Shown here piece after piece: positions 1 through 64,000 of a DNA stretch of 64,000 nucleotides; position 1 is the stretch's first letter; each line of letters starts with the position of its first letter. This stretch comes from Firmicutes bacterium FC7 (lineage in GTDB: Bacteria; Bacillota; Clostridia; Tissierellales; Tissierellaceae). The notes below the pieces were generated by a model. The model did not search any database. It saw nothing but the letters and a program-made list of their open reading frames with translations, and had not been told where the DNA came from. Made by a program: the position numbers and the translations under genes. The DNA lies in the NCBI GenBank assembly GCA_022760735.1, contig JAKELU010000001.1:402774-466773 (forward strand). Direction: 5' to 3'.

Positions 1-822
1 AACTAGCCTTGCCATCTCTTCAAGATGTTCACGCTGCGTATCTATTATATCCATTCCAATAACAGATGGTTGTAGGGATGATCTTAGAAATACAGAAGCA
101 TAGCCTTGTGGTTCTTTTTTATTGGCATATTCCTGTATCAATATCATTTCTCCATAGTCTAAGACACCAAAAAGAATCTCTTTATCATAAATCGGTTTTT
201 CATATTCACTATTTTTCTCTACTATTAAATCTCCAATAACTGAAGTCTTTATATCCTTTATTACCCCAAAGAGGATAATACCTTCTTCTTCACATCTACT
301 TTTTAACTCAAGCCATTTATCATAGGCATATATATTGTAACGAATCAATCCCCCATCCATCATAATAGCATAAGGTTTAAATTTATCTATACTTTCTAAA
401 GCTGCTTCTACTTCTAAGTTAGCTAGCTTAATATTCTTTTTATCCTCAATTATCATCTCGCCTACTTCAAGTGGATTTTCGTCATGTTCAGGAATTAAAG
501 GAGTATATATATCAGTCTTAAATAAAGGTTCATTTTTACAGTATGTAGACTTGGCCAATGCTTGAAAGATTTCAATATAATGTGGATAAGCACCACCAAT
601 TCTATTGTTAGAGCCATCAACTCCAACAATACCACCGCTGGAATGAAAATCTGCTAACTTGTCCTTATTAAGCTTGGTCATCTTCTTTATTTGGCCAACA
701 TTATCTTCTATAAATTGCCTAAACTTAGTCTTATCTAAATCAAAAATATTTTTATACTTTATTTCTAACAAATTATTAATATTTGAAATTTTTTCCTTTA
801 ATTCATCATTTATGGTGAACAT
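1..822 (-). CDS. NurA-domain nuclease-like protein (partial)
   Basis: Translating the minus strand from the ATG at 822 gives 274 codons that run off the left edge, so the C-terminus is missing. An AAGGTGG ribosome site lies 8 nt before the ATG. About 70 residues in, the protein reads GVDGSN, and later AIMMDGGL, FGVIKD and PQGYASVFLRSS. These match the acidic/glycine pattern of the NurA fold, a 5'-3' nuclease family first studied in archaeal break repair and widespread as lone genes in Firmicutes. No HerA helicase partner is visible here. It diverges from abrB. Function is assigned by fold only; substrate is unknown. Confidence 0.72.
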   Translation of the reverse strand, partial: MFTINDELKEKISNINNLLEIKYKNIFDLDKTKFRQFIEDNVGQIKKMTKLNKDKLADFHSSGGIVGVDGSNNRIGGAYPHYIEIFQALAKSTYCKNEPLFKTDIYTPLIPEHDENPLEVGEMIIEDKKNIKLANLEVEAALESIDKFKPYAIMMDGGLIRYNIYAYDKWLELKSRCEEEGIILFGVIKDIKTSVIGDLIVEKNSEYEKPIYDKEILFGVLDYGEMILIQEYANKKEPQGYASVFLRSSLQPSVIGMDIIDTQREHLEEMARLV

Positions 823-871
823 TTCGCTATACCACCTTATTTTTCTTTTGTCGATAATTGTTATATTTTGT

Positions 872-899
872 TTGACTTATTTTTACAGTATGGTATAAT
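872..899 (+). promoter_or_regulatory. Sigma-A-type promoter of abrB
   Basis: TTGACT at 872-877 and TATAAT at 894-899 are separated by 16 nt, with a TG one base upstream of the -10 (extended -10). Transcription would start near 906, leaving a leader of about 50 nt with AGGAGG just before the abrB start. Confidence 0.7.
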
Positions 900-956
900 T
901 ATACAATGCATAGTATAAAATACCAATTATAGTTTTATTCACAGGAGGAAATGTAG

Positions 957-1199
957 ATGAAATCAACAGGTATTGTTAGAAAGGTTGACAACCTAGGAAG
1001 AGTTGTAATCCCAATAGAACTAAGAAGAAACTTAGATATAGAAATTAGGGATGCTTTAGAAATATTCGTTGAAGAAGATCAAATTATCCTAAAAAAATAT
1101 GCACCTGCTTGTATCTTTTGTGGACAAGCAAAGGATGTTAAGCCTTTCAAAGGCAAAAATGTTTGCCCATCTTGCTTAGAAGAATTAAAGACAGAATAA
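957..1199 (+). CDS. abrB: AbrB/SpoVT-family transition-state regulator
   Basis: An 80-aa swapped-hairpin AbrB-type DNA-binding protein. The N-terminal half (MKSTGIVRKVDNLGRVVIPI) is the classic AbrB recognition region. Residues 52-73 carry a CxxC-x14-CxxC pair (C52, C55, C70, C73), a zinc-ribbon-like tail seen in clostridial AbrB proteins. In Bacillus, AbrB represses post-exponential genes; a similar role is inferred. It sits next to rsmI as in B. subtilis, but is convergent with it. An AGGAGG site lies 10 nt upstream, a consensus promoter is at 872-899 and an intrinsic terminator follows directly. Confidence 0.93.
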   Translation: MKSTGIVRKVDNLGRVVIPIELRRNLDIEIRDALEIFVEEDQIILKKYAPACIFCGQAKDVKPFKGKNVCPSCLEELKTE

Positions 1200-1209
1200 T
1201 CTTTTATAA

Positions 1210-1241
1210 ACATTCTATAGTTTTCTATAGAATGTTTTTTT
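1210..1241 (+). terminator. Intrinsic terminator after abrB
   Basis: A perfect 11-bp stem (ACATTCTATAG/CTATAGAATGT) with a TTTT loop is followed by a T run. It lies between the convergent abrB and rsmI ends. Confidence 0.88.
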
Positions 1242-1249
1242 ATGCTATA

Positions 1250-2077
1250 TTATTTTAACTTTAAGCTCTCTGCATATACAATATTCTTAGGTAGTTTATG
1301 TTCCTCTACAACTCTTCTAATTGCATCTTTCTTGGACATACCATTTTCGATATATTTTAAAAGCTCTTCTTCAATATTTACTTCTATTTCTTCCTCAACC
1401 ACATTATTTCCCTCTACTATTATAACAAATTCTCCCTTAACTTGAACATTAGAGAATTTTATTAAAGCTCCTTCGAAATCACCTCTATAGATTTCTTCAT
1501 GAATCTTTGTGAGCTCTCTAACTATGGCAACTTTCCTATTTCCCAATATTTTAAACATATCCTCAAGGGTTTCTGTTAGTCTATGGGGTGACTCATAGAA
1601 TATTATAGTCCTTCTTTCATTAACCAAATCATTTAAAGCATTTTGTCTATCCTTTTTTCTAGATGGTAAAAATCCCTCAAATGCAAATTTGCTAGTTGAA
1701 ATACCTGATACTACTAAAGCCGTGATTGATGCTGATGGTCCAGGTAATCCTACTACTTCTATTCCTGCCTCAATAGCCAGCCTTATTATATCTTCACCAG
1801 GGTCTGATATACCAGGCATTCCTGCATCCGTTATAATTGCTATATTCTTGCCATCTAGTATTTTCTCTATAAGTTCAGGTCCTTTTTCTTTGACATTATG
1901 CTCATGATAACTTGTTAAAGGCTTTTTTATCTCATAATGATTTAATAATTTTAAACTATGTCTTGTATCTTCACACGCCATTAAATCCACCTCACCTAAT
2001 ATTCTTAAGGTCCTTAGGGTAATATCCTCCAGGTTCCCTATAGGAGTGGGGCAGATGTATAACTTACCTTGGTTCAT
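1250..2077 (-). CDS. rsmI: 16S rRNA (cytidine-1402-2'-O)-methyltransferase RsmI
   Basis: A 275-aa SAM-dependent tetrapyrrole-methylase-fold enzyme that 2'-O-methylates C1402 of 16S rRNA in the decoding centre. The N-terminus LYICPTPIGNLEDITLR and the downstream DAGMPGISDPG and PGPSA motifs are diagnostic, and length is normal for the family. The start overlaps the end of the upstream methyltransferase gene by 14 nt, implying translational coupling. It is the last gene of the tmk-darA-holB-ricT operon, as in B. subtilis (yabC). Confidence 0.96.
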   Translation of the reverse strand: MNQGKLYICPTPIGNLEDITLRTLRILGEVDLMACEDTRHSLKLLNHYEIKKPLTSYHEHNVKEKGPELIEKILDGKNIAIITDAGMPGISDPGEDIIRLAIEAGIEVVGLPGPSASITALVVSGISTSKFAFEGFLPSRKKDRQNALNDLVNERRTIIFYESPHRLTETLEDMFKILGNRKVAIVRELTKIHEEIYRGDFEGALIKFSNVQVKGEFVIIVEGNNVVEEEIEVNIEEELLKYIENGMSKKDAIRRVVEEHKLPKNIVYAESLKLK

Positions 2078-2807
2078 TTAACTTCACGTCCTTATCAATT
2101 CCATATATCTCATATATTTCATCTGTATAGCTTCCATCATTATTATATACTATTAAAGGATTGTGGAATTTTAAATCTGGTTTGCCAAACTTTAGACCTT
2201 CTATAAGTAGTAAATTTGGTTTTTTGCATATCTTTGGTTGTACAAATCTTATGGTTTTAGGCTCTAATTTATATTGTCTCATTAAACAAATTATATCCAC
2301 CAATCTATCTGGTCTATGTACCATATAAAACTTTCCTAATGGTTTTAATAAATAACTTGTTATTCTTAATATATCCTCAAGATTGCAGGCTATTTCATGC
2401 CTTGAAATCGCATAATTTTCATCAGGGTTAACTAATGCTCCCCCCGCCTTCATATATGGTGGATTGGAAGTAATCACATCAAAGGTACATTTTTCAAAGT
2501 ATTTTGGAAGGTCCTTTAAGTCCATATGTAAAATTTTAATTCTATCCTGAAGATTGTTTAACTCTATACTCCTAGATGCTAGATTTGCAACCTCCTCTTG
2601 GATTTCAACACCATATATAAGCTTTACCTTACCCCTATCTAATAGCCTTAATGGTATAATACCAGTACCCGTTCCCAAATCCATTATAATTCCATTAGGC
2701 TTTGCAAAATTGGAAAGAAATATAGCGTCGGTACCATAGGAAAATCTATTTTTATTTTGTATGATTTTATAATTTGTTCCAGGAACGATGTCTATTCGTT
2801 CAGTCAT
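2064..2807 (-). CDS. TrmN6-type tRNA1(Val) adenine-37 N6-methyltransferase (YabB family)
   Basis: A 247-aa class I SAM methyltransferase. DLGTGTGIIPLRL is the SAM-binding motif I and SNPPYM is the NPPY motif of N6-adenine methylases. The family modifies A37 of tRNA1(Val) in E. coli; the B. subtilis counterpart YabB occupies the same position beside rsmI. The GIY-YIG protein (yazA) that often lies between them is absent, and the two frames overlap instead. Exact RNA target here is inferred. Confidence 0.85.
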   Translation of the reverse strand: MTERIDIVPGTNYKIIQNKNRFSYGTDAIFLSNFAKPNGIIMDLGTGTGIIPLRLLDRGKVKLIYGVEIQEEVANLASRSIELNNLQDRIKILHMDLKDLPKYFEKCTFDVITSNPPYMKAGGALVNPDENYAISRHEIACNLEDILRITSYLLKPLGKFYMVHRPDRLVDIICLMRQYKLEPKTIRFVQPKICKKPNLLLIEGLKFGKPDLKFHNPLIVYNNDGSYTDEIYEIYGIDKDVKLNEPR

Positions 2808-2843
2808 TTTTTCACTCCGTTCAATTAAAGAAACTTTTGTTAC

Positions 2844-2870
2844 AAAAAAAGACCCAAATGGGTCTTTTTA
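2844..2870 (-). terminator. Terminator between the ferredoxin gene and the trmN6-like gene
   Basis: AAAAAGACCC-AAAT-GGGTCTTTTT forms a 10-bp stem with U runs on both strands. Its place inside an otherwise continuous minus-strand series suggests partial termination, so the two downstream methyltransferase genes may be expressed at a lower level. Confidence 0.75.
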
Positions 2871-2878
2871 AATAAGTA

Positions 2879-3046
<168 letters not shown>

Positions 3047-3126
3047 TTATTTCACCTCCTAGTAGCTCAATACGTTATTATTCTAACAGAAAAAAGAAAA
3101 TAATTAAAGTGCTTTTGACTATTTTA

Positions 3127-4017
3127 TTATTCTTCTAACAAAATTTCTTCGTCTTCAGTAATTAAATGGATTTCATCACTTATCTTTGCATAGGCAGGAT
3201 CTACTTCATCAGTTATAACTATATCTGATATCTGGAATTGGAGTAAATCCTCAGTACCATCATCTAGTTTTACCTTTACCTTTACTCTTTCCAACAAGGT
3301 ATATGAATCAACAACTGTTCCTCTACCCATTTCTGTTTCAACAATGGCGCCAATTTGAGGAATCTTAGCTAGTAATTCCTCATAGGTTTCTTGTTCATAT
3401 TTTAGACAACACATGAGTCTACCACATAGACCTGATATCTTAGTAGGATTTAGAGAAAGACCCTGTTCCTTTGCCATCTTTATGGAAACAGGATCGAATT
3501 CACCAAGGAATTGGGCACAGCATACCTGTTTACCACAAGGGCCTAAACCACCCAACATCTTAGCTTCATCTCTTACTCCAATCTGCCTTAGTTCTATTCT
3601 TGTTTTGAAAATAGCAGCTAAGTCTTTAACAAGCTCCCTAAAATCAACTCTTCCATCTGCAGTAAAATAGAATATTACTTTGTTGTTATCAAATGTAAAT
3701 TCTACATCAACAAGCTTCATCTTTAATCCGTGTTCTTCAATCTTTACCTGGCAGATCTCCATAGCGCTCTTAGCTTTTTTCTTGTTTTCTCTATGTATTT
3801 CAAAGTCTTCATCCTGAGCTATACGAATTACCTTCTTAAGAGGTGCAACTATTTCCTCCTCCGTAATTTCCTTTGGACCTATTACTACATGTCCAAACTC
3901 TATGCCTCGGGCTGTTTCTACTATTACAAAATCGTTAAATTTTACATCTATTGTATCAGGATCAAAATAATATATCTTTCCTGCTTTTTTAAATCTTACG
4001 CCTACTACAGTAACCAT
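3127..4017 (-). CDS. ricT: PSP1-domain protein RicT (YaaT)
   Basis: A 296-aa PSP1-family protein. In B. subtilis YaaT/RicT joins RicA and RicF in an Fe-S complex that promotes RNase Y-dependent mRNA maturation and sporulation phosphorelay activity. The conserved cysteines are visible as C161, CC166-167, C198 and CC203-204 (GPCGKQVCC and GLCGRLMCC), likely cluster ligands. The acidic C-terminal tail is typical. The ATG overlaps the holB stop (TAATG), so translation is coupled. RicA and RicF genes are not in the window. Confidence 0.93.
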   Translation of the reverse strand: MVTVVGVRFKKAGKIYYFDPDTIDVKFNDFVIVETARGIEFGHVVIGPKEITEEEIVAPLKKVIRIAQDEDFEIHRENKKKAKSAMEICQVKIEEHGLKMKLVDVEFTFDNNKVIFYFTADGRVDFRELVKDLAAIFKTRIELRQIGVRDEAKMLGGLGPCGKQVCCAQFLGEFDPVSIKMAKEQGLSLNPTKISGLCGRLMCCLKYEQETYEELLAKIPQIGAIVETEMGRGTVVDSYTLLERVKVKVKLDDGTEDLLQFQISDIVITDEVDPAYAKISDEIHLITEDEEILLEE

Positions 4018-4997
4018 TATAATTCCTCCTGCATATTAAGAAGCATCGTCTCAATTGATAATTGAAAATTTGCATTGCCTTTAATATATTCTTTGGTTTG
4101 TTGTACCTTTTCTATTATATCATTAATTTTATCAGATTTAATATAAGAATGTTTAGATATATACTCTATTTTATCCTTATTGATTATTAATGGATTATTG
4201 CCAAGCTTTTTGTACAACATTAGATCCCTAAACCAAAATAAGAATATATCTAGAATTTCATCAATAGTTTCCTTATTGTCATTAAAAAAACCAATTGAGC
4301 TAATTGCCTTGGTTTTATCACCTTTTAACAAAATATCTATTAGATTAATTATTTCCTCTCTTTTGGCAAAAAAATCATCTGAAGTGGCTAACTCAATTGA
4401 TTTTCCTACAGACCCCTTAGTAAATTCCGCAAGAAATTCCGCTTCTGTTTTCAACTTGCCATAGGAATTAACTAATAAGTCTGTGATCTTTTTAGCTTCA
4501 ACAGGATAAAATTTTATATTTTGGCATCGTGATAATATGGTAGGCAGGATTTTATTTGTACTTGAGGTGATTAATATAATGTTGATGTATTCAGGCGGTT
4601 CCTCCAAAGTTTTTAAAATTGCATTCATCCCTTCTGTATTCATCATGTGAGCATTATCTATAATAAATACTTTTCTTGTGGATTCAAATGGAGCTGTTGC
4701 AACGTTTTTTATTAGATTTTCTACCTCACCTTTTTTTATCAATCCATTTTCAGGCTCTATAAGAAAGAAATCTGGATGGTTTAAACTTTCAAATTTCATA
4801 CATGAAGTACACTGATTACAAGGTTCTATACCTTGATTTTTGCATAGAAGAGTCTTAGCAAAGGCTAGAGCTACTTTTCTCTTGCCTAAACCATCTTCTC
4901 CTTCAAATATGTAGCTATGGCTTATCGAACCCTTCTCAATTTGTCTTTTAAGGGTTTCTATAGCTTTTTCATGGCCTATAATCTGTCTAAAATCCAT
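4017..4997 (-). CDS. holB: DNA polymerase III subunit delta'
   Basis: A 326-aa clamp-loader AAA+ subunit. FEGEDGLGKRK is the degenerate P-loop typical of delta', and C52, C60, C63, C66 form the zinc module. IIDNAHMMNTEGMNAILKTL is the Walker B/sensor region, followed by TSSTNKILPTILSRCQ. I chose the ATG at 4997 because a GGGGG ribosome site lies 5 nt upstream. A GTG at 5009 overlapping the darA2 stop would add four residues but has no good ribosome site. Conserved location between darA and ricT. Confidence 0.94.
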   Translation of the reverse strand: MDFRQIIGHEKAIETLKRQIEKGSISHSYIFEGEDGLGKRKVALAFAKTLLCKNQGIEPCNQCTSCMKFESLNHPDFFLIEPENGLIKKGEVENLIKNVATAPFESTRKVFIIDNAHMMNTEGMNAILKTLEEPPEYINIILITSSTNKILPTILSRCQNIKFYPVEAKKITDLLVNSYGKLKTEAEFLAEFTKGSVGKSIELATSDDFFAKREEIINLIDILLKGDKTKAISSIGFFNDNKETIDEILDIFLFWFRDLMLYKKLGNNPLIINKDKIEYISKHSYIKSDKINDIIEKVQQTKEYIKGNANFQLSIETMLLNMQEEL

Positions 4998-5008
4998 AAA
5001 TTCCCCCA

Positions 5009-5293
5009 CTAGATTCTCATATGCTTGTCAATATCCATTATAAATATATTTGCCCCGCCAACTGTTACTTTACTATCTCCATTTTTTATCTTTGTGCTCT
5101 GGCATTGGCTTTTAATAAGATCTATAACAAAGTCCACCTTGTCATCATCAACACCTATCAACAATGTAGTATTTCCAGATTTCAAAAATCCACCAGTTGA
5201 TGAAAGTCTCGTCGATCTTATTTTTTCAGCCATTAAGGCCTTCATAACTTTGTTTGTAAACTCATCCTGAATAATTGTAATTGCCAATTTCAT
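5009..5293 (-). CDS. Short DarA-like cyclic-di-AMP receptor paralogue
   Basis: A 94-aa PII-like protein of the YaaQ/DarA (DUF970) family. It keeps the core [23 protein letters not shown] and the VGGA...DIDKHMR ending. Compared with the full-length paralogue just upstream it lacks about 14 residues between the helix after VDFVIDLI and VGGA, i.e. most of the large loop that carries the TMPGD..YIPYP segment. An AAAGGAGG site precedes the ATG. It occupies the place of yaaR in Bacillus. It probably binds c-di-AMP or a related ligand with an altered loop, but this is unproven. Confidence 0.85.
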   Translation of the reverse strand: MKLAITIIQDEFTNKVMKALMAEKIRSTRLSSTGGFLKSGNTTLLIGVDDDKVDFVIDLIKSQCQSTKIKNGDSKVTVGGANIFIMDIDKHMRI

Positions 5294-5327
5294 ACAATTA
5301 CCTCCTTTAAACTTTGATGAAATAGCT

Positions 5328-5669
<342 letters not shown>

Positions 5670-5708
5670 TCAAAAAGTATTACCATCATTTTAACTAATC
5701 CAGGACTA

Positions 5709-6332
5709 TTAAATTGTTAACAATTTTTCAATTTCCTCTATACTTTGATTTAACACTTCATCAATTGACTTAGTTGCATCAATTATCTTTACATTTTCAG
5801 GATACATCTTTATAAGTTCCATATATCCATCGTAAACTCTTTTGTGGAACTCATTGCCTTCCTGCTCTAACCTATCTCCGCCCATTTTTAATGTTTTTCT
5901 CTGTAATGTCAACTCCGGGTCTATATGGAAGAATAGTATGAGATCTGGATAAATACCCCTCAAGCCAAAATCATTTATGCTTTTTACCCTTTCAATACCC
6001 AATTGTCGGCCTACTCCTTGGTAGGCCAAACTGGATAATATAAATCTATCTGAAAAAACAACTTTACCTTCATTTAAAGCAGGTATTATCTTTTCATGGA
6101 CATGCTGACTTCGGGCAGCTGCATAAAGAAGGGCTTCTGTCTCTGGTCCCATGCTAATATTTTCATTGTCTAAAATTATTGACCTTATTTTTTCTCCTAT
6201 TTTGGTACCGCCAGGCTCTCTAGTTACAATAAAGTCTATGCCTTTTTCCTTCATATAATCACCAATTAACTTTATAATTGTTGATTTACCTGATCCGTCC
6301 GGTCCCTCTAAGGTTATGAACTTACCCTTCAT
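5709..6332 (-). CDS. tmk: Thymidylate kinase
   Basis: A 207-aa P-loop kinase that converts dTMP to dTDP. FITLEGPDGSGKST is the P-loop (residues 10-17), TREPGGT is the dTMP-binding DR(E)P motif, and DRFILSSLAYQGVGR is the DRY/lid region. The ATG at 6332 has AAAGGAG at 7 nt; an upstream in-frame ATG at 6356 overlaps the decarboxylase end and lacks a ribosome site. Same tmk-darA linkage as in Bacillus. Confidence 0.96.
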   Translation of the reverse strand: MKGKFITLEGPDGSGKSTIIKLIGDYMKEKGIDFIVTREPGGTKIGEKIRSIILDNENISMGPETEALLYAAARSQHVHEKIIPALNEGKVVFSDRFILSSLAYQGVGRQLGIERVKSINDFGLRGIYPDLILFFHIDPELTLQRKTLKMGGDRLEQEGNEFHKRVYDGYMELIKMYPENVKIIDATKSIDEVLNQSIEEIEKLLTI

Positions 6333-6348
6333 GTCAACACTCCTTTGA

Positions 6349-7764
6349 TTATTCAACTACTACTATATGGTCTTTATTATATCCCATTAATCCCACTATT
6401 TCCAGACCATTTTCCATTAGAAATACTATATGGTCATATATTTCCTTAGTAAATTCCTCACCTGCATGGATTAGTGGCACTCCTGGTGGATAAGGAATAA
6501 CTGGTGCTGCTGCAACCTTTCCGATAGCATCCTTTAAGCTAACCTGTGCCTTGTGATTATAGTATGCCTCAGCAGGACTCATTACAATTTTTGGTGTAGG
6601 CATTTTTATATTTACATAATTTATTTCTTCATAAGGAGACTTCTTTGCCATATCCTCAATTGCAGCTATTAACTTCTCATATTCATCTTCTGTATTCATC
6701 GGACTTATATATGCCAATGCATAATAATAGTCTGACATTTCTACTCTAATATTGTACTCCGATAAGAGTCTTTTCTTTAATTGTGAACCTTTAATTCCCT
6801 CAATACCTATTAAGATCTTTGCAACATCCTTGTCAAATATGGTTTCATCATTATCATCACCTGTAAACACCTTTACTCTCTCAATAGCATTTAATCTCTG
6901 GATAGTCTCCTGAGCCTTATCGATATTCCATTCTAATCTACGTCTTCCCTCTTCACTATCCATATACGCTATGGCTATTTCATTTGAAAGAGTAAATAAA
7001 TATGATGGGCTTGTAGTAGTTAGAAGTTGGTATCTATCTCTTAGCTTATTTAAATCTATTCTATCAGTACCAACGTGTAATAGAGATGTCTGAGTAAAGC
7101 TTGGTAATGTCTTGTGTGTACTGTGAATTACTATATCTGCACCCGCTTCCAAAGCTGACATTGGTAATCTATCTGAAAATGTCATATGAGGACCATGAGC
7201 TTCATCAACCATTAAAATCTTATTGTGCTTATGAACAATTTCTGCTATGGTTTTAAGGTCCGAACATACTCCATAATAGTTTGGATATGTCAATACTACA
7301 GCTTTAATATCAGGTTGTTCTGTTAAAATTCTATCTATATCCTCAGCTCGAACGCCTGTAATTAAATTGTACTTTTCATTATATTCTGGATACAAATATA
7401 CTGGTTTTAATCTATTTATAACCATTCCATTGTAAATTGATTTATGACAGTTTCTTTGAACTAAAATTTTATCTCCAGGTTTTGTTATTGTAGCTAATGC
7501 TATATAATTGCTTCCCGTAGAACCATTTACGCCATAATAGGTAGCCTTAGCTCCAAAAACTTCAGCTGCATAGTTTTGAGACTCTTGAATTATTCCTCTA
7601 GGCTCAAGAAGATTGTCCATTCCTTCTACCTCAGTGGTATCAATATACGGAATATATTCGCCCCAATTAATCAGTGAGTTTTTGCCCTTATGCCCTGGCA
7701 TATGAAACGATACACTGTTTTCTTTCATAAGGTTCTTTAGTGCTTCTAAAACGGGTGTTTTCAT
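6349..7764 (-). CDS. Orn/Lys/Arg decarboxylase family PLP enzyme (YaaO type)
   Basis: A 471-aa fold-type I PLP enzyme of the Orn/Lys/Arg decarboxylase major-domain family. FHMPGHKG lies near the N-terminus, VDEAHGPH contains the PLP aspartate, and HSTHKTLPSFTQTS contains the Schiff-base lysine. The C-terminal domain (PPGVPLIHAGE) is typical of the short YaaO/SpeA-like group, which lacks the N-terminal wing domain of the E. coli inducible enzymes. It lies directly upstream of tmk as yaaO does in Bacillus. Substrate (arginine, lysine or ornithine) cannot be fixed from sequence. Confidence 0.9.
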   Translation of the reverse strand: MKTPVLEALKNLMKENSVSFHMPGHKGKNSLINWGEYIPYIDTTEVEGMDNLLEPRGIIQESQNYAAEVFGAKATYYGVNGSTGSNYIALATITKPGDKILVQRNCHKSIYNGMVINRLKPVYLYPEYNEKYNLITGVRAEDIDRILTEQPDIKAVVLTYPNYYGVCSDLKTIAEIVHKHNKILMVDEAHGPHMTFSDRLPMSALEAGADIVIHSTHKTLPSFTQTSLLHVGTDRIDLNKLRDRYQLLTTTSPSYLFTLSNEIAIAYMDSEEGRRRLEWNIDKAQETIQRLNAIERVKVFTGDDNDETIFDKDVAKILIGIEGIKGSQLKKRLLSEYNIRVEMSDYYYALAYISPMNTEDEYEKLIAAIEDMAKKSPYEEINYVNIKMPTPKIVMSPAEAYYNHKAQVSLKDAIGKVAAAPVIPYPPGVPLIHAGEEFTKEIYDHIVFLMENGLEIVGLMGYNKDHIVVVE

Positions 7765-7890
7765 CTTAAAGAGATCAGCCTCCTAAATTTAATTTTTTTG
7801 ACTAACATATTATATATCAGAACTTAATATAATTAAATATTTTTTTTAGTTAAATTAAACAAATATTTTAACTAATAAAATAACCCCGTA

Positions 7891-8082
7891 TCAATTAACA
7901 GGGTTTAGTAATTGCCTATCACTTATGTAGTAACTTAGAAGTATTCTTATAAGATTTTTATATAAATCGTATCTATCGTCAGAAACAGATATATAAGCTA
8001 TTTCATCAAAGCATTCTTTGCACATATTTATTCCAAAGATTTTAATGCCTTCCCTATCCTCTCCGCAGACCTTGCAATACAT
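7891..8082 (-). CDS. csfB: Anti-sigma-G factor Gin (CsfB)
   Basis: A 63-aa protein with a zinc finger made from C3, C6, C21 and C24 (MYCKVCG ... MCKECF), matching Gin/CsfB, which inhibits sigma-G before forespore engulfment is complete in Bacillus. The ATG at 8082 follows GGTGGAGGTG at 5-6 nt; longer readings lack such a site. Its position between bofA and the yaaO-like gene is the B. subtilis order. The stop codon lies inside a weak hairpin (about 7885-7907). Supports a sporulating host. Confidence 0.85.
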   Translation of the reverse strand: MYCKVCGEDREGIKIFGINMCKECFDEIAYISVSDDRYDLYKNLIRILLSYYISDRQLLNPVN

Positions 8083-8182
8083 CAAAACACCTCCACCAAG
8101 ATAATGGATACGCACAATATACCTACTATACATTTTATTCAAAATATTGTATAAAGTGCTTGGCTAGGTGTAATATTTTTCA

Positions 8183-9010
8183 TTATTGAGCAACTTCCAT
8201 TATGGCAGTCCCATAACCAATACCATAAGGACCTTCATAGGATAGAACCTTAGTCCTTAACTTAGCATTATCCAATGCACCAGCTACTATTATCAAAGAC
8301 CTTAAAACACATTCATCAGCCTTTTCTGCCAGCTCCATATCAAAGTTGATCAATTCTTCAATATTACCTGTTTTAAGGATATCTATAACCCTTTTATCAA
8401 ATTCTACACCATATGGAGAATAGCAATAGGGTCCTTCATCTGAAAGCTTGTGTGAAAAGTCTCCACTTACAAGTATTACTACATCTTCCTCTACTTCTTC
8501 TACAGCAGAACTAATACACTTGCCAAAACTATATAGATTTTCCGGGGTTATAAGACCATTACTTATATGGATTAATTTATAATCCTTATATTCCTTATCT
8601 ACAAAGTACAAAGGTACAAGGGTGCCATGGTCTAAGCTTAAATCTATTTCATTATCCTTAGCAAATTCTTTATTTACTTGTGCTACATTTATATTTTTAT
8701 ATAATGCATTTCTAATTATTCTATAGGCTAAATTTAAATTGTTCTTGAATTTAAATTTAATGTCCCAATAACCATATTTCCCAAAGTCTCCCTTTAATGT
8801 TTCCTCAATTGATATGGATATTGTATCTTTGAATAAAGGTCCATGAGGTGTTATTACTATTATTGTACCTGGGGCCTTTTCTCTTATATCCTTTGCCATA
8901 GCCCTAACTCCTTCAATAGTTTCCTCTGCCTTTTTTTCTTCACCTTGACCAATGTCATCAATAATTATTGGAGGATGCGGAAATAAATAACTACCTAGTA
9001 TTCTTCCCAT
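8183..9010 (-). CDS. LigB/MEMO-type (AmmeMemoRadiSam B-like) protein
   Basis: A 275-aa member of the class III extradiol-dioxygenase LigB/MEMO superfamily. Signals are LFPHPPIII, ITPHGPLF, LDHGTLVPLYF and SGDFSHK, the His-rich pattern of the family's metal site. In many anaerobes it accompanies an AMMECR1 domain and a radical-SAM protein (AmmeMemoRadiSam). Neither partner is adjacent here. The ATG at 9010 has AAGGGAG at 8 nt. Role unknown; ring-cleavage activity should not be assumed. Confidence 0.78.
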   Translation of the reverse strand: MGRILGSYLFPHPPIIIDDIGQGEEKKAEETIEGVRAMAKDIREKAPGTIIVITPHGPLFKDTISISIEETLKGDFGKYGYWDIKFKFKNNLNLAYRIIRNALYKNINVAQVNKEFAKDNEIDLSLDHGTLVPLYFVDKEYKDYKLIHISNGLITPENLYSFGKCISSAVEEVEEDVVILVSGDFSHKLSDEGPYCYSPYGVEFDKRVIDILKTGNIEELINFDMELAEKADECVLRSLIIVAGALDNAKLRTKVLSYEGPYGIGYGTAIMEVAQ

Positions 9011-9040
9011 GTGCTCAACTCCCTTGTAAATAGCTTTTAA

Positions 9041-9075
9041 AAATAAAAGACAGATATTACCTATCTGTCTTTTAA
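9041..9075 (-). terminator. Terminator of ctc
   Basis: A perfect 11-bp stem (AAAAGACAGAT/ATCTGTCTTTT) with a 7-nt loop has U runs on both sides. It lies between ctc and the LigB-like gene and separates their transcription. Confidence 0.87.
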
Positions 9076-9125
9076 TATTACCCAATATGTTTAAATATTA
9101 TCCAAAATTACCTAAAATTTGATAA

Positions 9126-9728
9126 CTATATTGTACTTAAAGCTTCATCTGTTTCTCCAACTTCTTCATCTTTAACTGGAGAAGTTAAAGAACAAACAAC
9201 CTCATCAAGTCCGTTAAGTATTGTTATATCTTCCATTTTTGCCACATTTAAATCTCTAACATATATTGGTGAACTAAAGTCCATATCTGCAACATCTACA
9301 TCAGCAGACTTAGGTAAATGCTGCGGCAAACATTCAATTTCAATCTGATCCATTTGCTGAACTAGTACAGATGGTTGTAATCTAATGTTATCCCTATTAA
9401 TTAGTACAATAGGAATTGTCATCTTAATCTTTTCACTCATACTAACCTTTTGGAAGTCAATATGTGCTATGTATCCTTTAAAAGGATGTCTTTGTATCTC
9501 TTTAATAACTACAGGTAAAGTTTCTCCGTCTAATTTCAAATCAATTACTGATGATAAACCTGCTTGCTTATAAACCTTATGGAATTCTAAAGCATTTACT
9601 CCTATTTCCTTTGTTTCCTGCCCTCTGCAATATACTACTGCTGGGATAATATTGTTAGCTCTTAGTTTCTTAACTTTGTTGGACCCAATATCACCTCTTG
9701 ATTCTACTTTTAATGCAAAATTACTCAT
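9126..9728 (-). CDS. ctc: 50S ribosomal protein L25 / general stress protein Ctc
   Basis: A 200-aa two-domain TL5/Ctc-type L25 that binds 5S rRNA. The N-terminal L25 domain (residues 1-95, GSNKVKKLRANNIIPAVVYCRG, HPFKGYIAHIDFQKV) is followed by the beta-rich Ctc domain and an acidic tail. Length is normal for Ctc. The leader contains a palindrome (9771-9804) between the likely promoter region and the start. A strong terminator follows. Confidence 0.93.
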   Translation of the reverse strand: MSNFALKVESRGDIGSNKVKKLRANNIIPAVVYCRGQETKEIGVNALEFHKVYKQAGLSSVIDLKLDGETLPVVIKEIQRHPFKGYIAHIDFQKVSMSEKIKMTIPIVLINRDNIRLQPSVLVQQMDQIEIECLPQHLPKSADVDVADMDFSSPIYVRDLNVAKMEDITILNGLDEVVCSLTSPVKDEEVGETDEALSTI

Positions 9729-9770
9729 TTTGGATACACCTACCTTTTCTTATGTCTTTATTCAGTATTT

Positions 9771-9804
9771 TGCAATTTTAACGACACAATTCGTCAAAAT
9801 TGCA
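9771..9804 (-). promoter_or_regulatory. Palindrome in the ctc leader
   Basis: TGCAATTTT at 9771-9779 pairs with AAAATTGCA at 9796-9804, with a further ACG/CGT inside. It is 43 nt upstream of the ctc ATG and has no U tail in the ctc direction, so it may be an operator or a leader hairpin (5S-like autoregulation is possible but unproven). Confidence 0.4.
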
Positions 9805-9876
9805 TCTTTACCAAATATTCCTTCTATATGATAACATTATCATATTTTAAAATATTATGCAAATTGATATTTGACA

Positions 9877-9914
9877 AAAAGAAAAATTCACAATTGATGA
9901 TTCCAATTGTGAAT
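9877..9914 (-). terminator. Terminator of bofA
   Basis: ATTCACAATTG (9886-9896) pairs with CAATTGTGAAT (9904-9914). On the minus strand it is followed by TTTTTC-TTTTTG, placing termination 29 nt after the bofA stop. Confidence 0.8.
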
Positions 9915-9942
9915 GCAGTGTGCCCAATATTATAGTATATTG

Positions 9943-10209
9943 TCATAGTATTGTTTGCAAAATCAAAAGTAATATCACTCCTGGAATGCCTAGCATTCCT
10001 ACTATTACTGCGTTTAGAGGATTTATTATTATATTTAAACCAAAAAGCCCTCCAATAAGATTGAATATGAATAATAGTATTCCACCTAAGATCCCGTTTA
10101 TAATGAGTTTAGGTATAACTTTTAGCGGTATTATCAATAATACTCCTAATATATATAATACAAATAGCGCTGCTAAAAAAGCTAATAAACTAGTCACCGA
10201 TAAATCCAT
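9943..10209 (-). CDS. bofA: Pro-sigma-K processing inhibitor BofA
   Basis: An 88-aa, almost wholly hydrophobic protein with about three membrane segments, ending in LGIPGVILLLILQTIL, the BofA-family signature. In Bacillus it holds the SpoIVFB protease inactive in the mother-cell outer forespore membrane. A GAGGGGAC site lies just before the ATG. It starts the csfB-tmk side of the conserved neighbourhood, but recR, its usual upstream neighbour, lies 51 kb away. Confidence 0.88.
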   Translation of the reverse strand: MDLSVTSLLAFLAALFVLYILGVLLIIPLKVIPKLIINGILGGILLFIFNLIGGLFGLNIIINPLNAVIVGMLGIPGVILLLILQTIL

Positions 10210-10273
10210 ATAGTCCCCTCCTCTACTCCTATTTTATTGGACAGGTGTTGAAAATATAACCTTATACATGTTA

Positions 10274-10460
10274 AAAAATAATAGAAATCGAGCGAACATT
10301 TGGAGAACATTTAAACAACTCTTAGTGAATGTAAATAAAAAATCAGTTAAGCAACTTGCACTGTTTAAGCGTAGCGAGTTTGCAAGTTGTAGGATTTATT
10401 ATTGGAATGAACTTTAGAGTTATCAATGTTCGAAACCGTGAGCGGATTTCTATTATTTTT
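10274..10460. repeat. Large palindromic intergenic element
   Basis: AAAAATAATAGAAATC (10274-10289) is an exact inverted copy of 10445-10460. Inside lie CGAACATT/AATGTTCG, a further 10-of-11 match (AATAAAAAATC) and an inner perfect stem CAACTTGCA (10352-10360)/TGCAAGTTG (10381-10389) with a 20-nt loop. The whole 187 nt folds into one interrupted hairpin. It begins 5 nt from the zupT stop codon. No ORF. It resembles a MITE-like dispersed palindrome or a structured RNA; copy number elsewhere is unknown. Confidence 0.72.
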
Positions 10461-10465
10461 CACTT

Positions 10466-11308
10466 TTAATGCGAATGTCCAAAGAAACTTAAGGCAACTG
10501 CCATTACTATCATACCCGCTATTGCCCCATATACTGATATGTGATGGTCCTCATCCTTTTGAGCTGCAGGCAATAATTCATCTAAAGATACAAATATCAT
10601 AATTCCTGCAACGACACTAAATAAAATTCCAAAAACTAAGTCATTAAAATGATTAGATAATACTAAATATCCTAATACAGCACCTAGAGGCTGCATTAGT
10701 CCAACTAAAAGCGTATATAAGAATGCCTTTTTCTTGCTTCCAGTTGAGTAGGTTAATGGAAGGGAAATGGCTATACTTAGAGGTATATTGTGTATAATTA
10801 CTGCAACTGCAACTGGATAAGCCAGGGAAATTTCCTTTAATCCAGCTGTAAATAAAGCTAATCCTTCAGGTATATTGTGAATACCAATGGCAAGAGCAGA
10901 CATTAATCCCAGCTTTGTTAAGTGCGGATTTTGTTTATCATGATCATGATGATCATGGTGATGGTGATTATGAACATGTTCATGTTTGTGATTATGACCA
11001 TGGGAATGAACTTCTCCAGCAAAGGAATGTACTACTCCTTCTACTACAGCAGTTAAAAACATACCAGCGAAAAACCAAATTAAGGCAACCCAACTATGTC
11101 CTTCTCCCAAGATTTCCTCAATATGATGTATTCCTTCAGGAAGCATCTCCATAAAAGCTACATATATCATAATACCTGCTGAAAAGCTTAATGCTATTGC
11201 CATTAGCCTCTTATGTTTTGCTGATATGAAGAAGGAAAATATACTTCCAAGTCCCATAGTTAATCCTACTAATATTGTTAATCCAAATGATTGCATTATA
11301 TTGTCCAT
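10466..11308 (-). CDS. zupT: ZIP-family divalent metal (zinc) transporter
   Basis: A 280-aa membrane protein with about eight helices. The two binuclear-centre helices read AIGIHNIPEG and VIIHNIPLS. A very His-rich cytoplasmic loop (about residues 100-126, HSHGHNHKHEH...) lies between helices 3 and 4, typical of ZIP importers that sense or buffer Zn(II). Length fits the ZupT/GufA group. A TATAAT (-10, minus strand 11342-11337) overlapped upstream by a perfect palindrome suggests metal-dependent repression. Substrate could include Fe or Mn. Confidence 0.9.
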   Translation of the reverse strand: MDNIMQSFGLTILVGLTMGLGSIFSFFISAKHKRLMAIALSFSAGIMIYVAFMEMLPEGIHHIEEILGEGHSWVALIWFFAGMFLTAVVEGVVHSFAGEVHSHGHNHKHEHVHNHHHHDHHDHDKQNPHLTKLGLMSALAIGIHNIPEGLALFTAGLKEISLAYPVAVAVIIHNIPLSIAISLPLTYSTGSKKKAFLYTLLVGLMQPLGAVLGYLVLSNHFNDLVFGILFSVVAGIMIFVSLDELLPAAQKDEDHHISVYGAIAGMIVMAVALSFFGHSH

Positions 11309-11336
11309 TTATAAAACCCCTTTAAATAATCTATTC

Positions 11337-11372
11337 ATTATACGGCAAAAAAGGAGACAATATGTCTCCTTT
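11337..11372 (-). promoter_or_regulatory. zupT -10 region with overlapping perfect palindrome
   Basis: TATAAT on the minus strand (11342-11337) lies about 29 nt before the zupT start. Directly upstream, AAAGGAGACA-ATA-TGTCTCCTTT (11350-11372) is a perfect 10-bp inverted repeat occupying the -35/spacer region, as expected for a repressor operator. The same palindrome followed by six Ts on the minus strand could instead be a terminator in a longer leader. Confidence 0.6.
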
Positions 11373-11461
11373 AGATTCTATCCTTATTTTATATCACTAA
11401 ACATTATTATTCAATAAAATTCCAAAATATATTATTAGATTATTTTTGGTTTACATTTCCA

Positions 11462-11504
11462 ACGTTAAATATTACACTAATATTAAAAGGTAAACGTTAA
11501 ATAC
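11462..11504 (+). repeat. Direct repeats upstream of the membrane-protein gene
   Basis: AACGTTAAATA occurs at 11462-11472 and 11494-11504, 32 nt apart (about three helical turns), just before the 11524 gene. Each contains the palindrome AACGTT. Possible paired regulator sites. Confidence 0.35.
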
Positions 11505-11523
11505 AATGTAGAGAGGCGATTAG

Positions 11524-12201
11524 ATGCAAAAGATAATAGAACCTATCTTACATATTTCATATCTAACCTACATATTCCTGCTAGGTAGTTATTTAATTCG
11601 AAATGCCCTAGGTAAAAGGCTTTATAAATATTTTGGCATCTTTGCAGTAACTCTTGGTTTTACAGACTTATTTTATCTCATTCCAAGAATGTATGCATTA
11701 CTTACAACAGGCTTAGAAGAAAATATAGTCTTCATAGGCTGGGGCAGACTGTTTAACTCCATTTTTAGCACAATTTTGCTTCTTATCATATTTGAAATTG
11801 TAAATATCAGATATTCCAGAAAGAATAATTTGCAATTAAATAAAACATTTCTATTCTTTACAATTGTTAGAACTGTACTTTGTTTAATGCCTCCAAATGA
11901 TTGGTTTAAACTAATTCCAAGTCCAACATTTGCTCTTGTAAGATTTATTCCATTGGCACTTATGACTTTGCTGTTGATGATTATCATGTATATACATAGT
12001 AAAAAACATAGGGATTTGCATTTTAAAATAATACTCATATGTGTTCTTATTTCACTGTTAACTGTTGAACCTTGGATGTATTTTAACACTTCAGATAATT
12101 TTATCAAAAGCCTTGTACTTATAAGGACATTAGCCTTAAACTTAATAGTCTTGATCGGATTTAGAGAATTCAGGAAAATTACAGAACTAAGCAGATATTA
12201 A
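11524..12201 (+). CDS. Seven-helix-like membrane protein of unknown function
   Basis: A 225-aa very hydrophobic protein with about seven predicted membrane segments separated by short basic loops (RNALGKRLYK, RYSRKNNLQ, HSKKHRD). No catalytic or transport motif is recognised. A ribosome site AGAGAGGCG precedes the ATG. It stands alone between divergent zupT and a terminator followed by tRNA-Val. Homologues would be expected among Clostridia as uncharacterised membrane proteins; no function is proposed. Confidence 0.75.
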   Translation: MQKIIEPILHISYLTYIFLLGSYLIRNALGKRLYKYFGIFAVTLGFTDLFYLIPRMYALLTTGLEENIVFIGWGRLFNSIFSTILLLIIFEIVNIRYSRKNNLQLNKTFLFFTIVRTVLCLMPPNDWFKLIPSPTFALVRFIPLALMTLLLMIIMYIHSKKHRDLHFKIILICVLISLLTVEPWMYFNTSDNFIKSLVLIRTLALNLIVLIGFREFRKITELSRY

Positions 12202-12203
12202 TA

Positions 12204-12226
12204 TAGGAGGGATACCCCTCCTTTTT
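12204..12226 (+). terminator. Terminator of the membrane-protein gene
   Basis: AGGAGGG-ATAC-CCCTCCT followed by TTTTT, immediately after the stop codon. Confidence 0.87.
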
Positions 12227-12285
12227 AAATTGCTGTTGAATTTAAACATTTCATATGCTAATATATTACTTAGCTGATATATTTT

Positions 12286-12361
12286 GGTCGGTTAGCTCAG
12301 CTGGCAGAGCGCCACGTTGACATCGTGGAGGTCGTTGGTTCGAGCCCAATATCGACCACCA
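12286..12361 (+). tRNA. tRNA-Val (GAC)
   Basis: A 76-nt cloverleaf: acceptor GGTCGGT/ATCGACC, D arm TAGCTCAG..GAGC, anticodon stem CCACG/CGTGG with loop TTGACAT (anticodon GAC at 12319-12321), T arm GTTGG-TTCGAGC-CCAAT, discriminator A and encoded CCA. Solitary tRNA gene, transcribed toward the convergent V-ATPase operon. Confidence 0.97.
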
Positions 12362-12368
12362 AAAAATT

Positions 12369-12406
12369 TAAAGTGAGAAAAGGAATATCCTTCTCTCACT
12401 TTTTTA
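12369..12406. terminator. Bidirectional terminator between tRNA-Val and the V-ATPase operon
   Basis: AAAGTGAGA..AAGG-AATAT-CCTT..CTCTCACTTT makes a long stem flanked by T runs on both strands. It ends the tRNA transcript (+) and, after ntpD, the nine-gene ATPase operon (-). Confidence 0.88.
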
Positions 12407-13039
12407 TTTATTTATTATGTCTTTAACCTTCATTAGACGTGTAATTGTACTTCTTTCATTTTCATCAAGCTTCATTCTTATGAACCTTATTGTTTCTTCA
12501 AGATCAGGTATTGTTCTATATTCAAGGGCGTTTACTCTTCTTCTAGTCTTTTCTATTTCATCAGCCATTAGCTGACAAGCTTTTTCTACCTCTGCTAGTT
12601 CCAAAAGCTTTGGCATGATGCTATATAGTTTAGATATAGCATCATCTAGCTCTGAAGAAGTTTGAGCAAATCCATATGGATATATACTACCCTCATCATC
12701 CTCAAGCTTTCTTTTAAAGTTCATAACAGGAACGTATACGCTCATTACATTTTTCTTCTTTATATCAACTGTAATGGTTTCTTTTGGTATAGCTACTGCT
12801 TCTTCCATCATTTCAGGAGTCATTACAGCACTGGCCAATAAGAACTCCTTAAAGGAAGCTTGAAGCTCTTGTTCTACATCTAATCTAAGCTGTTTATTTT
12901 TCTTTATTAACTCGATGAACCTTCTCATAAGCTCATCTTGCTTATCCTTTAAAAGCTTATGACCCCTTTTAGCAGTTTTTAATCTAGCTTTTAAAGTTGT
13001 GAGCCACATTCGAGTAGGATTTACGTTAAGCTTAGCCAT
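12404..13039 (-). CDS. ntpD: V-type ATPase subunit D (central stalk)
   Basis: A 211-aa coiled-coil rotor subunit. The N-terminus [33 protein letters not shown] and the C-terminal [25 protein letters not shown] are the conserved antiparallel helices of V/A-ATPase subunit D. With subunit NtpG (F) it forms the central shaft that turns inside A3B3. Its ATG abuts the ntpB stop codon. Last gene of the operon. Confidence 0.96.
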
Positions 13040-14428
13040 CTACTCAGCCCCTTTATCATCCACTGGAAGATATTTATCAAGATATTCATCTCTAATTCTC
13101 TTAAGTTCAGTTCTTGGAATAATCCTCAATAGTTCCCATCCTAGATCCAATGTTTCTATGATTGATCTATTGTTGTAATATCCCTGATTTACATATTTCT
13201 CATCGAAAGCCTCAGCAAATTTCGCAAATGCCTTGTCTGCATCTGTTAAAGCTGATTCTCCTAGGATTGTAGCAAGCTCTCTTGCTTCCCTACCCGAAGT
13301 ATAAGCCGCAAATAATTGGTTCATAGTATCAGCATGGTCTTCTCTTGTCTTACCTTTACCGATACCTTTATCCTTAAGTCTTGATAGAGATGGTACTACG
13401 TTTATAGGTGGTTCTATACCTCTCTTATATAAATCTCTTGAAAGAATTATTTGTCCTTCTGTAATATATCCTGTAAGGTCAGGTATTGGGTGGGTAATAT
13501 CATCTTCAGGCATCGTTAGAATAGGAATTTGAGTGATTGAACCTTCTCTTCCCTTAATTCTACCAGCTCTTTCATAAATCGTTGAAAGGTCAGTATATAA
13601 ATATCCTGGATAACCACGTCTACCTGGTACTTCCTTTCTTGCTGCTGAAGTCTCTCTTAATGCCTCAGCATATGTTGTCATGTCTGTTAGTATTACAAGT
13701 ACATGCATATCCTTTTCAAAGGCTAAATATTCAGCACAAGTTAGCGCCATACGAGGAGTCGCTATTCTTTCAATTGCAGGGTCATCTGCAAGATTCATAA
13801 ATAATACCGCTCTGTCAATAGCACCTGTTTTTGTAAAATCATCAATGAAGAATTGTGCTTCCTCAAATGTAATACCCATAGCGCCGAATACTACAGCAAA
13901 CTTAGTATCAGTACCTACTACATTTGCTTGTCTAGCAATCTGTGCTGCTACCTGGTTATGAGGTAATCCTGAACCTGAGAAAATAGGTAATTTTTGCCCC
14001 CTAACAAGAGTGTTTAGTCCATCTATACATGATATACCTGTTTGGATAAACTCATTTGGATAGTCTCTTGATACCGGGTTTATAGGCACACCATTTATAT
14101 CTACCTTTTTATCAGGAATAATCTTTGGACCATTATCCTTTGGTCTACCAAGTCCATCGAAGATTCTACCGATCATATCTATAGAAACACCTAGTTCAAG
14201 TGGTCTACCTAAAAACTTTACGCTTGTGCTCTTAAGGTTGATTCCAGAACCACCTTCAAATAGCTGAACCATGGCTTTATCGCCATTTACCTCAAGGACC
14301 CTACCTCTTCTCTTTTCTCCATTTTTTAATTCAATTTCAACTAGTTCTTCGTATTTGACACCCTCCACGCCTTCAACAACCATCAAGGGTCCAACTACCT
14401 CTGTTACTGTTTTATATTCTTTAAGCAT
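13040..14428 (-). CDS. ntpB: V-type ATPase subunit B
   Basis: A 462-aa non-catalytic nucleotide-site subunit of the A3B3 head. It shows [18 protein letters not shown] in place of a Walker A lysine loop, and [34 protein letters not shown] and the [11 protein letters not shown] region are typical. The ATG at 14428 follows GGGAGG at 8 nt. A TTG at 14431 is also in frame. The reading frame overlaps the ntpA end by 8 nt. The organism's main use (ATP-driven ion export or synthesis) is discussed under ntpK. Confidence 0.97.
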
Positions 14429-16184
14429 CAAGGATACCTCCCTTGCTTATTAAGTTGTCAATTTCTTCTTTAAGTTCTTGTTCTATCTTGTCTAATTCAT
14501 CTATGTTTTCTTCTCCAATATATTTAGCTCTTGCAATTCTATTTCTAACTTCCATATTTAAGATTTCCTTTAAATAAACTCCATGTTCTAACGCTCTTAG
14601 GCCTTCATCGTAGAATTTTAGCACTAGCTTTAGCATTTTATTTGACTTATTTAATGAGCAGTAGGTATCCACATCATGGAATGCATTTTGCTGCAAGAAG
14701 TCTTCTCTAATTGACTTAGTCGCTTCAAGCTTCAATTGGTCTGTTTCTGAAAGGGAGTCAATACCTACTAGTCTTACTATTTCTTGTAACTCTGCTTCGT
14801 CTTGTAATAGACTCATTGCTTTTATTCTATTTTTAGAGAATTCTTTATCTATATTTTCATTCATCCATTCATCTATCTTGTCTTGATATAGTGAATAGGA
14901 GTTTAACCAGTTAATTGCTGGGAAGTGTCTTCTATATGATAATGCATAATCCAATCCCCAGAATACCTTAACAATTCTTAAAGTAGCTTGTGAAACTGGT
15001 TCTGATATATCTCCTCCTGGAGGGGAAACTGCACCGATAATAGTTACTGCACCTTCTCTATTGTCACTACCATAGCATACTACCTTACCAGCTCTTTCAT
15101 AGAAGGCTGCTGCACGTGATGCAAGGTATGCTGGATATCCTTCATCTCCAGGCATTTCTTCAAGTCTACCGGACATTTCTCTTAAGGCTTCCGCCCATCT
15201 TGATGTGGAGTCAGCCATTATAGCAACAGAATATCCCATATCCCTAAAGTATTCAGCAATTGTTATTCCTGTATAAATAGAAGCCTCTCTAGCTGCAACT
15301 GGCATATTAGATGTATTGGCTATAAGCACGGTTCTCTTCATCAATGACTCGCCAGTTTTAGGGTCTATGATTTCTGGGAACTCCATAAGTACGTCAGTCA
15401 TTTCGTTTCCACGTTCTCCACAACCTACGTATACTACTATTTCAGCGTCTGCCCATTTTGCAAGCTGATGTTGTACTACTGTTTTACCAGAACCGAAAGG
15501 ACCAGGAATTGCTGCAGTACCACCTTTAGATACTGGGAAAAATGTATCTATAACCCTCTGTCCTGTTATTAGTGGCACAGTTGGATTTAACTTTCTTTGA
15601 TATCCACGACCTTTTCTTACTGGCCATTTTTGCATCATTTGAAGCTTTTTAGTTCCATCAAGAGTACAAATATCATCAACTACAGTAAAGTCACCACTTT
15701 TAATTTCTGTTACTGTACCAGATACTCCAGGTGGAACCATAATTTTGTGCACAACTATAGGCGTTTCCTGTACTGTTCCTATAACATCTCCCTGAGATAC
15801 TACATCTCCTACTTTTACAGTTGGAATAAATGTCCATTTCTTTTCCCTATCTAGACTCTTTACTTCAGTACCTCTAGATAGAAAGTCTCCAGCAACATCT
15901 CTTACCTTGTCCAAAGGTCTTTGAATACCATCAAACATGGTCTCAATAAGCCCCGGCCCCAATTCTACTGATAATGGTTCTCCAGTTGTATAAACTGGGT
16001 CTCCAGGTCCTATACCTGTTGTTTCCTCATATACCTGGATGGAGGCCTTATCTCCTCTCATCTCTATAATTTCACCTATCAATCTATCATTTGATACGTT
16101 TACAACGTCATATACATTCGCTTCATCCATCCCCTCGGCTACTACTAAGGGGCCAGATACCTTAATTATTTTTCCTACCTTCAA
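14421..16184 (-). CDS. ntpA: V-type ATPase catalytic subunit A
   Basis: A 587-aa catalytic subunit. The P-loop GPFGSGKT sits at residues 228-235. The V-specific non-homologous insert (about residues 110-190, with [16 protein letters not shown]) and [13 protein letters not shown] and [29 protein letters not shown] are all intact. The start is TTG at 16184 with AGAGGG at 6-7 nt. Part of an unbroken operon between ntpG and ntpB. Confidence 0.97.
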
Positions 16185-16211
16185 GTTAAGCCCTCTCTTT
16201 CCTTAAAGTTT

Positions 16212-16520
16212 CTACAATATATTTGTTCCTACGGCTTTTTCAACGTTTTCATTTATTCTACTCATGCCAATATTGAGTGTTCCTTGGTTGCTTGGAATCA
16301 GAATAACCGCAGGGATTATCTCATTGTCATAGCGTGCTATGGTATCTGGAATTAAACTAGCAATTTGCTCAGTGATAAAAATAATACCATAGTTATTTCG
16401 GGCAATAGTGTCTACAGTTCTTCTTGCTTCATCACCGTCAAATACGGTAAAAACATCTACACCTAATGCCTTAAAGGCCAGAACTGAATCTTTGTCTCCT
16501 ACAACTGCAATCTTAAACAT
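16212..16520 (-). CDS. ntpG: V-type ATPase subunit F (NtpG)
   Basis: A 102-aa Rossmann-like subunit ([44 protein letters not shown]) that binds subunit D in the central stalk. The ATG at 16520 is preceded by AAAGGGTG; a GTG at 16529 lies too close to that site. It overlaps the ntpC stop by a few bases. Named ntpG after the Enterococcus hirae operon; archaeal nomenclature is AtpF. Confidence 0.92.
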
Positions 16521-17514
16521 ATAATTCACGCACCCTTTCTCTTATGACATCGGGAGAAAGATTGTTAAGCTTTGATACCATAATTATTCTCAAAGTTTTA
16601 ATCTCTGTTTCCTTTGCTACTATATATGAAAACATCGGTTCTGGGCCAAAGTGGATGTATTTAGATGGCTTGTTTAGGTCCATTAAATAATCATCCATAT
16701 ACTTTTCTAAATCTGATAAGCGGTTAGTTTCCTTATATGATTCCAAACCCTTTATCAAGCCAGAACTAATTTTTGAATTTCTAAACTTATGAATCATATT
16801 TTCTATATTATCGTTTAGAGTAAATAGAATTGTATCTTTATCAATATTACCATTAGGCAGAATAACGTCCTCAAAGAATTTAATATCCTTTCCCTGTTTC
16901 TTTAGCCTAATGGATGTTCTAATGTTAATAAAATCAATCATATCCTTAACATAATTTATAAATAAATCAATCTTCGTTTCCTCTGCCATCTTATATAGGT
17001 GTTCATAATAATATTTATCTAAAATTATGTCTATTCTTTGAGGGTCCTGAGTTTCTTCTAGATCCGTAAGAACAGCTTCTATAGCCTTTCTAAATTCAGG
17101 TTTTATATTCTTTAAATCTCCATGTAAAAACTCATTTCTAATTTCCTGAAAATCAGTAGTTCCCAAAGGTACATATAAATCCGACAAATCCTTGCCAGAC
17201 TCTTTTTCCTTAATCATTACCTTGAGATTATGATAATCATATTTTAAAGCCAAAATATCAACTATAGTCTGATCTTTGGATACTTCCCTCATTAACTTAT
17301 ATACTCTTTTTAATTCATTGGAAAGAATTTTCTCGTATTCTTCTCCTCTGGTAATACCTGCTAATGAATTAGAGTATTCAGTTTCATTTAGGACTCTAAG
17401 AACCTCATCAATATCCTTAGCTTCTATCATTCTATCTATTCTAGCCCTTGAAAGGAGTCTTTTTTCAAGGACTCTGGTTCTTGTAACGCCTTGGATAAAA
17501 TCCATTCTATCCAT
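16513..17514 (-). CDS. ntpC: V-type ATPase subunit C (NtpC, d-type)
   Basis: A 333-aa all-helical funnel subunit that links the central shaft to the membrane rotor. Features are [12 protein letters not shown]-like start ([19 protein letters not shown]), [14 protein letters not shown] and [16 protein letters not shown], and a final [25 protein letters not shown], as in the family. AGGAG lies 7 nt before the ATG. Expected length (about 330 aa). Between ntpE and ntpG. Confidence 0.93.
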
Positions 17515-17524
17515 GAAATCACTC

Positions 17525-18079
17525 CTATTCTCTAAATAGCTTAGCTGCTATTTCACCTTCAAGCTCTTCTCTTAGGAAATCTACCAGAGAATCAAAAGAA
17601 TAATTCAAAACTATATTATTAGTTTTGATTAAAAATCCGGATTCAACACTTTCATCAGAAACTATTACAGGTAATCCTAAGGATTTTACTTTTTCTTTCA
17701 TATATTCTGGCAATACTAAAACCTCCGAGCCATCTAGTGCCATGGATTCTAATTTACCTTTTATAAACTTTATAAAATCTTGTTCATTTAGATTTCTTAA
17801 TCTTTCTTTTGCTAGCTCAAATACTCTATCCATAACCTGTTGCTTAGCCTTTAATCTTTCATCTCTAGCGCTTAATTCTGCGTTTGATATTATTCTATCT
17901 TTAATCATATCTGCTTCTCTAGAAGCCTTTTCTAAAATTTTTTCTTTCTTTTCATTAGCCTCCTTAATTCTTGAAGAAATTATTTCTTCCTTCTTTTTGT
18001 TAGCTTCTTCAATGATTAAGTCGGCTTCCTTCTTTGCATCATCTAGAATCTTCTGTACTAGGTTCTCTAAATTTGACAT
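17525..18079 (-). CDS. ntpE: V-type ATPase subunit E (peripheral stalk)
   Basis: A 184-aa peripheral stator. Residues 1-85 form a charged coiled coil rich in K and E (KILDDAKKEADLIIEEANKKKEE), followed by a globular C-terminal half with VLVLPEY and SGFLIKTNNIVLNYSFDSLVDFLREEL, typical of E subunits. It would pair with the NtpF subunit at 20530-20856. GAAGTGAAGGC before the ATG serves as ribosome site. Confidence 0.93.
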   Translation of the reverse strand: MSNLENLVQKILDDAKKEADLIIEEANKKKEEIISSRIKEANEKKEKILEKASREADMIKDRIISNAELSARDERLKAKQQVMDRVFELAKERLRNLNEQDFIKFIKGKLESMALDGSEVLVLPEYMKEKVKSLGLPVIVSDESVESGFLIKTNNIVLNYSFDSLVDFLREELEGEIAAKLFRE

Positions 18080-18100
18080 GCCTTCACTTCCTTAACATTT

Positions 18101-20529
<2,429 letters not shown>

Positions 20530-20543
<14 letters not shown>

Positions 20544-20856
20544 TGGCGTTCACAATCCTCTCAATAATATTATTAACAGCTGACTCTATAGCATCATTGC
20601 TTAGATTAAGGATAACCTTTGCATCTGCATTGCCCTTGTCAATTATGGGTTGGGCTGCAGCTTCGCCTTCTTTAATACGATTATTTTTGATCATTTCTGC
20701 TTCGTTCTCTGCCTCAGTTAGAATTCTATTATATTCCACTTCAGCTAATTTTATAGCTTCTTCCTTGGAATTTTTAGAAGCTTGCATAGCATCCTTCAAT
20801 AGCGACTTAGCTTTTTCTTCTGCTTGCCTAATAGTTTCTATTGCCTCTCTAGCCAT
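20530..20856 (-). CDS. ntpF: V-type ATPase subunit G/H-like stalk protein (NtpF)
   Basis: A 108-aa helical, charged coiled-coil protein (AIETIRQAEEKAKSLLKDAMQASKNSKEEA) that opens the ntpFIKECGABD operon. By position and composition it is the small peripheral-stalk partner of NtpE (also called G or H). AGGAGGTGAAGC before the ATG is a strong ribosome site. Low sequence conservation is normal for this subunit; the assignment rests mainly on operon position. Confidence 0.88.
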
Positions 20857-20997
20857 CGCTTCACCTCCTAAGTAATTTTAGTATTTTTTGTTAAAATACC
20901 AACTATATTAAATAATAATATAATTATTAATTTAATTCAATATAGTGATTAAAAATATAAACATTTTAAATTATTCTCGATTATACCTCAATTCCAC

Positions 20998-21027
20998 AAA
21001 AATGCCCCTATTAAAGGGGCATTTTAA
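20998..21027. terminator. Terminator-like hairpin in the V-ATPase/symporter divergent gap
   Basis: AAAATGCCCC (20999-21008) pairs perfectly with GGGGCATTTT (21016-21025), loop TATTAAA. U-rich sides occur on both strands, five Ts toward the V-ATPase. It lies 142 nt before ntpF and about 300 nt before the symporter gene, in a 470-nt gap whose remainder is AT-rich with no ORF. As both flanking genes point away, it cannot end either. It may be a leader attenuator or the end of a small RNA. Confidence 0.65.
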
Positions 21028-21250
21028 AATATATTTACATTTACCGCCTTATGTCGTAAATATTATGTCATTATATAATATAATTATTAATTTTATACCC
21101 AGTTTTTATTATATAAAAACAAGATTCGACAAAAATTTTTTATGGAATTTTATTACATGTGTTGTAATAATATCCATGCATTAAAGCAATTTCTAAGACA
21201 ATAATATATTTATAAGAATTTCATATTATGTCATATTGTGTTTAAACATG

Positions 21251-21278
21251 TTGACAAACCACAATAAATGGGTATAGA
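21251..21278 (+). promoter_or_regulatory. Promoter of the cation symporter gene
   Basis: TTGACA at 21251-21256, 16-nt spacer, TATAGA at 21273-21278, about 40 nt before the GGGAGGG ribosome site. Confidence 0.6.
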
Positions 21279-21326
21279 ATAGCAAATAATATTCTGAATT
21301 ATATAAAAATACGGGAGGGATTTTGC

Positions 21327-22499
21327 GTGAAAAAAATAGGTCTATTACCTAAGCTGATTATAGCAATTATTGTTGGTATTTTATTAGGTATGGTTGCACC
21401 AGAATGGATTATTGCAGTTTTAGCTACCTTTAATAGTATTTTTGGTGCCTTCCTATCCTTTGCTATTCCATTAATTATTATAGGATTTGTAGCACCAGGA
21501 ATTGGTGACTTAGGAGAAGGAGCAGGAAGATTGTTAGCTATTACTGCCGGAATAGCATACGTATCTCAGGTAATTGCAGGTTCGTTAACATATTTTGCTT
21601 CTGTGACATTGTTTCCAACTTTCTTGAAAACTGGAAGCCTGATTACAGATGCAACAAATCCTGAAGAAGCATTAGTTGGAGCTTTATTTACAGTTGAAAT
21701 GCCACCAGTATTTGGAGTAATGACAGCTCTTTTAATTGCATTTACTCTTGGTCTAGGAATAGCAGCTATTAAGGGAGATACTCTAAAGAAGGCTATGCAT
21801 GAATTCCAAGGAATAATTGAACTTCTAATAAGTAAAATAATAATTCCATTATTACCATTTCATATTCTAGGAATTTTTGCGAATATGACATATGCAGGAC
21901 AGGTAGTTACAATTTTATCTGTATTCTCAAGAGTATTCGTTATTGTAATTGCTCTTCATTTAACAATTTTATTAATACAATTTACAATTGCCGGATCTTA
22001 TGGCGGAGGAAATCCTATAAGGCTACTAAAGACAATGATTCCAGCATACTTTACAGCCCTTGGTACTCAATCTTCAGCAGCAACTATACCTGTCACTTTA
22101 CAACAGACTAAGATAAATGGAGTAAAAGATGACATAGCAGATTTTGTTATTCCACTATGCGCTACTATTCACTTATCTGGTAGTACAATTACCCTAACAG
22201 GATGTAGTATGGCAATTATGATGTTAAATGGAATAACACCTTCCTTTATGCAAATTCTACCTTTCATCCTTATGTTAGGTATAACAATGGTAGCAGCTCC
22301 AGGTGTTCCAGGAGGAGCAGTAATGGCAGCACTAGGGATATTAGAATCAATATTAGGATTCTCACAACCTATGCTTTCATTGATGATAGCATTATATATA
22401 GCTCAAGATAGCTTTGGTACTGCTACTAATGTAACTGGTGACGCAGCTATAGCTGTTATAGTAAATAAAATTAACGGAAATAAACTAGAAAGAAAGTAA
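21327..22499 (+). CDS. Dicarboxylate/amino acid:cation symporter (DAACS/GltP family)
   Basis: A 390-aa membrane transporter of the glutamate/aspartate symporter fold. ALGTQSSAATIPVTL is the serine-rich re-entrant loop, PLCATIHLSGSTITLTG and APGVPGGAVMAALGILESILG are the second loop and TM regions, and YIAQDSFGTATNVTGDAAIAVI is the substrate/Na+ site (D...N/D pattern). GTG start at 21327 with GGGAGGG at 7-8 nt. It has its own promoter and terminator. The amino acid carried is not determinable. Confidence 0.9.
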   Translation: MKKIGLLPKLIIAIIVGILLGMVAPEWIIAVLATFNSIFGAFLSFAIPLIIIGFVAPGIGDLGEGAGRLLAITAGIAYVSQVIAGSLTYFASVTLFPTFLKTGSLITDATNPEEALVGALFTVEMPPVFGVMTALLIAFTLGLGIAAIKGDTLKKAMHEFQGIIELLISKIIIPLLPFHILGIFANMTYAGQVVTILSVFSRVFVIVIALHLTILLIQFTIAGSYGGGNPIRLLKTMIPAYFTALGTQSSAATIPVTLQQTKINGVKDDIADFVIPLCATIHLSGSTITLTGCSMAIMMLNGITPSFMQILPFILMLGITMVAAPGVPGGAVMAALGILESILGFSQPMLSLMIALYIAQDSFGTATNVTGDAAIAVIVNKINGNKLERK

Positions 22500-22531
22500 T
22501 AAAAGAAAGTAATAATTAAAGACTAGTAAAG

Positions 22532-22568
22532 AAGGGCCATACTACTCACGTATAATATGGCCCTTTAT
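22532..22568 (+). terminator. Terminator of the symporter gene
   Basis: AAGGGCCATA pairs with TATGGCCCTT (10 bp) across a 14-nt loop, followed by T-rich sequence. Confidence 0.82.
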
Positions 22569-22864
22569 CATTATGTTTTTGGTTAATATTATTGCACGTA
22601 TTTGATTAAACAATACTTTTTATAAAACTATAGATAGTTGCGAACGTTAAAACAATGAGTAATTGATAGAGCAATTCTAAATACCTAAATAAGCGGCTTT
22701 ATATTTTCTATAGTTATTAGAAAAGAAAATATGCAAATAAATTCATATATCTTATAAATACCTTCTTTTTTTAGAATATCATTGTGTATGTCATATAAGA
22801 AGTTTTGTTTCATTAATCTTTTCATCAATATCATTGTTATATTTTTTCTCTTGTTACTCTCACT
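22569..22864. other. Gene-free AT-rich spacer
   Basis: No convincing gene. An interrupted inverted repeat, ACTATAGA at 22627-22634 and TCTATAGT at 22707-22714, brackets about 70 nt and might be a decayed palindromic element. A 49-codon minus-strand reading frame (22685-22834) has no ribosome site and no recognisable product. Confidence 0.5.
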
Positions 22865-24262
22865 TTAATTATTAATGTAAAAAATTATTGTTTCTCTTTT
22901 TATGCCACCATTATTGTTTTGTGCTTCAAAGGTAACTACATGGAATTTTTCAATTAACTCCCTCTCTACTTGGTAGGATAAGGTAGAAGTTTTTTCATCA
23001 TAAATTGGTTCATAGACAATACCGTCTAAGATTATTCTAGATTTATTTTTATCTATATTTTCTCCCTCTATATTTGCACTTAACAGCGGCTTTCTAACAG
23101 ATATTCCTTCCCCCATTTTAATAGTAGGAGTTATTTTAATATCCTCTGCTATATTTTGATTTTCAGCTAATTTCTCAACCTCTTTTATAACTCTTAAAGT
23201 ATTTTTACCTAATATCTTCTGAATGTCTTCGGCACTATAGCCTCGTCTAACCAATTCCTCAGTTATCTTATATAGTTCAGAAACATCCTTCATATCTAAT
23301 GGAATTTCTCCACCATCAAAGTCTGAGCCAAGTCCAACATGGTCTATACCTATAAGGTTTACAACATAGTCTATATGGTCTACAAAATCCTTGATATAGG
23401 TATTGTTCATATCTTTGATAAACCCTCTATAGAGGACCATTCCCACTACACCACCATTTTCTGCAATAGCCTTAAGTTGATCATCATTTAGGTTTCTCTG
23501 GTGAGGTTTTAGGGAATATACTCCTGAATGAGAGGCTATAATTGGAGCTTTTGTGGTATTTATAACATCCCAGAAGGTTGTAGTATTTAAGTGAGATATA
23601 TCAACTATCATACCTAATCTATTCATCTCTTTTACTATTTCTACACCTAAATCTGTAAGTCCACCTGATGATGGAGTACCCTTCGCATCTGCATAAGCAC
23701 CATATGCACCTTCTCCTAATTCATTGGAATAATTCCAAGTAAAACCTATGGCTTTTACTCCAAGGTCGTTAAGTTGTCTTAATAATTCAATTCCATTGTT
23801 CTTACTTATTGCATATGCACCTTCTATAGAAGGTACTGCTGCTATTTTCCTAGCAAGTACTGCTCTTTCTAGTTCTGAATAGGTTTTTGTTATTGTAAAT
23901 ACATCTGAATTGTTTTTTTCGGTCCAATAAAGTGCATTTAGTAAAGCCAAGGTTCTGCTTAAGGCCTTGTTTGGATTTCCAAAATAGGCAGATGTATAGG
24001 CAGCAAAGAAACCAACATTAAGATTACCTGCTCTCATTTTTGGTATATCTATTTGAAGGTCCGTTTTAGTTCTTATATCAGTCACAGGAAGCCATGTGTA
24101 TTCATCAACTATTTTCATCATATTGTCATTATGTGTATCAACAACAATTGAATCTATATGTAATTTTAAAGCATTAGTTTCCCTAAGCTTTGTAGCTATT
24201 GGGTTAATTGAGAATCCTAGGATAGTTACAAAAATGATTATACATATTAGAGTTCTTTTCAA
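22865..24262 (-). CDS. Secreted membrane dipeptidase (peptidase M19)
   Basis: A 465-aa protein with an N-terminal hydrophobic anchor or signal (about residues 3-22, TLICIIIFVTILGF). The M19 amidohydrolase domain shows VDTHND (first metal pair), SIEGAYA (bridging Glu), VDISHLN and ASHSG (metal His), and GLGSDFDG. About 90 C-terminal residues after KEVEKLAENQ form an extra domain not found in the core family. M19 enzymes cleave dipeptides, including those with D-residues. No downstream terminator was recognised. It diverges from the DUF4349 lipoprotein gene. Confidence 0.93.
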   Translation of the reverse strand: MKRTLICIIIFVTILGFSINPIATKLRETNALKLHIDSIVVDTHNDNMMKIVDEYTWLPVTDIRTKTDLQIDIPKMRAGNLNVGFFAAYTSAYFGNPNKALSRTLALLNALYWTEKNNSDVFTITKTYSELERAVLARKIAAVPSIEGAYAISKNNGIELLRQLNDLGVKAIGFTWNYSNELGEGAYGAYADAKGTPSSGGLTDLGVEIVKEMNRLGMIVDISHLNTTTFWDVINTTKAPIIASHSGVYSLKPHQRNLNDDQLKAIAENGGVVGMVLYRGFIKDMNNTYIKDFVDHIDYVVNLIGIDHVGLGSDFDGGEIPLDMKDVSELYKITEELVRRGYSAEDIQKILGKNTLRVIKEVEKLAENQNIAEDIKITPTIKMGEGISVRKPLLSANIEGENIDKNKSRIILDGIVYEPIYDEKTSTLSYQVERELIEKFHVVTFEAQNNNGGIKRETIIFYINN

Positions 24263-24450
24263 GTTTTAGCCTCCTTGTACTTTTCTTACTTCCTTTAATT
24301 ATACTATATATAATTCCAATAGTTTATAATACTGTAACTTTTTTGTATCCAATTATAACCTAAAATAAATTAAAATGAATGTAAGGATAAAGGTCTATAG
24401 TAGTTCTTAGAATTTTTAGGGGTTAAACTAATATATGAGGAGTTGAGATT

Positions 24451-25359
24451 ATGAAATGGTCCAAGAAATTAGTATTATTTACTATTAGTATATTGCTAGT
24501 CCTATCGGTAGTAGTTGGTTGTAGCAGTAGAATGAAGTCTCAAAGTTCAGTAGGAACAGCTCCAGCTTCACCACCTGTTGCTCGGGAAGAATCACCAGCA
24601 GAGGCAGGAGCAGCAGATAATGGATCTTCAAATTTCGGTAGAGGTATATCAAGTCCATTAGAGCCAGAAAAGGTGATTACAACTATTCATTTAAATTTTG
24701 AAACTACTGAATTTGATAAGACAAATGAGGAATTATACAAGTTAATTGAGAAATACAAAGGGTATATAGAATATTCCAATTTATCATATAACCATTATTA
24801 CAACAACAATAAGTATAGATATGGGGAGTTTGCAATTAGAATACCAAAAGAAAATATTGCAAGCTTTAAAACAGAGCTTAATGCAATTGGTAACCTAACA
24901 AGCGAAAGTACAAATAAGCAAGATGTAACAAAGCAATATACTGATACAGAATCTCGACTTAAGGTTGTAGAAACTAAGGAAGCTAGGCTATTAGCCCTAC
25001 TGGAAAAGGCTGAAAAGATAGAGGATATTATAGCCTTAGAAAATCAATTGTCTGAGGTTATATATGAAAAGGAAAACTTAAAAGCAAGCCTATTAACCTT
25101 AGATGATAAAATAGAATTTAGTACTATTTATATAAATATTCAAGAAGTAGCAAAGGTAACTGCAACCGAAACTATAGATACTACATTTGCTACAAAGGTT
25201 AAAAATGCATTTAATGATTCATTGTACTTCTTTAAAGATGCAGTTGAAGATTTGATAATAGCTTTAATTTATCTATTACCATTCTTAGTTATTATTTCAG
25301 TAGTAGTATTTATTGGGGTTAAATATTATAAAAATCATAAGAAGAATAAGCCACAGTAG
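24451..25359 (+). CDS. DUF4349 lipoprotein
   Basis: A 302-aa protein with a signal peptide and lipobox VVGC at about residue 24, then a low-complexity linker rich in P, A, E and S. The DUF4349 domain follows (about residues 70-230; FETTEFDKTNEELYKLIEKYKGYIE, ESRLKVVETKEARLLALLEKAEKIEDI), largely coiled-coil. A C-terminal membrane helix (about 270-292) is followed by a basic tail. The function of the family is unknown; envelope stress sensing or anti-sigma roles have been suggested. Anchored twice to the membrane if the lipobox is used. Confidence 0.88.
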   Translation: MKWSKKLVLFTISILLVLSVVVGCSSRMKSQSSVGTAPASPPVAREESPAEAGAADNGSSNFGRGISSPLEPEKVITTIHLNFETTEFDKTNEELYKLIEKYKGYIEYSNLSYNHYYNNNKYRYGEFAIRIPKENIASFKTELNAIGNLTSESTNKQDVTKQYTDTESRLKVVETKEARLLALLEKAEKIEDIIALENQLSEVIYEKENLKASLLTLDDKIEFSTIYINIQEVAKVTATETIDTTFATKVKNAFNDSLYFFKDAVEDLIIALIYLLPFLVIISVVVFIGVKYYKNHKKNKPQ

Positions 25360-25365
25360 AACAAC

Positions 25366-25400
25366 AAAACTCCTAAGGCAAATAAACTTAGGAGTTTTTT
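25366..25400 (+). terminator. Terminator of the DUF4349 gene
   Basis: AAAACTCCTAAG (25366-25377) pairs with CTTAGGAGTTTT (25387-25398), followed by TT. Bidirectional in principle, and it immediately abuts the wrbA remnant. Confidence 0.9.
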
Positions 25401-25405
25401 AATGT

Positions 25406-25510
25406 CTATTTTTTTCCAGCAGTCTTTCCAGCTTCTTCAGCCCATCTAGCAAGCTGATAATTTGTTCCATATGCACTATAATAGATTATTGCCAAATTAA
25501 CCTTATCCAT
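25406..25510 (-). pseudogene. Truncated WrbA / NAD(P)H:quinone oxidoreductase remnant
   Basis: A 34-codon minus-strand frame starts with an ATG at 25510 behind AGGAGAGGTG, reads [27 protein letters not shown], then ends KK-stop. This is the N-terminal flavodoxin-like FMN-binding strand and loop of Firmicute WrbA proteins (normally about 200 aa); the rest is missing. The frame ends at a poly-T tract 6 nt from the neighbouring terminator, so a deletion probably joined the gene start to the DUF4349 terminator. Transcription could still come from azlCD. Confidence 0.8.
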
Positions 25511-25588
25511 TTACACCTCTCCTATGAGTATTTTTCAAAAATTATTATTTGATTATTTTTACCTATTATTCAGAGAGGTGAACATATA

Positions 25589-25894
25589 TTAAAAAATATT
25601 CATTGCTATATAGGATGAAAATATTGCAGCAAGTACCGATAATACTAAACTTGATTTAAAATAAGCAAATATCCCTGCTACCCCTATTCCAATAAGTGTT
25701 GGAAATAACATATCTGGTGTGGCATTTAAAATTCCTCTAACTATTAGGATGCTCAGTGAAGTATAAGGAATGAATTGAAGAAATTGTTTTAGCTTTGGAC
25801 TCAGCTCCTTATTGGTTAGAAACAATAATGGTAGGACCCTTGGAATATAGGTTACCAGTCCCATACCTATTATTAAAGGTAAATAGCTTTTCAA
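25589..25894 (-). CDS. azlD: Branched-chain amino acid exporter small subunit AzlD
   Basis: A 101-aa, four-helix membrane protein. The start LPLIIGMGLVTYIPRVLPLLFL and the helix FLQFIPYTSLSILIVRGIL are typical of AzlD. With AzlC it forms a LIV-E type exporter of branched-chain amino acids. It overlaps azlC by 4 nt (ATGA). Confidence 0.92.
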   Translation of the reverse strand: MKSYLPLIIGMGLVTYIPRVLPLLFLTNKELSPKLKQFLQFIPYTSLSILIVRGILNATPDMLFPTLIGIGVAGIFAYFKSSLVLSVLAAIFSSYIAMNIF

Positions 25895-26589
25895 TTTTCA
25901 CTTACCTCCTCATTTTTATTTAACAATGCTACACCTAAAGCCGAGGAAATAATTATCCCTAATATAATATCCCAACCAGACGTAAATAGCTTTGTTGAGT
26001 AAATTGTTATATAAATAATAGCTGTAAGTATAGATAGATACATTGTTCTTTTCTCTATTTTAAACTGTGGAAATAATAGGGCTGCAAACATTGCATATAG
26101 GCTAATGCTTAAGCTTGCCTGTAAAGATGAAGGTATTATTTCACCCATTAGATATCCAATTAAGGTTCCTACTACCCATGTTAAACTGGCTAGTATATTA
26201 AATGTAAGTACAAATGGCATTGTCAACTTCTCATTTTTAAAAGATAGAACCGAGAAGGTTTCATCGGTAATTCCATAGGCTATTATTGGTAAAAATGTCT
26301 TTTTTACTTCATTCAATTTTACAGATAAAGATGCAGACATCACCACGTGTCTTAAATTTAATAAAAATGTTGCGAGTATGATGCTACCAGCGCTAACTCC
26401 TGCCTTTACTAAATCTAAGGCCATAAATTGACTAGCTCCCGCATATACCAATGATGAAAACAAACCTGTCTCTTTAAAAGAAACTCCTTGATTTTTGGAC
26501 AGCAATCCAAATGCAATAGCAACCGGCAAATATCCTAGTATTACTGGTAAGGCAGCTATAGCCCCTTCTTTTATGTATTTTTTGTTCAA
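25891..26589 (-). CDS. azlC: Branched-chain amino acid exporter AzlC
   Basis: A 232-aa membrane protein. The AzlC core reads ALPVILGYLPVAIAFGLLSKNQGVSFKETGLFSSLVYAGASQFMALDL and NLRHVVMSASLS. I chose a TTG start at 26589 because AAGGAAG lies 7 nt upstream; the ATG at 26613 lacks a ribosome site. Overlaps azlD. Probable export of valine, leucine and isoleucine analogues; B. subtilis AzlCD confers azaleucine resistance. Confidence 0.92.
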   Translation of the reverse strand: MNKKYIKEGAIAALPVILGYLPVAIAFGLLSKNQGVSFKETGLFSSLVYAGASQFMALDLVKAGVSAGSIILATFLLNLRHVVMSASLSVKLNEVKKTFLPIIAYGITDETFSVLSFKNEKLTMPFVLTFNILASLTWVVGTLIGYLMGEIIPSSLQASLSISLYAMFAALLFPQFKIEKRTMYLSILTAIIYITIYSTKLFTSGWDIILGIIISSALGVALLNKNEEVSEN

Positions 26590-26786
26590 TTTATCACTTC
26601 CTTTTTTAATCATGCAAATTAAAATTGGTAAAAATTAAATCTATTATATTAGTTCTTATTTAGAAAATCAAGGAATAGAAAGCTATAATGGAATTAATGC
26701 TGAAGTAAGTTTTTATTAATGTTATAATGTTCTTACCTTTTTCATTTAGTGTAAATTTTACACAAATAATATTCAAGGAGTTTATT

Positions 26787-27461
26787 ATGAGAAGAAATTA
26801 TTTAGAAATTATGATACTTATTACTATACTTCTTATTTGTATGTATATAGTTGACTACTATATACAACCAAACTACTTTATTAAATCAATAATAAAAATA
26901 TTTTTATTTCTATTTGTCCCTACTTTTTATTCGGTTAAAGCAAAGGCCATACCCATAAAAAACCTATTTAAAGTAAGATCTGTGAGAGAATTTTTGAAAT
27001 CTATTGCATTGGGAGTCGGAATTTATATTTTTATCATTACATGCTATTTTATATTAAAGAGCTTTATTGATCTTGATAATATAAAGTCAATACTTGATAC
27101 AAACCTAAGTGTTAATAGGAATAATTTTATTTATGTATCCTTATATATTTCATTTATTAATTCCTTGTTAGAAGAAATTTTCTTTAGAGGATTTATCTTC
27201 TTTAACTTGAAAAAATCCATACCTAACTTGTTGGCCCATAGTATTAGCGCCTTTACATTTTCAATTTATCATGTGGCTATGTTGATGAATTGGTTTAATC
27301 CTATTCTATTCTTAATCGCATTGACAGGCTTATTTATCGGAGGCTTATTATTTAACTGGCTTAATGAGGAGAATGGAAATATATATAATTCATGGCTAGT
27401 TCATATGTTTGCCAACTTTGCAATAAATACTGTAGGCCTTATTATGTTCGAGATTATCTAA
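26787..27461 (+). CDS. CPBP-family intramembrane metalloprotease
   Basis: A 224-aa membrane protein (about seven helices). The glutamate motif LLEEIFFRGFIFF (EExxxR), SIYHVAMLM and SWLVHMFANFAINT supply the two glutamates and histidines of the ABI/CAAX-protease site. The ATG at 26787 has AAGGAG at 6 nt; a longer frame from 26727 has none. Bacterial members process peptides or act in bacteriocin immunity. No bacteriocin gene is visible nearby, so the substrate is unknown. Confidence 0.88.
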   Translation: MRRNYLEIMILITILLICMYIVDYYIQPNYFIKSIIKIFLFLFVPTFYSVKAKAIPIKNLFKVRSVREFLKSIALGVGIYIFIITCYFILKSFIDLDNIKSILDTNLSVNRNNFIYVSLYISFINSLLEEIFFRGFIFFNLKKSIPNLLAHSISAFTFSIYHVAMLMNWFNPILFLIALTGLFIGGLLFNWLNEENGNIYNSWLVHMFANFAINTVGLIMFEII

Positions 27462-27477
27462 AGTATGATATAAAGCT

Positions 27478-27517
27478 GAAGCAAAGTAAACAGATTTTTG
27501 CTTTACTTTTGCTTTCT
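27478..27517 (+). terminator. Terminator of the CPBP protease gene
   Basis: AAGCAAAGTAAA pairs with TTTACTTTTGCTT (one bulged base) around an 11-nt loop, followed by a T-rich stretch. Confidence 0.7.
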
Positions 27518-27525
27518 ATTGCAAT

Positions 27526-27552
27526 TTGAGCTTAAACGTGTTAGATTATAAT
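27526..27552 (+). promoter_or_regulatory. Likely promoter of the preQ1-riboswitch transcript
   Basis: TTGAGC at 27526-27531, 15-nt spacer, perfect TATAAT at 27547-27552. Predicted start near 27559 puts the riboswitch stem P1 at about +10. Confidence 0.55.
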
Positions 27553-27568
27553 AGTCATTTTTATTCTG

Positions 27569-27609
27569 AAAGTGTTTCCTTGGGACCCACTTTAAAAAAA
27601 TCAAGGGAG
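27569..27609 (+). promoter_or_regulatory. PreQ1-I riboswitch
   Basis: P1 is AAAGTG (27569-27574)/CACTTT (27588-27593) with a 13-nt loop TTTCCTTGGGACC. An A-rich tail (27594-27600) follows, then CAAGGGA. The loop TTCCTTG pairs with CAAGGGA (27602-27608) to make the P2 pseudoknot, the hallmark H-type fold of preQ1-I. The pseudoknot strand is the Shine-Dalgarno AAGGGAG of the next gene (ATG at 27618), so ligand binding should block translation. No terminator lies between, fitting translational control. Confidence 0.85.
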
Positions 27610-27617
27610 TGATTATT

Positions 27618-28322
27618 ATGATAAGATACAGCAGGATTTTAGAAAAAAATCCACGTGAAATTGTACTTTTAAAATCGCGCCCATGTAGTTGGGGGCGTTG
27701 TTTTTTTTGCGATTATATTGATGATAATTGCACTGATGACTCAGCCATTGTTGAATTTAACCGAAAAATTTTAAAAGAGATAACTGGTGAGTTTAAGAAA
27801 TTAGAAGTTATAAACTCAGCTAGTGTATTTGAATTGCCTGAGGAAAGCTTACAGGATATAAAGGACATAGTTTTCAAGAAAGGGATTAAAGAGCTATATT
27901 TTGAAAGCCATTATAGCTATAAAGATAGGCTTAATGAAATAAGATCCTATTTCCCAGGTGTAAATGTTAAATTCAAAAGTGGCATAGAAACTTTTGATGA
28001 CGAATTTAGAAACAAGTATTTAAAAAAAGGCGTTGTATTTAAGAATCCAGAGGAGGTAGCAAAATATTTTAATATAATTTGTTTATTAGTTGGAATCAAG
28101 GGACAATCAAAAGAAATGATTTCAAATGATATTGATATTCTACTAAAAAATTTTGAACGTGGTTGTATCAATATTTATGTAAATAACACTACACCAGTCA
28201 AGGCAGATCCTGAGCTCATTGCCTGGTTCAAAGATGAATATTCTTATCTTGAGGATATGGATAATGTAGAAATTCTATGGAATAATACTGATTTTGGGGT
28301 AGGTGGACAAGATGAAGACTAA
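27618..28322 (+). CDS. queL: Radical SAM enzyme, probable queuine lyase (QueL-like)
   Basis: A 234-aa compact radical-SAM-like protein. The cluster motif is CSWGRCFFC (Cx4Cx2C, cysteines about residues 23-31), not the canonical Cx3Cx2C. Its SD is part of a preQ1-I pseudoknot and it overlaps queT by 11 nt, so it acts in queuosine metabolism. The clostridial queuine-salvage route uses a radical-SAM queuine lyase, QueL, to make preQ1 from imported queuine, with QueT as transporter. The gene name is an inference from context, size and cysteine pattern. Start: ATG 27618 (AAGGGAG at 8 nt). Confidence 0.78.
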   Translation: MIRYSRILEKNPREIVLLKSRPCSWGRCFFCDYIDDNCTDDSAIVEFNRKILKEITGEFKKLEVINSASVFELPEESLQDIKDIVFKKGIKELYFESHYSYKDRLNEIRSYFPGVNVKFKSGIETFDDEFRNKYLKKGVVFKNPEEVAKYFNIICLLVGIKGQSKEMISNDIDILLKNFERGCINIYVNNTTPVKADPELIAWFKDEYSYLEDMDNVEILWNNTDFGVGGQDED

Positions 28323-28782
28323 TAAACTTGTAAGAGGAGCAGTAGTAGCAGCACTTTACGCAATTTTAACATTAACATTGCCAGCCTATGGAGCTTTACA
28401 ATTTAGACTATCTGAAATTTTAACCTTGCTAGCATATTTTGATCCATTTTATGTAGTACCTCTAACAATAGGGTGTGCCATTGCAAATATTGCTAGTCCC
28501 TTTGGTATAGTTGATGTTATCTTTGGAAGTTTGGCTAGCTTCTTAGCCTTAACATCCATGAGTAAAACTAAAAATATCTACTTAGCTAGTATCTGGCCTG
28601 CATTTTTTAGTTTTATTATTGGATTGGAAATCATGTTTCTATCTACTGAGCCAGTGAATTTCCTTTTAGTAACTGGGCAAATTATGCTTTCTGAATTTGT
28701 AGTTGTAACTATAATCGGAGTACCAGTAATGAAATATCTAATGAGAAATGAATATGTGGAGAGGTTAGTGACACAAGTTTAG
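28312..28782 (+). CDS. queT: QueT-family queuosine-precursor ECF transporter S component
   Basis: A 156-aa membrane protein with about five helices. LVRGAVVAALYAILTLTLPAYGALQFRLSEILTLLAYF is the QueT signature region (basic start, then FR-x-E). ECF S components work with the shared EcfA/A'/T module, which is not in this window. It shares the preQ1-I-controlled transcript with the radical-SAM gene. ATG at 28312 follows AGGTGG. It likely imports queuine or a related 7-deazaguanine. Confidence 0.93.
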   Translation: MKTNKLVRGAVVAALYAILTLTLPAYGALQFRLSEILTLLAYFDPFYVVPLTIGCAIANIASPFGIVDVIFGSLASFLALTSMSKTKNIYLASIWPAFFSFIIGLEIMFLSTEPVNFLLVTGQIMLSEFVVVTIIGVPVMKYLMRNEYVERLVTQV

Positions 28783-28823
28783 GGCTCAATATATGTTAAG
28801 TTAATAAATATATAGTATAAATA

Positions 28824-28874
28824 CAAAATGATAGTACCTTGATATTTTACCGTATCAAGGTGCTATCATTTTAT
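28824..28874. terminator. Bidirectional terminator, one of two related stem-loops
   Basis: AAAATGATAGTACCTTGATA pairs with TATCAAGGTGCTATCATTTT across an 8-nt loop, with T-rich flanks. It separates the convergent queT and anti-sigma ends. The arms are nearly identical to the stem-loop at 35851-35916, so it may be a copy of a dispersed element recruited as a terminator. Confidence 0.85.
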
Positions 28875-28895
28875 TTATTATGTTGCTTCCTAGCC

Positions 28896-30191
28896 TTACT
28901 CCTTATAAATCAGCTCATCGTAAACCTTATTATATCTAACTCTTTGTATATCTAACTCAAGTTTATCCCCTGTTCCTTCAAATCTCATGGTTCTTGTATA
29001 AAGAATCTTTACCTTATTATCCTTAGCAACTTTCTCTTCGCTTCCATAAATAGTTTCTTGAAGTTCATGCCTCTTACCATCAATATTTAAATAAACTCTG
29101 CTTAGTTGTACAGTATCCTCCGTTGTAAAGTTTATATAGGTACTTCCATTCTCTTCATATACAGCATTTATAATTACATCCTGTTCAAGCACCTTAAATC
29201 TAGTGCCTTTACCTTTTTCTAATTCAATAGCTTCTTTAACGTCATAATCTCCTGCAAAGGAAACTAATCTTAATTCTATATTTTTTGTATCTTGTGGCAA
29301 TGCATCAAAGGTAATATAGAAGCTACTTCCTTTATTATCAGTAGATAAACCACCTCCTTGATGATCAATTTTCCTACCATCAGCCAATAGTTCCATTTCT
29401 ATCTCCAGTGGTCTTATTCTCTTATCTTTAATTATGTCTATTCCTAATTCCAATATGTTTTGTATCTTGCCCCTTACTATTGTAGAAGTTGGGGAGGCAA
29501 CCATTGTATCTACACTTATACTTCTAGAACCTAATTCAATTTTCTTATTTATGTTAAACTTTATACTCTTGCCTACAGCTTGGTTTCTGTCTAATTTAAA
29601 GGTTATTTTCCCTTCTTCATAATTTCCATCGTCTTTCTGATAATTTATATTTAATGAGATTGTCTTTTCGAAGAACATCGGAACTTCATGAGTATTAATA
29701 ACCCAACTTTCAGTCTTTCCATCTGGACTTGCTATTCCAGAACCACTATAGGAATATTGCGAAAAGATTCCTCCAATTGATATATTTATATTCTTATTTT
29801 GTACGTCACCATGAGGAGCATTTATTGTGTAAAATAGAATCATATTATTATCATCAAGCATGACTCCATCTAATACTACGCTTACTCCATCTTTGAAAGT
29901 ATGGGACTTATTTATAACTTGTCCCTTTCCCATTTCATTTAACTCCTGTAATGTTCCATTCATTATATCATCATATCCTATAAGTTTTTTGCTATAAAAG
30001 GCCAAAGTGTCAATATTGTAGCTCAATAATAGCACAATTATGATTGCTGCTACCCTAATTTGAAATCTCTTTTTCTTCTTTGATGGAACATTATTTAACG
30101 CTGATCTTAGTCTTTCTTCCATGTCCTCAGGAATTGATAATCTATCTAGATTTTCCTTCTCTTCATTTAATAATTTATCTAACTTATTCAA
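28896..30191 (-). CDS. DUF4179 anti-sigma-like membrane protein
   Basis: A 431-aa single-pass protein. A cytoplasmic N-terminal region (about 45 residues) has the PEDMEERLRSALNNVPSKKKKR linker, then one membrane helix (VAAIIIVLLLSYNIDTLAF). A large extracytoplasmic beta-rich part (DUF4179 plus a DUF5643-like C-terminal domain) follows. TTG start at 30191 with GGAGG at 8 nt. It overlaps the ECF sigma gene by 8 nt and is its likely regulator. Family members have been linked to envelope stress; ligand unknown. Confidence 0.85.
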   Translation of the reverse strand: MNKLDKLLNEEKENLDRLSIPEDMEERLRSALNNVPSKKKKRFQIRVAAIIIVLLLSYNIDTLAFYSKKLIGYDDIMNGTLQELNEMGKGQVINKSHTFKDGVSVVLDGVMLDDNNMILFYTINAPHGDVQNKNINISIGGIFSQYSYSGSGIASPDGKTESWVINTHEVPMFFEKTISLNINYQKDDGNYEEGKITFKLDRNQAVGKSIKFNINKKIELGSRSISVDTMVASPTSTIVRGKIQNILELGIDIIKDKRIRPLEIEMELLADGRKIDHQGGGLSTDNKGSSFYITFDALPQDTKNIELRLVSFAGDYDVKEAIELEKGKGTRFKVLEQDVIINAVYEENGSTYINFTTEDTVQLSRVYLNIDGKRHELQETIYGSEEKVAKDNKVKILYTRTMRFEGTGDKLELDIQRVRYNKVYDELIYKE

Positions 30192-30705
30192 TATATTCAC
30201 CTCCAAGGGCTTCCTTTAGAATTTTCATTCCAGCATTTAATCTTGATTTTACTGTACCAAGGGGAATTTTAAGGACCTTACTAATTGTTTCATAATCATA
30301 ATCCAAATAATACCTAAGCTTAATAACTTCCTGATGTTTTAAACTTAATGTGGATAAATATTTGTCCAGTACAAACTTATCCACCGGATTCTCAAAATAA
30401 TCCTCAGCTACTTCTTCTTTAATTTCTTCGATAAATATTATTTTCTTATTTTTCTTTAATTTTGTTTTACATGTATTGACTAAGATTGTTTTACTCCAGG
30501 AATAAAAAGACTCATTTTTCTTTAGGCTTGATATATTCTCATAAAGAATGACTATCATATCCTGTAATGCATCCATTGCATCTTCTTCATTTTTCATATA
30601 TACAAAGGCCAATTTATAAAAATCAGCTTTTTTATCCATAATTAGTCCCAGTAAAGCCTCTTTATCGCCATTCTTAGCTTTTTTTACAAGGTCTAATGTC
30701 TCCAC
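30184..30705 (-). CDS. ECF-type RNA polymerase sigma factor
   Basis: A 173-aa sigma-70 family protein of region 2 + region 4 only. Region 2 shows AFVYMKNEEDAMDALQDMIVILYENI; region 4 shows LSLKHQEVIKLRYYLDYDYETISKVLKIPLGTVKSRLNAGMKIL, a clear helix-turn-helix. GTG start at 30705 behind AAGGTGG. It is co-transcribed with the DUF4179 protein, as is usual for ECF/anti-sigma pairs. The target regulon is not visible; autoregulation is likely. Confidence 0.93.
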   Translation of the reverse strand: METLDLVKKAKNGDKEALLGLIMDKKADFYKLAFVYMKNEEDAMDALQDMIVILYENISSLKKNESFYSWSKTILVNTCKTKLKKNKKIIFIEEIKEEVAEDYFENPVDKFVLDKYLSTLSLKHQEVIKLRYYLDYDYETISKVLKIPLGTVKSRLNAGMKILKEALGGEYIE

Positions 30706-30865
30706 TTCACCACCACCTTCTTATATAAGAGTATTATCTCAATAAAAAAGTTCAAACAAAAGCTAATTTTTTTGCCTTAGGTAAAAGAAGGGGTGCCTCA
30801 TGCTTAAAGTAACACTTTGAAAGTACAAGAATAACATAATATTAATAATTGATGGAGGGATGATT

Positions 30866-31942
30866 ATGAAAGATATTAATAATCAACCTAGGAATAAACT
30901 GAGCAGAAACGAAATAATTGGTATAGGTCTAGTTATTCTTTCTCTTATAATTTTATTCTTCTCACCAAATTCCCTATCTGACTTAATTGATGTAATAATA
31001 GCTAGGGTTTATCCTGTGGCTATTGAAATCTTCTTAATTAGTAATGTTGGTGTCGCTGTAATCGTAAGCGTTATTGTGGGAAGAATTCTTGAACGTCTAG
31101 GCTTTACAGATGGATTGATTAGAGTTTTTATGCCAATAATGAAATTTCTCAAAATAAACCCTTCTGTTATAATACCTGGTGTATACAACGTGCTTGGTGA
31201 TATAAATGCTGCTGGAAGAATAGCAGGACCTGTATTAATTCAAGCAAAGGCAACAAAAGATGAACAAAAAATGGCAATTGCTACTATGATACAATCACCT
31301 CAATCCTTTGCTACTTTTGTAATTGGCTTAATTGCTTTAAGCAAGTTCGGCATTCCAGCCTTACCTGTAATTCTACTGTCCATTATCGCTCCTTTGGTAG
31401 TTATTCCACTGATTCTTAAATTGACCATTTATAGAGATACTAAAAAGGTAGAATTAGAGGAGCTTCCTAGATTTACACCAAATACACCTTTTCTACAAAC
31501 TTTATTTACTTCTGCAATTGAAGGTACAGAATTGTTACTATTAGTAATAATTCCAGCTATTGCAGCTGTATTCTCCGTAATAGGAGTTTTAGATTATTTT
31601 GGAATTTGGCCTCACATAGAATCAGGATTAACAACCATGTTGAATATTCTTCACATAGAGCCAGCAACAGGTATAGTATCCATCCTTGCCAGTCCAACAT
31701 TAGCAGTGGCTCAATTAATTGATGTAGTTGAAAGCACAGATCCTAGACTTATTGTAGGTTCCTTTGTGCTGGCAAACTCTGGTCTTCCATTATCAGTTAT
31801 ATTTGGTCAAATACCTGCTACGTGGAAACCAATAACTGACTTAACAGAAAAGGAAATATTAAATTCTGCTCTTATAGGTACTGTAATAAGACTAATTACG
31901 GCCTTTCTACTTGCATATTTATTGACACCATTAATTATATAA
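30866..31942 (+). CDS. Nucleoside-recognition (Gate) domain membrane transporter
   Basis: A 358-aa membrane protein with about nine to ten helices. It has two Gate-type repeats: the first around IIPGVYNVLGDINAAGRIAGPVLIQAKATKDEQKMAIATMIQSPQSFATFVIGL, the second around VSILASPTLAVAQLIDVVES. The Gate fold is shared by nucleoside transporters, SpmA/SpmB and YjiH-type proteins. ATG at 30866 has GGAGGG at 6 nt. It is 12 nt upstream of an amidohydrolase gene, so it probably carries that enzyme's substrate or product, which is unknown. Confidence 0.8.
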   Translation: MKDINNQPRNKLSRNEIIGIGLVILSLIILFFSPNSLSDLIDVIIARVYPVAIEIFLISNVGVAVIVSVIVGRILERLGFTDGLIRVFMPIMKFLKINPSVIIPGVYNVLGDINAAGRIAGPVLIQAKATKDEQKMAIATMIQSPQSFATFVIGLIALSKFGIPALPVILLSIIAPLVVIPLILKLTIYRDTKKVELEELPRFTPNTPFLQTLFTSAIEGTELLLLVIIPAIAAVFSVIGVLDYFGIWPHIESGLTTMLNILHIEPATGIVSILASPTLAVAQLIDVVESTDPRLIVGSFVLANSGLPLSVIFGQIPATWKPITDLTEKEILNSALIGTVIRLITAFLLAYLLTPLII

Positions 31943-31954
31943 CGAGGTGATATA

Positions 31955-33178
31955 GTGAAAAATGAAAAGTATCTAATTAGAGCAGGAAAATTGGTAACTG
32001 TTAGCGAGAAGTATGGAACCTTATATGATGGAGCATTCGTAGTACAGGAGGGAAAAATAATTGAAGTAGGTTATTTCCCAATAGTTATAGAAAACTATCC
32101 TGATATAAAAATAATTGATTACAGTGATTATGTAATCACACCTTCCTTAGTAGACTGTCACACTCATGTTTTAGAATATGCTCCTTCAACCATTTATCCT
32201 GTTACCGAAGATACACATTTATTAGGAGGTACAGCCTTAATTCTAAAGGTCTTGTCCTCAGGAATTACTGCTTTAGGTGAGCAGATTTGTGGTCACCCAA
32301 ATGCTAATTATGGTAAAAGCGATTACAGTAAATTAATTGAGAATATGCCGATTGATATTGTCTTTTCCATTTCCACCATTTCAATAGGGCTACCTGAATT
32401 AGTTCACTTTTCAGGTTTAACGGGCTCAAAAATTCTTGATAAGTCATCGCTTATAAGTGACCAAATCATTGAAGGTTTGATTGAATTTAGTGATTATCCA
32501 GGTGAAAATATATTTATAAACGCAACTCCAGCTAATTTTGAGGAAGAATACGTTCCAAAAGCTGGTGAAATTATTTATTCTCAAGATGAATTGATAAAAA
32601 TATCCGAAGCTTTTCATGGGAAAAACAAGAAAATCGGATGTCATGTAGGTGGAAAAGAAGCAATAGATATGGCAATTAACGCCAATTTTAATGTGATCCA
32701 TCATGGACACGGAATTGATGATGAGCAAGTCCAAAAGGTTTTAAATAAAAGCATTATCGTAGTTGCAACACCTTTAGGAGGAACACATTTAACTCCTAAT
32801 AGTCCAGAGGAAATAGTTAATCTTGTAGAAAAAGGTGTTGTTGTAGCAATTTCAACAGATGCATACCTACCTCCTTCAAATAAAGCTTCTTGGCTAAGAT
32901 TTATGGATAATAGCTTAAAGGGCCCAGAGTCCCTAATGTTAATATCCAATCCAACTATGGAAATACTCAGAGAAAATGGTTGGAATGAAAATGACATCTT
33001 AAAGCTTATAACTTTAAATCCAGCAAAGGTGCTACAAAAAGATGATTGTTATGGTAGCATTGAGGTAGGAAAGGATGCAAATTTCTTGGTTTCTAATGGT
33101 ATACCCGGACTTGAAATAACAAATGATGATGATATATTGCAAGTATTCTTTAGAGGCAAAAAAGTAATTAGTAAATAA
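31955..33178 (+). CDS. Amidohydrolase-family metal-dependent hydrolase
   Basis: A 407-aa TIM-barrel amidohydrolase. PSLVDCHTHV carries the first metal HxH, GCHVGGKEA and VIHHGHGI the next His ligands, and VAISTDAY the catalytic Asp. The protein is nearest in general layout to imidazolonepropionase/deaminase relatives but lacks a clear HutI signature, so the substrate is left open. GTG start at 31955 with GAGGTGAT upstream. Co-transcribed with the Gate-domain transporter (12 nt). A palindromic terminator follows. Confidence 0.82.
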   Translation: MKNEKYLIRAGKLVTVSEKYGTLYDGAFVVQEGKIIEVGYFPIVIENYPDIKIIDYSDYVITPSLVDCHTHVLEYAPSTIYPVTEDTHLLGGTALILKVLSSGITALGEQICGHPNANYGKSDYSKLIENMPIDIVFSISTISIGLPELVHFSGLTGSKILDKSSLISDQIIEGLIEFSDYPGENIFINATPANFEEEYVPKAGEIIYSQDELIKISEAFHGKNKKIGCHVGGKEAIDMAINANFNVIHHGHGIDDEQVQKVLNKSIIVVATPLGGTHLTPNSPEEIVNLVEKGVVVAISTDAYLPPSNKASWLRFMDNSLKGPESLMLISNPTMEILRENGWNENDILKLITLNPAKVLQKDDCYGSIEVGKDANFLVSNGIPGLEITNDDDILQVFFRGKKVISK

Positions 33179-33182
33179 GAAT

Positions 33183-33210
33183 GGCTAAAAGGAATTCCTT
33201 TTAGCCTTCT
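33183..33210 (+). terminator. Terminator after the amidohydrolase gene
   Basis: A perfect 24-nt palindrome (GGCTAAAAGGAA and its complement) followed by TTCTTCT. Its right arm contains the stop codon of the converging ABC permease gene. Confidence 0.75.
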
Positions 33211-34823
33211 TCTAATTCTGCTTTTTTAAATGTCTTGTTCCACAGTATTATAATTGTTAATAATATTAAAGCTAAATATATTAACCCTCCAAAGCGAATC
33301 TTATCTGATAAAGAATGTAATACTGCTAGTATTCCCATGGTTATTAAGACTTTTATTAGCTCCCAAAAACCAGTCTTCTTCTCAGTCGTTTCAAATGCCA
33401 ATGAAAATGGTAAATCCTTTTTCTGAATCATATGAGTAATTATAGTAAGCAAGAATATATTAGAATATACAACTGCTAAATCAAGTAAAATCCCAAACTT
33501 AAATATGTATAAAAATACTAGGCTGACAAAAATAAATAGAGGAGTAAATAAATTGATAAATACAGCCTTTAATGAACCCTTATATATTGATGCCCTACTT
33601 CTTATTGGCATAGTTTCATAAATCCAAGCTCCCTTATAGTTTCCAGAATAGCTTAGATAACCAACTACATCTAATACCATGAATGATGCAAAATAGATAG
33701 CAAAAAATGACTTTCGACTTAAACTATCATTGAAATGTTGAGCTATAACCATTAATAGAGGGAAGACTATACTAAAGCCTAGACTAGGGTATACCTTTAG
33801 TTTAAAGGTTCTCTCCTTCTTTATCATGTTGGTTGTAAATTTATAAAAAGCTTTCTCTTCTTTATCTTTACAGATAATATTTGAAACTAAAATAATAAAT
33901 TTATTTTTACTTTTAGTTTGTCCTTCTGAGCTTCTCAATTTTTGTAGACTGCTTTCAAAGACTGATGAAGTTTTTATATAGATAATTATTGCTATAATAG
34001 GAACAATCAGAGCTAGTAGGGAAAGGAATACTATGTTTTTATCAGTATTTCCTTTAATAAATAGCTCAAATGGAGCTGCAAACCAAAGGGGTGGCATAAA
34101 CATCTTCCACCATGTAAGCTTTAATTCTATCTTATTGAAGTCTATAAAGGTCCAAATTCTAGACATCAGTTGATAGCCAAGAGTTATAGCGATTGTTAGT
34201 ACTATTTGAAAATAGTTTATTATATCCTTAAGCTTTTCTCCACTAAAAAACCTAAGTACTAATAAATACAAAAGACTTGTAAAAACAATGCTCAATAAGT
34301 CTATAAGCACGGCTGTTAATAAAAATAAGAAAAAGAATGTATATCCATATCTTTTTAAGGATACTAGCATGGCTGGACCTAATAAAGCCATGGTTATCAT
34401 AAAGATATAATAAAAAATATGTAATACCTTTGCAGCATTTAGAGTTCTACTATCAACAGGTTTCGTAAGTATAATTTCCTTGTCCTTTAAATCCAAAATA
34501 ATGGTGCTAAAATCTGAAACTAGAGACGTCATTATAAAGAACATGAACATGGAGAATATTAGACTCATTGAAAATAAATAATTATTACGTATAAACATAA
34601 AAACACTTAAAAATACTCCAAATAGAAGAAAAATACCTAGGGATCTTATAAAATTATTTTTGCCATCTTTCTTCTTTTGATTCGTAAGAACAGTTGATGT
34701 TCTTCTACTATCAATTAATAATTTTATCCTTAAAATCTTCCTTAAAGTATTGTAATCAATACCAAACCTCTGAAAGAGCCCTCTAAACACATCGAGAAAT
34801 TTTAAATATTTAAATTCCTTCAA
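33201..34823 (-). CDS. ABC transporter permease, large ABC-2-like
   Basis: A 540-aa membrane protein with about 12 helices in two blocks split by a soluble loop (about residues 285-330). No sequence family name is certain, but size and pairing with the ATPase upstream fit the large exporter permeases of low-GC Gram-positives. TTG start at 34823 behind GGAGGAGAG, overlapping the ATPase gene by 14 nt. Substrate unknown; membrane lipid, peptide or stress-linked export are possible. Confidence 0.8.
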   Translation of the reverse strand: MKEFKYLKFLDVFRGLFQRFGIDYNTLRKILRIKLLIDSRRTSTVLTNQKKKDGKNNFIRSLGIFLLFGVFLSVFMFIRNNYLFSMSLIFSMFMFFIMTSLVSDFSTIILDLKDKEIILTKPVDSRTLNAAKVLHIFYYIFMITMALLGPAMLVSLKRYGYTFFFLFLLTAVLIDLLSIVFTSLLYLLVLRFFSGEKLKDIINYFQIVLTIAITLGYQLMSRIWTFIDFNKIELKLTWWKMFMPPLWFAAPFELFIKGNTDKNIVFLSLLALIVPIIAIIIYIKTSSVFESSLQKLRSSEGQTKSKNKFIILVSNIICKDKEEKAFYKFTTNMIKKERTFKLKVYPSLGFSIVFPLLMVIAQHFNDSLSRKSFFAIYFASFMVLDVVGYLSYSGNYKGAWIYETMPIRSRASIYKGSLKAVFINLFTPLFIFVSLVFLYIFKFGILLDLAVVYSNIFLLTIITHMIQKKDLPFSLAFETTEKKTGFWELIKVLITMGILAVLHSLSDKIRFGGLIYLALILLTIIILWNKTFKKAELEEG

Positions 34824-35604
34824 CTGGCTCTCCTCCTCTAATTGTAGCTACAATTTCCTTAGCTATCAATTCATGTTCATTAAAACCTGTTAGCTGGTTG
34901 AATATCCTCTCTAGAGAGCCTTCCATAGATTTGGTCTTTAATTCCTCAATATTTCCATCAGCGACTATTTCCCCATTGTTAATTAGTATAATTCTATGGC
35001 TTAATTTCTCTACTACCTCCATAATATGAGAGGAATAGAAGATGGTCTTGCCACATCTTGCAAGCTCTGCTAATACCTCTTTAATTACCATTACACTGTT
35101 AGCATCTATTCCACTTAAGGGTTCATCTAAAAACAGTATATCAGGGTCATTTATAAGTGATGAAATAATAAGAGCTTTCTGCTTCATACCCTTAGAATAA
35201 GAGCTAAGCCTAGCATCGTAGACTTCTTTTATGCCGAAGAGGTCCATCAGCTTTTCTGCTTTTTTATTAGCCTCATCATAGTCCATACCATATAGTTCAC
35301 CTATGAAGGTTAGGTATTCCCTGGCAGTAAGATTCTCATAAACATCAGCTGTTTCAGGAACATAACCTATCTTTTTCTTATATTCAATGTTACCATTCTT
35401 AATATTTTGGCCAAAGATTCTTACTTCTCCTTCATATTCCCCGACCAACCCAAGCATGATTTTAACCGTAGTACTTTTCCCTGCCCCATTTGGTCCTATA
35501 TATCCTATGATTTCCCCCTTATAAATATCTAAATCAATATTATTTAAAACCTTCTTTTGACCATAGGATTTACTCAAGTTTCTTATAGTTATTACTGGAT
35601 TCAT
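34810..35604 (-). CDS. ABC transporter ATP-binding protein
   Basis: A 264-aa ATPase. GYIGPNGAGKSTTVK is the Walker A, YSKGMKQKALIISSLI the signature region (S-K-G in place of SGGQ), ILFLDEPLSGID the Walker B, and IFYSSHIMEVVE the H-loop. ATG at 35604 follows GGGGGTGG at 6 nt. It forms a two-gene exporter with the overlapping permease. A large palindromic element lies between it and the ftcD end. Confidence 0.94.
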   Translation of the reverse strand: MNPVITIRNLSKSYGQKKVLNNIDLDIYKGEIIGYIGPNGAGKSTTVKIMLGLVGEYEGEVRIFGQNIKNGNIEYKKKIGYVPETADVYENLTAREYLTFIGELYGMDYDEANKKAEKLMDLFGIKEVYDARLSSYSKGMKQKALIISSLINDPDILFLDEPLSGIDANSVMVIKEVLAELARCGKTIFYSSHIMEVVEKLSHRIILINNGEIVADGNIEELKTKSMEGSLERIFNQLTGFNEHELIAKEIVATIRGGEPVEGI

Positions 35605-35850
35605 ATAAATCCACCCCCTGTTTTTTTGCAACTCCTACATCTGACCTACATCAGCTGAGTAACGACATGATTTCTTCTGCTGATAGTTTAATTATAACCT
35701 TATGTAGATTTAAATACAAAATTAAAACTAAGGAATCCCAACTAATTAAATTTGATAAAATGATAAGATAATGTGTAATAAATATTAGCGAGAATACATA
35801 TAATTATGAGGTATATTCCTATACTAAAAAGATATAAAAGTCTGTTTCCC

Positions 35851-35916
35851 AAAATGAAGTACCTTGATAATGTACCAGGAAGTCTATCTCTGGACGTATC
35901 AAGGTACTAACATTTT
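35851..35916. repeat. Stem-loop related to the one at 28824-28874
   Basis: AAAATGAAGTACCTTGATA (35851-35869) pairs with TATCAAGGTACT..CATTTT (35897-35916). The loop is longer than in the sister copy and holds a minor GTACCAG/CTGGAC pairing. It lies after ftcD on the minus strand, where it can act as its terminator. Two near-identical arms 7 kb apart suggest a dispersed palindrome family. Confidence 0.7.
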
Positions 35917-35984
35917 ACTTCAACATCCTTTTTGTGCAGTAACCAAAAGTTGCTTGATGAATACTCCTTTAACTAGACCTTAAT

Positions 35985-36908
35985 TTACCCCATTAAATGA
36001 TACTCAAGAATTTGTTCTTTTCTTAATCCTTGTAATCCTAAATAATGATTTAAATTGTTAAGTAAATAATCTAGCTTAACTGGCCCGACTATTTCTGAGC
36101 CTGTTACAGCTACTCCATATCTTTGGGCTTCTAATTTAATTAGTTCATATGCTCTATAAAGAGGTGTTGCAGCACAGTCAAACATATTAATTGAGACTAC
36201 AACTCCATCTCTTTCTGGGAATTTGATACCTACAGCCCTTGTAGTTGAGAATCCACCGCTTGGACCTCTAACAGCCTTAGCTATTGACTTAGCTATACTT
36301 ACATCTTCAGTTGCTAAGAATACATTATATGCAGTTAATCCTTCCATATCAGCAGAAACAATTGTTGCACCATATTTAGGATCTAGTTTCCCATCCACTG
36401 ATAAATCTGGTCTTCTAGCTTCATGGTCAGGATGATTTGGGTCATCCAACAATGCCTTGAGGCCTTCATATTGACCCTGTCTTATATAGGAAATGCTCTT
36501 CTTGTTTTCAGTTCTTGCATTTTGTCCTGAGAAGAATATAGGCACTTGATGTCTTTCGAATAATTCCTTTCCGATCTCTTCTGCTAATTCCTTACATTCA
36601 TCTAAGGTTATATTTGACAATGGGAATAAAGGTATAGTATCTTGAGCACCTATTCTTGGATGTGTACCTTTTTGCTCTCTCATATCAATTAATTCATATG
36701 ATTTAGCAGCCATATCTAGCAAGGCTTCCTTCAATGGCTCTGGTTCACCAATGATGGTTAGTACAGTTCTATTAAAATCATATTCTGGTTCGCAGGAAAC
36801 TAGCTTTACTCCTTCTCTATTCTTAATTGTACCTGATATAACTTCAATTACTTCGGGTCTCCTACCTTCACTGAAATTTGGAACTGCAAGTATATACTTC
36901 TTATCCAT
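35985..36908 (-). CDS. ftcD: Glutamate formimidoyltransferase
   Basis: A 307-aa transferase domain that moves the formimino group between N-formimino-L-glutamate and tetrahydrofolate. The start ILAVPNFSEGRRPEVIE and THPRIGAQDTIPLFPL are diagnostic. It is the transferase-only form; the cyclodeaminase half is a separate gene elsewhere if present. Used in histidine breakdown or purine/glycine fermentation. A textbook -24/-12 promoter lies 48-65 nt upstream and the next gene upstream is a sigma-54 activator. Confidence 0.95.
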   Translation of the reverse strand: MDKKYILAVPNFSEGRRPEVIEVISGTIKNREGVKLVSCEPEYDFNRTVLTIIGEPEPLKEALLDMAAKSYELIDMREQKGTHPRIGAQDTIPLFPLSNITLDECKELAEEIGKELFERHQVPIFFSGQNARTENKKSISYIRQGQYEGLKALLDDPNHPDHEARRPDLSVDGKLDPKYGATIVSADMEGLTAYNVFLATEDVSIAKSIAKAVRGPSGGFSTTRAVGIKFPERDGVVVSINMFDCAATPLYRAYELIKLEAQRYGVAVTGSEIVGPVKLDYLLNNLNHYLGLQGLRKEQILEYHLMG

Positions 36909-36956
36909 TCAAATTCCCCCTTTATCTTTATCCTGATACATTTAATAAATATACAT

Positions 36957-36973
36957 AGCAATATATATGCCAA
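36957..36973 (-). promoter_or_regulatory. Sigma-54 (-24/-12) promoter of ftcD
   Basis: On the minus strand TTGGCATATATATTGCT runs 36973-36957. The GG and GC pairs are 12 nt apart, as in the YTGGCAC-N5-TTGCW consensus. Predicted start is about 36946, giving a leader near 38 nt to the ftcD ATG. A PAS-AAA+ activator gene lies directly upstream. Confidence 0.85.
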
Positions 36974-36981
36974 AAAATTAC

Positions 36982-37018
36982 AAAAGATTAATCAGCATAA
37001 AAGGCCAATTAATCTTTT
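36982..37018 (-). terminator. Hairpin after the sigma-54 activator gene
   Basis: AAAAGATTAAT (36982-36992) pairs with ATTAATCTTTT (37008-37018), loop 15 nt, with T-rich sequence just downstream on the minus strand. Likely the activator gene's terminator; its location 10 nt from the -24 element makes an activator-binding role possible too. Confidence 0.65.
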
Positions 37019-37133
37019 TAAATTGAATTCTATTTTATTATAAGAGGAAATATTTCAAGCATTACTTAAGACTATTCTTAATCCCAGGAAATTGCATAAT
37101 TTTCAAGAGGAATTTTTTCCTTTAAAGAAAGAA

Positions 37134-38537
37134 TTATTTCTTGGCAAATACAAGCTCAACTCCCAATCTTTTTGCCTTCTTCCTCAAAGTACTTACTTCT
37201 AGACCAGTCTTTTGACTTAATTCATGTATATTTTTTACCTTACTCATATAATCTGCTAATAATATTCTCTCATAATCATATATATTTTCTTTAAAGGACT
37301 TCCTATCATCTAATTTATTATTTATTTTATTTCCTATCTCTCCACCTAATATATCGTCGATATCAATTAGGTCGGTTTCAGAAGTTACAACAAGTCTTTC
37401 AATTTCATTTTCCAGTTCACGAACATTGCCTGGCCAGTCATAACTTAGTAGTAGCTTTAATGCCCCAGATGACAATACCTTCTTATAATTGTATTTTGAA
37501 TTTAGCCTTTCCACAAATACTTCAATGAGAGGTAGAATATCTTCCTTTCGCTCTCTTAAAGGCGGTATCCTAATTGGCACTACCCTTAATCTATAGTATA
37601 AATCCTCACGAAAATTCCCTTCTTCCACCATCAGGGATAAGTTCTTATTTGTTGCAGCAATAATCCTGGTATCCACCTGAATATTCTTAGTCCCCCCAAC
37701 TTTTTGAAATACCTTATCCTGAAGTACTCCTAAAAGCTTAACTTGAATTCTCATTGGCAGTTCACCGATTTCATCTAGAAACAAGGTTCCTTTATTAGCA
37801 AGCTGCATTAAACCTATTTTCCCTTCTTTTTTCGCTCCTGTAAAAGCACCTTCCTCATAGCCAAACAACTCTGTTTCTATCAATGATTCAGGTAGAGAGG
37901 AGCAGTCAATTTTTATAAAGGGTCCATTTTTTCTGTTGCTATTTCCATGGATAAACTTGCTTAAAACACCCTTACCTACCCCAGATTCTCCTTCGATTAA
38001 AACAGTAGAATCAACCTTAGCTACTCTTAGAGCCAGGTCCTTGATCTTCTCCATCTTGTTGCTTTTCGACACTATGGAATTATCTTCTTTATCCAATTTA
38101 TTCAGTATATTTAATTCTCTCTGTATCATTACATTGATATTTCTTAATTCATTAAGCTGTAATTTCATATTTTCTAAGCTTGTCCTATCCATTACCGTTA
38201 CTACAACATTAGTTAGTTTCCCATTTTCATAAATAGGCACCCCTTTAGAAAATATGTATTTATTATTAACTCTCTGAGTTTTTGCAACTTTCCTTCCACT
38301 TTCTATGACTTCTAATGCTATGGATTCAGAGTAAACTCCATCGCTAACAAGAATATTCATATCCTTTCCTACAATCCAATTGCTTTCTATCCCTTCTATT
38401 TCTTCACAGGTTTTGTTATAAAGGACGGTAATACCATTAGCATCAACTATATGTACTCCAATGTCTAAAGAATCAAATAGATTCTTAATCAACTCTAGCT
38501 TTAGATATTCACCTAATCTTGAATTTATAGATGCCAT
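37134..38537 (-). CDS. PAS-domain sigma-54-dependent transcriptional activator
   Basis: A 467-aa enhancer-binding protein. An N-terminal PAS domain (about residues 15-120; GVHIVDANGITVLYNKTCEEIEG) senses a signal. The AAA+ domain has GESGVGKGVL, EGAFTGAKKEGKIG (sigma-54 contact loop) and LFLDEIGELP. The C-terminal HTH ends in LSQKTGLEVSTLRKKAKRLG. It most likely activates the -24/-12 promoter of the downstream ftcD. GAGGTGG precedes the ATG. Signal ligand unknown. Confidence 0.92.
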   Translation of the reverse strand: MASINSRLGEYLKLELIKNLFDSLDIGVHIVDANGITVLYNKTCEEIEGIESNWIVGKDMNILVSDGVYSESIALEVIESGRKVAKTQRVNNKYIFSKGVPIYENGKLTNVVVTVMDRTSLENMKLQLNELRNINVMIQRELNILNKLDKEDNSIVSKSNKMEKIKDLALRVAKVDSTVLIEGESGVGKGVLSKFIHGNSNRKNGPFIKIDCSSLPESLIETELFGYEEGAFTGAKKEGKIGLMQLANKGTLFLDEIGELPMRIQVKLLGVLQDKVFQKVGGTKNIQVDTRIIAATNKNLSLMVEEGNFREDLYYRLRVVPIRIPPLRERKEDILPLIEVFVERLNSKYNYKKVLSSGALKLLLSYDWPGNVRELENEIERLVVTSETDLIDIDDILGGEIGNKINNKLDDRKSFKENIYDYERILLADYMSKVKNIHELSQKTGLEVSTLRKKAKRLGVELVFAKK

Positions 38538-38596
38538 ATTACCACCTCACTCATGATTTAGTCTTATTATATCACAGTTGCCATTTATTACATATA

Positions 38597-38627
38597 ATGA
38601 AGTAAAGATTCCTCATCTTTACTTCAT
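38597..38627. promoter_or_regulatory. Perfect 13-bp dyad in the divergent gap
   Basis: ATGAAGTAAAGAT-TCCTC-ATCTTTACTTCAT. Neither strand has a U tail, so it is not a typical terminator. It lies between the divergent sigma-54 activator and the 38682 gene, about 60 nt from the former start. Could be an operator or a structured leader. Confidence 0.5.
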
Positions 38628-38681
38628 TGCAGTGGTGTGATGAACGATAAGCTATTAAATTGAAAAGGTGGAGTTAACGAG

Positions 38682-39224
38682 ATGAGATGTATAACGAAGT
38701 CAGAATTAGAAATTATGAATAGATTTAGATTGCTATGGGAACAGCATAGTGAATGGACAAGAGCATCTATTATAGCAATAGTTTTTGATTTGCCTAATAG
38801 GGAACCAACAGTTAACAGACTATTAAGAAATCCAAAGGACTTTGCTAGGGTCTTTAGAGTTTTCTATGGTCAAAGAATTGCTGATGAATTTGATAGGCTT
38901 TTAACTGAACACCTGGTACTAGCCGCACAGCTAGTTGAAGCAGTTTTAGCAGGTAATACTAGGGAGGCAGAAATAATTAACAATAGATGGTATCAGAATG
39001 CTAGAGATATTGCAAGATTCCTTGCAAGTATAAATCCATTTTGGTCTGAAGAAGAATGGAGAACAATGCTGTTTGAACATCTAGATTTTGTAGCAAGAGA
39101 AGCGACAACTTTAATTAATGGAGAATATCAGGCAAATGTTGACCTTTACGATCCTTTAGAGCTTCAGGCTTTAGAAATGGCGGACATGATGAGTGAAGGT
39201 ATTATTAAACAATTTTTAAAATAA
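38682..39224 (+). CDS. Helical protein of unknown function (clostridial family)
   Basis: A 180-aa soluble, mostly helical protein. Notable segments are RLLWEQHSEWTRASIIAIVFDLP, RLLRNPKDFARVFR, WYQNARDIARFLASINPFWSEEEWRTMLFEHL and a final EMADMMSEGIIKQF. I recall similar proteins in Clostridia, often named acetylglutamate kinase by transfer, but no kinase or nucleotide motif is present, so I do not accept that name. AAAGGTGGAG before the ATG. Alone, with its own terminator. Confidence 0.75.
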   Translation: MRCITKSELEIMNRFRLLWEQHSEWTRASIIAIVFDLPNREPTVNRLLRNPKDFARVFRVFYGQRIADEFDRLLTEHLVLAAQLVEAVLAGNTREAEIINNRWYQNARDIARFLASINPFWSEEEWRTMLFEHLDFVAREATTLINGEYQANVDLYDPLELQALEMADMMSEGIIKQFLK

Positions 39225-39252
39225 GACGTTACATTTTTATGTAGCGTCTTTT
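39223..39252 (+). terminator. Terminator of the helical-protein gene
   Basis: AAGACGTTACAT-TTTT-ATGTAGCGTCTT (12 bp, one G-U) followed by TTTT. Confidence 0.87.
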
Positions 39253-39312
39253 GTCATATTTATGGGTTCTAAATATATATAATGTGGTAAGGATAAGAAA
39301 GGTCTTGATATT

Positions 39313-40686
39313 ATGAATAGGAGAATTATATCTATATTATTTGTAACATTATTCTTAAGCCTTCTTGGAAATTTATTATATTTTAAAACCACCAATACAA
39401 TTTCAAATGAGCTTGAGGAAATTCATTACGATAATATTGAATCTATTATTGAATACGGAGAGCATATGGCCATAGGTGCACATTACCCTGTTTTTGAAAA
39501 TAGCAATATTAATGCTGAAATTTTAAATATGGTAAACGATAAAATATATGAGTTTAAGAAAGCATTCGAGGGAATGGGCATTTTAGACTCCAATTTTAAG
39601 TCAGAATTGAATATGGATTATGAAATCTATAGACCTAATAATGAGATTATCAGCGTTAAATTTACAATAATGGAGAATTTATATTTTTATGCTTATCCAA
39701 AGCTTTACGTTGAGACTATAAACTATGATATTAGTCGAGAAAAAAATATTAAATTAGAAGATATATTTAAGGGAAGATATAAGGAAAAGCTGGAATCACT
39801 TGCATTAAAATATGCGGATAAACAGTCCTCTTATGACTTTTCAAACTTCATCATTGAAAGCGATAAGCTTGTGTTCTACTTTGATAATATTGAAAAACCT
39901 CTAACTGTCCCATACAGTACTGTGAAAGATTATTTGAAATCTAGCTTTTTAGATTTAGAGTCATTGGAAACATTTTTAGTAGAAATTGATAACCTACCAG
40001 ATATTGTAACATCTGATGATATAATTGATAATGTAGAAAATGATGTTGAAGATATGACAACCACAAGGATAATCACTCCTGATAAACCTATGGTTGCTCT
40101 TACCTTTGATGATGGTCCATATGCTAGGGCTACAATACCAATACTAGATACCCTAAAGAAACACAATGTTGTTGCTACATTTTTTGTTCTAGGTAATAGG
40201 GTTCCTAAACATCAAGATATCATAAAGCGTATGGTTTATGAAGGTCATGAAATTGGAAACCATACATACAGTCACATGCAATTAACTTCCCTTTCAAAGG
40301 AAAATATAAAGTATCAACTGGACAAAACTCAAGAAACTATCTTTCAGGTAGCAGGGGTTGAGCCTAAGATTATGAGGCCAACCTATGGTTCCTATGATAA
40401 TAAGATCAGGGAAGTTATAAATATGCCAATGATTCTGTGGTCTATAGATCCTCAGGACTGGAAGGTTAAAAATGCGGAAAAGATTGCAAACCATGTTTTA
40501 TCTAGGGTTAAGAATGGAGATATTATTTTGTTACATGATATATTTGAAAGTACTGCCGAGGCAGTTGAAATAATTGTTCCTGAATTGATTAACCGTGGAT
40601 TCCAGCTAGTTACTGTTAGCGAACTATATGAGTATAATGGTGAAATCCTTAGCGTTGGAAATATCTATAATAAAGTATATAAATAA
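39313..40686 (+). CDS. Polysaccharide deacetylase with N-terminal RsiV-like region
   Basis: A 457-aa secreted or anchored protein. A hydrophobic N-terminus (about residues 4-22) is followed by about 200 residues resembling the DUF3298/DUF4163 (RsiV-like) domain, then an NodB deacetylase domain. LTFDDGPY holds the catalytic/metal Asp, GNHTYSHM the metal HxxxH, MRPTYGSYD, WSIDPQDW and ILLHDIF the rest of the site. Acts on cell-wall N-acetyl sugars (PgdA-like). The RsiV-like part suggests peptidoglycan or lysozyme-linked binding. Confidence 0.92.
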   Translation: MNRRIISILFVTLFLSLLGNLLYFKTTNTISNELEEIHYDNIESIIEYGEHMAIGAHYPVFENSNINAEILNMVNDKIYEFKKAFEGMGILDSNFKSELNMDYEIYRPNNEIISVKFTIMENLYFYAYPKLYVETINYDISREKNIKLEDIFKGRYKEKLESLALKYADKQSSYDFSNFIIESDKLVFYFDNIEKPLTVPYSTVKDYLKSSFLDLESLETFLVEIDNLPDIVTSDDIIDNVENDVEDMTTTRIITPDKPMVALTFDDGPYARATIPILDTLKKHNVVATFFVLGNRVPKHQDIIKRMVYEGHEIGNHTYSHMQLTSLSKENIKYQLDKTQETIFQVAGVEPKIMRPTYGSYDNKIREVINMPMILWSIDPQDWKVKNAEKIANHVLSRVKNGDIILLHDIFESTAEAVEIIVPELINRGFQLVTVSELYEYNGEILSVGNIYNKVYK

Positions 40687-40745
40687 GGACAAAGGGATAC
40701 CCTAAGAGCGCACAGTAGATGATTTCCCCTTGTCCTTGTTTTTTT
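40685..40745 (+). terminator. Terminator of the deacetylase gene
   Basis: AAGGACAA..GGGA pairs with TCCC..TTGTCCTT over a 27-nt loop, followed by a seven-T run broken by one G. The stem starts at the stop codon. Confidence 0.75.
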
Positions 40746-40851
40746 CTACTAATTCTCTAAGTAACTTCTTGATATCTTATACATTACCTGTCTACTTTTT
40801 ACCTTTTCTAATAATCCTCTCCTCAACCCCAAGCCCTTCACTCATTGAATT

Positions 40852-40893
40852 AAAAAATGGATTGAGTCCTGTTAATTATAGAACTCAATCCAT
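40852..40893 (-). terminator. Terminator of the activase gene
   Basis: ATGGATTGAGT pairs with ACTCAATCCAT (11 bp, 15-nt loop), followed on the minus strand by TTTTTT. It lies 10 nt past the stop of the gene at 40903. Confidence 0.9.
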
Positions 40894-40902
40894 AAATCTA
40901 GC

Positions 40903-41652
40903 TTAAAAACCCATCAGTGCAGCTCCTATGGAGCCTGCATATCGTCCTAGAGGACTAGAGATTACCTCTTTACCTAATCTTTCAGATAATAGTTCTACAA
41001 ACGGTTTAATCTCACACAATCCTCCAGTTAAATATATTTTTCCTTTTATTCCATGCTTATAAAGTAAGGTATATACTCTTCCTGTTATGGAATTTATGAC
41101 TCCTCTGGCTATATCTTCTCTAGGTGTTCCTTTTCCTATTAGGCTTATGACCTCTGATTCTGCAAATACAGTACACATGCTTGTAATGCTTATTTCTTTA
41201 CCTTTTAATGCAAGCTCAGCAAGTTCAGGAATGCCTATCGCCAAGGAATTTGCCATTAACTCTAGAAATCTTCCTGTTCCCGCAGCACATTTGTCATTCA
41301 TTGTAAAGTTAGTTACTCTATCATTTTCTACTGTAATTATCTTTGTATCCTGTCCACCAATGTCTATTACAGTACAGTCTTCTCCCAATAGGTAATGGGC
41401 TCCTTTTCCATGACAAGTTATTTCTGTAATAGTTTTATCTGCATATGGAACTGAAACTCTACCATATCCCGTAGCAATAATACGAGAGTTGTCTTTATCA
41501 ATATTCATTTTCTCTAGTTTCTCATATACAATTTTTGATACCTCTACACTGCTCCATCCAGTAGGCATGCTAAAATTTAGAACTAGGTTCTGGTCATTAA
41601 AGACTGATACTTTAGAAGCAGTTGAGCCAATATCAATTCCTATATAATACAT
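40903..41652 (-). CDS. ATP-dependent activase of the 2-hydroxyacyl-CoA dehydratase/double-cubane family
   Basis: A 249-aa ASKHA-fold iron-sulfur ATPase. GIDIGSTASKVSVF is the phosphate-1 loop, IDIGGQDTKII the second. DKCAAGTGRFLE and SITSMCTVFAESEVI give the two cysteines that bind one [4Fe-4S] between the homodimer halves. It hydrolyses ATP to fire single electrons into the partner protein encoded 27 nt upstream. Short length marks the HgdC/DCCP-reductase type. Confidence 0.93.
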   Translation of the reverse strand: MYYIGIDIGSTASKVSVFNDQNLVLNFSMPTGWSSVEVSKIVYEKLEKMNIDKDNSRIIATGYGRVSVPYADKTITEITCHGKGAHYLLGEDCTVIDIGGQDTKIITVENDRVTNFTMNDKCAAGTGRFLELMANSLAIGIPELAELALKGKEISITSMCTVFAESEVISLIGKGTPREDIARGVINSITGRVYTLLYKHGIKGKIYLTGGLCEIKPFVELLSERLGKEVISSPLGRYAGSIGAALMGF

Positions 41653-41678
41653 TTAATCACCTTTAAGCAGAGCTGTTA

Positions 41679-42848
41679 TTAAACTGTTGCTGATTTCTTT
41701 TCAATAGTTTCCAAGAATGCTTCTACTCTTGTCTTAACTTGTCCAGTATCTGAGTCTGAATAATCTGTCTCTATTTGAATAAATGGTAAACCTAGCTCAT
41801 CTTGAACAAAATTCTTTAATGAGAATGATTCTATTGCATAGGTATGGCATGCGACCCATGTTAAGTCTACCACACCATCTACATCATATTCTTCAGCTAA
41901 TCTCTTTATTAAATCGAATCTTCCATTGTTAGGAGTCATACATGAACAAGGTGTTTTTAAATACTTCTCAGCTAAAGCTAATAATGGATCTTTATCTGGG
42001 TCCTCATCAACCATTACATCTAATGGTTTGTATCCTGTACAATTTTCTAGGGCTACAACAGATGCACCTGCCTCTTCTAAAGCCCTTAGTACCTTCTCAG
42101 ATCCTGACCCTATTGGACATCCTGTTAGAAGTATTCTAGGAGCACTTTCATCAAATGCAAATATTCCTTTTTCAATTCTTTCTTCTAATTCTTCTATAAG
42201 CTTTTCGATTAAGCTAATTCCATATTCTTTATCTACATTAAAACCTTTTAACCATTGTGCAAGCATCATATCCATACCTGATAATGGTGCAGGTTTATGT
42301 GCATTTAACTTATGTAATCTTTTCATTGCATCTCTTTCTCTATTCATTAACTTGATTGCATCTCTTAACTTCTCTTCAGTAATCTCTACGCCAAAGGTTT
42401 CTTCCAAATAAGCTTTAAATTTGACCATTTCCTTATGCCAGCTTTCTAAGGAATCTTCTCCTTCAGAAGTTTGAGGCAAATTCATAATATGCATTGGTTT
42501 TATTTTTCCCATTAACTCATACATCTTTTTCTTACCATCGCAGGTAGTTTCAGCTAAAAGAACATCTGAGAAGAAAAAGTACGGACACTTATCAGTAATA
42601 GCAAAGCCATAACTGGATTTTATTAATGGGCATAGGTTTCTTGGTAGTTCCTTTTCTGCATCCTCTATTGGAGCCTGAGCAGTACCACAAAGGGTAACAG
42701 GAATGGCACCGGCAGCAATTGCTATTTCTGAAGGTGAAAACATACAGTACATCCCAACTACTTTTTTCCCTTCTTCATGGGCTTCTTTAACTTTTACTGA
42801 ATTTAGCCCTCTCAATCCTTCTATTTCTTCCATTGTAACTGGTCTCAT
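41679..42848 (-). CDS. Double-cubane-cluster-containing anaerobic reductase (2-hydroxyacyl-CoA dehydratase D family)
   Basis: A 389-aa protein of the HgdB-like fold. Conserved Cys appear in VVGMYCMFSP, RNLCPLIKSSYGFAITDKCPYF, LLAETTCDGKKKMYE, LTGCPIGSGS, ENCTGYKP, KTPCSCMTPNNGR and WVACHTYAI. A single gene paired with an activase, rather than the A/B dehydratase pair, fits the double-cubane ([Fe8S9]) reductase group. Start ATG 42848 with AAAGGAG at 7 nt. Natural substrate of that group is not known. Confidence 0.85.
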   Translation of the reverse strand: MRPVTMEEIEGLRGLNSVKVKEAHEEGKKVVGMYCMFSPSEIAIAAGAIPVTLCGTAQAPIEDAEKELPRNLCPLIKSSYGFAITDKCPYFFFSDVLLAETTCDGKKKMYELMGKIKPMHIMNLPQTSEGEDSLESWHKEMVKFKAYLEETFGVEITEEKLRDAIKLMNRERDAMKRLHKLNAHKPAPLSGMDMMLAQWLKGFNVDKEYGISLIEKLIEELEERIEKGIFAFDESAPRILLTGCPIGSGSEKVLRALEEAGASVVALENCTGYKPLDVMVDEDPDKDPLLALAEKYLKTPCSCMTPNNGRFDLIKRLAEEYDVDGVVDLTWVACHTYAIESFSLKNFVQDELGLPFIQIETDYSDSDTGQVKTRVEAFLETIEKKSATV

Positions 42849-42965
42849 AACATCGCTCCTTTGACTTGTTATTTTAATATCAATTTTAATTTTATGATAA
42901 ATTGGAAGGTTCATCCAATAATTTAAATTTATATTAAAATAAGTCATATAGATAGGATTAATAAC

Positions 42966-42988
42966 GAAAAAAGGGACTATTGTCCCTT
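42966..42988 (-). terminator. Terminator of folA
   Basis: AAGGGAC-TATT-GTCCCTT followed on the minus strand by TTTTTTC. The stem overlaps the folA stop codon. Confidence 0.82.
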
Positions 42989-43483
42989 CCTTTCATAATC
43001 TACATATTTATAATATATATCTCCCTGCCTATAAACTTCTGATACATTTGTCATCCGCCAATCAGGGTCCAAGTCTAGATTTGGAATAAATGTATCTGCC
43101 TCTGGAAAATCCATAAATACCTTTGTAATATATGCCTTCTTGCAGAACAATAGAAGCTGTCGTGCAATTGTACCTCCACCAGTTACAAATACCTCTTTTT
43201 CTTTATTAGGATTTAACTCCTTAAGAAGTGGAAATAAATCCTCCAATGAGTTGATTATATAAAATCCTTCTTTTTTATAATCCTTATTCCTTGTAACTAA
43301 TATATTTATTCTATTTTCAAGTGGTTTCTGACCAGGAATAGCTTCAAGGGTCTTTCTACCCATTATGACTATATTTCCCTCTGTTAATCTTCTAAATCTA
43401 TGCAAATCTTCATCAATATGGACCAGCATACCGCCACCATATCCTATTCTCCAATTCCCATCTACAGCAAATATTAAATTCAT
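42977..43483 (-). CDS. folA: Dihydrofolate reductase
   Basis: A 168-aa DHFR that makes tetrahydrofolate with NADPH. The N-terminus LIFAVDGNWRIGYGGGMLVHIDEDLHRFR, VIMGRKTLEAIPG and FVTGGGTIARQL are the substrate, NADP and glycine-rich regions. Active-site acid is in the HIDEDL segment as D. It lies 13 nt downstream of rtcB. Slightly divergent (VHIDEDL instead of the usual LPWHLPEDL), which may alter trimethoprim response, but this is speculation. Confidence 0.92.
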   Translation of the reverse strand: MNLIFAVDGNWRIGYGGGMLVHIDEDLHRFRRLTEGNIVIMGRKTLEAIPGQKPLENRINILVTRNKDYKKEGFYIINSLEDLFPLLKELNPNKEKEVFVTGGGTIARQLLLFCKKAYITKVFMDFPEADTFIPNLDLDPDWRMTNVSEVYRQGDIYYKYVDYERKGQ

Positions 43484-43496
43484 ATACCCTCCCCTT

Positions 43497-44711
43497 CTAT
43501 GCCTTAAAATTATATACTGGTCTTAAAACATCTATAACCTCCACCGTATCAGTAATTTTTTCTAATATATCCTCCATAGATTTGTAGGCAAATGGGCTTT
43601 CATCCAATGTACTCTCATTAACTGATGTAGTATAAATTCCTTCCATGGCCTTTTGAAAATCTTCAAGGGTGAAGGCTTCCTTAGCATCTGTTCTGCTCTT
43701 TATTCTTCCGGCACCATGTGGAGCAGAATAATTCCATTCTGGATTTCCCTTGCCTGTAGCTAATATTGAACCGTCTCTCATATTTATTGGGATTAGAAGC
43801 TTTTCGTCTTCATAAGCTGATATAGCACCTTTTCTTATTATATTATCCTTAAAATTAATATAATTATGAACGGTGTGGAAGTATTCAAAATCATCTATAC
43901 TCTTACAAAAAAGTTTATTAAGAATTATGTCTGCCATTGTCTCCCTATTTAATGTTGCAAATTCCTGAGCTATTTTCATATCATGAAGATACCTATCTCT
44001 ATATACTCCTGTTAGGTAGCATAGTTCTTTTGGATATTTAGGCTCTAAGTCCTCATATTTCTTACTCAATTTCTTTAAAGCTTTACTTATCTCCTTACGT
44101 TTTCCCTGCTCCTTGTAAGTTTTAATCAATTCTTCTTTTTTCTCAAAGAATTCTTCCTTTCCACTGCATAAGTCCACAGCAAGTTTTTGATATATCTCTG
44201 CTATTTGTTTTCCAAGATTTCTGCTACCTGAATGTATTACAAGAAATTTATTCCCCTTGCTATCTTCATCTACCTCTATAAAATGGTTTCCTCCACCAAG
44301 TGTTCCTATACTTCTTTCTATTCTCTTAGTATCCTTTAAATCCCTATAGCAATAGAGTTTATCTAAACCATCAAAGTGTACTTTTCTTCCTTCATGGACA
44401 TTCCTACCAGATGGTATGTCTTTTCTTATTATTTCATCTAACTTTGGTAAGTCTAAGTCGATTTTCCCTAATTCAACTGTCAACATTCCGCACCCAATAT
44501 CTACTCCAACAATATTTGGGATCACCTTATCACCCATATCAGCTGTAAACCCAATAACACAGCCTACCCCCTGGTGTACATCGGGCATTATTCTCACCTT
44601 AGAACCTTCTATAAACTCCTGATTTAATAGATTGGTAATCTGCTCAAGGGCTCCATATTCAATATCATCCGTAAATGACAAGGCTATATTGTACATGCCC
44701 CATATTTCCAT
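43497..44711 (-). CDS. rtcB: RtcB-family RNA ligase
   Basis: A 404-aa GTP/Mn-dependent ligase that joins 3'-phosphate or 2',3'-cyclic phosphate RNA ends to 5'-OH ends. RIMPDVHQGVGCVIGF, VGVDIGCGM, GGGNHFIEV, IHSGSRNLG and APHGAGR (guanylylated His) are intact. A SRTDAKE motif follows. Shorter than E. coli RtcB (408 is typical). AAAGGAG at 7 nt before the ATG at 44711. Together with folA it forms a short minus-strand unit. No archease gene or RtcA is seen. Confidence 0.94.
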   Translation of the reverse strand: MEIWGMYNIALSFTDDIEYGALEQITNLLNQEFIEGSKVRIMPDVHQGVGCVIGFTADMGDKVIPNIVGVDIGCGMLTVELGKIDLDLPKLDEIIRKDIPSGRNVHEGRKVHFDGLDKLYCYRDLKDTKRIERSIGTLGGGNHFIEVDEDSKGNKFLVIHSGSRNLGKQIAEIYQKLAVDLCSGKEEFFEKKEELIKTYKEQGKRKEISKALKKLSKKYEDLEPKYPKELCYLTGVYRDRYLHDMKIAQEFATLNRETMADIILNKLFCKSIDDFEYFHTVHNYINFKDNIIRKGAISAYEDEKLLIPINMRDGSILATGKGNPEWNYSAPHGAGRIKSRTDAKEAFTLEDFQKAMEGIYTTSVNESTLDESPFAYKSMEDILEKITDTVEVIDVLRPVYNFKA

Positions 44712-44887
44712 TTCCTCACTCCTTTAACTATGATGCTATGACTATTATACCCATCCTTTTGGACTTATTGACTCATAATATGTTAAAATAGGAATGTAAA
44801 ATTTACTTTGTAAATTTCTTATGCTTAAAATAACTAAAAGATTACATCTTTATGCCTAATCAAATAACAACATGAGGGGGGCTTGAA

Positions 44888-45997
44888 ATGAAAAGTGTGT
44901 ATTTGCGTAAGGAAGAGTGCTGTGGTTGTAGTGCATGTTTTAATATTTGCCCTACAGATGCAATAACTATGGAACCTGATGAAGAAGGCTTTCTATATCC
45001 TTTAATTAATCAGGAGGAATGCATTGATTGTAGAAAATGTGTAAATTGTTGCCCTATATTAAATGAAAATAACTTTAAAGAAGAAAGAGTTCCAGACTTA
45101 TATGTCTCTAAACATAAATCAAAGGAGGTTCTTTTGAGTTCAACTTCTGGTGGAATGTTCGCTGCCCTTTCAGATGCTATTCTTCGCCAAGGTGGAGTAG
45201 TATACGGAGTGGATTTTGACGATGAATTTAAGGTGTTACATAAAAGAGCAGAAAACTTAGAGCAAAGGGATAGAATGAAGTTTTCTAAGTATGTTCAAAG
45301 TAATTTAACTGACATATTCACGCAGATAAAGGAAGATTTAATAGATGGTAAAAGCGTTCTCTTTACAGGAACACCATGTCAAACAGCTGGATTACGTGGA
45401 TATTTTAAGAATTCTAGATTAGCTGAAAAACTATATGTTTGCGATCTAATCTGCCATAGTATTCCTAGTCCATTGATTTGGGAAGAGTTTAAAAAGTATT
45501 TGGAAAAGGAAAATGGCGGTAAGTTAACTAATATTCAATTTAGGTCTAAGATAATTGACTGGACCCGTGAAAATAGCAATAAGACCTTTATGTTTAAAAC
45601 AACTGCCAAGGACGAATATATTTTTGATGAACGCTATTACAAGTTATTTTTTGGTTTGAAGACCATTGTGCGTCCATCCTGTTCAGAATGTAGATTTACA
45701 GATGTACATCGTGCTTCAGATATTACTATTGCAGACTATTGGGGAATTGAAAAGTATGCTCCTGAATGGATGGACTTAAAAGGAGTATCTTTGATGCTGA
45801 TTAACAATGAAAAAGGAGACAAGCTCTTAGATATGATTGGTCAGGATATTTATTTTGAGAAACGACCATTGCAGGAAGCTTTAAATGAACAGCAAAGATT
45901 AAGTAGACCTGTAGAGCGTCCAGCTAATAGAGATGAGTTTTGGAAAATATATAAAGAAAAAGGATTTGAATATATTATGGAAAATATGCTTGAGTAA
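44888..45997 (+). CDS. FrhB-like F420-hydrogenase-beta-family ferredoxin protein
   Basis: A 369-aa protein with two N-terminal [4Fe-4S] motifs (CCGCSACFNICP and CIDCRKCVNCCP), then the FrhB N- and C-terminal domains (SSTSGGMFAALS, FTGTPCQTAGLRGYF, RPSCSECRFTDVHRASDITIADYWG). The latter has extra conserved cysteines. Clostridial lone members are often tied to polysaccharide or sulfur metabolism; F420 use is unlikely here. GAGGGGGG before the ATG. Substrate unknown. Confidence 0.87.
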   Translation: MKSVYLRKEECCGCSACFNICPTDAITMEPDEEGFLYPLINQEECIDCRKCVNCCPILNENNFKEERVPDLYVSKHKSKEVLLSSTSGGMFAALSDAILRQGGVVYGVDFDDEFKVLHKRAENLEQRDRMKFSKYVQSNLTDIFTQIKEDLIDGKSVLFTGTPCQTAGLRGYFKNSRLAEKLYVCDLICHSIPSPLIWEEFKKYLEKENGGKLTNIQFRSKIIDWTRENSNKTFMFKTTAKDEYIFDERYYKLFFGLKTIVRPSCSECRFTDVHRASDITIADYWGIEKYAPEWMDLKGVSLMLINNEKGDKLLDMIGQDIYFEKRPLQEALNEQQRLSRPVERPANRDEFWKIYKEKGFEYIMENMLE

Positions 45998-46017
45998 ATC
46001 AAACAATGGAGACTGTG

Positions 46018-46046
46018 AGGCCACTGAATGACTTTTCAGTGGTCTT
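46018..46046 (+). terminator. Weak terminator-like hairpin after the FrhB-like gene
   Basis: CCACTGAA pairs with TTCAGTGG, extended by AGG/TCT-side pairs; the tail is only moderately T-rich (TTAAGTATCTC). Confidence 0.45.
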
Positions 46047-46075
46047 AAGTATCTCATTTAATGAGAGGTGAAAAA

Positions 46076-47956
46076 ATGATTGAATGCAGTGTTAATAACT
46101 TAGTTAAATACTATGGAGCTGTTAAGGTGTTTGAAAATATATCCTTTGATATTCAGACTAATGAACGGGTTGGATTAATTGGTCAAAATGGTTGCGGAAA
46201 ATCCACATTAATGAAAATTCTCATGGGTAGAGAGGATTATCAAGCTGGCACCATTTCATTTAGAAAGGGAATTAAGGTTGGATATCTTGACCAGATTTTT
46301 AAATTTCCTTCAGAAATTACTGTCATGGATATTCTTCAAAGTTCCTTTGAAGATATGAAATCATTAAAATTTAAAATTAAGGTCCAGGAGGAAAAGCTTA
46401 AATGTCTATCAGGCGATGCTTTAGAAGCTGAGATGAAAACTTACGGCGAACTTATGGAAGAATATGAGCGCATTGGTGGATATGAAGTCGATACCAACAT
46501 TAATAAAGTCTGTAGCGGCCTAATGCTACCTGATAGCTTTAGAGAACTGCCTTTTGAAAGTTTAAGTGGTGGCGAAAAAACTAGAGTACAATTGGCTAGG
46601 CTTTTGCTTGAGGAACCAGATTTACTGTTGCTTGATGAACCTACAAACCATCTTGATATTAAATCTATTGAATGGTTAGAGGAATTTCTTCTTAATTACA
46701 AGGGCACTGTATTTATGGTTTCTCACGATAGGCAGTTTTTAGATAGGGTTGCTAATAGAATAATAGAATTGGAAGCTACATCAGCGAATTTATATGACGG
46801 AAATTATAGTGCTTATGTTATAGAAAAGGAAAAACGATTTGAGATTGCCTACAGGGCTTATGTCAATAATCAAAGAAAGATAGAGCAGATGGAAAGGCAA
46901 ATTGAACGCTATCGAATCTGGGGTGCTATGCGTGATAGCGAAAAGATGTATAAACGTGCTAAGGAATTGGAAAAACGCCTAGAAAAAATGGAAATCTTAG
47001 ATAAACCAACTATAGATGTAGCTAAAATGAAGCTCAACACTGATGGAATTAGTAGATCAGGAAAGATTGTTTTAGATGTAGATGGGCTAAGTAAGTCTTT
47101 TCAAGCGAAGAAATTGTTTAAAGACCTATCTTTTACTCTCTTTTATAAGGATAGACTTTGTATAATGGGTGAGAACGGAAGTGGAAAAACTACTCTTTTA
47201 AAAGTTGTTCTAGGTGAAATCCCACCTGATGAGGGTAAGATAAAAGTAGGCTCTAATGTAAGCATAGGTTATCTTCCACAAAACGTAACCTTTAAAGACG
47301 AAAATCTATCAATACTTGAACATTTTTCTAGTATCCATAAATTAACCCTATCAGAAGCTAGAAAAGAATTAGCAAAGATGTTGTTCATTAGGGACGATGT
47401 ATTTAAAAAGATTAATTCATTATCCGGAGGCGAAAAATCTAGATTAAGGCTTGCTTCACTAATATTTGATAAGGTAAATCTTTTAGTATTAGACGAGCCT
47501 ACTAACCATCTTGATATTGACTCAAGAGAAGTTCTTGAGGATACCCTTTATAATTATGATGGGACTATTTTATTTGTTTCTCATGATAGATACTTTGTTC
47601 AAAGACTTGCTACTAAAATGTTAATTATAAATAAAAACAATTCAAAACTATATCCAGTACCTTATGACGATTATTTAGAAATTAAGAAGAAGTTAGAATT
47701 TGAAGTTCAAGAGAAAAAAGTAGAAAAGATCCATAAAAACAAGCCCGTTAGAAAGGACAGAAAGCCTAATAATTCCTATAAGATTAAAAGATTAGAAGAA
47801 ACTATAGCAGATTTAGAGAATAAACTTGATCTAATAACTAGGGAAATGGAAGAAAATAGTGATAATGCTGATAAATTATATGAACTCTATATAAATAAAG
47901 AAGAACTTGAAAATGAGCTTTTAGAAAAATATGAGGAGCTAGAAAATCTTAAATAA
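46076..47956 (+). CDS. ABC-F family ATPase (translation factor/resistance type)
   Basis: A 626-aa soluble protein with two ABC domains in tandem. Domain 1: GQNGCGKST, SGGEKTRVQLARLL, LLDEPTNHLDI. An arginine/glutamate-rich linker follows (IERYRIWGAMRDSEKMYKRAKELEKR). Domain 2: GENGSGKTT, SGGEKSRLRLASL, VLDEPTNHLDI. A C-terminal coiled coil of about 70 residues ends it. ABC-F proteins bind the ribosomal E site. Start ATG 46076 with AGAGGTG at 5 nt. Whether it is a housekeeping EttA/YdiF type or a resistance protein cannot be decided. Confidence 0.9.
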   Translation: MIECSVNNLVKYYGAVKVFENISFDIQTNERVGLIGQNGCGKSTLMKILMGREDYQAGTISFRKGIKVGYLDQIFKFPSEITVMDILQSSFEDMKSLKFKIKVQEEKLKCLSGDALEAEMKTYGELMEEYERIGGYEVDTNINKVCSGLMLPDSFRELPFESLSGGEKTRVQLARLLLEEPDLLLLDEPTNHLDIKSIEWLEEFLLNYKGTVFMVSHDRQFLDRVANRIIELEATSANLYDGNYSAYVIEKEKRFEIAYRAYVNNQRKIEQMERQIERYRIWGAMRDSEKMYKRAKELEKRLEKMEILDKPTIDVAKMKLNTDGISRSGKIVLDVDGLSKSFQAKKLFKDLSFTLFYKDRLCIMGENGSGKTTLLKVVLGEIPPDEGKIKVGSNVSIGYLPQNVTFKDENLSILEHFSSIHKLTLSEARKELAKMLFIRDDVFKKINSLSGGEKSRLRLASLIFDKVNLLVLDEPTNHLDIDSREVLEDTLYNYDGTILFVSHDRYFVQRLATKMLIINKNNSKLYPVPYDDYLEIKKKLEFEVQEKKVEKIHKNKPVRKDRKPNNSYKIKRLEETIADLENKLDLITREMEENSDNADKLYELYINKEELENELLEKYEELENLK

Positions 47957-47961
47957 AGTAG

Positions 47962-48645
47962 GTGATTTTTATTAAAATCCTAATCATTGATGATGAAAAA
48001 TTAATTGTTAAAGGTCTAAAGCATAGTCTTGAACAGCAAGGATATTCTGTTGTTGCAGCCTATGATGGCTCTGAAGCTTTAAGGATTTTAGAAAATGAGA
48101 AAGTGGACTTCATAATTCTGGATTTGATGCTGCCAGATATTGATGGAATGATGCTTTGTAAGAAAATTAGAGAAAAATTCAATATGCCAATTCTAATGTT
48201 ATCAGCTAAAGATGGAGACTATGATAAGATATTAGGCTTTGAATTTGGTGCAGATGATTATATGACTAAGCCCTTTAACACCCTTGAGTTAATCGCAAGA
48301 ATTAAGGCAATTTCAAAAAGAGCAGCAATAAAAACTGAAGAGGATAATGAAATAAAAATAGGAGATTTAATAATTAATATAAATGAAAGAAGATTTTTTA
48401 TTAATAATAGGGAAATAGATTTTACAGCCAAAGAATTTGATATGCTTCATCTAATGGCTAAAAATCCAGGTAGGGTATATACTAGAGAGGAGATATTTAA
48501 GTATATATGGAATGAGGATGCCTATGATGTAAGGACAATTGATGTTCATATAAGAAATATTAGAGAGAAGATTGAAGAAGACCCTAAAAACCCAAAATAC
48601 ATTATGACTAAGTGGGGAGTTGGTTATTATTTCAATAAGAACTAA
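47962..48645 (+). CDS. OmpR-family response regulator
   Basis: A 227-aa receiver plus winged-helix protein. Receiver: ILIIDDEK, IILDLMLPDIDG (phospho-Asp) and DYMTKPF (Lys). DNA-binding: FTAKEFDMLHLMAKNPGRVYTREEIF and TIDVHIRNIREKI. No ATG fits. The in-frame GTG at 47962 lies inside the AGGTG that looks like the ribosome site, whereas an ATT at 47971 (giving MKILIIDDE) is 6 nt after it. It overlaps the kinase gene by 26 nt. Confidence 0.93.
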   Translation: MIFIKILIIDDEKLIVKGLKHSLEQQGYSVVAAYDGSEALRILENEKVDFIILDLMLPDIDGMMLCKKIREKFNMPILMLSAKDGDYDKILGFEFGADDYMTKPFNTLELIARIKAISKRAAIKTEEDNEIKIGDLIININERRFFINNREIDFTAKEFDMLHLMAKNPGRVYTREEIFKYIWNEDAYDVRTIDVHIRNIREKIEEDPKNPKYIMTKWGVGYYFNKN

Positions 48646-50011
48646 AATGCTAATAACCTACAACCTTATCATCATTCTTGCCTTTTCAATATTTGGTACG
48701 GTTATGCTTAATAATTATCGGACAAAGAGCCTTAAGAATGAAGAAAACAGGCTTTTTATGATTGCAAATATAGTTGCAGACAATTATAAAAGAAATATAG
48801 ACGACATGATCTTTAGTAGCATGATGGTAAAAAGCTATGGAATGCAGGCTGAAGCAAGAATTTTAATAATAGATGAAAATAAAAATGTCATAATAGATAA
48901 TTATGACTCTTACCTTGATAAAAAAATTGATAATGCAGAAATCCGTAGTAGCTTATTAGGTACTCCCAAGTCTGGAATATATAAAAAGGAACACAACGAA
49001 GTGTTGCAGCTTTCTGTTCCTATTACTTCAAATAATGCATTGGGTAACGAAGTTGTCGGAACAGTTTTAATATCCTATAGCTTAAATCAAGTTAACCAAA
49101 GTATAGATGATATGAAAAGAGATATTATTCAGATTTCCAGCATAGCACTTATAATTTCATTGATATTAACTGCAATTTCTGCCACAGGAATTACTAGGTC
49201 CATTAGGGCTTTAACAGAAGGTGTAGAGAAATTAAATTCCGGACAGCTAGGTTATAGAATAAAACTTAAGGCTAAGGGAGAAGAAGGTAAATTGATAGAT
49301 ACCTTTAATGAGATGAGTGAAAAGCTATTTAGAATTGAAAAACATAGAAAGACTATGATTAATAGCATCTCTCATGAATTAAGAACCCCTTTGACCTCCA
49401 TAAGTGCCTTAATTGATTCATTGCTTATGGGTAACAGTAGCCTTGAGATTTATGACGAATATCTTAAAGATATAAAAAGCGAAACAGATCGCATGAGTGA
49501 GCTTGTAAAATACCTTATGGAATCTATTAAGCTTGAAGAGATGACCTTAAGCCTTGCAGAAGAGAATCTATCTGATATATTAAATGACACCATAAAGCTA
49601 ATAACTCCATATGCAAATAAGGAAAAGGTAGTTATTAATACTAAAATAGAAGAAAATATAATTGTTAAGTGTGATAAAGGAAAAATACATGAAGTATTCT
49701 TAAACCTAATTGAGAATGCAATAAAATACAAGGATATAAATAAGAAAAAGAGCTATGTGTCCATAACACTTAAGAAGGATGTCAATAATATTTCCATTAT
49801 TGTAGAAGATAACGGAGTAGGGATAGATGAAAAAAATCTAAATAGCATATTTAATAGAGGCTTTAGAGTACTTGATGATACCCTTACAAAGGCTGATGGA
49901 TATGGCATTGGACTCTCCATAGTAAAGCAAATTATTGATAGACATAGTTGGAATATTTCCGTAAATAGCGCTAAGGGAGTAGGTACTATTTTTAAAATAG
50001 ATATATTTTAG
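48620..50011 (+). CDS. Two-component sensor histidine kinase
   Basis: A 463-aa membrane kinase. TM1 near residues 12-30 is followed by an extracytoplasmic sensor (about 130 residues), TM2 (SIALIISLILTAISATG), HAMP (ITRSIRALTEGVEKLNSGQLGYRIK), HisKA with SHELRTPL, and HATPase (LIENAIKY, VEDNGVGI, GYGIGLSIVKQI). The usual start region reads ISIRTKMLITYNLI. No ATG is present before that point; TTG 48620 or an ATT near 48626-48629 after GGGGAG are candidates. Cognate to the overlapping regulator. Confidence 0.93.
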   Translation: MVIISIRTKMLITYNLIIILAFSIFGTVMLNNYRTKSLKNEENRLFMIANIVADNYKRNIDDMIFSSMMVKSYGMQAEARILIIDENKNVIIDNYDSYLDKKIDNAEIRSSLLGTPKSGIYKKEHNEVLQLSVPITSNNALGNEVVGTVLISYSLNQVNQSIDDMKRDIIQISSIALIISLILTAISATGITRSIRALTEGVEKLNSGQLGYRIKLKAKGEEGKLIDTFNEMSEKLFRIEKHRKTMINSISHELRTPLTSISALIDSLLMGNSSLEIYDEYLKDIKSETDRMSELVKYLMESIKLEEMTLSLAEENLSDILNDTIKLITPYANKEKVVINTKIEENIIVKCDKGKIHEVFLNLIENAIKYKDINKKKSYVSITLKKDVNNISIIVEDNGVGIDEKNLNSIFNRGFRVLDDTLTKADGYGIGLSIVKQIIDRHSWNISVNSAKGVGTIFKIDIF

Positions 50012-50106
50012 AAATCCTTTTTTCTTTCTTCATACTTTCTTAACAATTCTATATTTTATTTTAAAATCTATATCGTATAATGTATCTATCGAAAGGAGAG
50101 ATGAAT

Positions 50107-50688
50107 ATGAAAAAAATATTAGCAATTTTGATGATATTGGTATTAAGTATAAGCATTGTAGCATGTACACCAAAGAATGAGCCTAATGAGGACCCTGTTG
50201 TTGAGACACCAGTCGAACAACCAGGAGAACCAACAGATGAAATAGTTGATCCTGAGCCAAGTACTGATTCTAAGGAAGTAACCTTATACTTCCTAAATGA
50301 AGAATACGTTGAAACCGGTGATGAATCCTTAGAAAAGCTTATAGCTGAAAAAAGAACAATTGAAGTAGGAAGTACCACATTAGAAGAAGGTATTGTAAGA
50401 GCTTTAATGAGTGGACCTGAAGCTAATGGACTAAGGACAGCAATACCTTCCACAGCAAAGCTTATAGGAGTTAAAGTTTCAGATGGAACAGCTTTTGTTA
50501 ATTTCTCACGTGAAGGAATGTTTGGTGGATCACTAGAAGAAACATATACAATCAATCAAATAGTGGCTAGTCTAGTTGAATTAGACTCTGTAGACAGAGT
50601 TCAATTCTTGATAGATGGTCAAAAAGGTGATTCTCTAATGGGACACTATAGTATAGATGAACCATTTGAAAGACCTCTAAGCTATTAA
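50107..50688 (+). CDS. GerMN-domain lipoprotein
   Basis: A 193-aa lipoprotein. The signal peptide MKKILAILMILVLSISIVAC ends in a lipobox cysteine at residue 20. An acidic proline/glutamate linker (about 25-60) leads to a GerMN (sporulation/germination) domain with VTLYFLNEEYV and TINQIVASLVELDSVDRVQFLIDGQK. ATG at 50107 has AAAGGAG at 8 nt. It follows the two-component system by about 95 nt, so the kinase may monitor envelope or sporulation status. Function is unknown in detail. Confidence 0.9.
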   Translation: MKKILAILMILVLSISIVACTPKNEPNEDPVVETPVEQPGEPTDEIVDPEPSTDSKEVTLYFLNEEYVETGDESLEKLIAEKRTIEVGSTTLEEGIVRALMSGPEANGLRTAIPSTAKLIGVKVSDGTAFVNFSREGMFGGSLEETYTINQIVASLVELDSVDRVQFLIDGQKGDSLMGHYSIDEPFERPLSY

Positions 50689-50699
50689 GTTAAAGAAAA

Positions 50700-50735
50700 A
50701 AGCTGTCGCATTGAATAAGTGCGACAGTTCTTTTA
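50700..50735 (+). terminator. Terminator of the GerMN gene
   Basis: AAGCTGTCGCA pairs with TGCGACAGTT (9-10 bp) across a 9-nt loop, followed by CTTTTAT. Confidence 0.84.
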
Positions 50736-50780
50736 TCTTTTATATTTTATAAAGGAATTATAAATATTAATTCCTAATTC

Positions 50781-51632
50781 CTAAAGGCTTAACTTTATTA
50801 AGTTTTTTGAAGGGTCTTTTACATAGATTTCATTATAAGTTTCAATTACTTCATATCCTGCTACTTTTAGCTTATTTATCCTTTCCTTTCTAGTATCTTC
50901 ATCAGGAAATTTTAGTGTGAAGTATTTCATTCCTGCTGAATCTTCTGGTGGAGGAGGTGCTCCTTTGCCATTCCAAATATTAAAACCTATATGGTGATGA
51001 TAGCCCCCAGTTGAAAGAAAGTATGCTTGGTTTCTTATTGCCTGCACTAGTTGAAATCCTAGTAGATTATAGAACTTTAATGATTCATCTAAGTCTGCAA
51101 CATGAAGATGCATATGACCTATAATTGTCCCCTCTGGTGCTCCTTCCCACTCTTCATCTGATGCAAGCTCCATTAACCCCCTATAGTCTATGGGCTCTGT
51201 TACCATATTTACTCCATTTTTTGTTCTTTCCCAAGTATCATCAGGAGTATCAATATATACTTCTATTCCATTATCCTCTGGATCTTGTAGATATATGGCC
51301 TCACTGACTCCATGATATGCTCCACCTACAATTGGATAACTCTTATCCCTTAGATTGTTTATAAACTTTCCTAAATCCTTTCTTGAAGGCAATAATATTG
51401 CAAAATGATATAAGCCAGTTCTTCTATGAACCTTTGGTACTATATTATCAAGTTTTATTAGTGTAACAATTGGATTTATCCCATCTACTGTCATTACTAC
51501 TTCATTTTCTTTTTTATATAAGGCTTTAAGTCCTATTATACTCTTATAAAACTCAATTGATCGCTCTAAATCCCTGACTTTTAACACCACTTCTGTAGCA
51601 AAGATATTAGGGCTTTTATGATATTTTGACAT
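50781..51632 (-). CDS. catE: Catechol-2,3-dioxygenase-like VOC protein CatE
   Basis: A 283-aa protein with two vicinal-oxygen-chelate modules. VVLKVRDLERSIEFYKSIIGL opens the first, GHMHLHVADLDESLKFYNLLGF the second. Metal-ligand His/Glu residues appear in GHMHLHVAD, YHHHIGFNIW and NGIEVYID. It strongly resembles Bacillus CatE, which cleaves catechol and is repressed by YodB/CatR. The start overlaps an 8-bp dyad (51642-51660). In an anaerobe the physiological reaction is unclear; detoxification of quinone-type compounds is possible. Confidence 0.85.
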   Translation of the reverse strand: MSKYHKSPNIFATEVVLKVRDLERSIEFYKSIIGLKALYKKENEVVMTVDGINPIVTLIKLDNIVPKVHRRTGLYHFAILLPSRKDLGKFINNLRDKSYPIVGGAYHGVSEAIYLQDPEDNGIEVYIDTPDDTWERTKNGVNMVTEPIDYRGLMELASDEEWEGAPEGTIIGHMHLHVADLDESLKFYNLLGFQLVQAIRNQAYFLSTGGYHHHIGFNIWNGKGAPPPPEDSAGMKYFTLKFPDEDTRKERINKLKVAGYEVIETYNEIYVKDPSKNLIKLSL

Positions 51633-51641
51633 TAAATCACC

Positions 51642-51660
51642 TACTTACTTTTAGTAAGTA
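51642..51660 (-). promoter_or_regulatory. Dyad operator over the catE leader and ribosome site
   Basis: TACTTACT-TTT-AGTAAGTA is a perfect 8-bp inverted repeat covering the sequence between a TATATT/TATACT -10-like element and the AAGTAGGTG ribosome site on the minus strand. MarR/DUF24 repressors (YodB, CatR) of B. subtilis catDE bind TTAC...GTAA-type dyads. A regulator gene is not in the window. Confidence 0.6.
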
Positions 51661-51883
51661 TAATATACCCTATATCTTTTTATTTATTCATAATTATAGT
51701 TAATTGAGGTGTTCTTTCTTAGAAGTATCATTTGTCTATGTATTTTCAATGCTTATATTATTTTAAATAATTAAACTTAATTTTCATTTAATAGCAATAT
51801 GATGTTATAATGGTATTATAGTAACGTAATTTTTTTCTGGTATATTTTACAAGTTATATATTGACTATGAAGGAGGATTTCTT

Positions 51884-53239
51884 ATGATAAAAGTCTCCAT
51901 TTCAAGTGATAAGTTACAAGCTACAATAAATATTGAGTCTTCTAAAAGTGAAGGAGAAGTACTTAATATAGAAGATATTAAGACAGCTCTTAATGATGCA
52001 GGAATTACATATGGTATTGATGAAAATATGCTTCTAAATATTTGTGACAAGCCAATTTATGATAAAGATATAGTCATAGCAAATGGTATAGAGCCTATTA
52101 ATGGAAAAGATGGTACATATAAGCTTAACTTTAAAACAGAAAAGGAATTAAGACCTAAGGAAAAAGAAGATGGAACTGTAGATTTTTATAATCTTGAAAT
52201 AGTTGAAAATGTAAAGAAAGGACAAATTCTATGCGAGATAACACCTCCAACTGATGGAAAAGATGGTATGAGTGTTACAGGTGAAATAATATACTCTATC
52301 CCAGGAAAACCTATTCCTAACATTTTAGGAAAGAATACAGAATATAATGAGGATAAAACTTTAATCCTTTCTTCCATAGATGGACAAGTTGAATTTATTA
52401 ATGAAAAAATAAATGTAAATGAAACACTTTATATTAAAGAAAATATAGATATTTCAACAGGCAACATCAAAGCTCTTGGTAATATAATAATTATGGGTTC
52501 AGTACAACCTGGCTTTATAGTTGAGGCTGCAGGAAATATTGAAGTAAACGGTAATGTATACTCAGCAACGCTAAAGGCTGGCGGCAGCATAATTTTACGA
52601 AGCGGAACAATTGGAAGTAAGATAGTTTGCGAAGGGGATCTGACAAGTAAGTTTATTGAAAATAGCAATGTCTTTATAAAAGGTAATATCAGAACATCCT
52701 ATATAATGAACAGCAATATTAAATGCGGAAAAACGCTTCAAACAATTGGTAGTAAATCAAAAATTGTAGGAGGTTCATTTGTTGTAGGTGAAAATATTGA
52801 AACACGTACAATAGGATCAATTGCTAATGTAAGGACTTACCTTGAAATTGGTACTGATTCCAATAATATTGAAAAGCAGCAAAAACTCTTAAAAGAAATA
52901 CCAGCCTTAGAAAAAAAGCTAGAAAGCTTAAAGTCACTAATTTCTTTATTGCAACAATATAAAGCAGCAAACCGTCTAACTAAAGATAAGGAAAAAATGT
53001 ATGAAGATGCATTATATAGCTATAAAAAGGTTAATAGCTTATTAATTAATGATAAACTGGAATTAGATAAGATAACTGAAGATATTAAAGCAAAAGGTTA
53101 TGGTAGAGTAATCTGCACAGATACTATTTATCCTGGAACAACTATAAAAATAGGTCCTTTTCAAACAAGAATTCGAGAAGCAATGACGTATAAATCATTT
53201 TACTACACCGATAATGGAATAAGTATTGGAAAAGCATAA
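51884..53239 (+). CDS. FapA-family (DUF342) protein
   Basis: A 451-aa protein. The N-terminal region to about residue 155 is followed by parallel beta-helix repeats (IKENIDISTGNIKALGNIIIMGSVQPGFIVEAAGNIEVNGNVYSATLKAG-type turns). A coiled coil (KQQKLLKEIPALEKKLESLKSLISLLQQ) and a short C-terminal cap follow. Members include flagellar-assembly protein A and Vibrio PolyF-like proteins, but no flagellar genes are near. AGGAGG before the ATG. Role unknown. Confidence 0.85.
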   Translation: MIKVSISSDKLQATINIESSKSEGEVLNIEDIKTALNDAGITYGIDENMLLNICDKPIYDKDIVIANGIEPINGKDGTYKLNFKTEKELRPKEKEDGTVDFYNLEIVENVKKGQILCEITPPTDGKDGMSVTGEIIYSIPGKPIPNILGKNTEYNEDKTLILSSIDGQVEFINEKINVNETLYIKENIDISTGNIKALGNIIIMGSVQPGFIVEAAGNIEVNGNVYSATLKAGGSIILRSGTIGSKIVCEGDLTSKFIENSNVFIKGNIRTSYIMNSNIKCGKTLQTIGSKSKIVGGSFVVGENIETRTIGSIANVRTYLEIGTDSNNIEKQQKLLKEIPALEKKLESLKSLISLLQQYKAANRLTKDKEKMYEDALYSYKKVNSLLINDKLELDKITEDIKAKGYGRVICTDTIYPGTTIKIGPFQTRIREAMTYKSFYYTDNGISIGKA

Positions 53240-53267
53240 GGATAGGTTAATGTTTTATATATACTCA

Positions 53268-53314
53268 AAAAGTAAAAGAGAAGATTGATTATAATCTTCT
53301 CTTTTACTTTTTGA
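53268..53314. terminator. Bidirectional terminator between fapA-like gene and thiD
   Basis: AAAAAGTAAAAGAGAAGATT pairs with AATCTTCTCTTTTACTTTTT over a 6-nt loop; T runs on both strands. Confidence 0.93.
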
Positions 53315-53324
53315 TAACTTCATA

Positions 53325-54113
53325 TTAAAATCCCTCTATAGAAAAACAATGATTTAATGGCCCTGAGCCTTTCCCAAGATTTAAATTTGCTCTAAGGGCT
53401 CCTGAAATATATTTTTTTGACCTTTCTACACTCTCTAGAACAGAATAACCTAAAGCAAGATTACTAGCTATAGCAGATGATAATGTACAGCCTGTACCAT
53501 GGGTATTTGGATTATCAATTTTTTCCCCCTTAATCCATTTATAGCTACCATTTGAATATAGTAAATCATTTGCATCGTAAAGACTATGACCGCCTTTGAT
53601 TAGAATAAAGCCAGTAATATTTCCTCCTATTATTGCTGCTGCTCTTTCCATGTCTTTATGTTCTTTTATCTCGATTCCGCTTAATACCTCTGCCTCTGGA
53701 ATATTTGGAGTTATTATTGTTGCCAAAGGCATTAGCTCATTTATCAATATTTCTATTGCACTATCCTCAAGTAGTTTACTTCCACTTGTAGAAACCATAA
53801 CTGGGTCTACAACTATATTTTTTGCTTTGTACTCTTTTAGTTTATCTACAATTACTCTTATTAGCTCTTCACTTGATACCATACCAATTTTTATTGCATC
53901 AGGGTATATATCTGTAAAAATACAATCTAATTGATTCTCTAAAAATTCCGGCGTTGATTCCATAACCCCATAAACACCTGTAGTATTTTGAGCAGTCAAT
54001 GCTGTAATAGCACTCATGGCATATAGCTTATGGGCTGTTATTGTTTTTATATCTGCCTGAATTCCAGCCCCTCCACTACAATCCGAACCAGCAATTGATA
54101 ATACAGTTTTCAT
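53325..54113 (-). CDS. thiD: Hydroxymethylpyrimidine/phosphomethylpyrimidine kinase
   Basis: A 262-aa ribokinase-family enzyme that phosphorylates HMP and HMP-P. SIAGSDCSGGAGIQADIKTI and GTGCTLSSAIASNLALG (anion hole) are intact, and DPVMVSTSGSKLL is the substrate region. Third gene of the thiMED operon, 2 nt after thiE, under the TPP riboswitch at 55636. Length and motifs are normal. Confidence 0.96.
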   Translation of the reverse strand: MKTVLSIAGSDCSGGAGIQADIKTITAHKLYAMSAITALTAQNTTGVYGVMESTPEFLENQLDCIFTDIYPDAIKIGMVSSEELIRVIVDKLKEYKAKNIVVDPVMVSTSGSKLLEDSAIEILINELMPLATIITPNIPEAEVLSGIEIKEHKDMERAAAIIGGNITGFILIKGGHSLYDANDLLYSNGSYKWIKGEKIDNPNTHGTGCTLSSAIASNLALGYSVLESVERSKKYISGALRANLNLGKGSGPLNHCFSIEGF

Positions 54114-54115
54114 AT

Positions 54116-54757
54116 TTACCTCCCGACGATATTTATGACTTCTGCTTTTAATTCTTTAGTTGCTTTTATAATATCCTTCTGAGCAAATATTGCTGAAATT
54201 ACAGCTACACCTGCAATTCCACTTCCCTCAAGCCTACTCACATTGCCATTATTTATACCTCCAATAGCGACTACTGGGATATTTACCCTATTGCATATTT
54301 CCTTTAATGTATCAAAAGAAACACTGTCTGCGTCTGATTTTGAGGTGGTTGTAAACACAGCACCAACACCTAGATAATCTGCTCCTTGCTTTTCAGCTAG
54401 TAGTGCTTGTTCTACAGTTTGAGCAGATACTCCTAGTATCATATTCTCTCCCACCTTAGCTCTAACATCTCCAGCATTCATGTCACTTTGACCTACATGA
54501 ACACCTGCAGCGTTTATGGCAATTGCAACTTCAACCTCATCATTAATTATTAATGGAACATTGTATTTATCTGTTACTTTTTTGATTTCTTTGCCAAGCT
54601 GTATGAATTCATCAATAGGCAAGTTCTTTTCACGTATCTGTATCATAGTAGCTCCACCTAGAATAGCTTCTTCCACTTGTTCAGCTAAAGTCCTATTACC
54701 TACCCAAGATGAATCTGTTACTGCATATAAAAGCAAGGATTTACTATCGAATTTCAA
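54116..54757 (-). CDS. thiE: Thiamine-phosphate synthase
   Basis: A 213-aa TIM-barrel enzyme that joins HMP-PP and thiazole-P. ATMIQIREKNL, LIINDEVEVAIAINAAGVHVGQSDM and GVGAVFTTTSKSDAD are the phosphate- and Mg-binding motifs. It overlaps thiM by 14 nt and thiD follows at 2 nt. The operon handles salvage (thiM makes thiazole-P), as thiC/G/S are not visible here. Confidence 0.96.
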   Translation of the reverse strand: MKFDSKSLLLYAVTDSSWVGNRTLAEQVEEAILGGATMIQIREKNLPIDEFIQLGKEIKKVTDKYNVPLIINDEVEVAIAINAAGVHVGQSDMNAGDVRAKVGENMILGVSAQTVEQALLAEKQGADYLGVGAVFTTTSKSDADSVSFDTLKEICNRVNIPVVAIGGINNGNVSRLEGSGIAGVAVISAIFAQKDIIKATKELKAEVINIVGR

Positions 54758-55568
54758 CCTTCATACCCCTTTCTAAGGTTTCCCAATTCATCTTACTTAT
54801 CTCGTCTATTATATATGTCCTTAAAGAAGAGGTTCCCCCATTATTTTCTGTTATCTTCTTATAGCCTATTTCTCCACATAAGCCCATTATGCTTACCGCT
54901 GCAGCTGCGCCAGCAACTATGTTGTCCATGTTTGCAGAAACATATCCTGATATCAATCCCGAAAGCATACATCCCGTTCCAGTGATCCTAGACATTAAAG
55001 GATGACCGTTTCTGATTATATATGCTATATCCCTTCCAGCAACAATATCAATTGCACCAGTAATTACAATCACAGCTCCTAATTTATGGCTTAAGTCCTT
55101 AGCAAATCTAATTACTTCATCTAAATTCTCTTCTGTTACAGCATCACTAACATCAGCATCTACTCCTCTTGTAGTTCCGCTTCCTGCATACACTGTTTTG
55201 ATTTCTGAAATATTTCCCCTTATAACCGAGAATTTCACATTATCCAAAAGTTTAAATATAGTATCTGTACGTAATTTTGATGCTCCTGCACCAACTGGAT
55301 CCAGGATTACTGGATGTCCCAGCTTATTAGCCTTCTTCCCAGCTATAACCATAGATTCTATGGTTCGTTCATTTAGAGTGCCTATATTTATACATAGGGC
55401 ATTACAAATTGATGTTATTTCCTCAACTTCATTTTTGTCATCTGCCATAATTGGTGAATTACCACTTGCTAAAATAATATTGGCTACATCATTTACCGTT
55501 ACATAATTTGTAATACAGTGAATTAATTGTGGACTTTTCTCCACATTTTCTAATACCTTTTTAAACAT
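54744..55568 (-). CDS. thiM: Hydroxyethylthiazole kinase
   Basis: A 274-aa ribokinase-family enzyme that phosphorylates 5-(2-hydroxyethyl)-4-methylthiazole. VTVNDVANIILASGNSPIMADD and RITGTGCMLSGLISGYVS (with catalytic Cys) are the signature regions. First gene after the TPP riboswitch; ATG at 55568 follows GGAGGG. Confidence 0.96.
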   Translation of the reverse strand: MFKKVLENVEKSPQLIHCITNYVTVNDVANIILASGNSPIMADDKNEVEEITSICNALCINIGTLNERTIESMVIAGKKANKLGHPVILDPVGAGASKLRTDTIFKLLDNVKFSVIRGNISEIKTVYAGSGTTRGVDADVSDAVTEENLDEVIRFAKDLSHKLGAVIVITGAIDIVAGRDIAYIIRNGHPLMSRITGTGCMLSGLISGYVSANMDNIVAGAAAAVSIMGLCGEIGYKKITENNGGTSSLRTYIIDEISKMNWETLERGMKVEIR

Positions 55569-55597
55569 GAATTTCCCTCCTTTTGCGATGGAAAATC

Positions 55598-55625
55598 AAA
55601 AAGGTGTACCTGAAAAGGTACACCT
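55598..55625 (-). terminator. Terminator of the thiMED TPP-riboswitch leader
   Basis: AGGTGTACCT (55602-55611) pairs perfectly with AGGTACACCT (55616-55625), loop GAAA on the plus strand, with five Ts on the minus strand. It sits just downstream of the aptamer and upstream of thiM. Termination by premature stop is the expected OFF state. Confidence 0.9.
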
Positions 55626-55635
55626 ATATAGCTCA

Positions 55636-55728
55636 TACGAAACTCCCTACGTTGGCATTACCCAAATCAGGTTCAAGGGTCGAAGTTAACAACTTCCTCT
55701 CAGCCCGTTCACGAGCTCCCCATCGCTT
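55636..55728 (-). ncRNA. TPP riboswitch (thi-box)
   Basis: Read on the minus strand it contains GGGGAGC, GGGCTGAGAGG, CGACCCTTGAACCTGATTTG and GGGTAATGCCAACGTAGGGA, the conserved thi-box segments. CGA/TCG-flanked P1 arms close it. With the terminator at 55598-55625 it forms a transcriptional thiamin-pyrophosphate switch for thiMED. Confidence 0.96.
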
Positions 55729-55852
55729 TTTAATTTTATTTAAGTATATCACAATGAAAGTGATTTAACAATTACATTGTTTATATTCAATTTTTATGTA
55801 TTCTATAGAATTTATCTATATTACTTAATATAATAGTATATATTTATATTAA

Positions 55853-55881
55853 TTGACATAAGTCGTTTATATACATATAAT
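55853..55881 (+). promoter_or_regulatory. Consensus promoter of the 55919 MFS gene
   Basis: TTGACA at 55853-55858 and TATAAT at 55876-55881 with a 17-nt spacer match the sigma-A consensus exactly. Confidence 0.85.
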
Positions 55882-55918
55882 CAGTAATTGATAAAGCATT
55901 GCTGGGAGGACATTTTTT

Positions 55919-57163
55919 ATGAAAAATAAAATATATAATGGGAAGATATTTTATGGATGGTTTATTGTAGCTGCAGGATTTATAATAATGGCTACGGCTT
56001 GGGGAACAGTATATAACTGTGCAAGCCTATTTATTGTACCTATTAGCAATGATTTGAATTTGTTGAGATCTCAAGTTAACGCTACACTAACAATACGCTC
56101 GGCCACCCAAATGATAATTTCCCTATTAGCAGGTAAGATTTTTTCAAAATACGATATTAAAAAGTTAATGATGATAGCCACATTAACCTTATTTGCATCA
56201 TATTTTTCTTATTCACTAACATCATCAATAATAGTCATATATCTGTTAACGATCATTGTAAGCATCTCCACTACTCTATTATGCATATTACCACTAGCCA
56301 TAATAATAAAGAATTGGTTTTATGAAAAAAGAGGGTTAGCAATTGGTATTGCATTTATGGGAAGTGGAGTAGGAGGAATGATTCTTAATTCTTTAGTAGG
56401 ACAATGGATTACCTTGTATGGATGGCGTACAGCTTACCAAATTTTAGCTTTTATAATTTTAATTGCAATTTTACCATGTACCTTTTTCATTATAAGAGTC
56501 AGACCTAAAGACCTGGGATTACTTCCATTAGGTTATTTATCAAGTGATAATGATTCCTGTATGAAAGAAAATGAAGAATCCTTGACTTTAAAGGATGCAA
56601 CTAGAACTGTTGAATTCTGGGCTATTTTTCTGTGTTCAGTAATACTCAATATAAGCGTTAACTCTTTAATTTACTCTGGATCCCCCCATTTAACTAATAT
56701 TGGTTATTCAGTTACATTTAGCGCTAATATAGTATCATTATATATGGGTTCATTGGCCATAGGAAAATTGATATTAGGAAAAATATTTGATTCATTTAAT
56801 ATAAAATTATCATTAACTTTTTCATGTATTGTCATAATTTTGGGTTTGATTGGCTTAATATTTGGAAACTATACACTAGCCCTTGCTTTATATATTATTT
56901 TCGGTGGTATAGGAAGTGCATATAATACTATTGCAACTCCTATTATCGCTCAAAAAATATTTGATAAATATGACTATAGTTCAATATATGGGGTACTATC
57001 TGCAGTTGGAACTTTAGGAAGCGTTATAGGGCCTTTGTTTATTGGTTTGACTTTCGATATTAGTAAATCATATATACCTTCATTTATACTATCTATAATC
57101 TTTATAATTATATCTTTATTGATATTCCAGGTAGTAATGAATAGAAAAACAAAATATAGTTAA
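55919..57163 (+). CDS. MFS transporter (oxalate/formate-antiporter-like)
   Basis: A 414-aa 12-helix carrier. The N-terminus FYGWFIVAAGFIIMATAWGTVYNCASLFIVPI, a mid motif GSGVGGMILNSLVGQWITLYGWRTAYQI and the loop FIIRVRPKDLGLLPLG are typical of the MFS_1/OFA-like monocarboxylate group. GGGAGGA before the ATG. Next comes a YaiI-type gene at 23 nt, so they may be co-transcribed. Substrate unknown; a small carboxylate is an inference. Confidence 0.85.
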   Translation: MKNKIYNGKIFYGWFIVAAGFIIMATAWGTVYNCASLFIVPISNDLNLLRSQVNATLTIRSATQMIISLLAGKIFSKYDIKKLMMIATLTLFASYFSYSLTSSIIVIYLLTIIVSISTTLLCILPLAIIIKNWFYEKRGLAIGIAFMGSGVGGMILNSLVGQWITLYGWRTAYQILAFIILIAILPCTFFIIRVRPKDLGLLPLGYLSSDNDSCMKENEESLTLKDATRTVEFWAIFLCSVILNISVNSLIYSGSPHLTNIGYSVTFSANIVSLYMGSLAIGKLILGKIFDSFNIKLSLTFSCIVIILGLIGLIFGNYTLALALYIIFGGIGSAYNTIATPIIAQKIFDKYDYSSIYGVLSAVGTLGSVIGPLFIGLTFDISKSYIPSFILSIIFIIISLLIFQVVMNRKTKYS

Positions 57164-57185
57164 GATAAATTTTTGAGGTGTTATA

Positions 57186-57632
57186 ATGAAGATATTCGTA
57201 GATGCAGATGGCTGTCCTGTTGTAGATATAGCTATAAAAATAGCTAAGGAATATAAACTTCATATAGTTGTTGTAAAAAACTATGCAGTTAGGATTGAAG
57301 ATGACTATGCTGAAATAGTTAGTGTAGATATTTCGAGTGACAGTGCAGACTATTATATTGCAAATAAAATAGGTAGAGGAGATATTATAATATCACAAGA
57401 CCATGGCCTTGCAGCTATGTGTTTGGCCAAAGGAGCCATTTGTATCAATCAAAATGGTTATATTATAAATAATGATAATATCGATGGAATGTTAAACAGA
57501 AGGCATATAAATAGAAAATTAAGACGTGAACAAGGTATATATACAAAGTTTAAGAAAAGGAATCCTCAAGCTGATGTGGATTTTGAGAGAACTTTAAGAA
57601 AAATAATTCAGGAGCAGTTGGCGGGACATTAG
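57186..57632 (+). CDS. YaiI/YqxD family protein
   Basis: A 148-aa DUF188 protein with a PIN-like start FVDADGCPVVDIAIKIAKEY and SQDHGLAAMCLAKGA, NQNGYII, NRRHINRKLRR. Conserved in many bacteria without established role; the PIN-like acidic residues suggest a nuclease-type fold. GAGGTG lies 7 nt before the ATG. The stop codon lies in the first copy of a 12-nt tandem repeat (57622-57646). Confidence 0.9.
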   Translation: MKIFVDADGCPVVDIAIKIAKEYKLHIVVVKNYAVRIEDDYAEIVSVDISSDSADYYIANKIGRGDIIISQDHGLAAMCLAKGAICINQNGYIINNDNIDGMLNRRHINRKLRREQGIYTKFKKRNPQADVDFERTLRKIIQEQLAGH

Positions 57633-57643
57633 GTCGGGACATT

Positions 57644-57670
57644 AGGGACCCCTTTGTCCCTCTCTTTTTT
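57644..57670 (+). terminator. Terminator after the YaiI-type gene
   Basis: AGGGAC-CCCTTT-GTCCCT followed by CTCTTTTTT. Confidence 0.83.
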
Positions 57671-57744
57671 GATTAAATTGATACAACAAGACCATTCTGG
57701 GTATTATATATTTTGTTATGTTAGACTAATGATGGAGGTAATTT

Positions 57745-58959
57745 ATGACACAAGGGGAAATTTGGAAAAGGGATATAGTATTATTTTTAATTAGTCAAAT
57801 TGTCTCTCTATTGGGTTCAAGTTTAGTTCAATATGCAATTATGTGGTATATTACTTTACAAACTCAATCAGGAACAATGATGACTATATTTATTATCTGT
57901 GGATTTCTTCCTACCTTTTTCCTATCACCATTTGCTGGTGTATGGGCAGATAGGTATAACAGGAAAAAGATTATTATTTTTGCAGATGCATTTATTGCCA
58001 TAGCTACGCTTATTTTGGCTATTCTTTATCTAATGGGATACGGTTCTATTTGGCTATTATTCGTAATGTCAGCAATACGTGCCTTTGGCTCTGGAATCCA
58101 TTCACCAGCTATTAATGCAGTACTCCCTCAATTGGTACCGGATTATATGCTTACGAAAATAAATGCTATTAATGGCACTTTACAATCTATGGTTTTTTTA
58201 ATAGCTCCAATGATTAGTGCTGCTTTAATTGAACACGTAAAAATTGAAACAATTTTCTTTATAGATGTCATTACAGCCGCACTAGCTATATTTATAATTA
58301 CATTTTTCGTTAAAGTACCAGATCATGCAAAAGTCACAGAAAATCAAAATATAGATTATTTTAGCGATTTAAAAGAAGGTATAAGTTATATTAGAAACCA
58401 CGCTTATGTAAAACAGTTTTTCTTATTTTGTACCGTATTTTTCCTATTAGTAAGTCCATTGGCTTTTCTTACACCATTGCAGGTTACAAGAAGCTACGGA
58501 GATGATGTTTGGAGACTTTCTGCAGTTGAAATAGCTTGGTCTGTTGGGATGATGCTTGGCGGATTGCTAATGGCTACTTGGAATGGTTTTAAAAACAAGA
58601 TTTATACAATGACTCTGTCTACAATTGTCACTGCCATAGGTACTATTGTTTTAGGTATAAGACCATTTTTCTGGATCTATCTTGTATCAATGGGAATTAT
58701 GGGCTTAACCATGCCACTTTTTAATACACCTTCTACAGTTATATTGCAACAAAAGGTGGATCAAGATTATCTTGGTAGAGTTTTTGGAGTTTTAAATATG
58801 ATTTCAAGCAGTGTGATGCCTTTAGCAATGCTTTTCTTTGGCCCTTTAGCTGATGTCATTAAAATTGAAATAATGCTACTGGTTACGGGAATATTAATGT
58901 TCTTCTTAAGCTTCTTTCTTATTAGAAGTAAGGTTATGCTTGATGCTGGAAAAGATTAA
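57745..58959 (+). CDS. MFS transporter (MFS_3 multidrug/macrolide-type)
   Basis: A 404-aa 12-helix exporter. GSSLVQYAIMWYITLQTQSGTMMTIFIICGFLPTFFLSPFAGVWADRYNRKKIIIFAD includes the GxxADRxxRK cytoplasmic loop between helices 2 and 3 and resembles MefA-like exporters. QQKVDQDYLGRVFGVLNMI is a family motif. ATGGAGGTAA before the ATG. Convergent with the aroQ gene; a shared terminator overlaps both ends. Drug substrate not predictable. Confidence 0.87.
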   Translation: MTQGEIWKRDIVLFLISQIVSLLGSSLVQYAIMWYITLQTQSGTMMTIFIICGFLPTFFLSPFAGVWADRYNRKKIIIFADAFIAIATLILAILYLMGYGSIWLLFVMSAIRAFGSGIHSPAINAVLPQLVPDYMLTKINAINGTLQSMVFLIAPMISAALIEHVKIETIFFIDVITAALAIFIITFFVKVPDHAKVTENQNIDYFSDLKEGISYIRNHAYVKQFFLFCTVFFLLVSPLAFLTPLQVTRSYGDDVWRLSAVEIAWSVGMMLGGLLMATWNGFKNKIYTMTLSTIVTAIGTIVLGIRPFFWIYLVSMGIMGLTMPLFNTPSTVILQQKVDQDYLGRVFGVLNMISSSVMPLAMLFFGPLADVIKIEIMLLVTGILMFFLSFFLIRSKVMLDAGKD

Positions 58960-58986
58960 GAGAAGATTTTTAAAAAATCTTCTCTT
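58958..58986. terminator. Bidirectional terminator between MFS and chorismate mutase genes
   Basis: AAGAGAAGATTTTT and AAAAATCTTCTCTT form an almost unlooped inverted repeat with T runs beyond. It contains the stop codon of the chorismate mutase gene. Confidence 0.8.
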
Positions 58987-59236
58987 GCTCTTTTTTGCTA
59001 AGATTCATTAGATGTATAAAAAATGATTCCAATGAATCTTCAAATTCCTTATTTTTTAATCTTGCTTTATTCTTATTTATTACTTTTTCTTCTCTAGCTT
59101 CATCTAAAATAGGTAGATTATATTCTTTTTTATAGGCTGCAACCTTAAGAACGGTTTCCATTCTTTCTTCAAATAAAGCTACTAGTTTTTCATCTATCTC
59201 ATCGATTTTTTCTCTATATTGTTGTAGTCCTTCCAT
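58970..59236 (-). CDS. aroQ: Chorismate mutase (AroQ class)
   Basis: An 88-aa all-helical monofunctional chorismate mutase that makes prephenate. YREKIDEIDEKLVALFEERMETVLKVAAYKKEYNLPILDEAREE contains the active-site Arg, Lys and Glu positions of the AroQ fold. It is 14 nt downstream of the glutaredoxin gene. Other shikimate genes are absent from the window. Confidence 0.9.
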   Translation of the reverse strand: MEGLQQYREKIDEIDEKLVALFEERMETVLKVAAYKKEYNLPILDEAREEKVINKNKARLKNKEFEDSLESFFIHLMNLSKKEQEKIF

Positions 59237-59250
59237 TTTATCTTCCTTAA

Positions 59251-59484
59251 TTACATATTATCTTTAAACCACTGAATTATATCGCTAGATTCATATAGTG
59301 GTTTACCGTCTATTAATAGCATAGGAACTTGGTCTATTCCTCCTAGTTGAATCAATTCCTCTTGATTCTTAGGATCCGCAATTATATCCTTCATCTCAAC
59401 ATTTATATTGTTTTTTTCCATGTATCTCATTACCTTCTTGCAAAATGGACAAGTTGGCATATAGTAAAATTTCAAATCCTTCAT
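59251..59484 (-). CDS. Glutaredoxin-family protein
   Basis: A 77-aa thioredoxin-fold protein with CPFC at residues 12-15 (YMPTCPFCKKVMRYME) and the cis-proline segment QVPMLLIDG. Length and motif fit NrdH/glutaredoxin-like redoxins of anaerobes, reducing disulphides in place of full glutaredoxin systems. GAGGTGATAA before the ATG. Downstream of oadA and upstream of aroQ. Confidence 0.92.
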   Translation of the reverse strand: MKDLKFYYMPTCPFCKKVMRYMEKNNINVEMKDIIADPKNQEELIQLGGIDQVPMLLIDGKPLYESSDIIQWFKDNM

Positions 59485-59545
59485 TTATTATCACCTCTAG
59501 CTATTTGATAATTATAATATACCCAAATAGCAAATAAAATCTCAA

Positions 59546-60943
59546 TTATACTGGATATGTTTTATTCTCTACATCTAACAATTCACTATCCAATTTGTAT
59601 TTAGCTGCTAGTCGTTGCTTGAAAAATTTCATTGCTATTTGAGGAAAAAGGGCATAGGTTAATACATCTTCTTCTTGCTCTATATATTCCTTTATTTCAT
59701 TTCTATATTCATTTAATTGAGGGGCTAATAAATCTGCTGGTCTACCTGTAAATACCTCTTCATCTCCAATTATTATCTTTTTTATCTCTTTAGAAATAGG
59801 TACTGCAGGCTTTCCATACAGACCTTTAACATAGTCTTTTATTTCCTTTGGAATCATCTTATATCGTTCACCCAATATAACATTAAATACTGCTTGAGTA
59901 CCTACCATTTGACTTAAAGGAGTAACTAAAGGCGGATATCCCAAGTCTTCCCTAACTCTTGGAACTTCTTTTAATACTTCTTCGTATTTATCTTCAGCAT
60001 TTTGACTCTTCAGTTGTGATACAAGATTAGATAGCATTCCACCTGGTACTTGATACTTTAGTGTATTTACATCTACATTTAGAACTTTGGTATTTAATAA
60101 GCCTTCTTTTAAATACTTATCTCTTAATTCTTTGAAGTAATCAGATACTTCTAATAATAGGTCCATATCTAAATCAGGATAATAAGGAGATCCTTCTAAG
60201 GAGGCAATCATAGGTTCAGTTGCTGGCTGGGAAGTTCCATTTCCTAATGGAGATATGGCTGTGTCTATTATGTCTGCACCTGCTTCTATAGCTTTCATAT
60301 AGGTTTGGTTTGCTACCCCACTAGTAAAGTGTGAATGGATTTCAATTGGTACAGTGATTACCTTTTTTAACTCTCTAACTAATCCTTCAGCAACATATGG
60401 TAATAATATTCCTGACATATCCTTAATACAGATTGAATCTACTCCCATTTCTTGCATTTCAACTGCTAGATTCACATAATATTTTGTATTGTGAACAGGG
60501 CTAGTAGTATAAGAGATGGCTCCTTGTGCATGACCACCGTACTTCTTAGTAGCTAGTACTGCTGTTTTTAAATTTCTGACATCATTTAAAGCATCAAAAA
60601 TTCTTATAATATCGATGCCATTTTCCAGTGACTTCTTTACAAACTCTTCAACTACATCATCTGAATAATGTTTGTATCCTAATAAGTTTTGACCTCTTAA
60701 TAACATCTGTAATTTAGTATTTTTAAAAGCTTTTCTTAGACTTCTCAATCTTTCCCATGGATCTTCATTTAGATATCTTAAGCATGAGTCAAATGTAGCC
60801 CCACCCCAAACCTCCAAAGCATAAAAACCTACCTTATCCAATTTTTCTGCAATTGGAAGCATCTCTTCAGTAGTCATTCTAGTGGCAATTAAAGATTGAT
60901 GGGCATCTCTTAGGACAGTCTCTGTAATTTTTATACCGCTCAT
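59546..60943 (-). CDS. oadA: Oxaloacetate decarboxylase alpha / carboxyltransferase 5S-like protein
   Basis: A 465-aa protein with the DRE-TIM barrel of carboxyltransferases (TETVLRDAHQSLIATRMTTEEML, CIKDMSGIL, IEIHSHFTSG metal site, NGTSQPATEP) and the conserved post-barrel domain. The C-terminal biotinyl domain (MKM lysine) of full OadA is absent, as in pyruvate-carboxylase-B or 5S transcarboxylase forms. A separate biotin carrier must be encoded elsewhere. GGAGG before the ATG at 60943. No beta or gamma subunit nearby, so Na+ pumping is unsupported. Confidence 0.87.
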   Translation of the reverse strand: MSGIKITETVLRDAHQSLIATRMTTEEMLPIAEKLDKVGFYALEVWGGATFDSCLRYLNEDPWERLRSLRKAFKNTKLQMLLRGQNLLGYKHYSDDVVEEFVKKSLENGIDIIRIFDALNDVRNLKTAVLATKKYGGHAQGAISYTTSPVHNTKYYVNLAVEMQEMGVDSICIKDMSGILLPYVAEGLVRELKKVITVPIEIHSHFTSGVANQTYMKAIEAGADIIDTAISPLGNGTSQPATEPMIASLEGSPYYPDLDMDLLLEVSDYFKELRDKYLKEGLLNTKVLNVDVNTLKYQVPGGMLSNLVSQLKSQNAEDKYEEVLKEVPRVREDLGYPPLVTPLSQMVGTQAVFNVILGERYKMIPKEIKDYVKGLYGKPAVPISKEIKKIIIGDEEVFTGRPADLLAPQLNEYRNEIKEYIEQEEDVLTYALFPQIAMKFFKQRLAAKYKLDSELLDVENKTYPV

Positions 60944-61123
60944 TCTAACTCCTCCTTGGGTTTAGAAATTGTTTTATATTTAATCATAGCTAAAGCAAGT
61001 GACTTTTTCTTTATATTGCATTTTATATCAAATGAGTCCTATATTACATCTATTAACATATTGTGGATTTTATTTCTTATATTGTACCATATTTAACCAA
61101 ATAATTTAGATAATCTGTAATCA

Positions 61124-61159
61124 AAATAAAAAGAGCATAAAGTTAAAACTTTTATGCTC
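61124..61159 (-). terminator. Terminator of the AviRa-like gene
   Basis: GAGCATAAA..GTT pairs with AAC..TTTATGCTC (one bulge), followed on the minus strand by TTTTTATTTT. Confidence 0.83.
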
Positions 61160-61160
61160 C

Positions 61161-61865
61161 TTAAAATTTAATTTTTAATATTTCAAATCTCCTTTTTCCT
61201 ACTTGCTGTTTTTCTAATCGTATAAACTTCTCATTTCTAACCTTTTGCTTTTTATCCATACAAAGGCCAATTATGGTATTAGGGGAAGAAATACTATAGA
61301 GTACGTTTAACAACTTATCTATAAGATTTTCTTCATCCCCTGTCCAAGCTACCATATTACCATATGGTACATCTGTCACGATAATATCTGGCGCTTCCTC
61401 TAGATTAATAGCCTTTAGTGCATCAGCCTGAAAGACTGCATATTCTATATCATTTCTAATCAATCCTTTAAGTCTAATTGCACTATTCTTTGCTTCAATA
61501 TGTGATTCTTTTTGAAAATTTTCTATCATTTCGTCAATCTCTATTATCCGTTTACTTATTCCATCTTTACTTAGTAAAGATAAGTTCTTTTTGGCAATAT
61601 GAAGCATATTCTCATTTATATCACTTCCAATAATCCTTCCGATGGTATCCTGATTTAAGAAACCTATTATCGTAAGTAGATAGCCTCCGCCACAGCAGCA
61701 ATCATATAAAGTAATATTGCTCTTTTTTGGTGAGTACTGTAAACATCGTCCATATATTTCTTGTGCTAATCTTACTGGGAAGTTAGTCATACCATTTACA
61801 TGATATAATACGCGTCCACTAGAAAAGTCTTCATAATTGCCTGCTTTTCCATATTTATATTCCAT
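61161..61865 (-). CDS. AviRa-like rRNA guanine methyltransferase
   Basis: A 234-aa SAM methyltransferase. GRVLYHVNGMTNFPVRLAQEIYGRC, LYDCCCGGGYLLTIIGFL, GSDINENMLHIAKKNL and IIVTDVPYGNMVAWTGDEEN correspond to the AviRa layout. AviRa from the avilamycin producer methylates G2535 of 23S rRNA and gives orthosomycin resistance. Here it stands alone upstream of a terminator. Resistance in this host is an inference. Confidence 0.82.
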   Translation of the reverse strand: MEYKYGKAGNYEDFSSGRVLYHVNGMTNFPVRLAQEIYGRCLQYSPKKSNITLYDCCCGGGYLLTIIGFLNQDTIGRIIGSDINENMLHIAKKNLSLLSKDGISKRIIEIDEMIENFQKESHIEAKNSAIRLKGLIRNDIEYAVFQADALKAINLEEAPDIIVTDVPYGNMVAWTGDEENLIDKLLNVLYSISSPNTIIGLCMDKKQKVRNEKFIRLEKQQVGKRRFEILKIKF

Positions 61866-61890
61866 AAGAAAACCTCACTTAAAATCTAAG

Positions 61891-61935
61891 AAAAAACATG
61901 GCTTAACAGAGAATTCTTATCCCTTTAAACCATGC
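61891..61935 (-). terminator. Terminator after recR
   Basis: CATGG(C)TTAA pairs with TTAA(A)CCATG (one mismatch) over an 18-nt loop, followed on the minus strand by TTTTTT. Confidence 0.7.
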
Positions 61936-61953
61936 TTTTTATAAAATTGGTCC

Positions 61954-62553
61954 TTATATCTCTCTTCTATTGTCCATTGCTTTTGCCAATGTTACCTCAT
62001 CAAAGAATTCTAAGTCTCCACCTACTGGTATTCCATGGGCAATTCGAGTTACCTTTATGCCTAATGGTTTGATAAGCTTTGATAAGTATAAAGCGGTTGC
62101 TTCACCTTCTACAGTAGGATTTGTTGCTATAATTACTTCTTTGACTATATCATTATCTAATCTATTTAGTAGTTCCTTAACTTTTATATCTGAAGGCCCA
62201 ATATTGTCCATAGGTGAAATTACCCCATGGAGAATATGATATTGACCTTTATATTCACGAGATCTTTCCATAGCTATTTTGTCTTTTGCACCTTCAACTA
62301 CACATATCAGCGATTTATCTCTATTCTCATCCTTGCACAGATGACAAGGATCTTCATCTGTCAAATCACAGCAAACACTGCAAAGCTTAATTTTTTCCTT
62401 TGCATCAGTGATTGCGTGGGCAAGCTTATTTGAGTCGATTTCATCCATTTCAAGTACGTGAAATGCAAGTCTTTGAGCAGTCTTCTTTCCTATTCCAGGT
62501 AATTTGGAGAACTGCTCTATTAAATTAGCTATGGGTAATGCATAATGCTCCAT
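61954..62553 (-). CDS. recR: Recombination mediator RecR
   Basis: A 199-aa RecFOR-pathway protein. [16 protein letters not shown] is the HhH region, [16 protein letters not shown] the zinc finger, and the Toprim domain spans [14 protein letters not shown] to [16 protein letters not shown]. Length 199 is normal. It overlaps nothing but is 15 nt after ybaB, in the dnaX-ybaB-recR order. It lies 51 kb from bofA, its usual neighbour. Confidence 0.97.
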
Positions 62554-62568
62554 TATTACTGCCCCCTA

Positions 62569-62907
62569 TTAGAACAATCCAGGAATATTTAATCCTCCTG
62601 TTAGTTTACCCATTTCTCTATTTACCATCTCTTCTGCATTTCTTAAAGCTTCATTTACTGCTGCTAATATAAGGTCCTGTAGCATTTCTACATCTTCTGG
62701 ATCAACTACTGATTCATCAATCACTATATTAAGAACCTCTTTTTTACCATTACAAGTTACTTTAACAGCGCCACCACCTGCACTTGCTTCAACTTCTCTT
62801 GCTTCAAGCTCAGCCTGTAACTCTTCCATTTTCTTCTGCATTTTTTGCATTTGTCTCATCATATTATTCATATTCCCTCCCATACCTGGGAATCCGCCTC
62901 TTGCCAT
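62569..62907 (-). CDS. YbaB/EbfC nucleoid-associated protein
   Basis: A 112-aa homodimeric DNA-binding protein. [29 protein letters not shown] is the helical pincer; [22 protein letters not shown] is the sheet. It is 2 nt downstream of dnaX, the typical arrangement. The function is nucleoid binding and regulation, details strain-dependent. Confidence 0.95.
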
Positions 62908-62909
62908 TA

Positions 62910-64000
62910 TTAATCTCCTTCCTTTCTTATTTCTACAATATCTTCACCAAAGAAATCTATTACATCCTGAATCCCTTGGGATTTTTCCGGAATTGTTTCC
63001 TTAGCTTCATTTTTGCTGTTAAGCTTAGTTGTAAGCTCTGACTTCATATAAAAATGAATAGTAATATTTTTATTAAAATATCTAGATACTATTTCCTCTA
63101 CTAATTCCTTGTTTTGTGGTGAACTTATTGCTTCCTTATGGAATCCAAATCCATCGTTATATGCTATGATAAGCAAATTGTTTTCAAAAGATATCAGTTC
63201 ACCTTCCATAATTAGAGCATAAATATTAATCTTTTTATTCTTAATATTTTGCAATACCTTTTGCCATTCAGCCTTTATTGTTTCTAATGATAGTTCGCTA
63301 CCATCATCTACTATTTCAGTCTTTTCAACAGGCCCTTCTTTCACAGTAGCTGAAGGGCTTTCTTTTTTAACTAGAGGCCTTTCCTCTATAGCTGTTCTTT
63401 CATTTGTAATGGGTTTACTTATCCCACTTGGTGGTGTATTTCTTTGTCCTACGGATACAGGCCTTATTCCCTTCTCTAATCTTTCAATTCTTTCCTCCAG
63501 GCTCAATTCCTTTTCTATGGAGACCATTTTAATAACTGCCATCTCAAGGATAATTCGTGGTTGTGTAGACCACTTGCCCTGTACTTCTGCACTATTTAAA
63601 ATTTCTAAGGATTTAAGAATATATTCTAAGCTCATATCCTTAACCTGTTCTATGTATCGTTCTACATCCTCAGATTCAACTATTTCAGCAGGATTGTGAG
63701 AAGTCTTTGCTATCATAAGGTCTCTAAAATGCCTAATTAGATCCTTTATAAACTGATTTATATCCTTACCATTCTGAACTATTTCATCTATTTTAAAGAG
63801 TACCTTTTCTAGGTTTTTCTCCTTAATATTTTCTACCATATCAAATATTAGAAACTTATTAGCAATACCTAATATGTTCGTAGCATCTTCATACGTTATA
63901 TCCTCATCATTAAAGGATATGCACTGGTCTAGTAAACTTAGTGCATCTCTCATGGCACCGTCTGAATTTCTAGCAATTAAGCTTAATGCTTTATCTTCAA
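62910..64000 (-). CDS. dnaX: DNA polymerase III gamma/tau subunit (partial)
   Basis: The reading frame continues past the right edge: the codons beyond 63953 give [26 protein letters not shown], the sensor-2 Arg region of DnaX. Visible are the end of the AAA+ module, domain III ([21 protein letters not shown]) and a proline/lysine-rich linker with the C-terminal domain. The P-loop part lies outside. It heads the dnaX-ybaB-recR operon. Confidence 0.95.

Follow-up and report, generated by a model that had tools for sequence, protein, structure and literature searches.

A probable class-I preQ1 riboswitch of variant sequence overlaps the Shine-Dalgarno of a queL-queT operon and recurs across Tissierellales

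The control of queT and of queK-qrtT-queL by class-I preQ1 riboswitches (preQ1-I) has already been published (PMC11477304, PMC11625349, PMC12519234). In C. difficile, such a switch lies upstream of queK-qrtT-queL (PMC11477304), and the regeneration of preQ1 from imported queuine has been described in the same species (PMC11477304, PMC11130926). The bases forming the alpha site of class I are the G-C pair that closes P1, a U in L1, a specificity C before the P1 3' strand and an adenine in L3 (PMC11625349), and in the published consensus the two bases leading into the P1 3' strand are UC in type I and AC in types II and III. Type III, which has a shorter loop and AC at the specificity site, is nearly confined to Pseudomonadota and controls yhhQ (PMC10622847, PMC11625349). 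Because preQ1-I control of queT and of a queL operon is published, the locus described here is a further case of known biology; what is new, judging from sequence comparisons, is a variant aptamer that Rfam misses and that is spread through one order.

The window (the whole stretch of DNA analysed, 64,000 nucleotides from Firmicutes bacterium FC7, Tissierellaceae, Tissierellales) contains a 40-nt element at 27569-27608 on the + strand, immediately followed by queL and queT. Its features, with the basis of each in brackets, are as follows.

27547-27552, + strand: TATAAT box resembling a -10 element (sequence; similar boxes lie 5' of the element in relatives)
27569-27574, + strand: P1 5' strand, AAAGUG (sequence; covariation at columns 4-6 of the alignment)
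27575-27587, + strand: 13-nt loop TTTCCTTGGGACC, as RNA UUUCCUUGGGACC (sequence)
27588-27593, + strand: P1 3' strand, CACUUU (sequence; covariation)
27594-27601, + strand: A-rich L3 strand AAAAAAAU, seven A and one T (U) (A run invariant in the alignment)
27602-27608, + strand: P2 3' strand, CAAGGGA, partner of 27576-27582 (sequence; compensatory changes in P2)
27603-27609, + strand: Shine-Dalgarno (SD) of queL, AAGGGAG, within P2 (8 nt 5' of the ATG at 27618)
27618-28322, + strand: queL, radical SAM, 234 aa, Cx4Cx2C at residues 23-31 (homology to PDB 6P78; fold)
28312-28782, + strand: queT (PF06177, E 5.5e-37; start picked by likeness to relatives)
28825-28872, + strand: long intrinsic terminator-like hairpin that ends the operon (terminator scan)

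The initial annotation had described the leader as a P1 helix, a 13-nt loop, an A-rich tail and a CAAGGGA strand pairing with the loop over 7 bp, and every one of these parts is found in the sequence. The loop begins with the pocket U of L1, continues with the P2 5' strand TTCCTTG (27576-27582), which can form up to 7 bp with CAAGGGA, one of them U-G, and closes with L2, whose last base is the specificity C27587. The placement of CAAGGGA at the ribosome site also stands: AAGGGAG is the sole plausible SD for the gene starting at ATG 27618, it overlaps the P2 strand, and up to six of its seven bases could pair in P2. The TATAAT box would put the transcription start near 27559 and leave a leader made of almost nothing but the switch; the promoter scan at 27547-27552 did not list this box and gave no good -35. 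The gene upstream of the leader is CAAX-protease-like and unrelated.

Taken from the window sequence alone, the pseudoknot is mildly unusual and a claim built on it would be weak. A comparable pseudoknot forms in 61 of 5000 shuffled leaders (about 1%), and the single-strand fold of the leader is no better than that of shuffles (z = 0.1). The Rfam covariance match by which the initial annotation had proposed to check the switch was not obtained, as RF00522 scores 12.4 bits at the leader against a gathering score of 39 (gathering and permissive Rfam scans). Nested alternative folds match P1 or P2 in stability, so the SD may be partly hidden even without ligand. Two hairpins were rejected: UCC/GGA within the window's loop, which relatives with GCACC, GUACC or GUCC are unable to form, and AUCA/UGAU around the SD, which relatives with AACAAGG are unable to form.

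It is through relatives, and not in Rfam, that the proposed preQ1-I pseudoknot on the SD finds its support. Upstream of queL in the window's family, the motif is nearly unchanged and the flanks have diverged. An exact search pattern imposing no gene condition (GTGTTNCCTTGN{2,5}CCACN{5,18}CAAGG) matched 19 of 249 genomes of the order and 3 of 391 genomes of the class, the window genome counted, and the reversed pattern gave zero matches in the same genome searches. All exact matches sit 5' of queT or of queL-queT, the contig of one genome (G025) ending within queL. The upstream regions of 80 further queT-family genes yielded about 32 additional instances, and a covariance model built from 42 instances located the element in 114 of the 249 genomes of the order, nearly always once per genome. 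For at least 82 of 91 placed matches, queT lies downstream on the same strand, at 20-250 nt or, with queL in between, at about 715 nt; for some of the others the contig end is reached before queT. Among 398 genomes sampled across the phylum, most of them not of this order, the model gave besides the window one weak match, inside an open reading frame (ORF). Two matches were discarded as chance, one (L152) because it lies inside an ORF and the other (L056:1999-2040, minus strand) because it is antisense to queL. Finally, a held-out model, from which the window's family and every queL-queT instance had been left out, finds 27567-27613 at 53 bits (E 2.4e-9), the runner-up in the 64 kb reaching 16 bits.

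Both helices covary. Of the cells of the alignment, 92.6% are paired; shuffles reach 87.9% and slid partners 35-56%. Both sides are changed in 29 cells, where shuffles give 7.5. In P1, G-C is replaced by A-U in 7 sequences, and A-U by G-C or U-A also; in P2, C-G is replaced by U-A at the fifth pair in 7 sequences, and the fourth pair changes once (UUUG/CAAA, L098). Apart from these changes the CUUG/CAAG core is constant, so that the support for P2 rests partly on these two columns and on the switching of expression platforms described below. A correlation of the second L2 base with the base before P2 is not claimed, as it tracks lineage. By these comparisons the leader is confirmed as a genuine conserved RNA element, far beyond what chance would give, and comparative genomics supports a class-I preQ1-type pseudoknot overlapping the SD.

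The assignment of the radical-SAM gene to QueL is borne out. Residues 1-229 of the 234-aa protein match, over the full length, PDB 6P78 (E 1.2e-70), a structure of the Clostridium spiroforme queuine lyase determined with SAM and queuine; a Pfam scan of the protein gave nothing above cutoff. The suggested alignment of a predicted structure with a known QueL agrees: the AlphaFold model (pLDDT 87) superposes on 6P78 with TM 0.93, rmsd 1.5 and 52% identity, the next fold matches being far behind. The Cx4Cx2C cluster motif had been singled out as unusual; it is present (CSWGRCFFC) but is the normal motif of QueL, since 6P78 has the same spacing (CIWGKCSFC) and C23, C28 and C31 are kept in all 10 QueL proteins compared, which come from this order, from other Clostridia and from Betaproteobacteria. 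Homology and predicted fold thus strongly support the identification of the protein as a queuine lyase. As also annotated, queT overlaps queL by 11 nt, its ATG at 28312 preceding the queL stop at 28322. Its product scores 127.7 bits with PF06177 (gathering score 33.7), which supports its being QueT, the substrate-binding subunit of an ECF transporter for queuosine precursors.

Several observations on these gene families were made in passing. Four of the five QueL proteins scanned resemble archaeal RaSEA (TIGR01210) weakly, in the radical-SAM half (E about 1e-9; 36-39 bits, cutoff 212), which suggests, as a lead only, that two radical-SAM enzymes working on the side chains of 7-deazaguanines have a common origin. 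QueL homologues, 44-51% identical, occur in Betaproteobacteria (L006-L009; metagenome-assembled Burkholderiales and Neisseriales), and in L007 and L008 the homologue lies directly 3' of an apparent YhhQ-type transporter gene. At L065 (G009, about 338-480), a decayed queL remnant (MIRYLGIHDMNPLENILLESPPCKLGRF... then a stop) separates the switch from queT, which indicates that queL was lost from a queL-queT operon and the switch kept. The second PF06177 gene of the window genome (L002, C22:5162-5614) belongs to a different subgroup (MNxxYLTKASLIAA) and lies 3' of an RNase J-like gene; no such switch was seen upstream of the genes of this subgroup examined in the window genome and others, and the product of this second gene may transport something else. 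Other RNA elements seen were a TPP riboswitch in the window (55627-55731, - strand, 66.9 bits) and a T-box leader at L102 (253-490, + strand, 106 bits), where queT is encoded on the other strand.

The genome as a whole has the gene set expected of a salvager, namely Tgt, QueA and a final reductase without the de novo enzyme QueC. Bacterial Tgt is found at E 3e-180 (TIGR00430, 596 bits), QueA adjoins it (503 bits) and QueG scores 314 bits (cutoff 200); QueH is absent from the genome, which was searched for it, and QueG takes its place. The search for QueC gave no convincing match, the candidates of the window genome scoring 20-22 bits in frames longer than QueC. Weak matches of this search, which overall reach 20-33 bits in such longer frames, are read as other ATP-pyrophosphatases. 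De novo synthesis of preQ0 is therefore unlikely, and the gene set fits the regeneration of preQ1 from imported queuine.

Four things are established: the pseudoknot is conserved, it overlaps the SD, QueL and QueT are identified, and the genome has Tgt, QueA and QueG. We consider it very probable that the 40 nt of the leader form a class-I preQ1 riboswitch, in a lineage-specific sequence form, which represses translation of queL-queT. When preQ1 is low, P2 would open or be outcompeted by the ribosome, AAGGGAG would be free, and QueL and the overlapping QueT would be made; QueT, with a shared ECF core, would import queuine or related precursors, QueL would use radical-SAM chemistry to release preQ1 from queuine, and queuosine would then be completed in tRNA by Tgt, QueA and QueG. 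When preQ1 is high, it would pair with C27587 above the G27574-C27588 floor and lock P1 and P2 as an H-type pseudoknot, burying AAGGGA and turning off translation of queL and, via the overlap, of queT. Repression of translation by preQ1 is likely; we infer its ligand, direction and coupling from sequence, as we do the ECF core and the substrate of the window's QueL.

The pocket bases bear on this reading in both directions. The G-C floor of P1, the L1 U and the specificity C, these last two being the first and last bases of the loop, are present in all instances, although the patterns used to collect instances partly demanded them. Immediately ahead of the P1 3' strand, the window carries CC, as do 44 of 47 true instances (2 have AC and 1 has UC), and the window thus lacks the UC/AC signature of types I-III. 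The base directly 5' of the P2 C is U in 31 of 48 pattern instances, including the window, and A in the other 17; canonical aptamers place there the A that reads preQ1. These two departures speak against the preQ1-I reading, as does the shortfall in Rfam, where all relatives checked are under the RF00522 cutoff (best 27.8 bits). An extra G-U pair between this U and the second G of CUUGG (G27583 in the window) could form in 28 of 42 sequences, and if this pair extends P2 it is possible that the L3 A returns to its place and that L2 has four bases, the length of L2 in Thermoanaerobacter tengcongensis (Tte). The leader may on these grounds represent an undescribed fourth sequence subtype of preQ1-I, found in one order only, with distinctive features at the pocket (CC step, U before P2, GNACC loop), three interchangeable expression platforms and possibly a different stoichiometry or ligand preference, a proposal on which we are nearly evenly divided and lean slightly against. 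Type I binds two ligands and in type III the SD touches the ligand; as subtypes thus differ in real chemistry, a form with altered pocket-side bases directly tests the range of the smallest riboswitch.

The same bases could point to a sister of preQ1-I with shifted specificity, recognizing the substrate side of the pathway (queuine, queuosine or preQ0) instead of preQ1. Bases beside the pocket are altered (44 of 47 have CC, and most have U before P2), the first gene of the window's operon would consume queuine, and variants at conserved pocket positions can gain new ligands (PMC11625349). We nevertheless find this explanation improbable, as there is no change in the specificity C, the L1 U or the G-C floor, which read preQ1, most genomes carry this form on queT alone, like ordinary preQ1-I, and a queuine sensor that shut down its own uptake and cleavage genes makes less sense.

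By a simple rule, the P2 3' strand coincides with the SD in 30 of 53 instances, the window included; this rule miscounted L048 (1501-1570), where CAAGGG is able to form a helix with one arm of a terminator (ACAUCCC-UUUU-GGGAUGU-U7). In that terminator version, CAAGGGAU would act as the anti-terminator strand against ACAUCCC. Terminators also occur at L107, L109, L111 and L113, and probably at L112. In L076-L081 and L118-L125, an ACUCC element that can pair with a separate SD (GGAGU) shares bases with a stretch complementary to the loop of the aptamer (e.g., CUUGG/CCGAG, CACU/AGUG). One aptamer thus has three outputs, as a ligand sensor predicts and unlike a fixed hairpin that hides the SD. The idea that the leader is no metabolite switch at all, and merely a conserved SD-hiding hairpin that attenuates at a constant level or is bound by a protein or small RNA, can appeal to P2 being stable by itself as a 7-bp hairpin. 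We judge it very unlikely, because conservation extends to P1, the A-rich strand and the unpaired bases of the loop, none of which is needed to hide the SD, the same aptamer is joined in relatives to terminators and separate SD hairpins, the tie to queT holds almost everywhere, and the class-I preQ1 architecture and pocket bases are present. This spread of platforms around a nearly fixed aptamer provides a clean natural series for expression-platform studies. As for the pseudoknot being an accident of an AT-rich leader in which the genes alone matter, the roughly 1% of shuffled leaders with a comparable fold and the want of a significant Rfam match lend it next to no credence, since it is refuted by order-wide conservation with diverged flanks, zero reversed controls, covariation and held-out detection.

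Because Rfam misses the preQ1 switch proposed here in the 114 order genomes (of 249) that carry it, every instance checked being below cutoff, this control of queuosine salvage is invisible in current databases. The variant has possibly been counted already under the 521 published type II examples (McCown 2014); our literature search found no paper linking preQ1 riboswitches with two plausible taxon names.

Among the known systems, the C. difficile switch likewise controls genes of queuine salvage, among them queL and one for a QueT-type transporter, whereas the window operon is queL-queT without queK and its aptamer is a variant form that overlaps the SD. From its sequence, the window's QueL would differ in nothing that matters from 6P78, with which it shares full-length homology, 52% identity and the Cx4Cx2C motif, and archaeal RaSEA likewise acts on a 7-deazaguanine side chain, its substrate being tRNA-bound. 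The aptamer resembles type II (Tte queT, Bacillus subtilis queC) in its H-type pseudoknot, G-C floor, L1 U, specificity C and A-rich L3, in a tail (ACAAGG/UCAAGG) with the SD in P2, and in the existence of both translational and terminator versions. The Tte loop ends in UAAC, which the AUAAC loop ends of the relatives L051 and L061 resemble. In contrast to type II, however, the form described here has CC in place of AC ahead of the P1 3' strand (44 of 47), a nearly invariant CUUG/CAAG core in a P2 of up to 7 pairs and, in most instances, a U before the P2 C, and it falls under the Rfam threshold. With type III (E. coli yhhQ) it shares a pyrimidine-rich loop starting with UU and an SD whose AAGG is entirely paired in P2; burial of the SD in the window is more complete than in Tte and nearer to the full occlusion that has been reported in type III (PMC11625349, PMC10622847).

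Follow-up and report, generated by a model that had tools for sequence, protein, structure and literature searches.

A sigma-54-type circuit probably dedicated to a XauG-type formimidoyltransferase in a Tissierellaceae genome

The window analysed here is a 64,000-nt stretch of Firmicutes bacterium FC7 (Tissierellaceae; assembly GCA_022760735.1, contig JAKELU010000001.1, forward-strand positions 402,774-466,773); its coordinates count from its first letter, and its own genome is labelled G000. On the minus strand, an activator gene is followed by palindromes 1, 2 and 3, a hairpin, a -24/-12 element and a formimidoyltransferase gene, in that order (Table 1). Neither a transporter gene nor another purine gene adjoins the enzyme at the window locus itself. 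Several neighbouring genes recur in G003, a genome of the same genus. A 180-aa protein without any Pfam or NCBIfam match is encoded divergently from the activator gene (38682-39224, plus strand) and occupies the same place in G003, as does a double-cubane-cluster reductase gene (40903-42947, minus strand; NF040772, 532.8 bits), which an activator-ATPase-like gene adjoins. About 3 kb from ftcD, a Gate-domain membrane protein gene adjoins the gene of a 407-aa amidohydrolase (window 30860-33178, plus strand; locus L079, 18683-19909), which has a weak hutI-like match, might be an imidazolone hydrolase and is also close to ftcD in G003.

Table 1. Features of the activator-formimidoyltransferase locus, in window coordinates
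Feature	Position	Strand	Remarks
Sigma-54 activator gene, 467 aa	37134..38537	-	PAS-like N-terminus, AAA+, helix-turn-helix-like C-terminus
Palindrome 1, CAAGAAATAATTCTTT	37128..37143	-	12/16 to GAGGAAWWWWTTCCTC; candidate activator site
Palindrome 2, AAGGAAAAAATTCCTC	37107..37122	-	15/16 to GAGGAAWWWWTTCCTC; candidate activator site
Palindrome 3, CTTGAAATATTTCCTC	37044..37059	-	13/16 to GAGGAAWWWWTTCCTC; candidate activator site
Terminator-like hairpin	36982..37018	-	15-pair stem, then T-rich tail
-24/-12 element TGGCATATATATTGCT	36957..36972	-	12/12; predicted start ~36946
Formimidoyltransferase gene (annotatable as ftcD), 307 aa	35985..36908	-	XauG-type clade

The original prediction placed an AAA+ activator with a GAFTGA motif one gene upstream of ftcD on the same strand, and the encoded protein bears this out: it carries the motifs GESGVGKG (Walker A) and FGYEEGAFTGA, the latter containing the GAFTGA by which such proteins contact sigma-54, and its AAA+ domain scores 225.8 bits with Sigma54_activat. 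The PAS match is weak (19.6 bits, under the Pfam cut-off of 22.6), and the predicted structure shows a PAS-like order of strands and helices over residues ~21-110, where block pLDDT is 74-88 within a model that is poor as a whole (mean 57.9). No PAS chain occurs among the 50 Foldseek matches listed, which reflect the AAA+ domain, and a guess at the ligand from this model was dropped because of its poor quality. The best-scoring named activator model is NF041552 for PrdR, the proline reductase activator, which combines PAS and AAA+ domains; with 404 bits against a cut-off of 795, the window activator is not PrdR.

Activators of this family use ATP hydrolysis to open sigma-54 promoters, acting from binding sites that lie upstream. 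The search for rpoN that had been proposed found one intact gene in the genome (Sigma54_DBD 215.8 bits, in a 455-aa ORF with SRRTVAKYREEM), and the -24/-12 element claimed upstream of ftcD stands, with the proper GG-GC spacing and its end 49 nt before the ATG at 36908. Using the pattern TGGCAYRN4TTGCW, TGGCATATATATTGCT is the sole match without mismatches in the 64-kb window; 37 matches have up to two mismatches, against 25.1 +/- 5.2 in shuffled sequence. The whole genome holds 124 matches with at most one mismatch, of which 100 were listed, and five of those listed are exact. By our reading, four of the five lie within ~1.2 kb of one of seven full-length activator genes. The fifth, on contig C12 of G000 (10023-10038, minus strand), falls within a coding frame and has no activator gene in its vicinity.

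Palindromes 1 and 2 are spaced 21 bp apart, a distance also seen in orthologs, and palindrome 1, the upstream one of the two, reaches into the 3' end of the activator gene. The hairpin between the activator gene and the promoter has a z-score of -4.3. At six of seven same-type Tissierellaceae loci, with stem sequences that differ, z is at or below -2.4, the exception being G026, where the hairpin is not significant (z -1.2); it is also missing at loci L195 and L222, while L087 was left out of this test. A known RNA element in the leader was rejected, no Rfam match reaching the gathering threshold.

An order-wide scan of 249 genomes yielded 15 genes of the activator group in 13 genomes. Eight of them adjoin a window-type transferase gene (some together with fchA or a Gate-type membrane protein) and seven adjoin an agmatinase-like ureohydrolase, six of the latter also with a Gate-type membrane protein. 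Together with L195 and L222 from a named collection, these make up the 17 PAS-activator-group loci compared here; L187, L188 and L204, which correspond to G023, G022 and G026, were each counted once, the L087 promoter was scored allowing for a mis-called start, and the loci with NtrC-type activators (L192, L201, L209, L237, L239) stand outside the 17. The comparison of homologous loci that the original prediction called for came out in its favour: the best -24/-12 match is 12/12 at 11 of the 17 loci, 11/12 at four and 10/12 at two (L222 and L312). None of 42 control loci, which carry the same enzyme and no adjacent activator, reaches 11/12. These controls were hand-picked from 80 loci for purine or xau-type surroundings; of the other 38, ten are activator-linked and 28 fell outside control scoring, some of these 28 having an activator-like gene at a distance of a few genes (L250, L252, L253, L256, L263, L264, L266).

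The palindromes are conserved in much the same way, with a match of at least 13/16 at 15 of the 17 loci and two of 12/16 at each of the other two, against shuffle means at 13/16 of 0.01-0.07 palindromes per locus and a single control locus with a palindrome (1/42). The sister activators linked to ureohydrolase (L085, L086, L087, L088, L312, L313, L314) have the same palindromes and -24/-12 element. Conservation of this kind suggests that the palindromes are likely binding sites of the activator. No palindrome was seen at L201 and L192, two of the loci with NtrC-type activators. By eye, the NtrC-type activators of L192, L237 and L239 adjoin long proteins resembling solute-binding-domain kinases, and these loci have a second transferase copy, a branched-chain-amino-acid-type ABC transporter and -24/-12 matches of 11-12/12.

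Among close relatives, G003 has an activator 83% identical to that of the window, with palindromes, hairpin, 12/12 promoter and transferase gene in the same order, and four genomes of another genus as well as G026 keep the activator and a 12/12 promoter, with the cyclodeaminase gene fchA preceding the transferase gene. The original prediction had also pointed to relatives that keep ftcD and lose the element. Such a loss does occur in G001, of the same genus, but this genome lacks the orthologous activator as well, and its transferase gene is part of a xanthine dehydrogenase/adenine deaminase operon. The loss of both indicates that promoter and activator move as a unit.

By name alone the enzyme would be assigned to glutamate, since it scores 290.8 bits with TIGR02024 (glutamate formimidoyltransferase; cut-off 221.25). 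It is ~40-43% identical to canonical FtcDs (42-43% to both canonical ones of its own genome), and in a maximum-likelihood tree of 85 sequences its clade splits from four canonical FtcDs at 100/100. It does not group with the hut-operon enzymes; transferases within xau clusters (L224-L243 and others) share its clade. The activator-linked members are scattered over this clade, as a group of five including the window enzyme (96/74), L195, L201 with L209, L222, L237 with L239, and L192, which suggests repeated recruitment of activators, several of the forks being weak.

Across 28 genomes of the family, one of which (G015) is 55% complete, FtcD-model scores fall into two bands, and the window type (~280-313 bits) is present in 16, counting a split gene in G021. 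A xanthinase-type amidohydrolase (>700 bits) and a UbiD decarboxylase (>500 bits) occur in exactly the same 16 genomes, and the other 12 have none of the three; the odds of such agreement by chance are ~3e-8, ignoring the relatedness of the genomes. The G021 transferase gene (L080, from 10149 on) is split in two frames, reflecting either disruption of the gene or an error in sequencing.

The surroundings of the gene elsewhere are those of purine breakdown. In relatives without the activator it lies in xanthine dehydrogenase/adenine deaminase operons, and Alkaliphilus-type clusters combine the transferase gene with PucR, a PF04199 hydrolase, an amidohydrolase, an isochorismatase-like protein, a UbiX-like flavoprotein, UbiD, BMC shell proteins, adenine deaminase and a permease. 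To judge from the description in PMC6620236, such a cluster is of the Xau locus type, and its transferase is XauG. On contig C12 (L284, 2485-13485), the window's own genome has what looks like a complete xanthine-utilisation cluster, BMC shell proteins included, with a PucR-type regulator gene of its own and no transferase gene. Nor was a transferase seen in the cluster stretches of G003, G022, G023, G024 and G026, though some of these stretches break off partway through the cluster. A xanthinase gene cluster was described by Tong et al. 2023 (Cell Chem Biol), as cited in PMC12507026, and the accessible part of the Clostridium acidurici genome paper reports no gene for the last specific step of purine fermentation (PMC3519856). 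To judge by clade, neighbourhood and phyletic distribution, the window enzyme is not the FtcD of the histidine pathway, and is most likely a formiminoglycine:tetrahydrofolate formimidoyltransferase.

Taken together, we consider it likely that the locus is a self-contained sigma-54 circuit dedicated to a XauG-type formimidoyltransferase, most likely specific for formiminoglycine, in xanthine fermentation. The dedicated sigma-54 and activator control of ftcD put forward in the original prediction is thus well supported by the rpoN gene and by a promoter, palindromes and, in close relatives, a hairpin that are conserved with the activator. Bound to the palindromes, which overlap or follow the 3' end of its own coding sequence and lie ~105-190 bp upstream of the predicted start, the activator would open the sigma-54 polymerase at the -24/-12 element. 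Transcription of the activator gene is predicted to end at the hairpin, immediately ahead of the promoter, and the enzyme is therefore expected to be made mainly with the activator switched on. The enzyme itself would carry out the final pathway-specific reaction of anaerobic xanthine fermentation.

Could the circuit instead serve histidine breakdown, with a glutamate formimidoyltransferase and an activator that senses formiminoglutamate, urocanate or histidine? The window protein does pass the FtcD model cut-off, and a sigma-54 activator of histidine genes, HiaR (hiaL-hyp-hutH), has been predicted in Clostridium, according to the part of PMC6615313 available to us. However, the genome has two canonical FtcDs besides the distant, separately branching window enzyme, and each of the three formiminotransferase genes is preceded by an activator gene together with a -24/-12 element. 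One canonical gene is on contig C44, in a hut operon of ftcD-hutI-hutU plus a membrane protein gene (some names given by eye) that has an activator of its own and a 12/12 promoter, and the other is in an operon on contig C1 (gltS-ftcD-fchA-hutD-like, again partly named by eye) with an 11/12 promoter and a response-regulator activator, which adjoins a kinase with a solute-binding-like region. Both types of circuit are also present in G003, at 12/12 and 11/12. Urocanase is distributed differently from the window-type enzyme, whose pattern the xanthine genes match exactly: it is found in 23 of the 28 genomes, including 7-8 without the window-type enzyme (G002, G005-G008, G013-G015), and is missing in G001, which has that enzyme. 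A purely histidine reading was rejected because the genome has a hut operon elsewhere that includes a canonical FtcD, and a histidine circuit at the window locus is unlikely.

Still more improbable is a broader role of the activator in purine catabolism, with the xau cluster or other genes also under its control. Co-induction would make sense, given that the xau cluster lies on another contig without a transferase, and the shared palindrome was searched for with at most two mismatches. Yet among the 27 places that this search gave in the genome, only palindrome 2 has a -24/-12 element within 350 bp and none of the other 26 does, so that, within the motif used, a wide regulon in this genome was rejected; the xau cluster, moreover, has its own PucR-type regulator. 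The window palindrome, at 13/16 or better, is also absent from both other ftcD circuits of the genome, on C44 and C1, suggesting separate recognition sites for each activator. Least probable is that the -24/-12 match is fortuitous and that transcription of the gene depends on the housekeeping polymerase or on read-through out of the activator gene. A 12/12 score is reached in three of 1678 single-strand 225-nt stretches of the same genome (a set that includes the window and hut promoters), and one of the five exact genome matches is the intragenic one on C12, so that a single such site could be luck. It is conservation that settles the question, with the element kept at all 17 activator loci and none of the 42 controls at 11/12; in addition, the hairpin with its T tail separates the activator gene from the promoter, and sigma-70-like sites in the region are at chance level (14 vs 12.7).

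As regards the signal, the original prediction had the PAS domain sensing formiminoglutamate, histidine or a purine-derived compound. The histidine and formiminoglutamate part does not hold up well, because the separate hut operon has a canonical FtcD, an activator and a sigma-54-type promoter, and because the window FtcD tracks the anaerobic xanthine pathway; this tracking narrows the choice towards the purine side. HutG-type ureohydrolases act on formiminoglutamate, and the ureohydrolase beside the sister activators, which scores 131.9 bits with the hutG model and higher with agmatinase, favours formimino compounds as the ligand class; guanidino compounds would fit equally well. Our guess for the inducer would be formiminoglycine or a related N-formimino amino acid. 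Only tentatively do we extend this to the whole activator group, which might sense N-formimino or guanidino amino acids such as formiminoglycine and drive either folate transfer (XauG-type) or hydrolysis by the ureohydrolase, with NtrC-type activators recruited separately, so that sigma-54 control would have arisen several times.

Parts of this picture were known earlier. XauG, predicted by Ravcheev and the Thiele group in 2019 (PMC6620236) as part of a microcompartment pathway for xanthine use, is also a formimidoyltransferase tied to a xanthine cluster, which likewise has amidohydrolases, a decarboxylase and shell proteins; in two Bacillus genomes xauG is missing from the cluster. XauG is described inside the cluster, whereas the window gene lies outside the xau cluster and has an apparent sigma-54 promoter, and we matched the two by neighbourhood rather than by alignment to Amet_4586. 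The accessible text of PMC6620236 makes no mention of sigma-54 or of an activator for XauG. Local sigma-54 catabolic circuits in Clostridia are well known: the Clostridiales groups of Nie et al. 2019 (PMC6615313) similarly have a local activator, a -24/-12 element, palindromes and a catabolic operon. Among the 39 activator groups listed there, HiaR (hutH) and DioR (pbuX, ssnA, xdhC and others) touch histidine or purine genes, neither ftcD nor xauG is named in the 39 target lists of Table 1 as available to us, and the targets listed for HiaR and DioR differ from the transferase gene of the window. GcsR of Pseudomonas aeruginosa (PMC4894688) is another enhancer-binding protein, for a glycine-metabolism operon, and differs by its description there in being TyrR-like, from another phylum and with another target. 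No published link of xauG or a formiminoglycine transferase to sigma-54 was found in the open-access papers searched, nor was the joining of a sigma-54 circuit, including its sites, with a XauG-type enzyme, which is what appears to be new here.

The findings link the last specific step in the anaerobic fermentation of purines to a particular gene with a regulator of its own. An orphan activator thereby becomes a testable sensor, possibly for a product of purine breakdown, and the annotation 'ftcD' in Clostridia covers at least two pathways.
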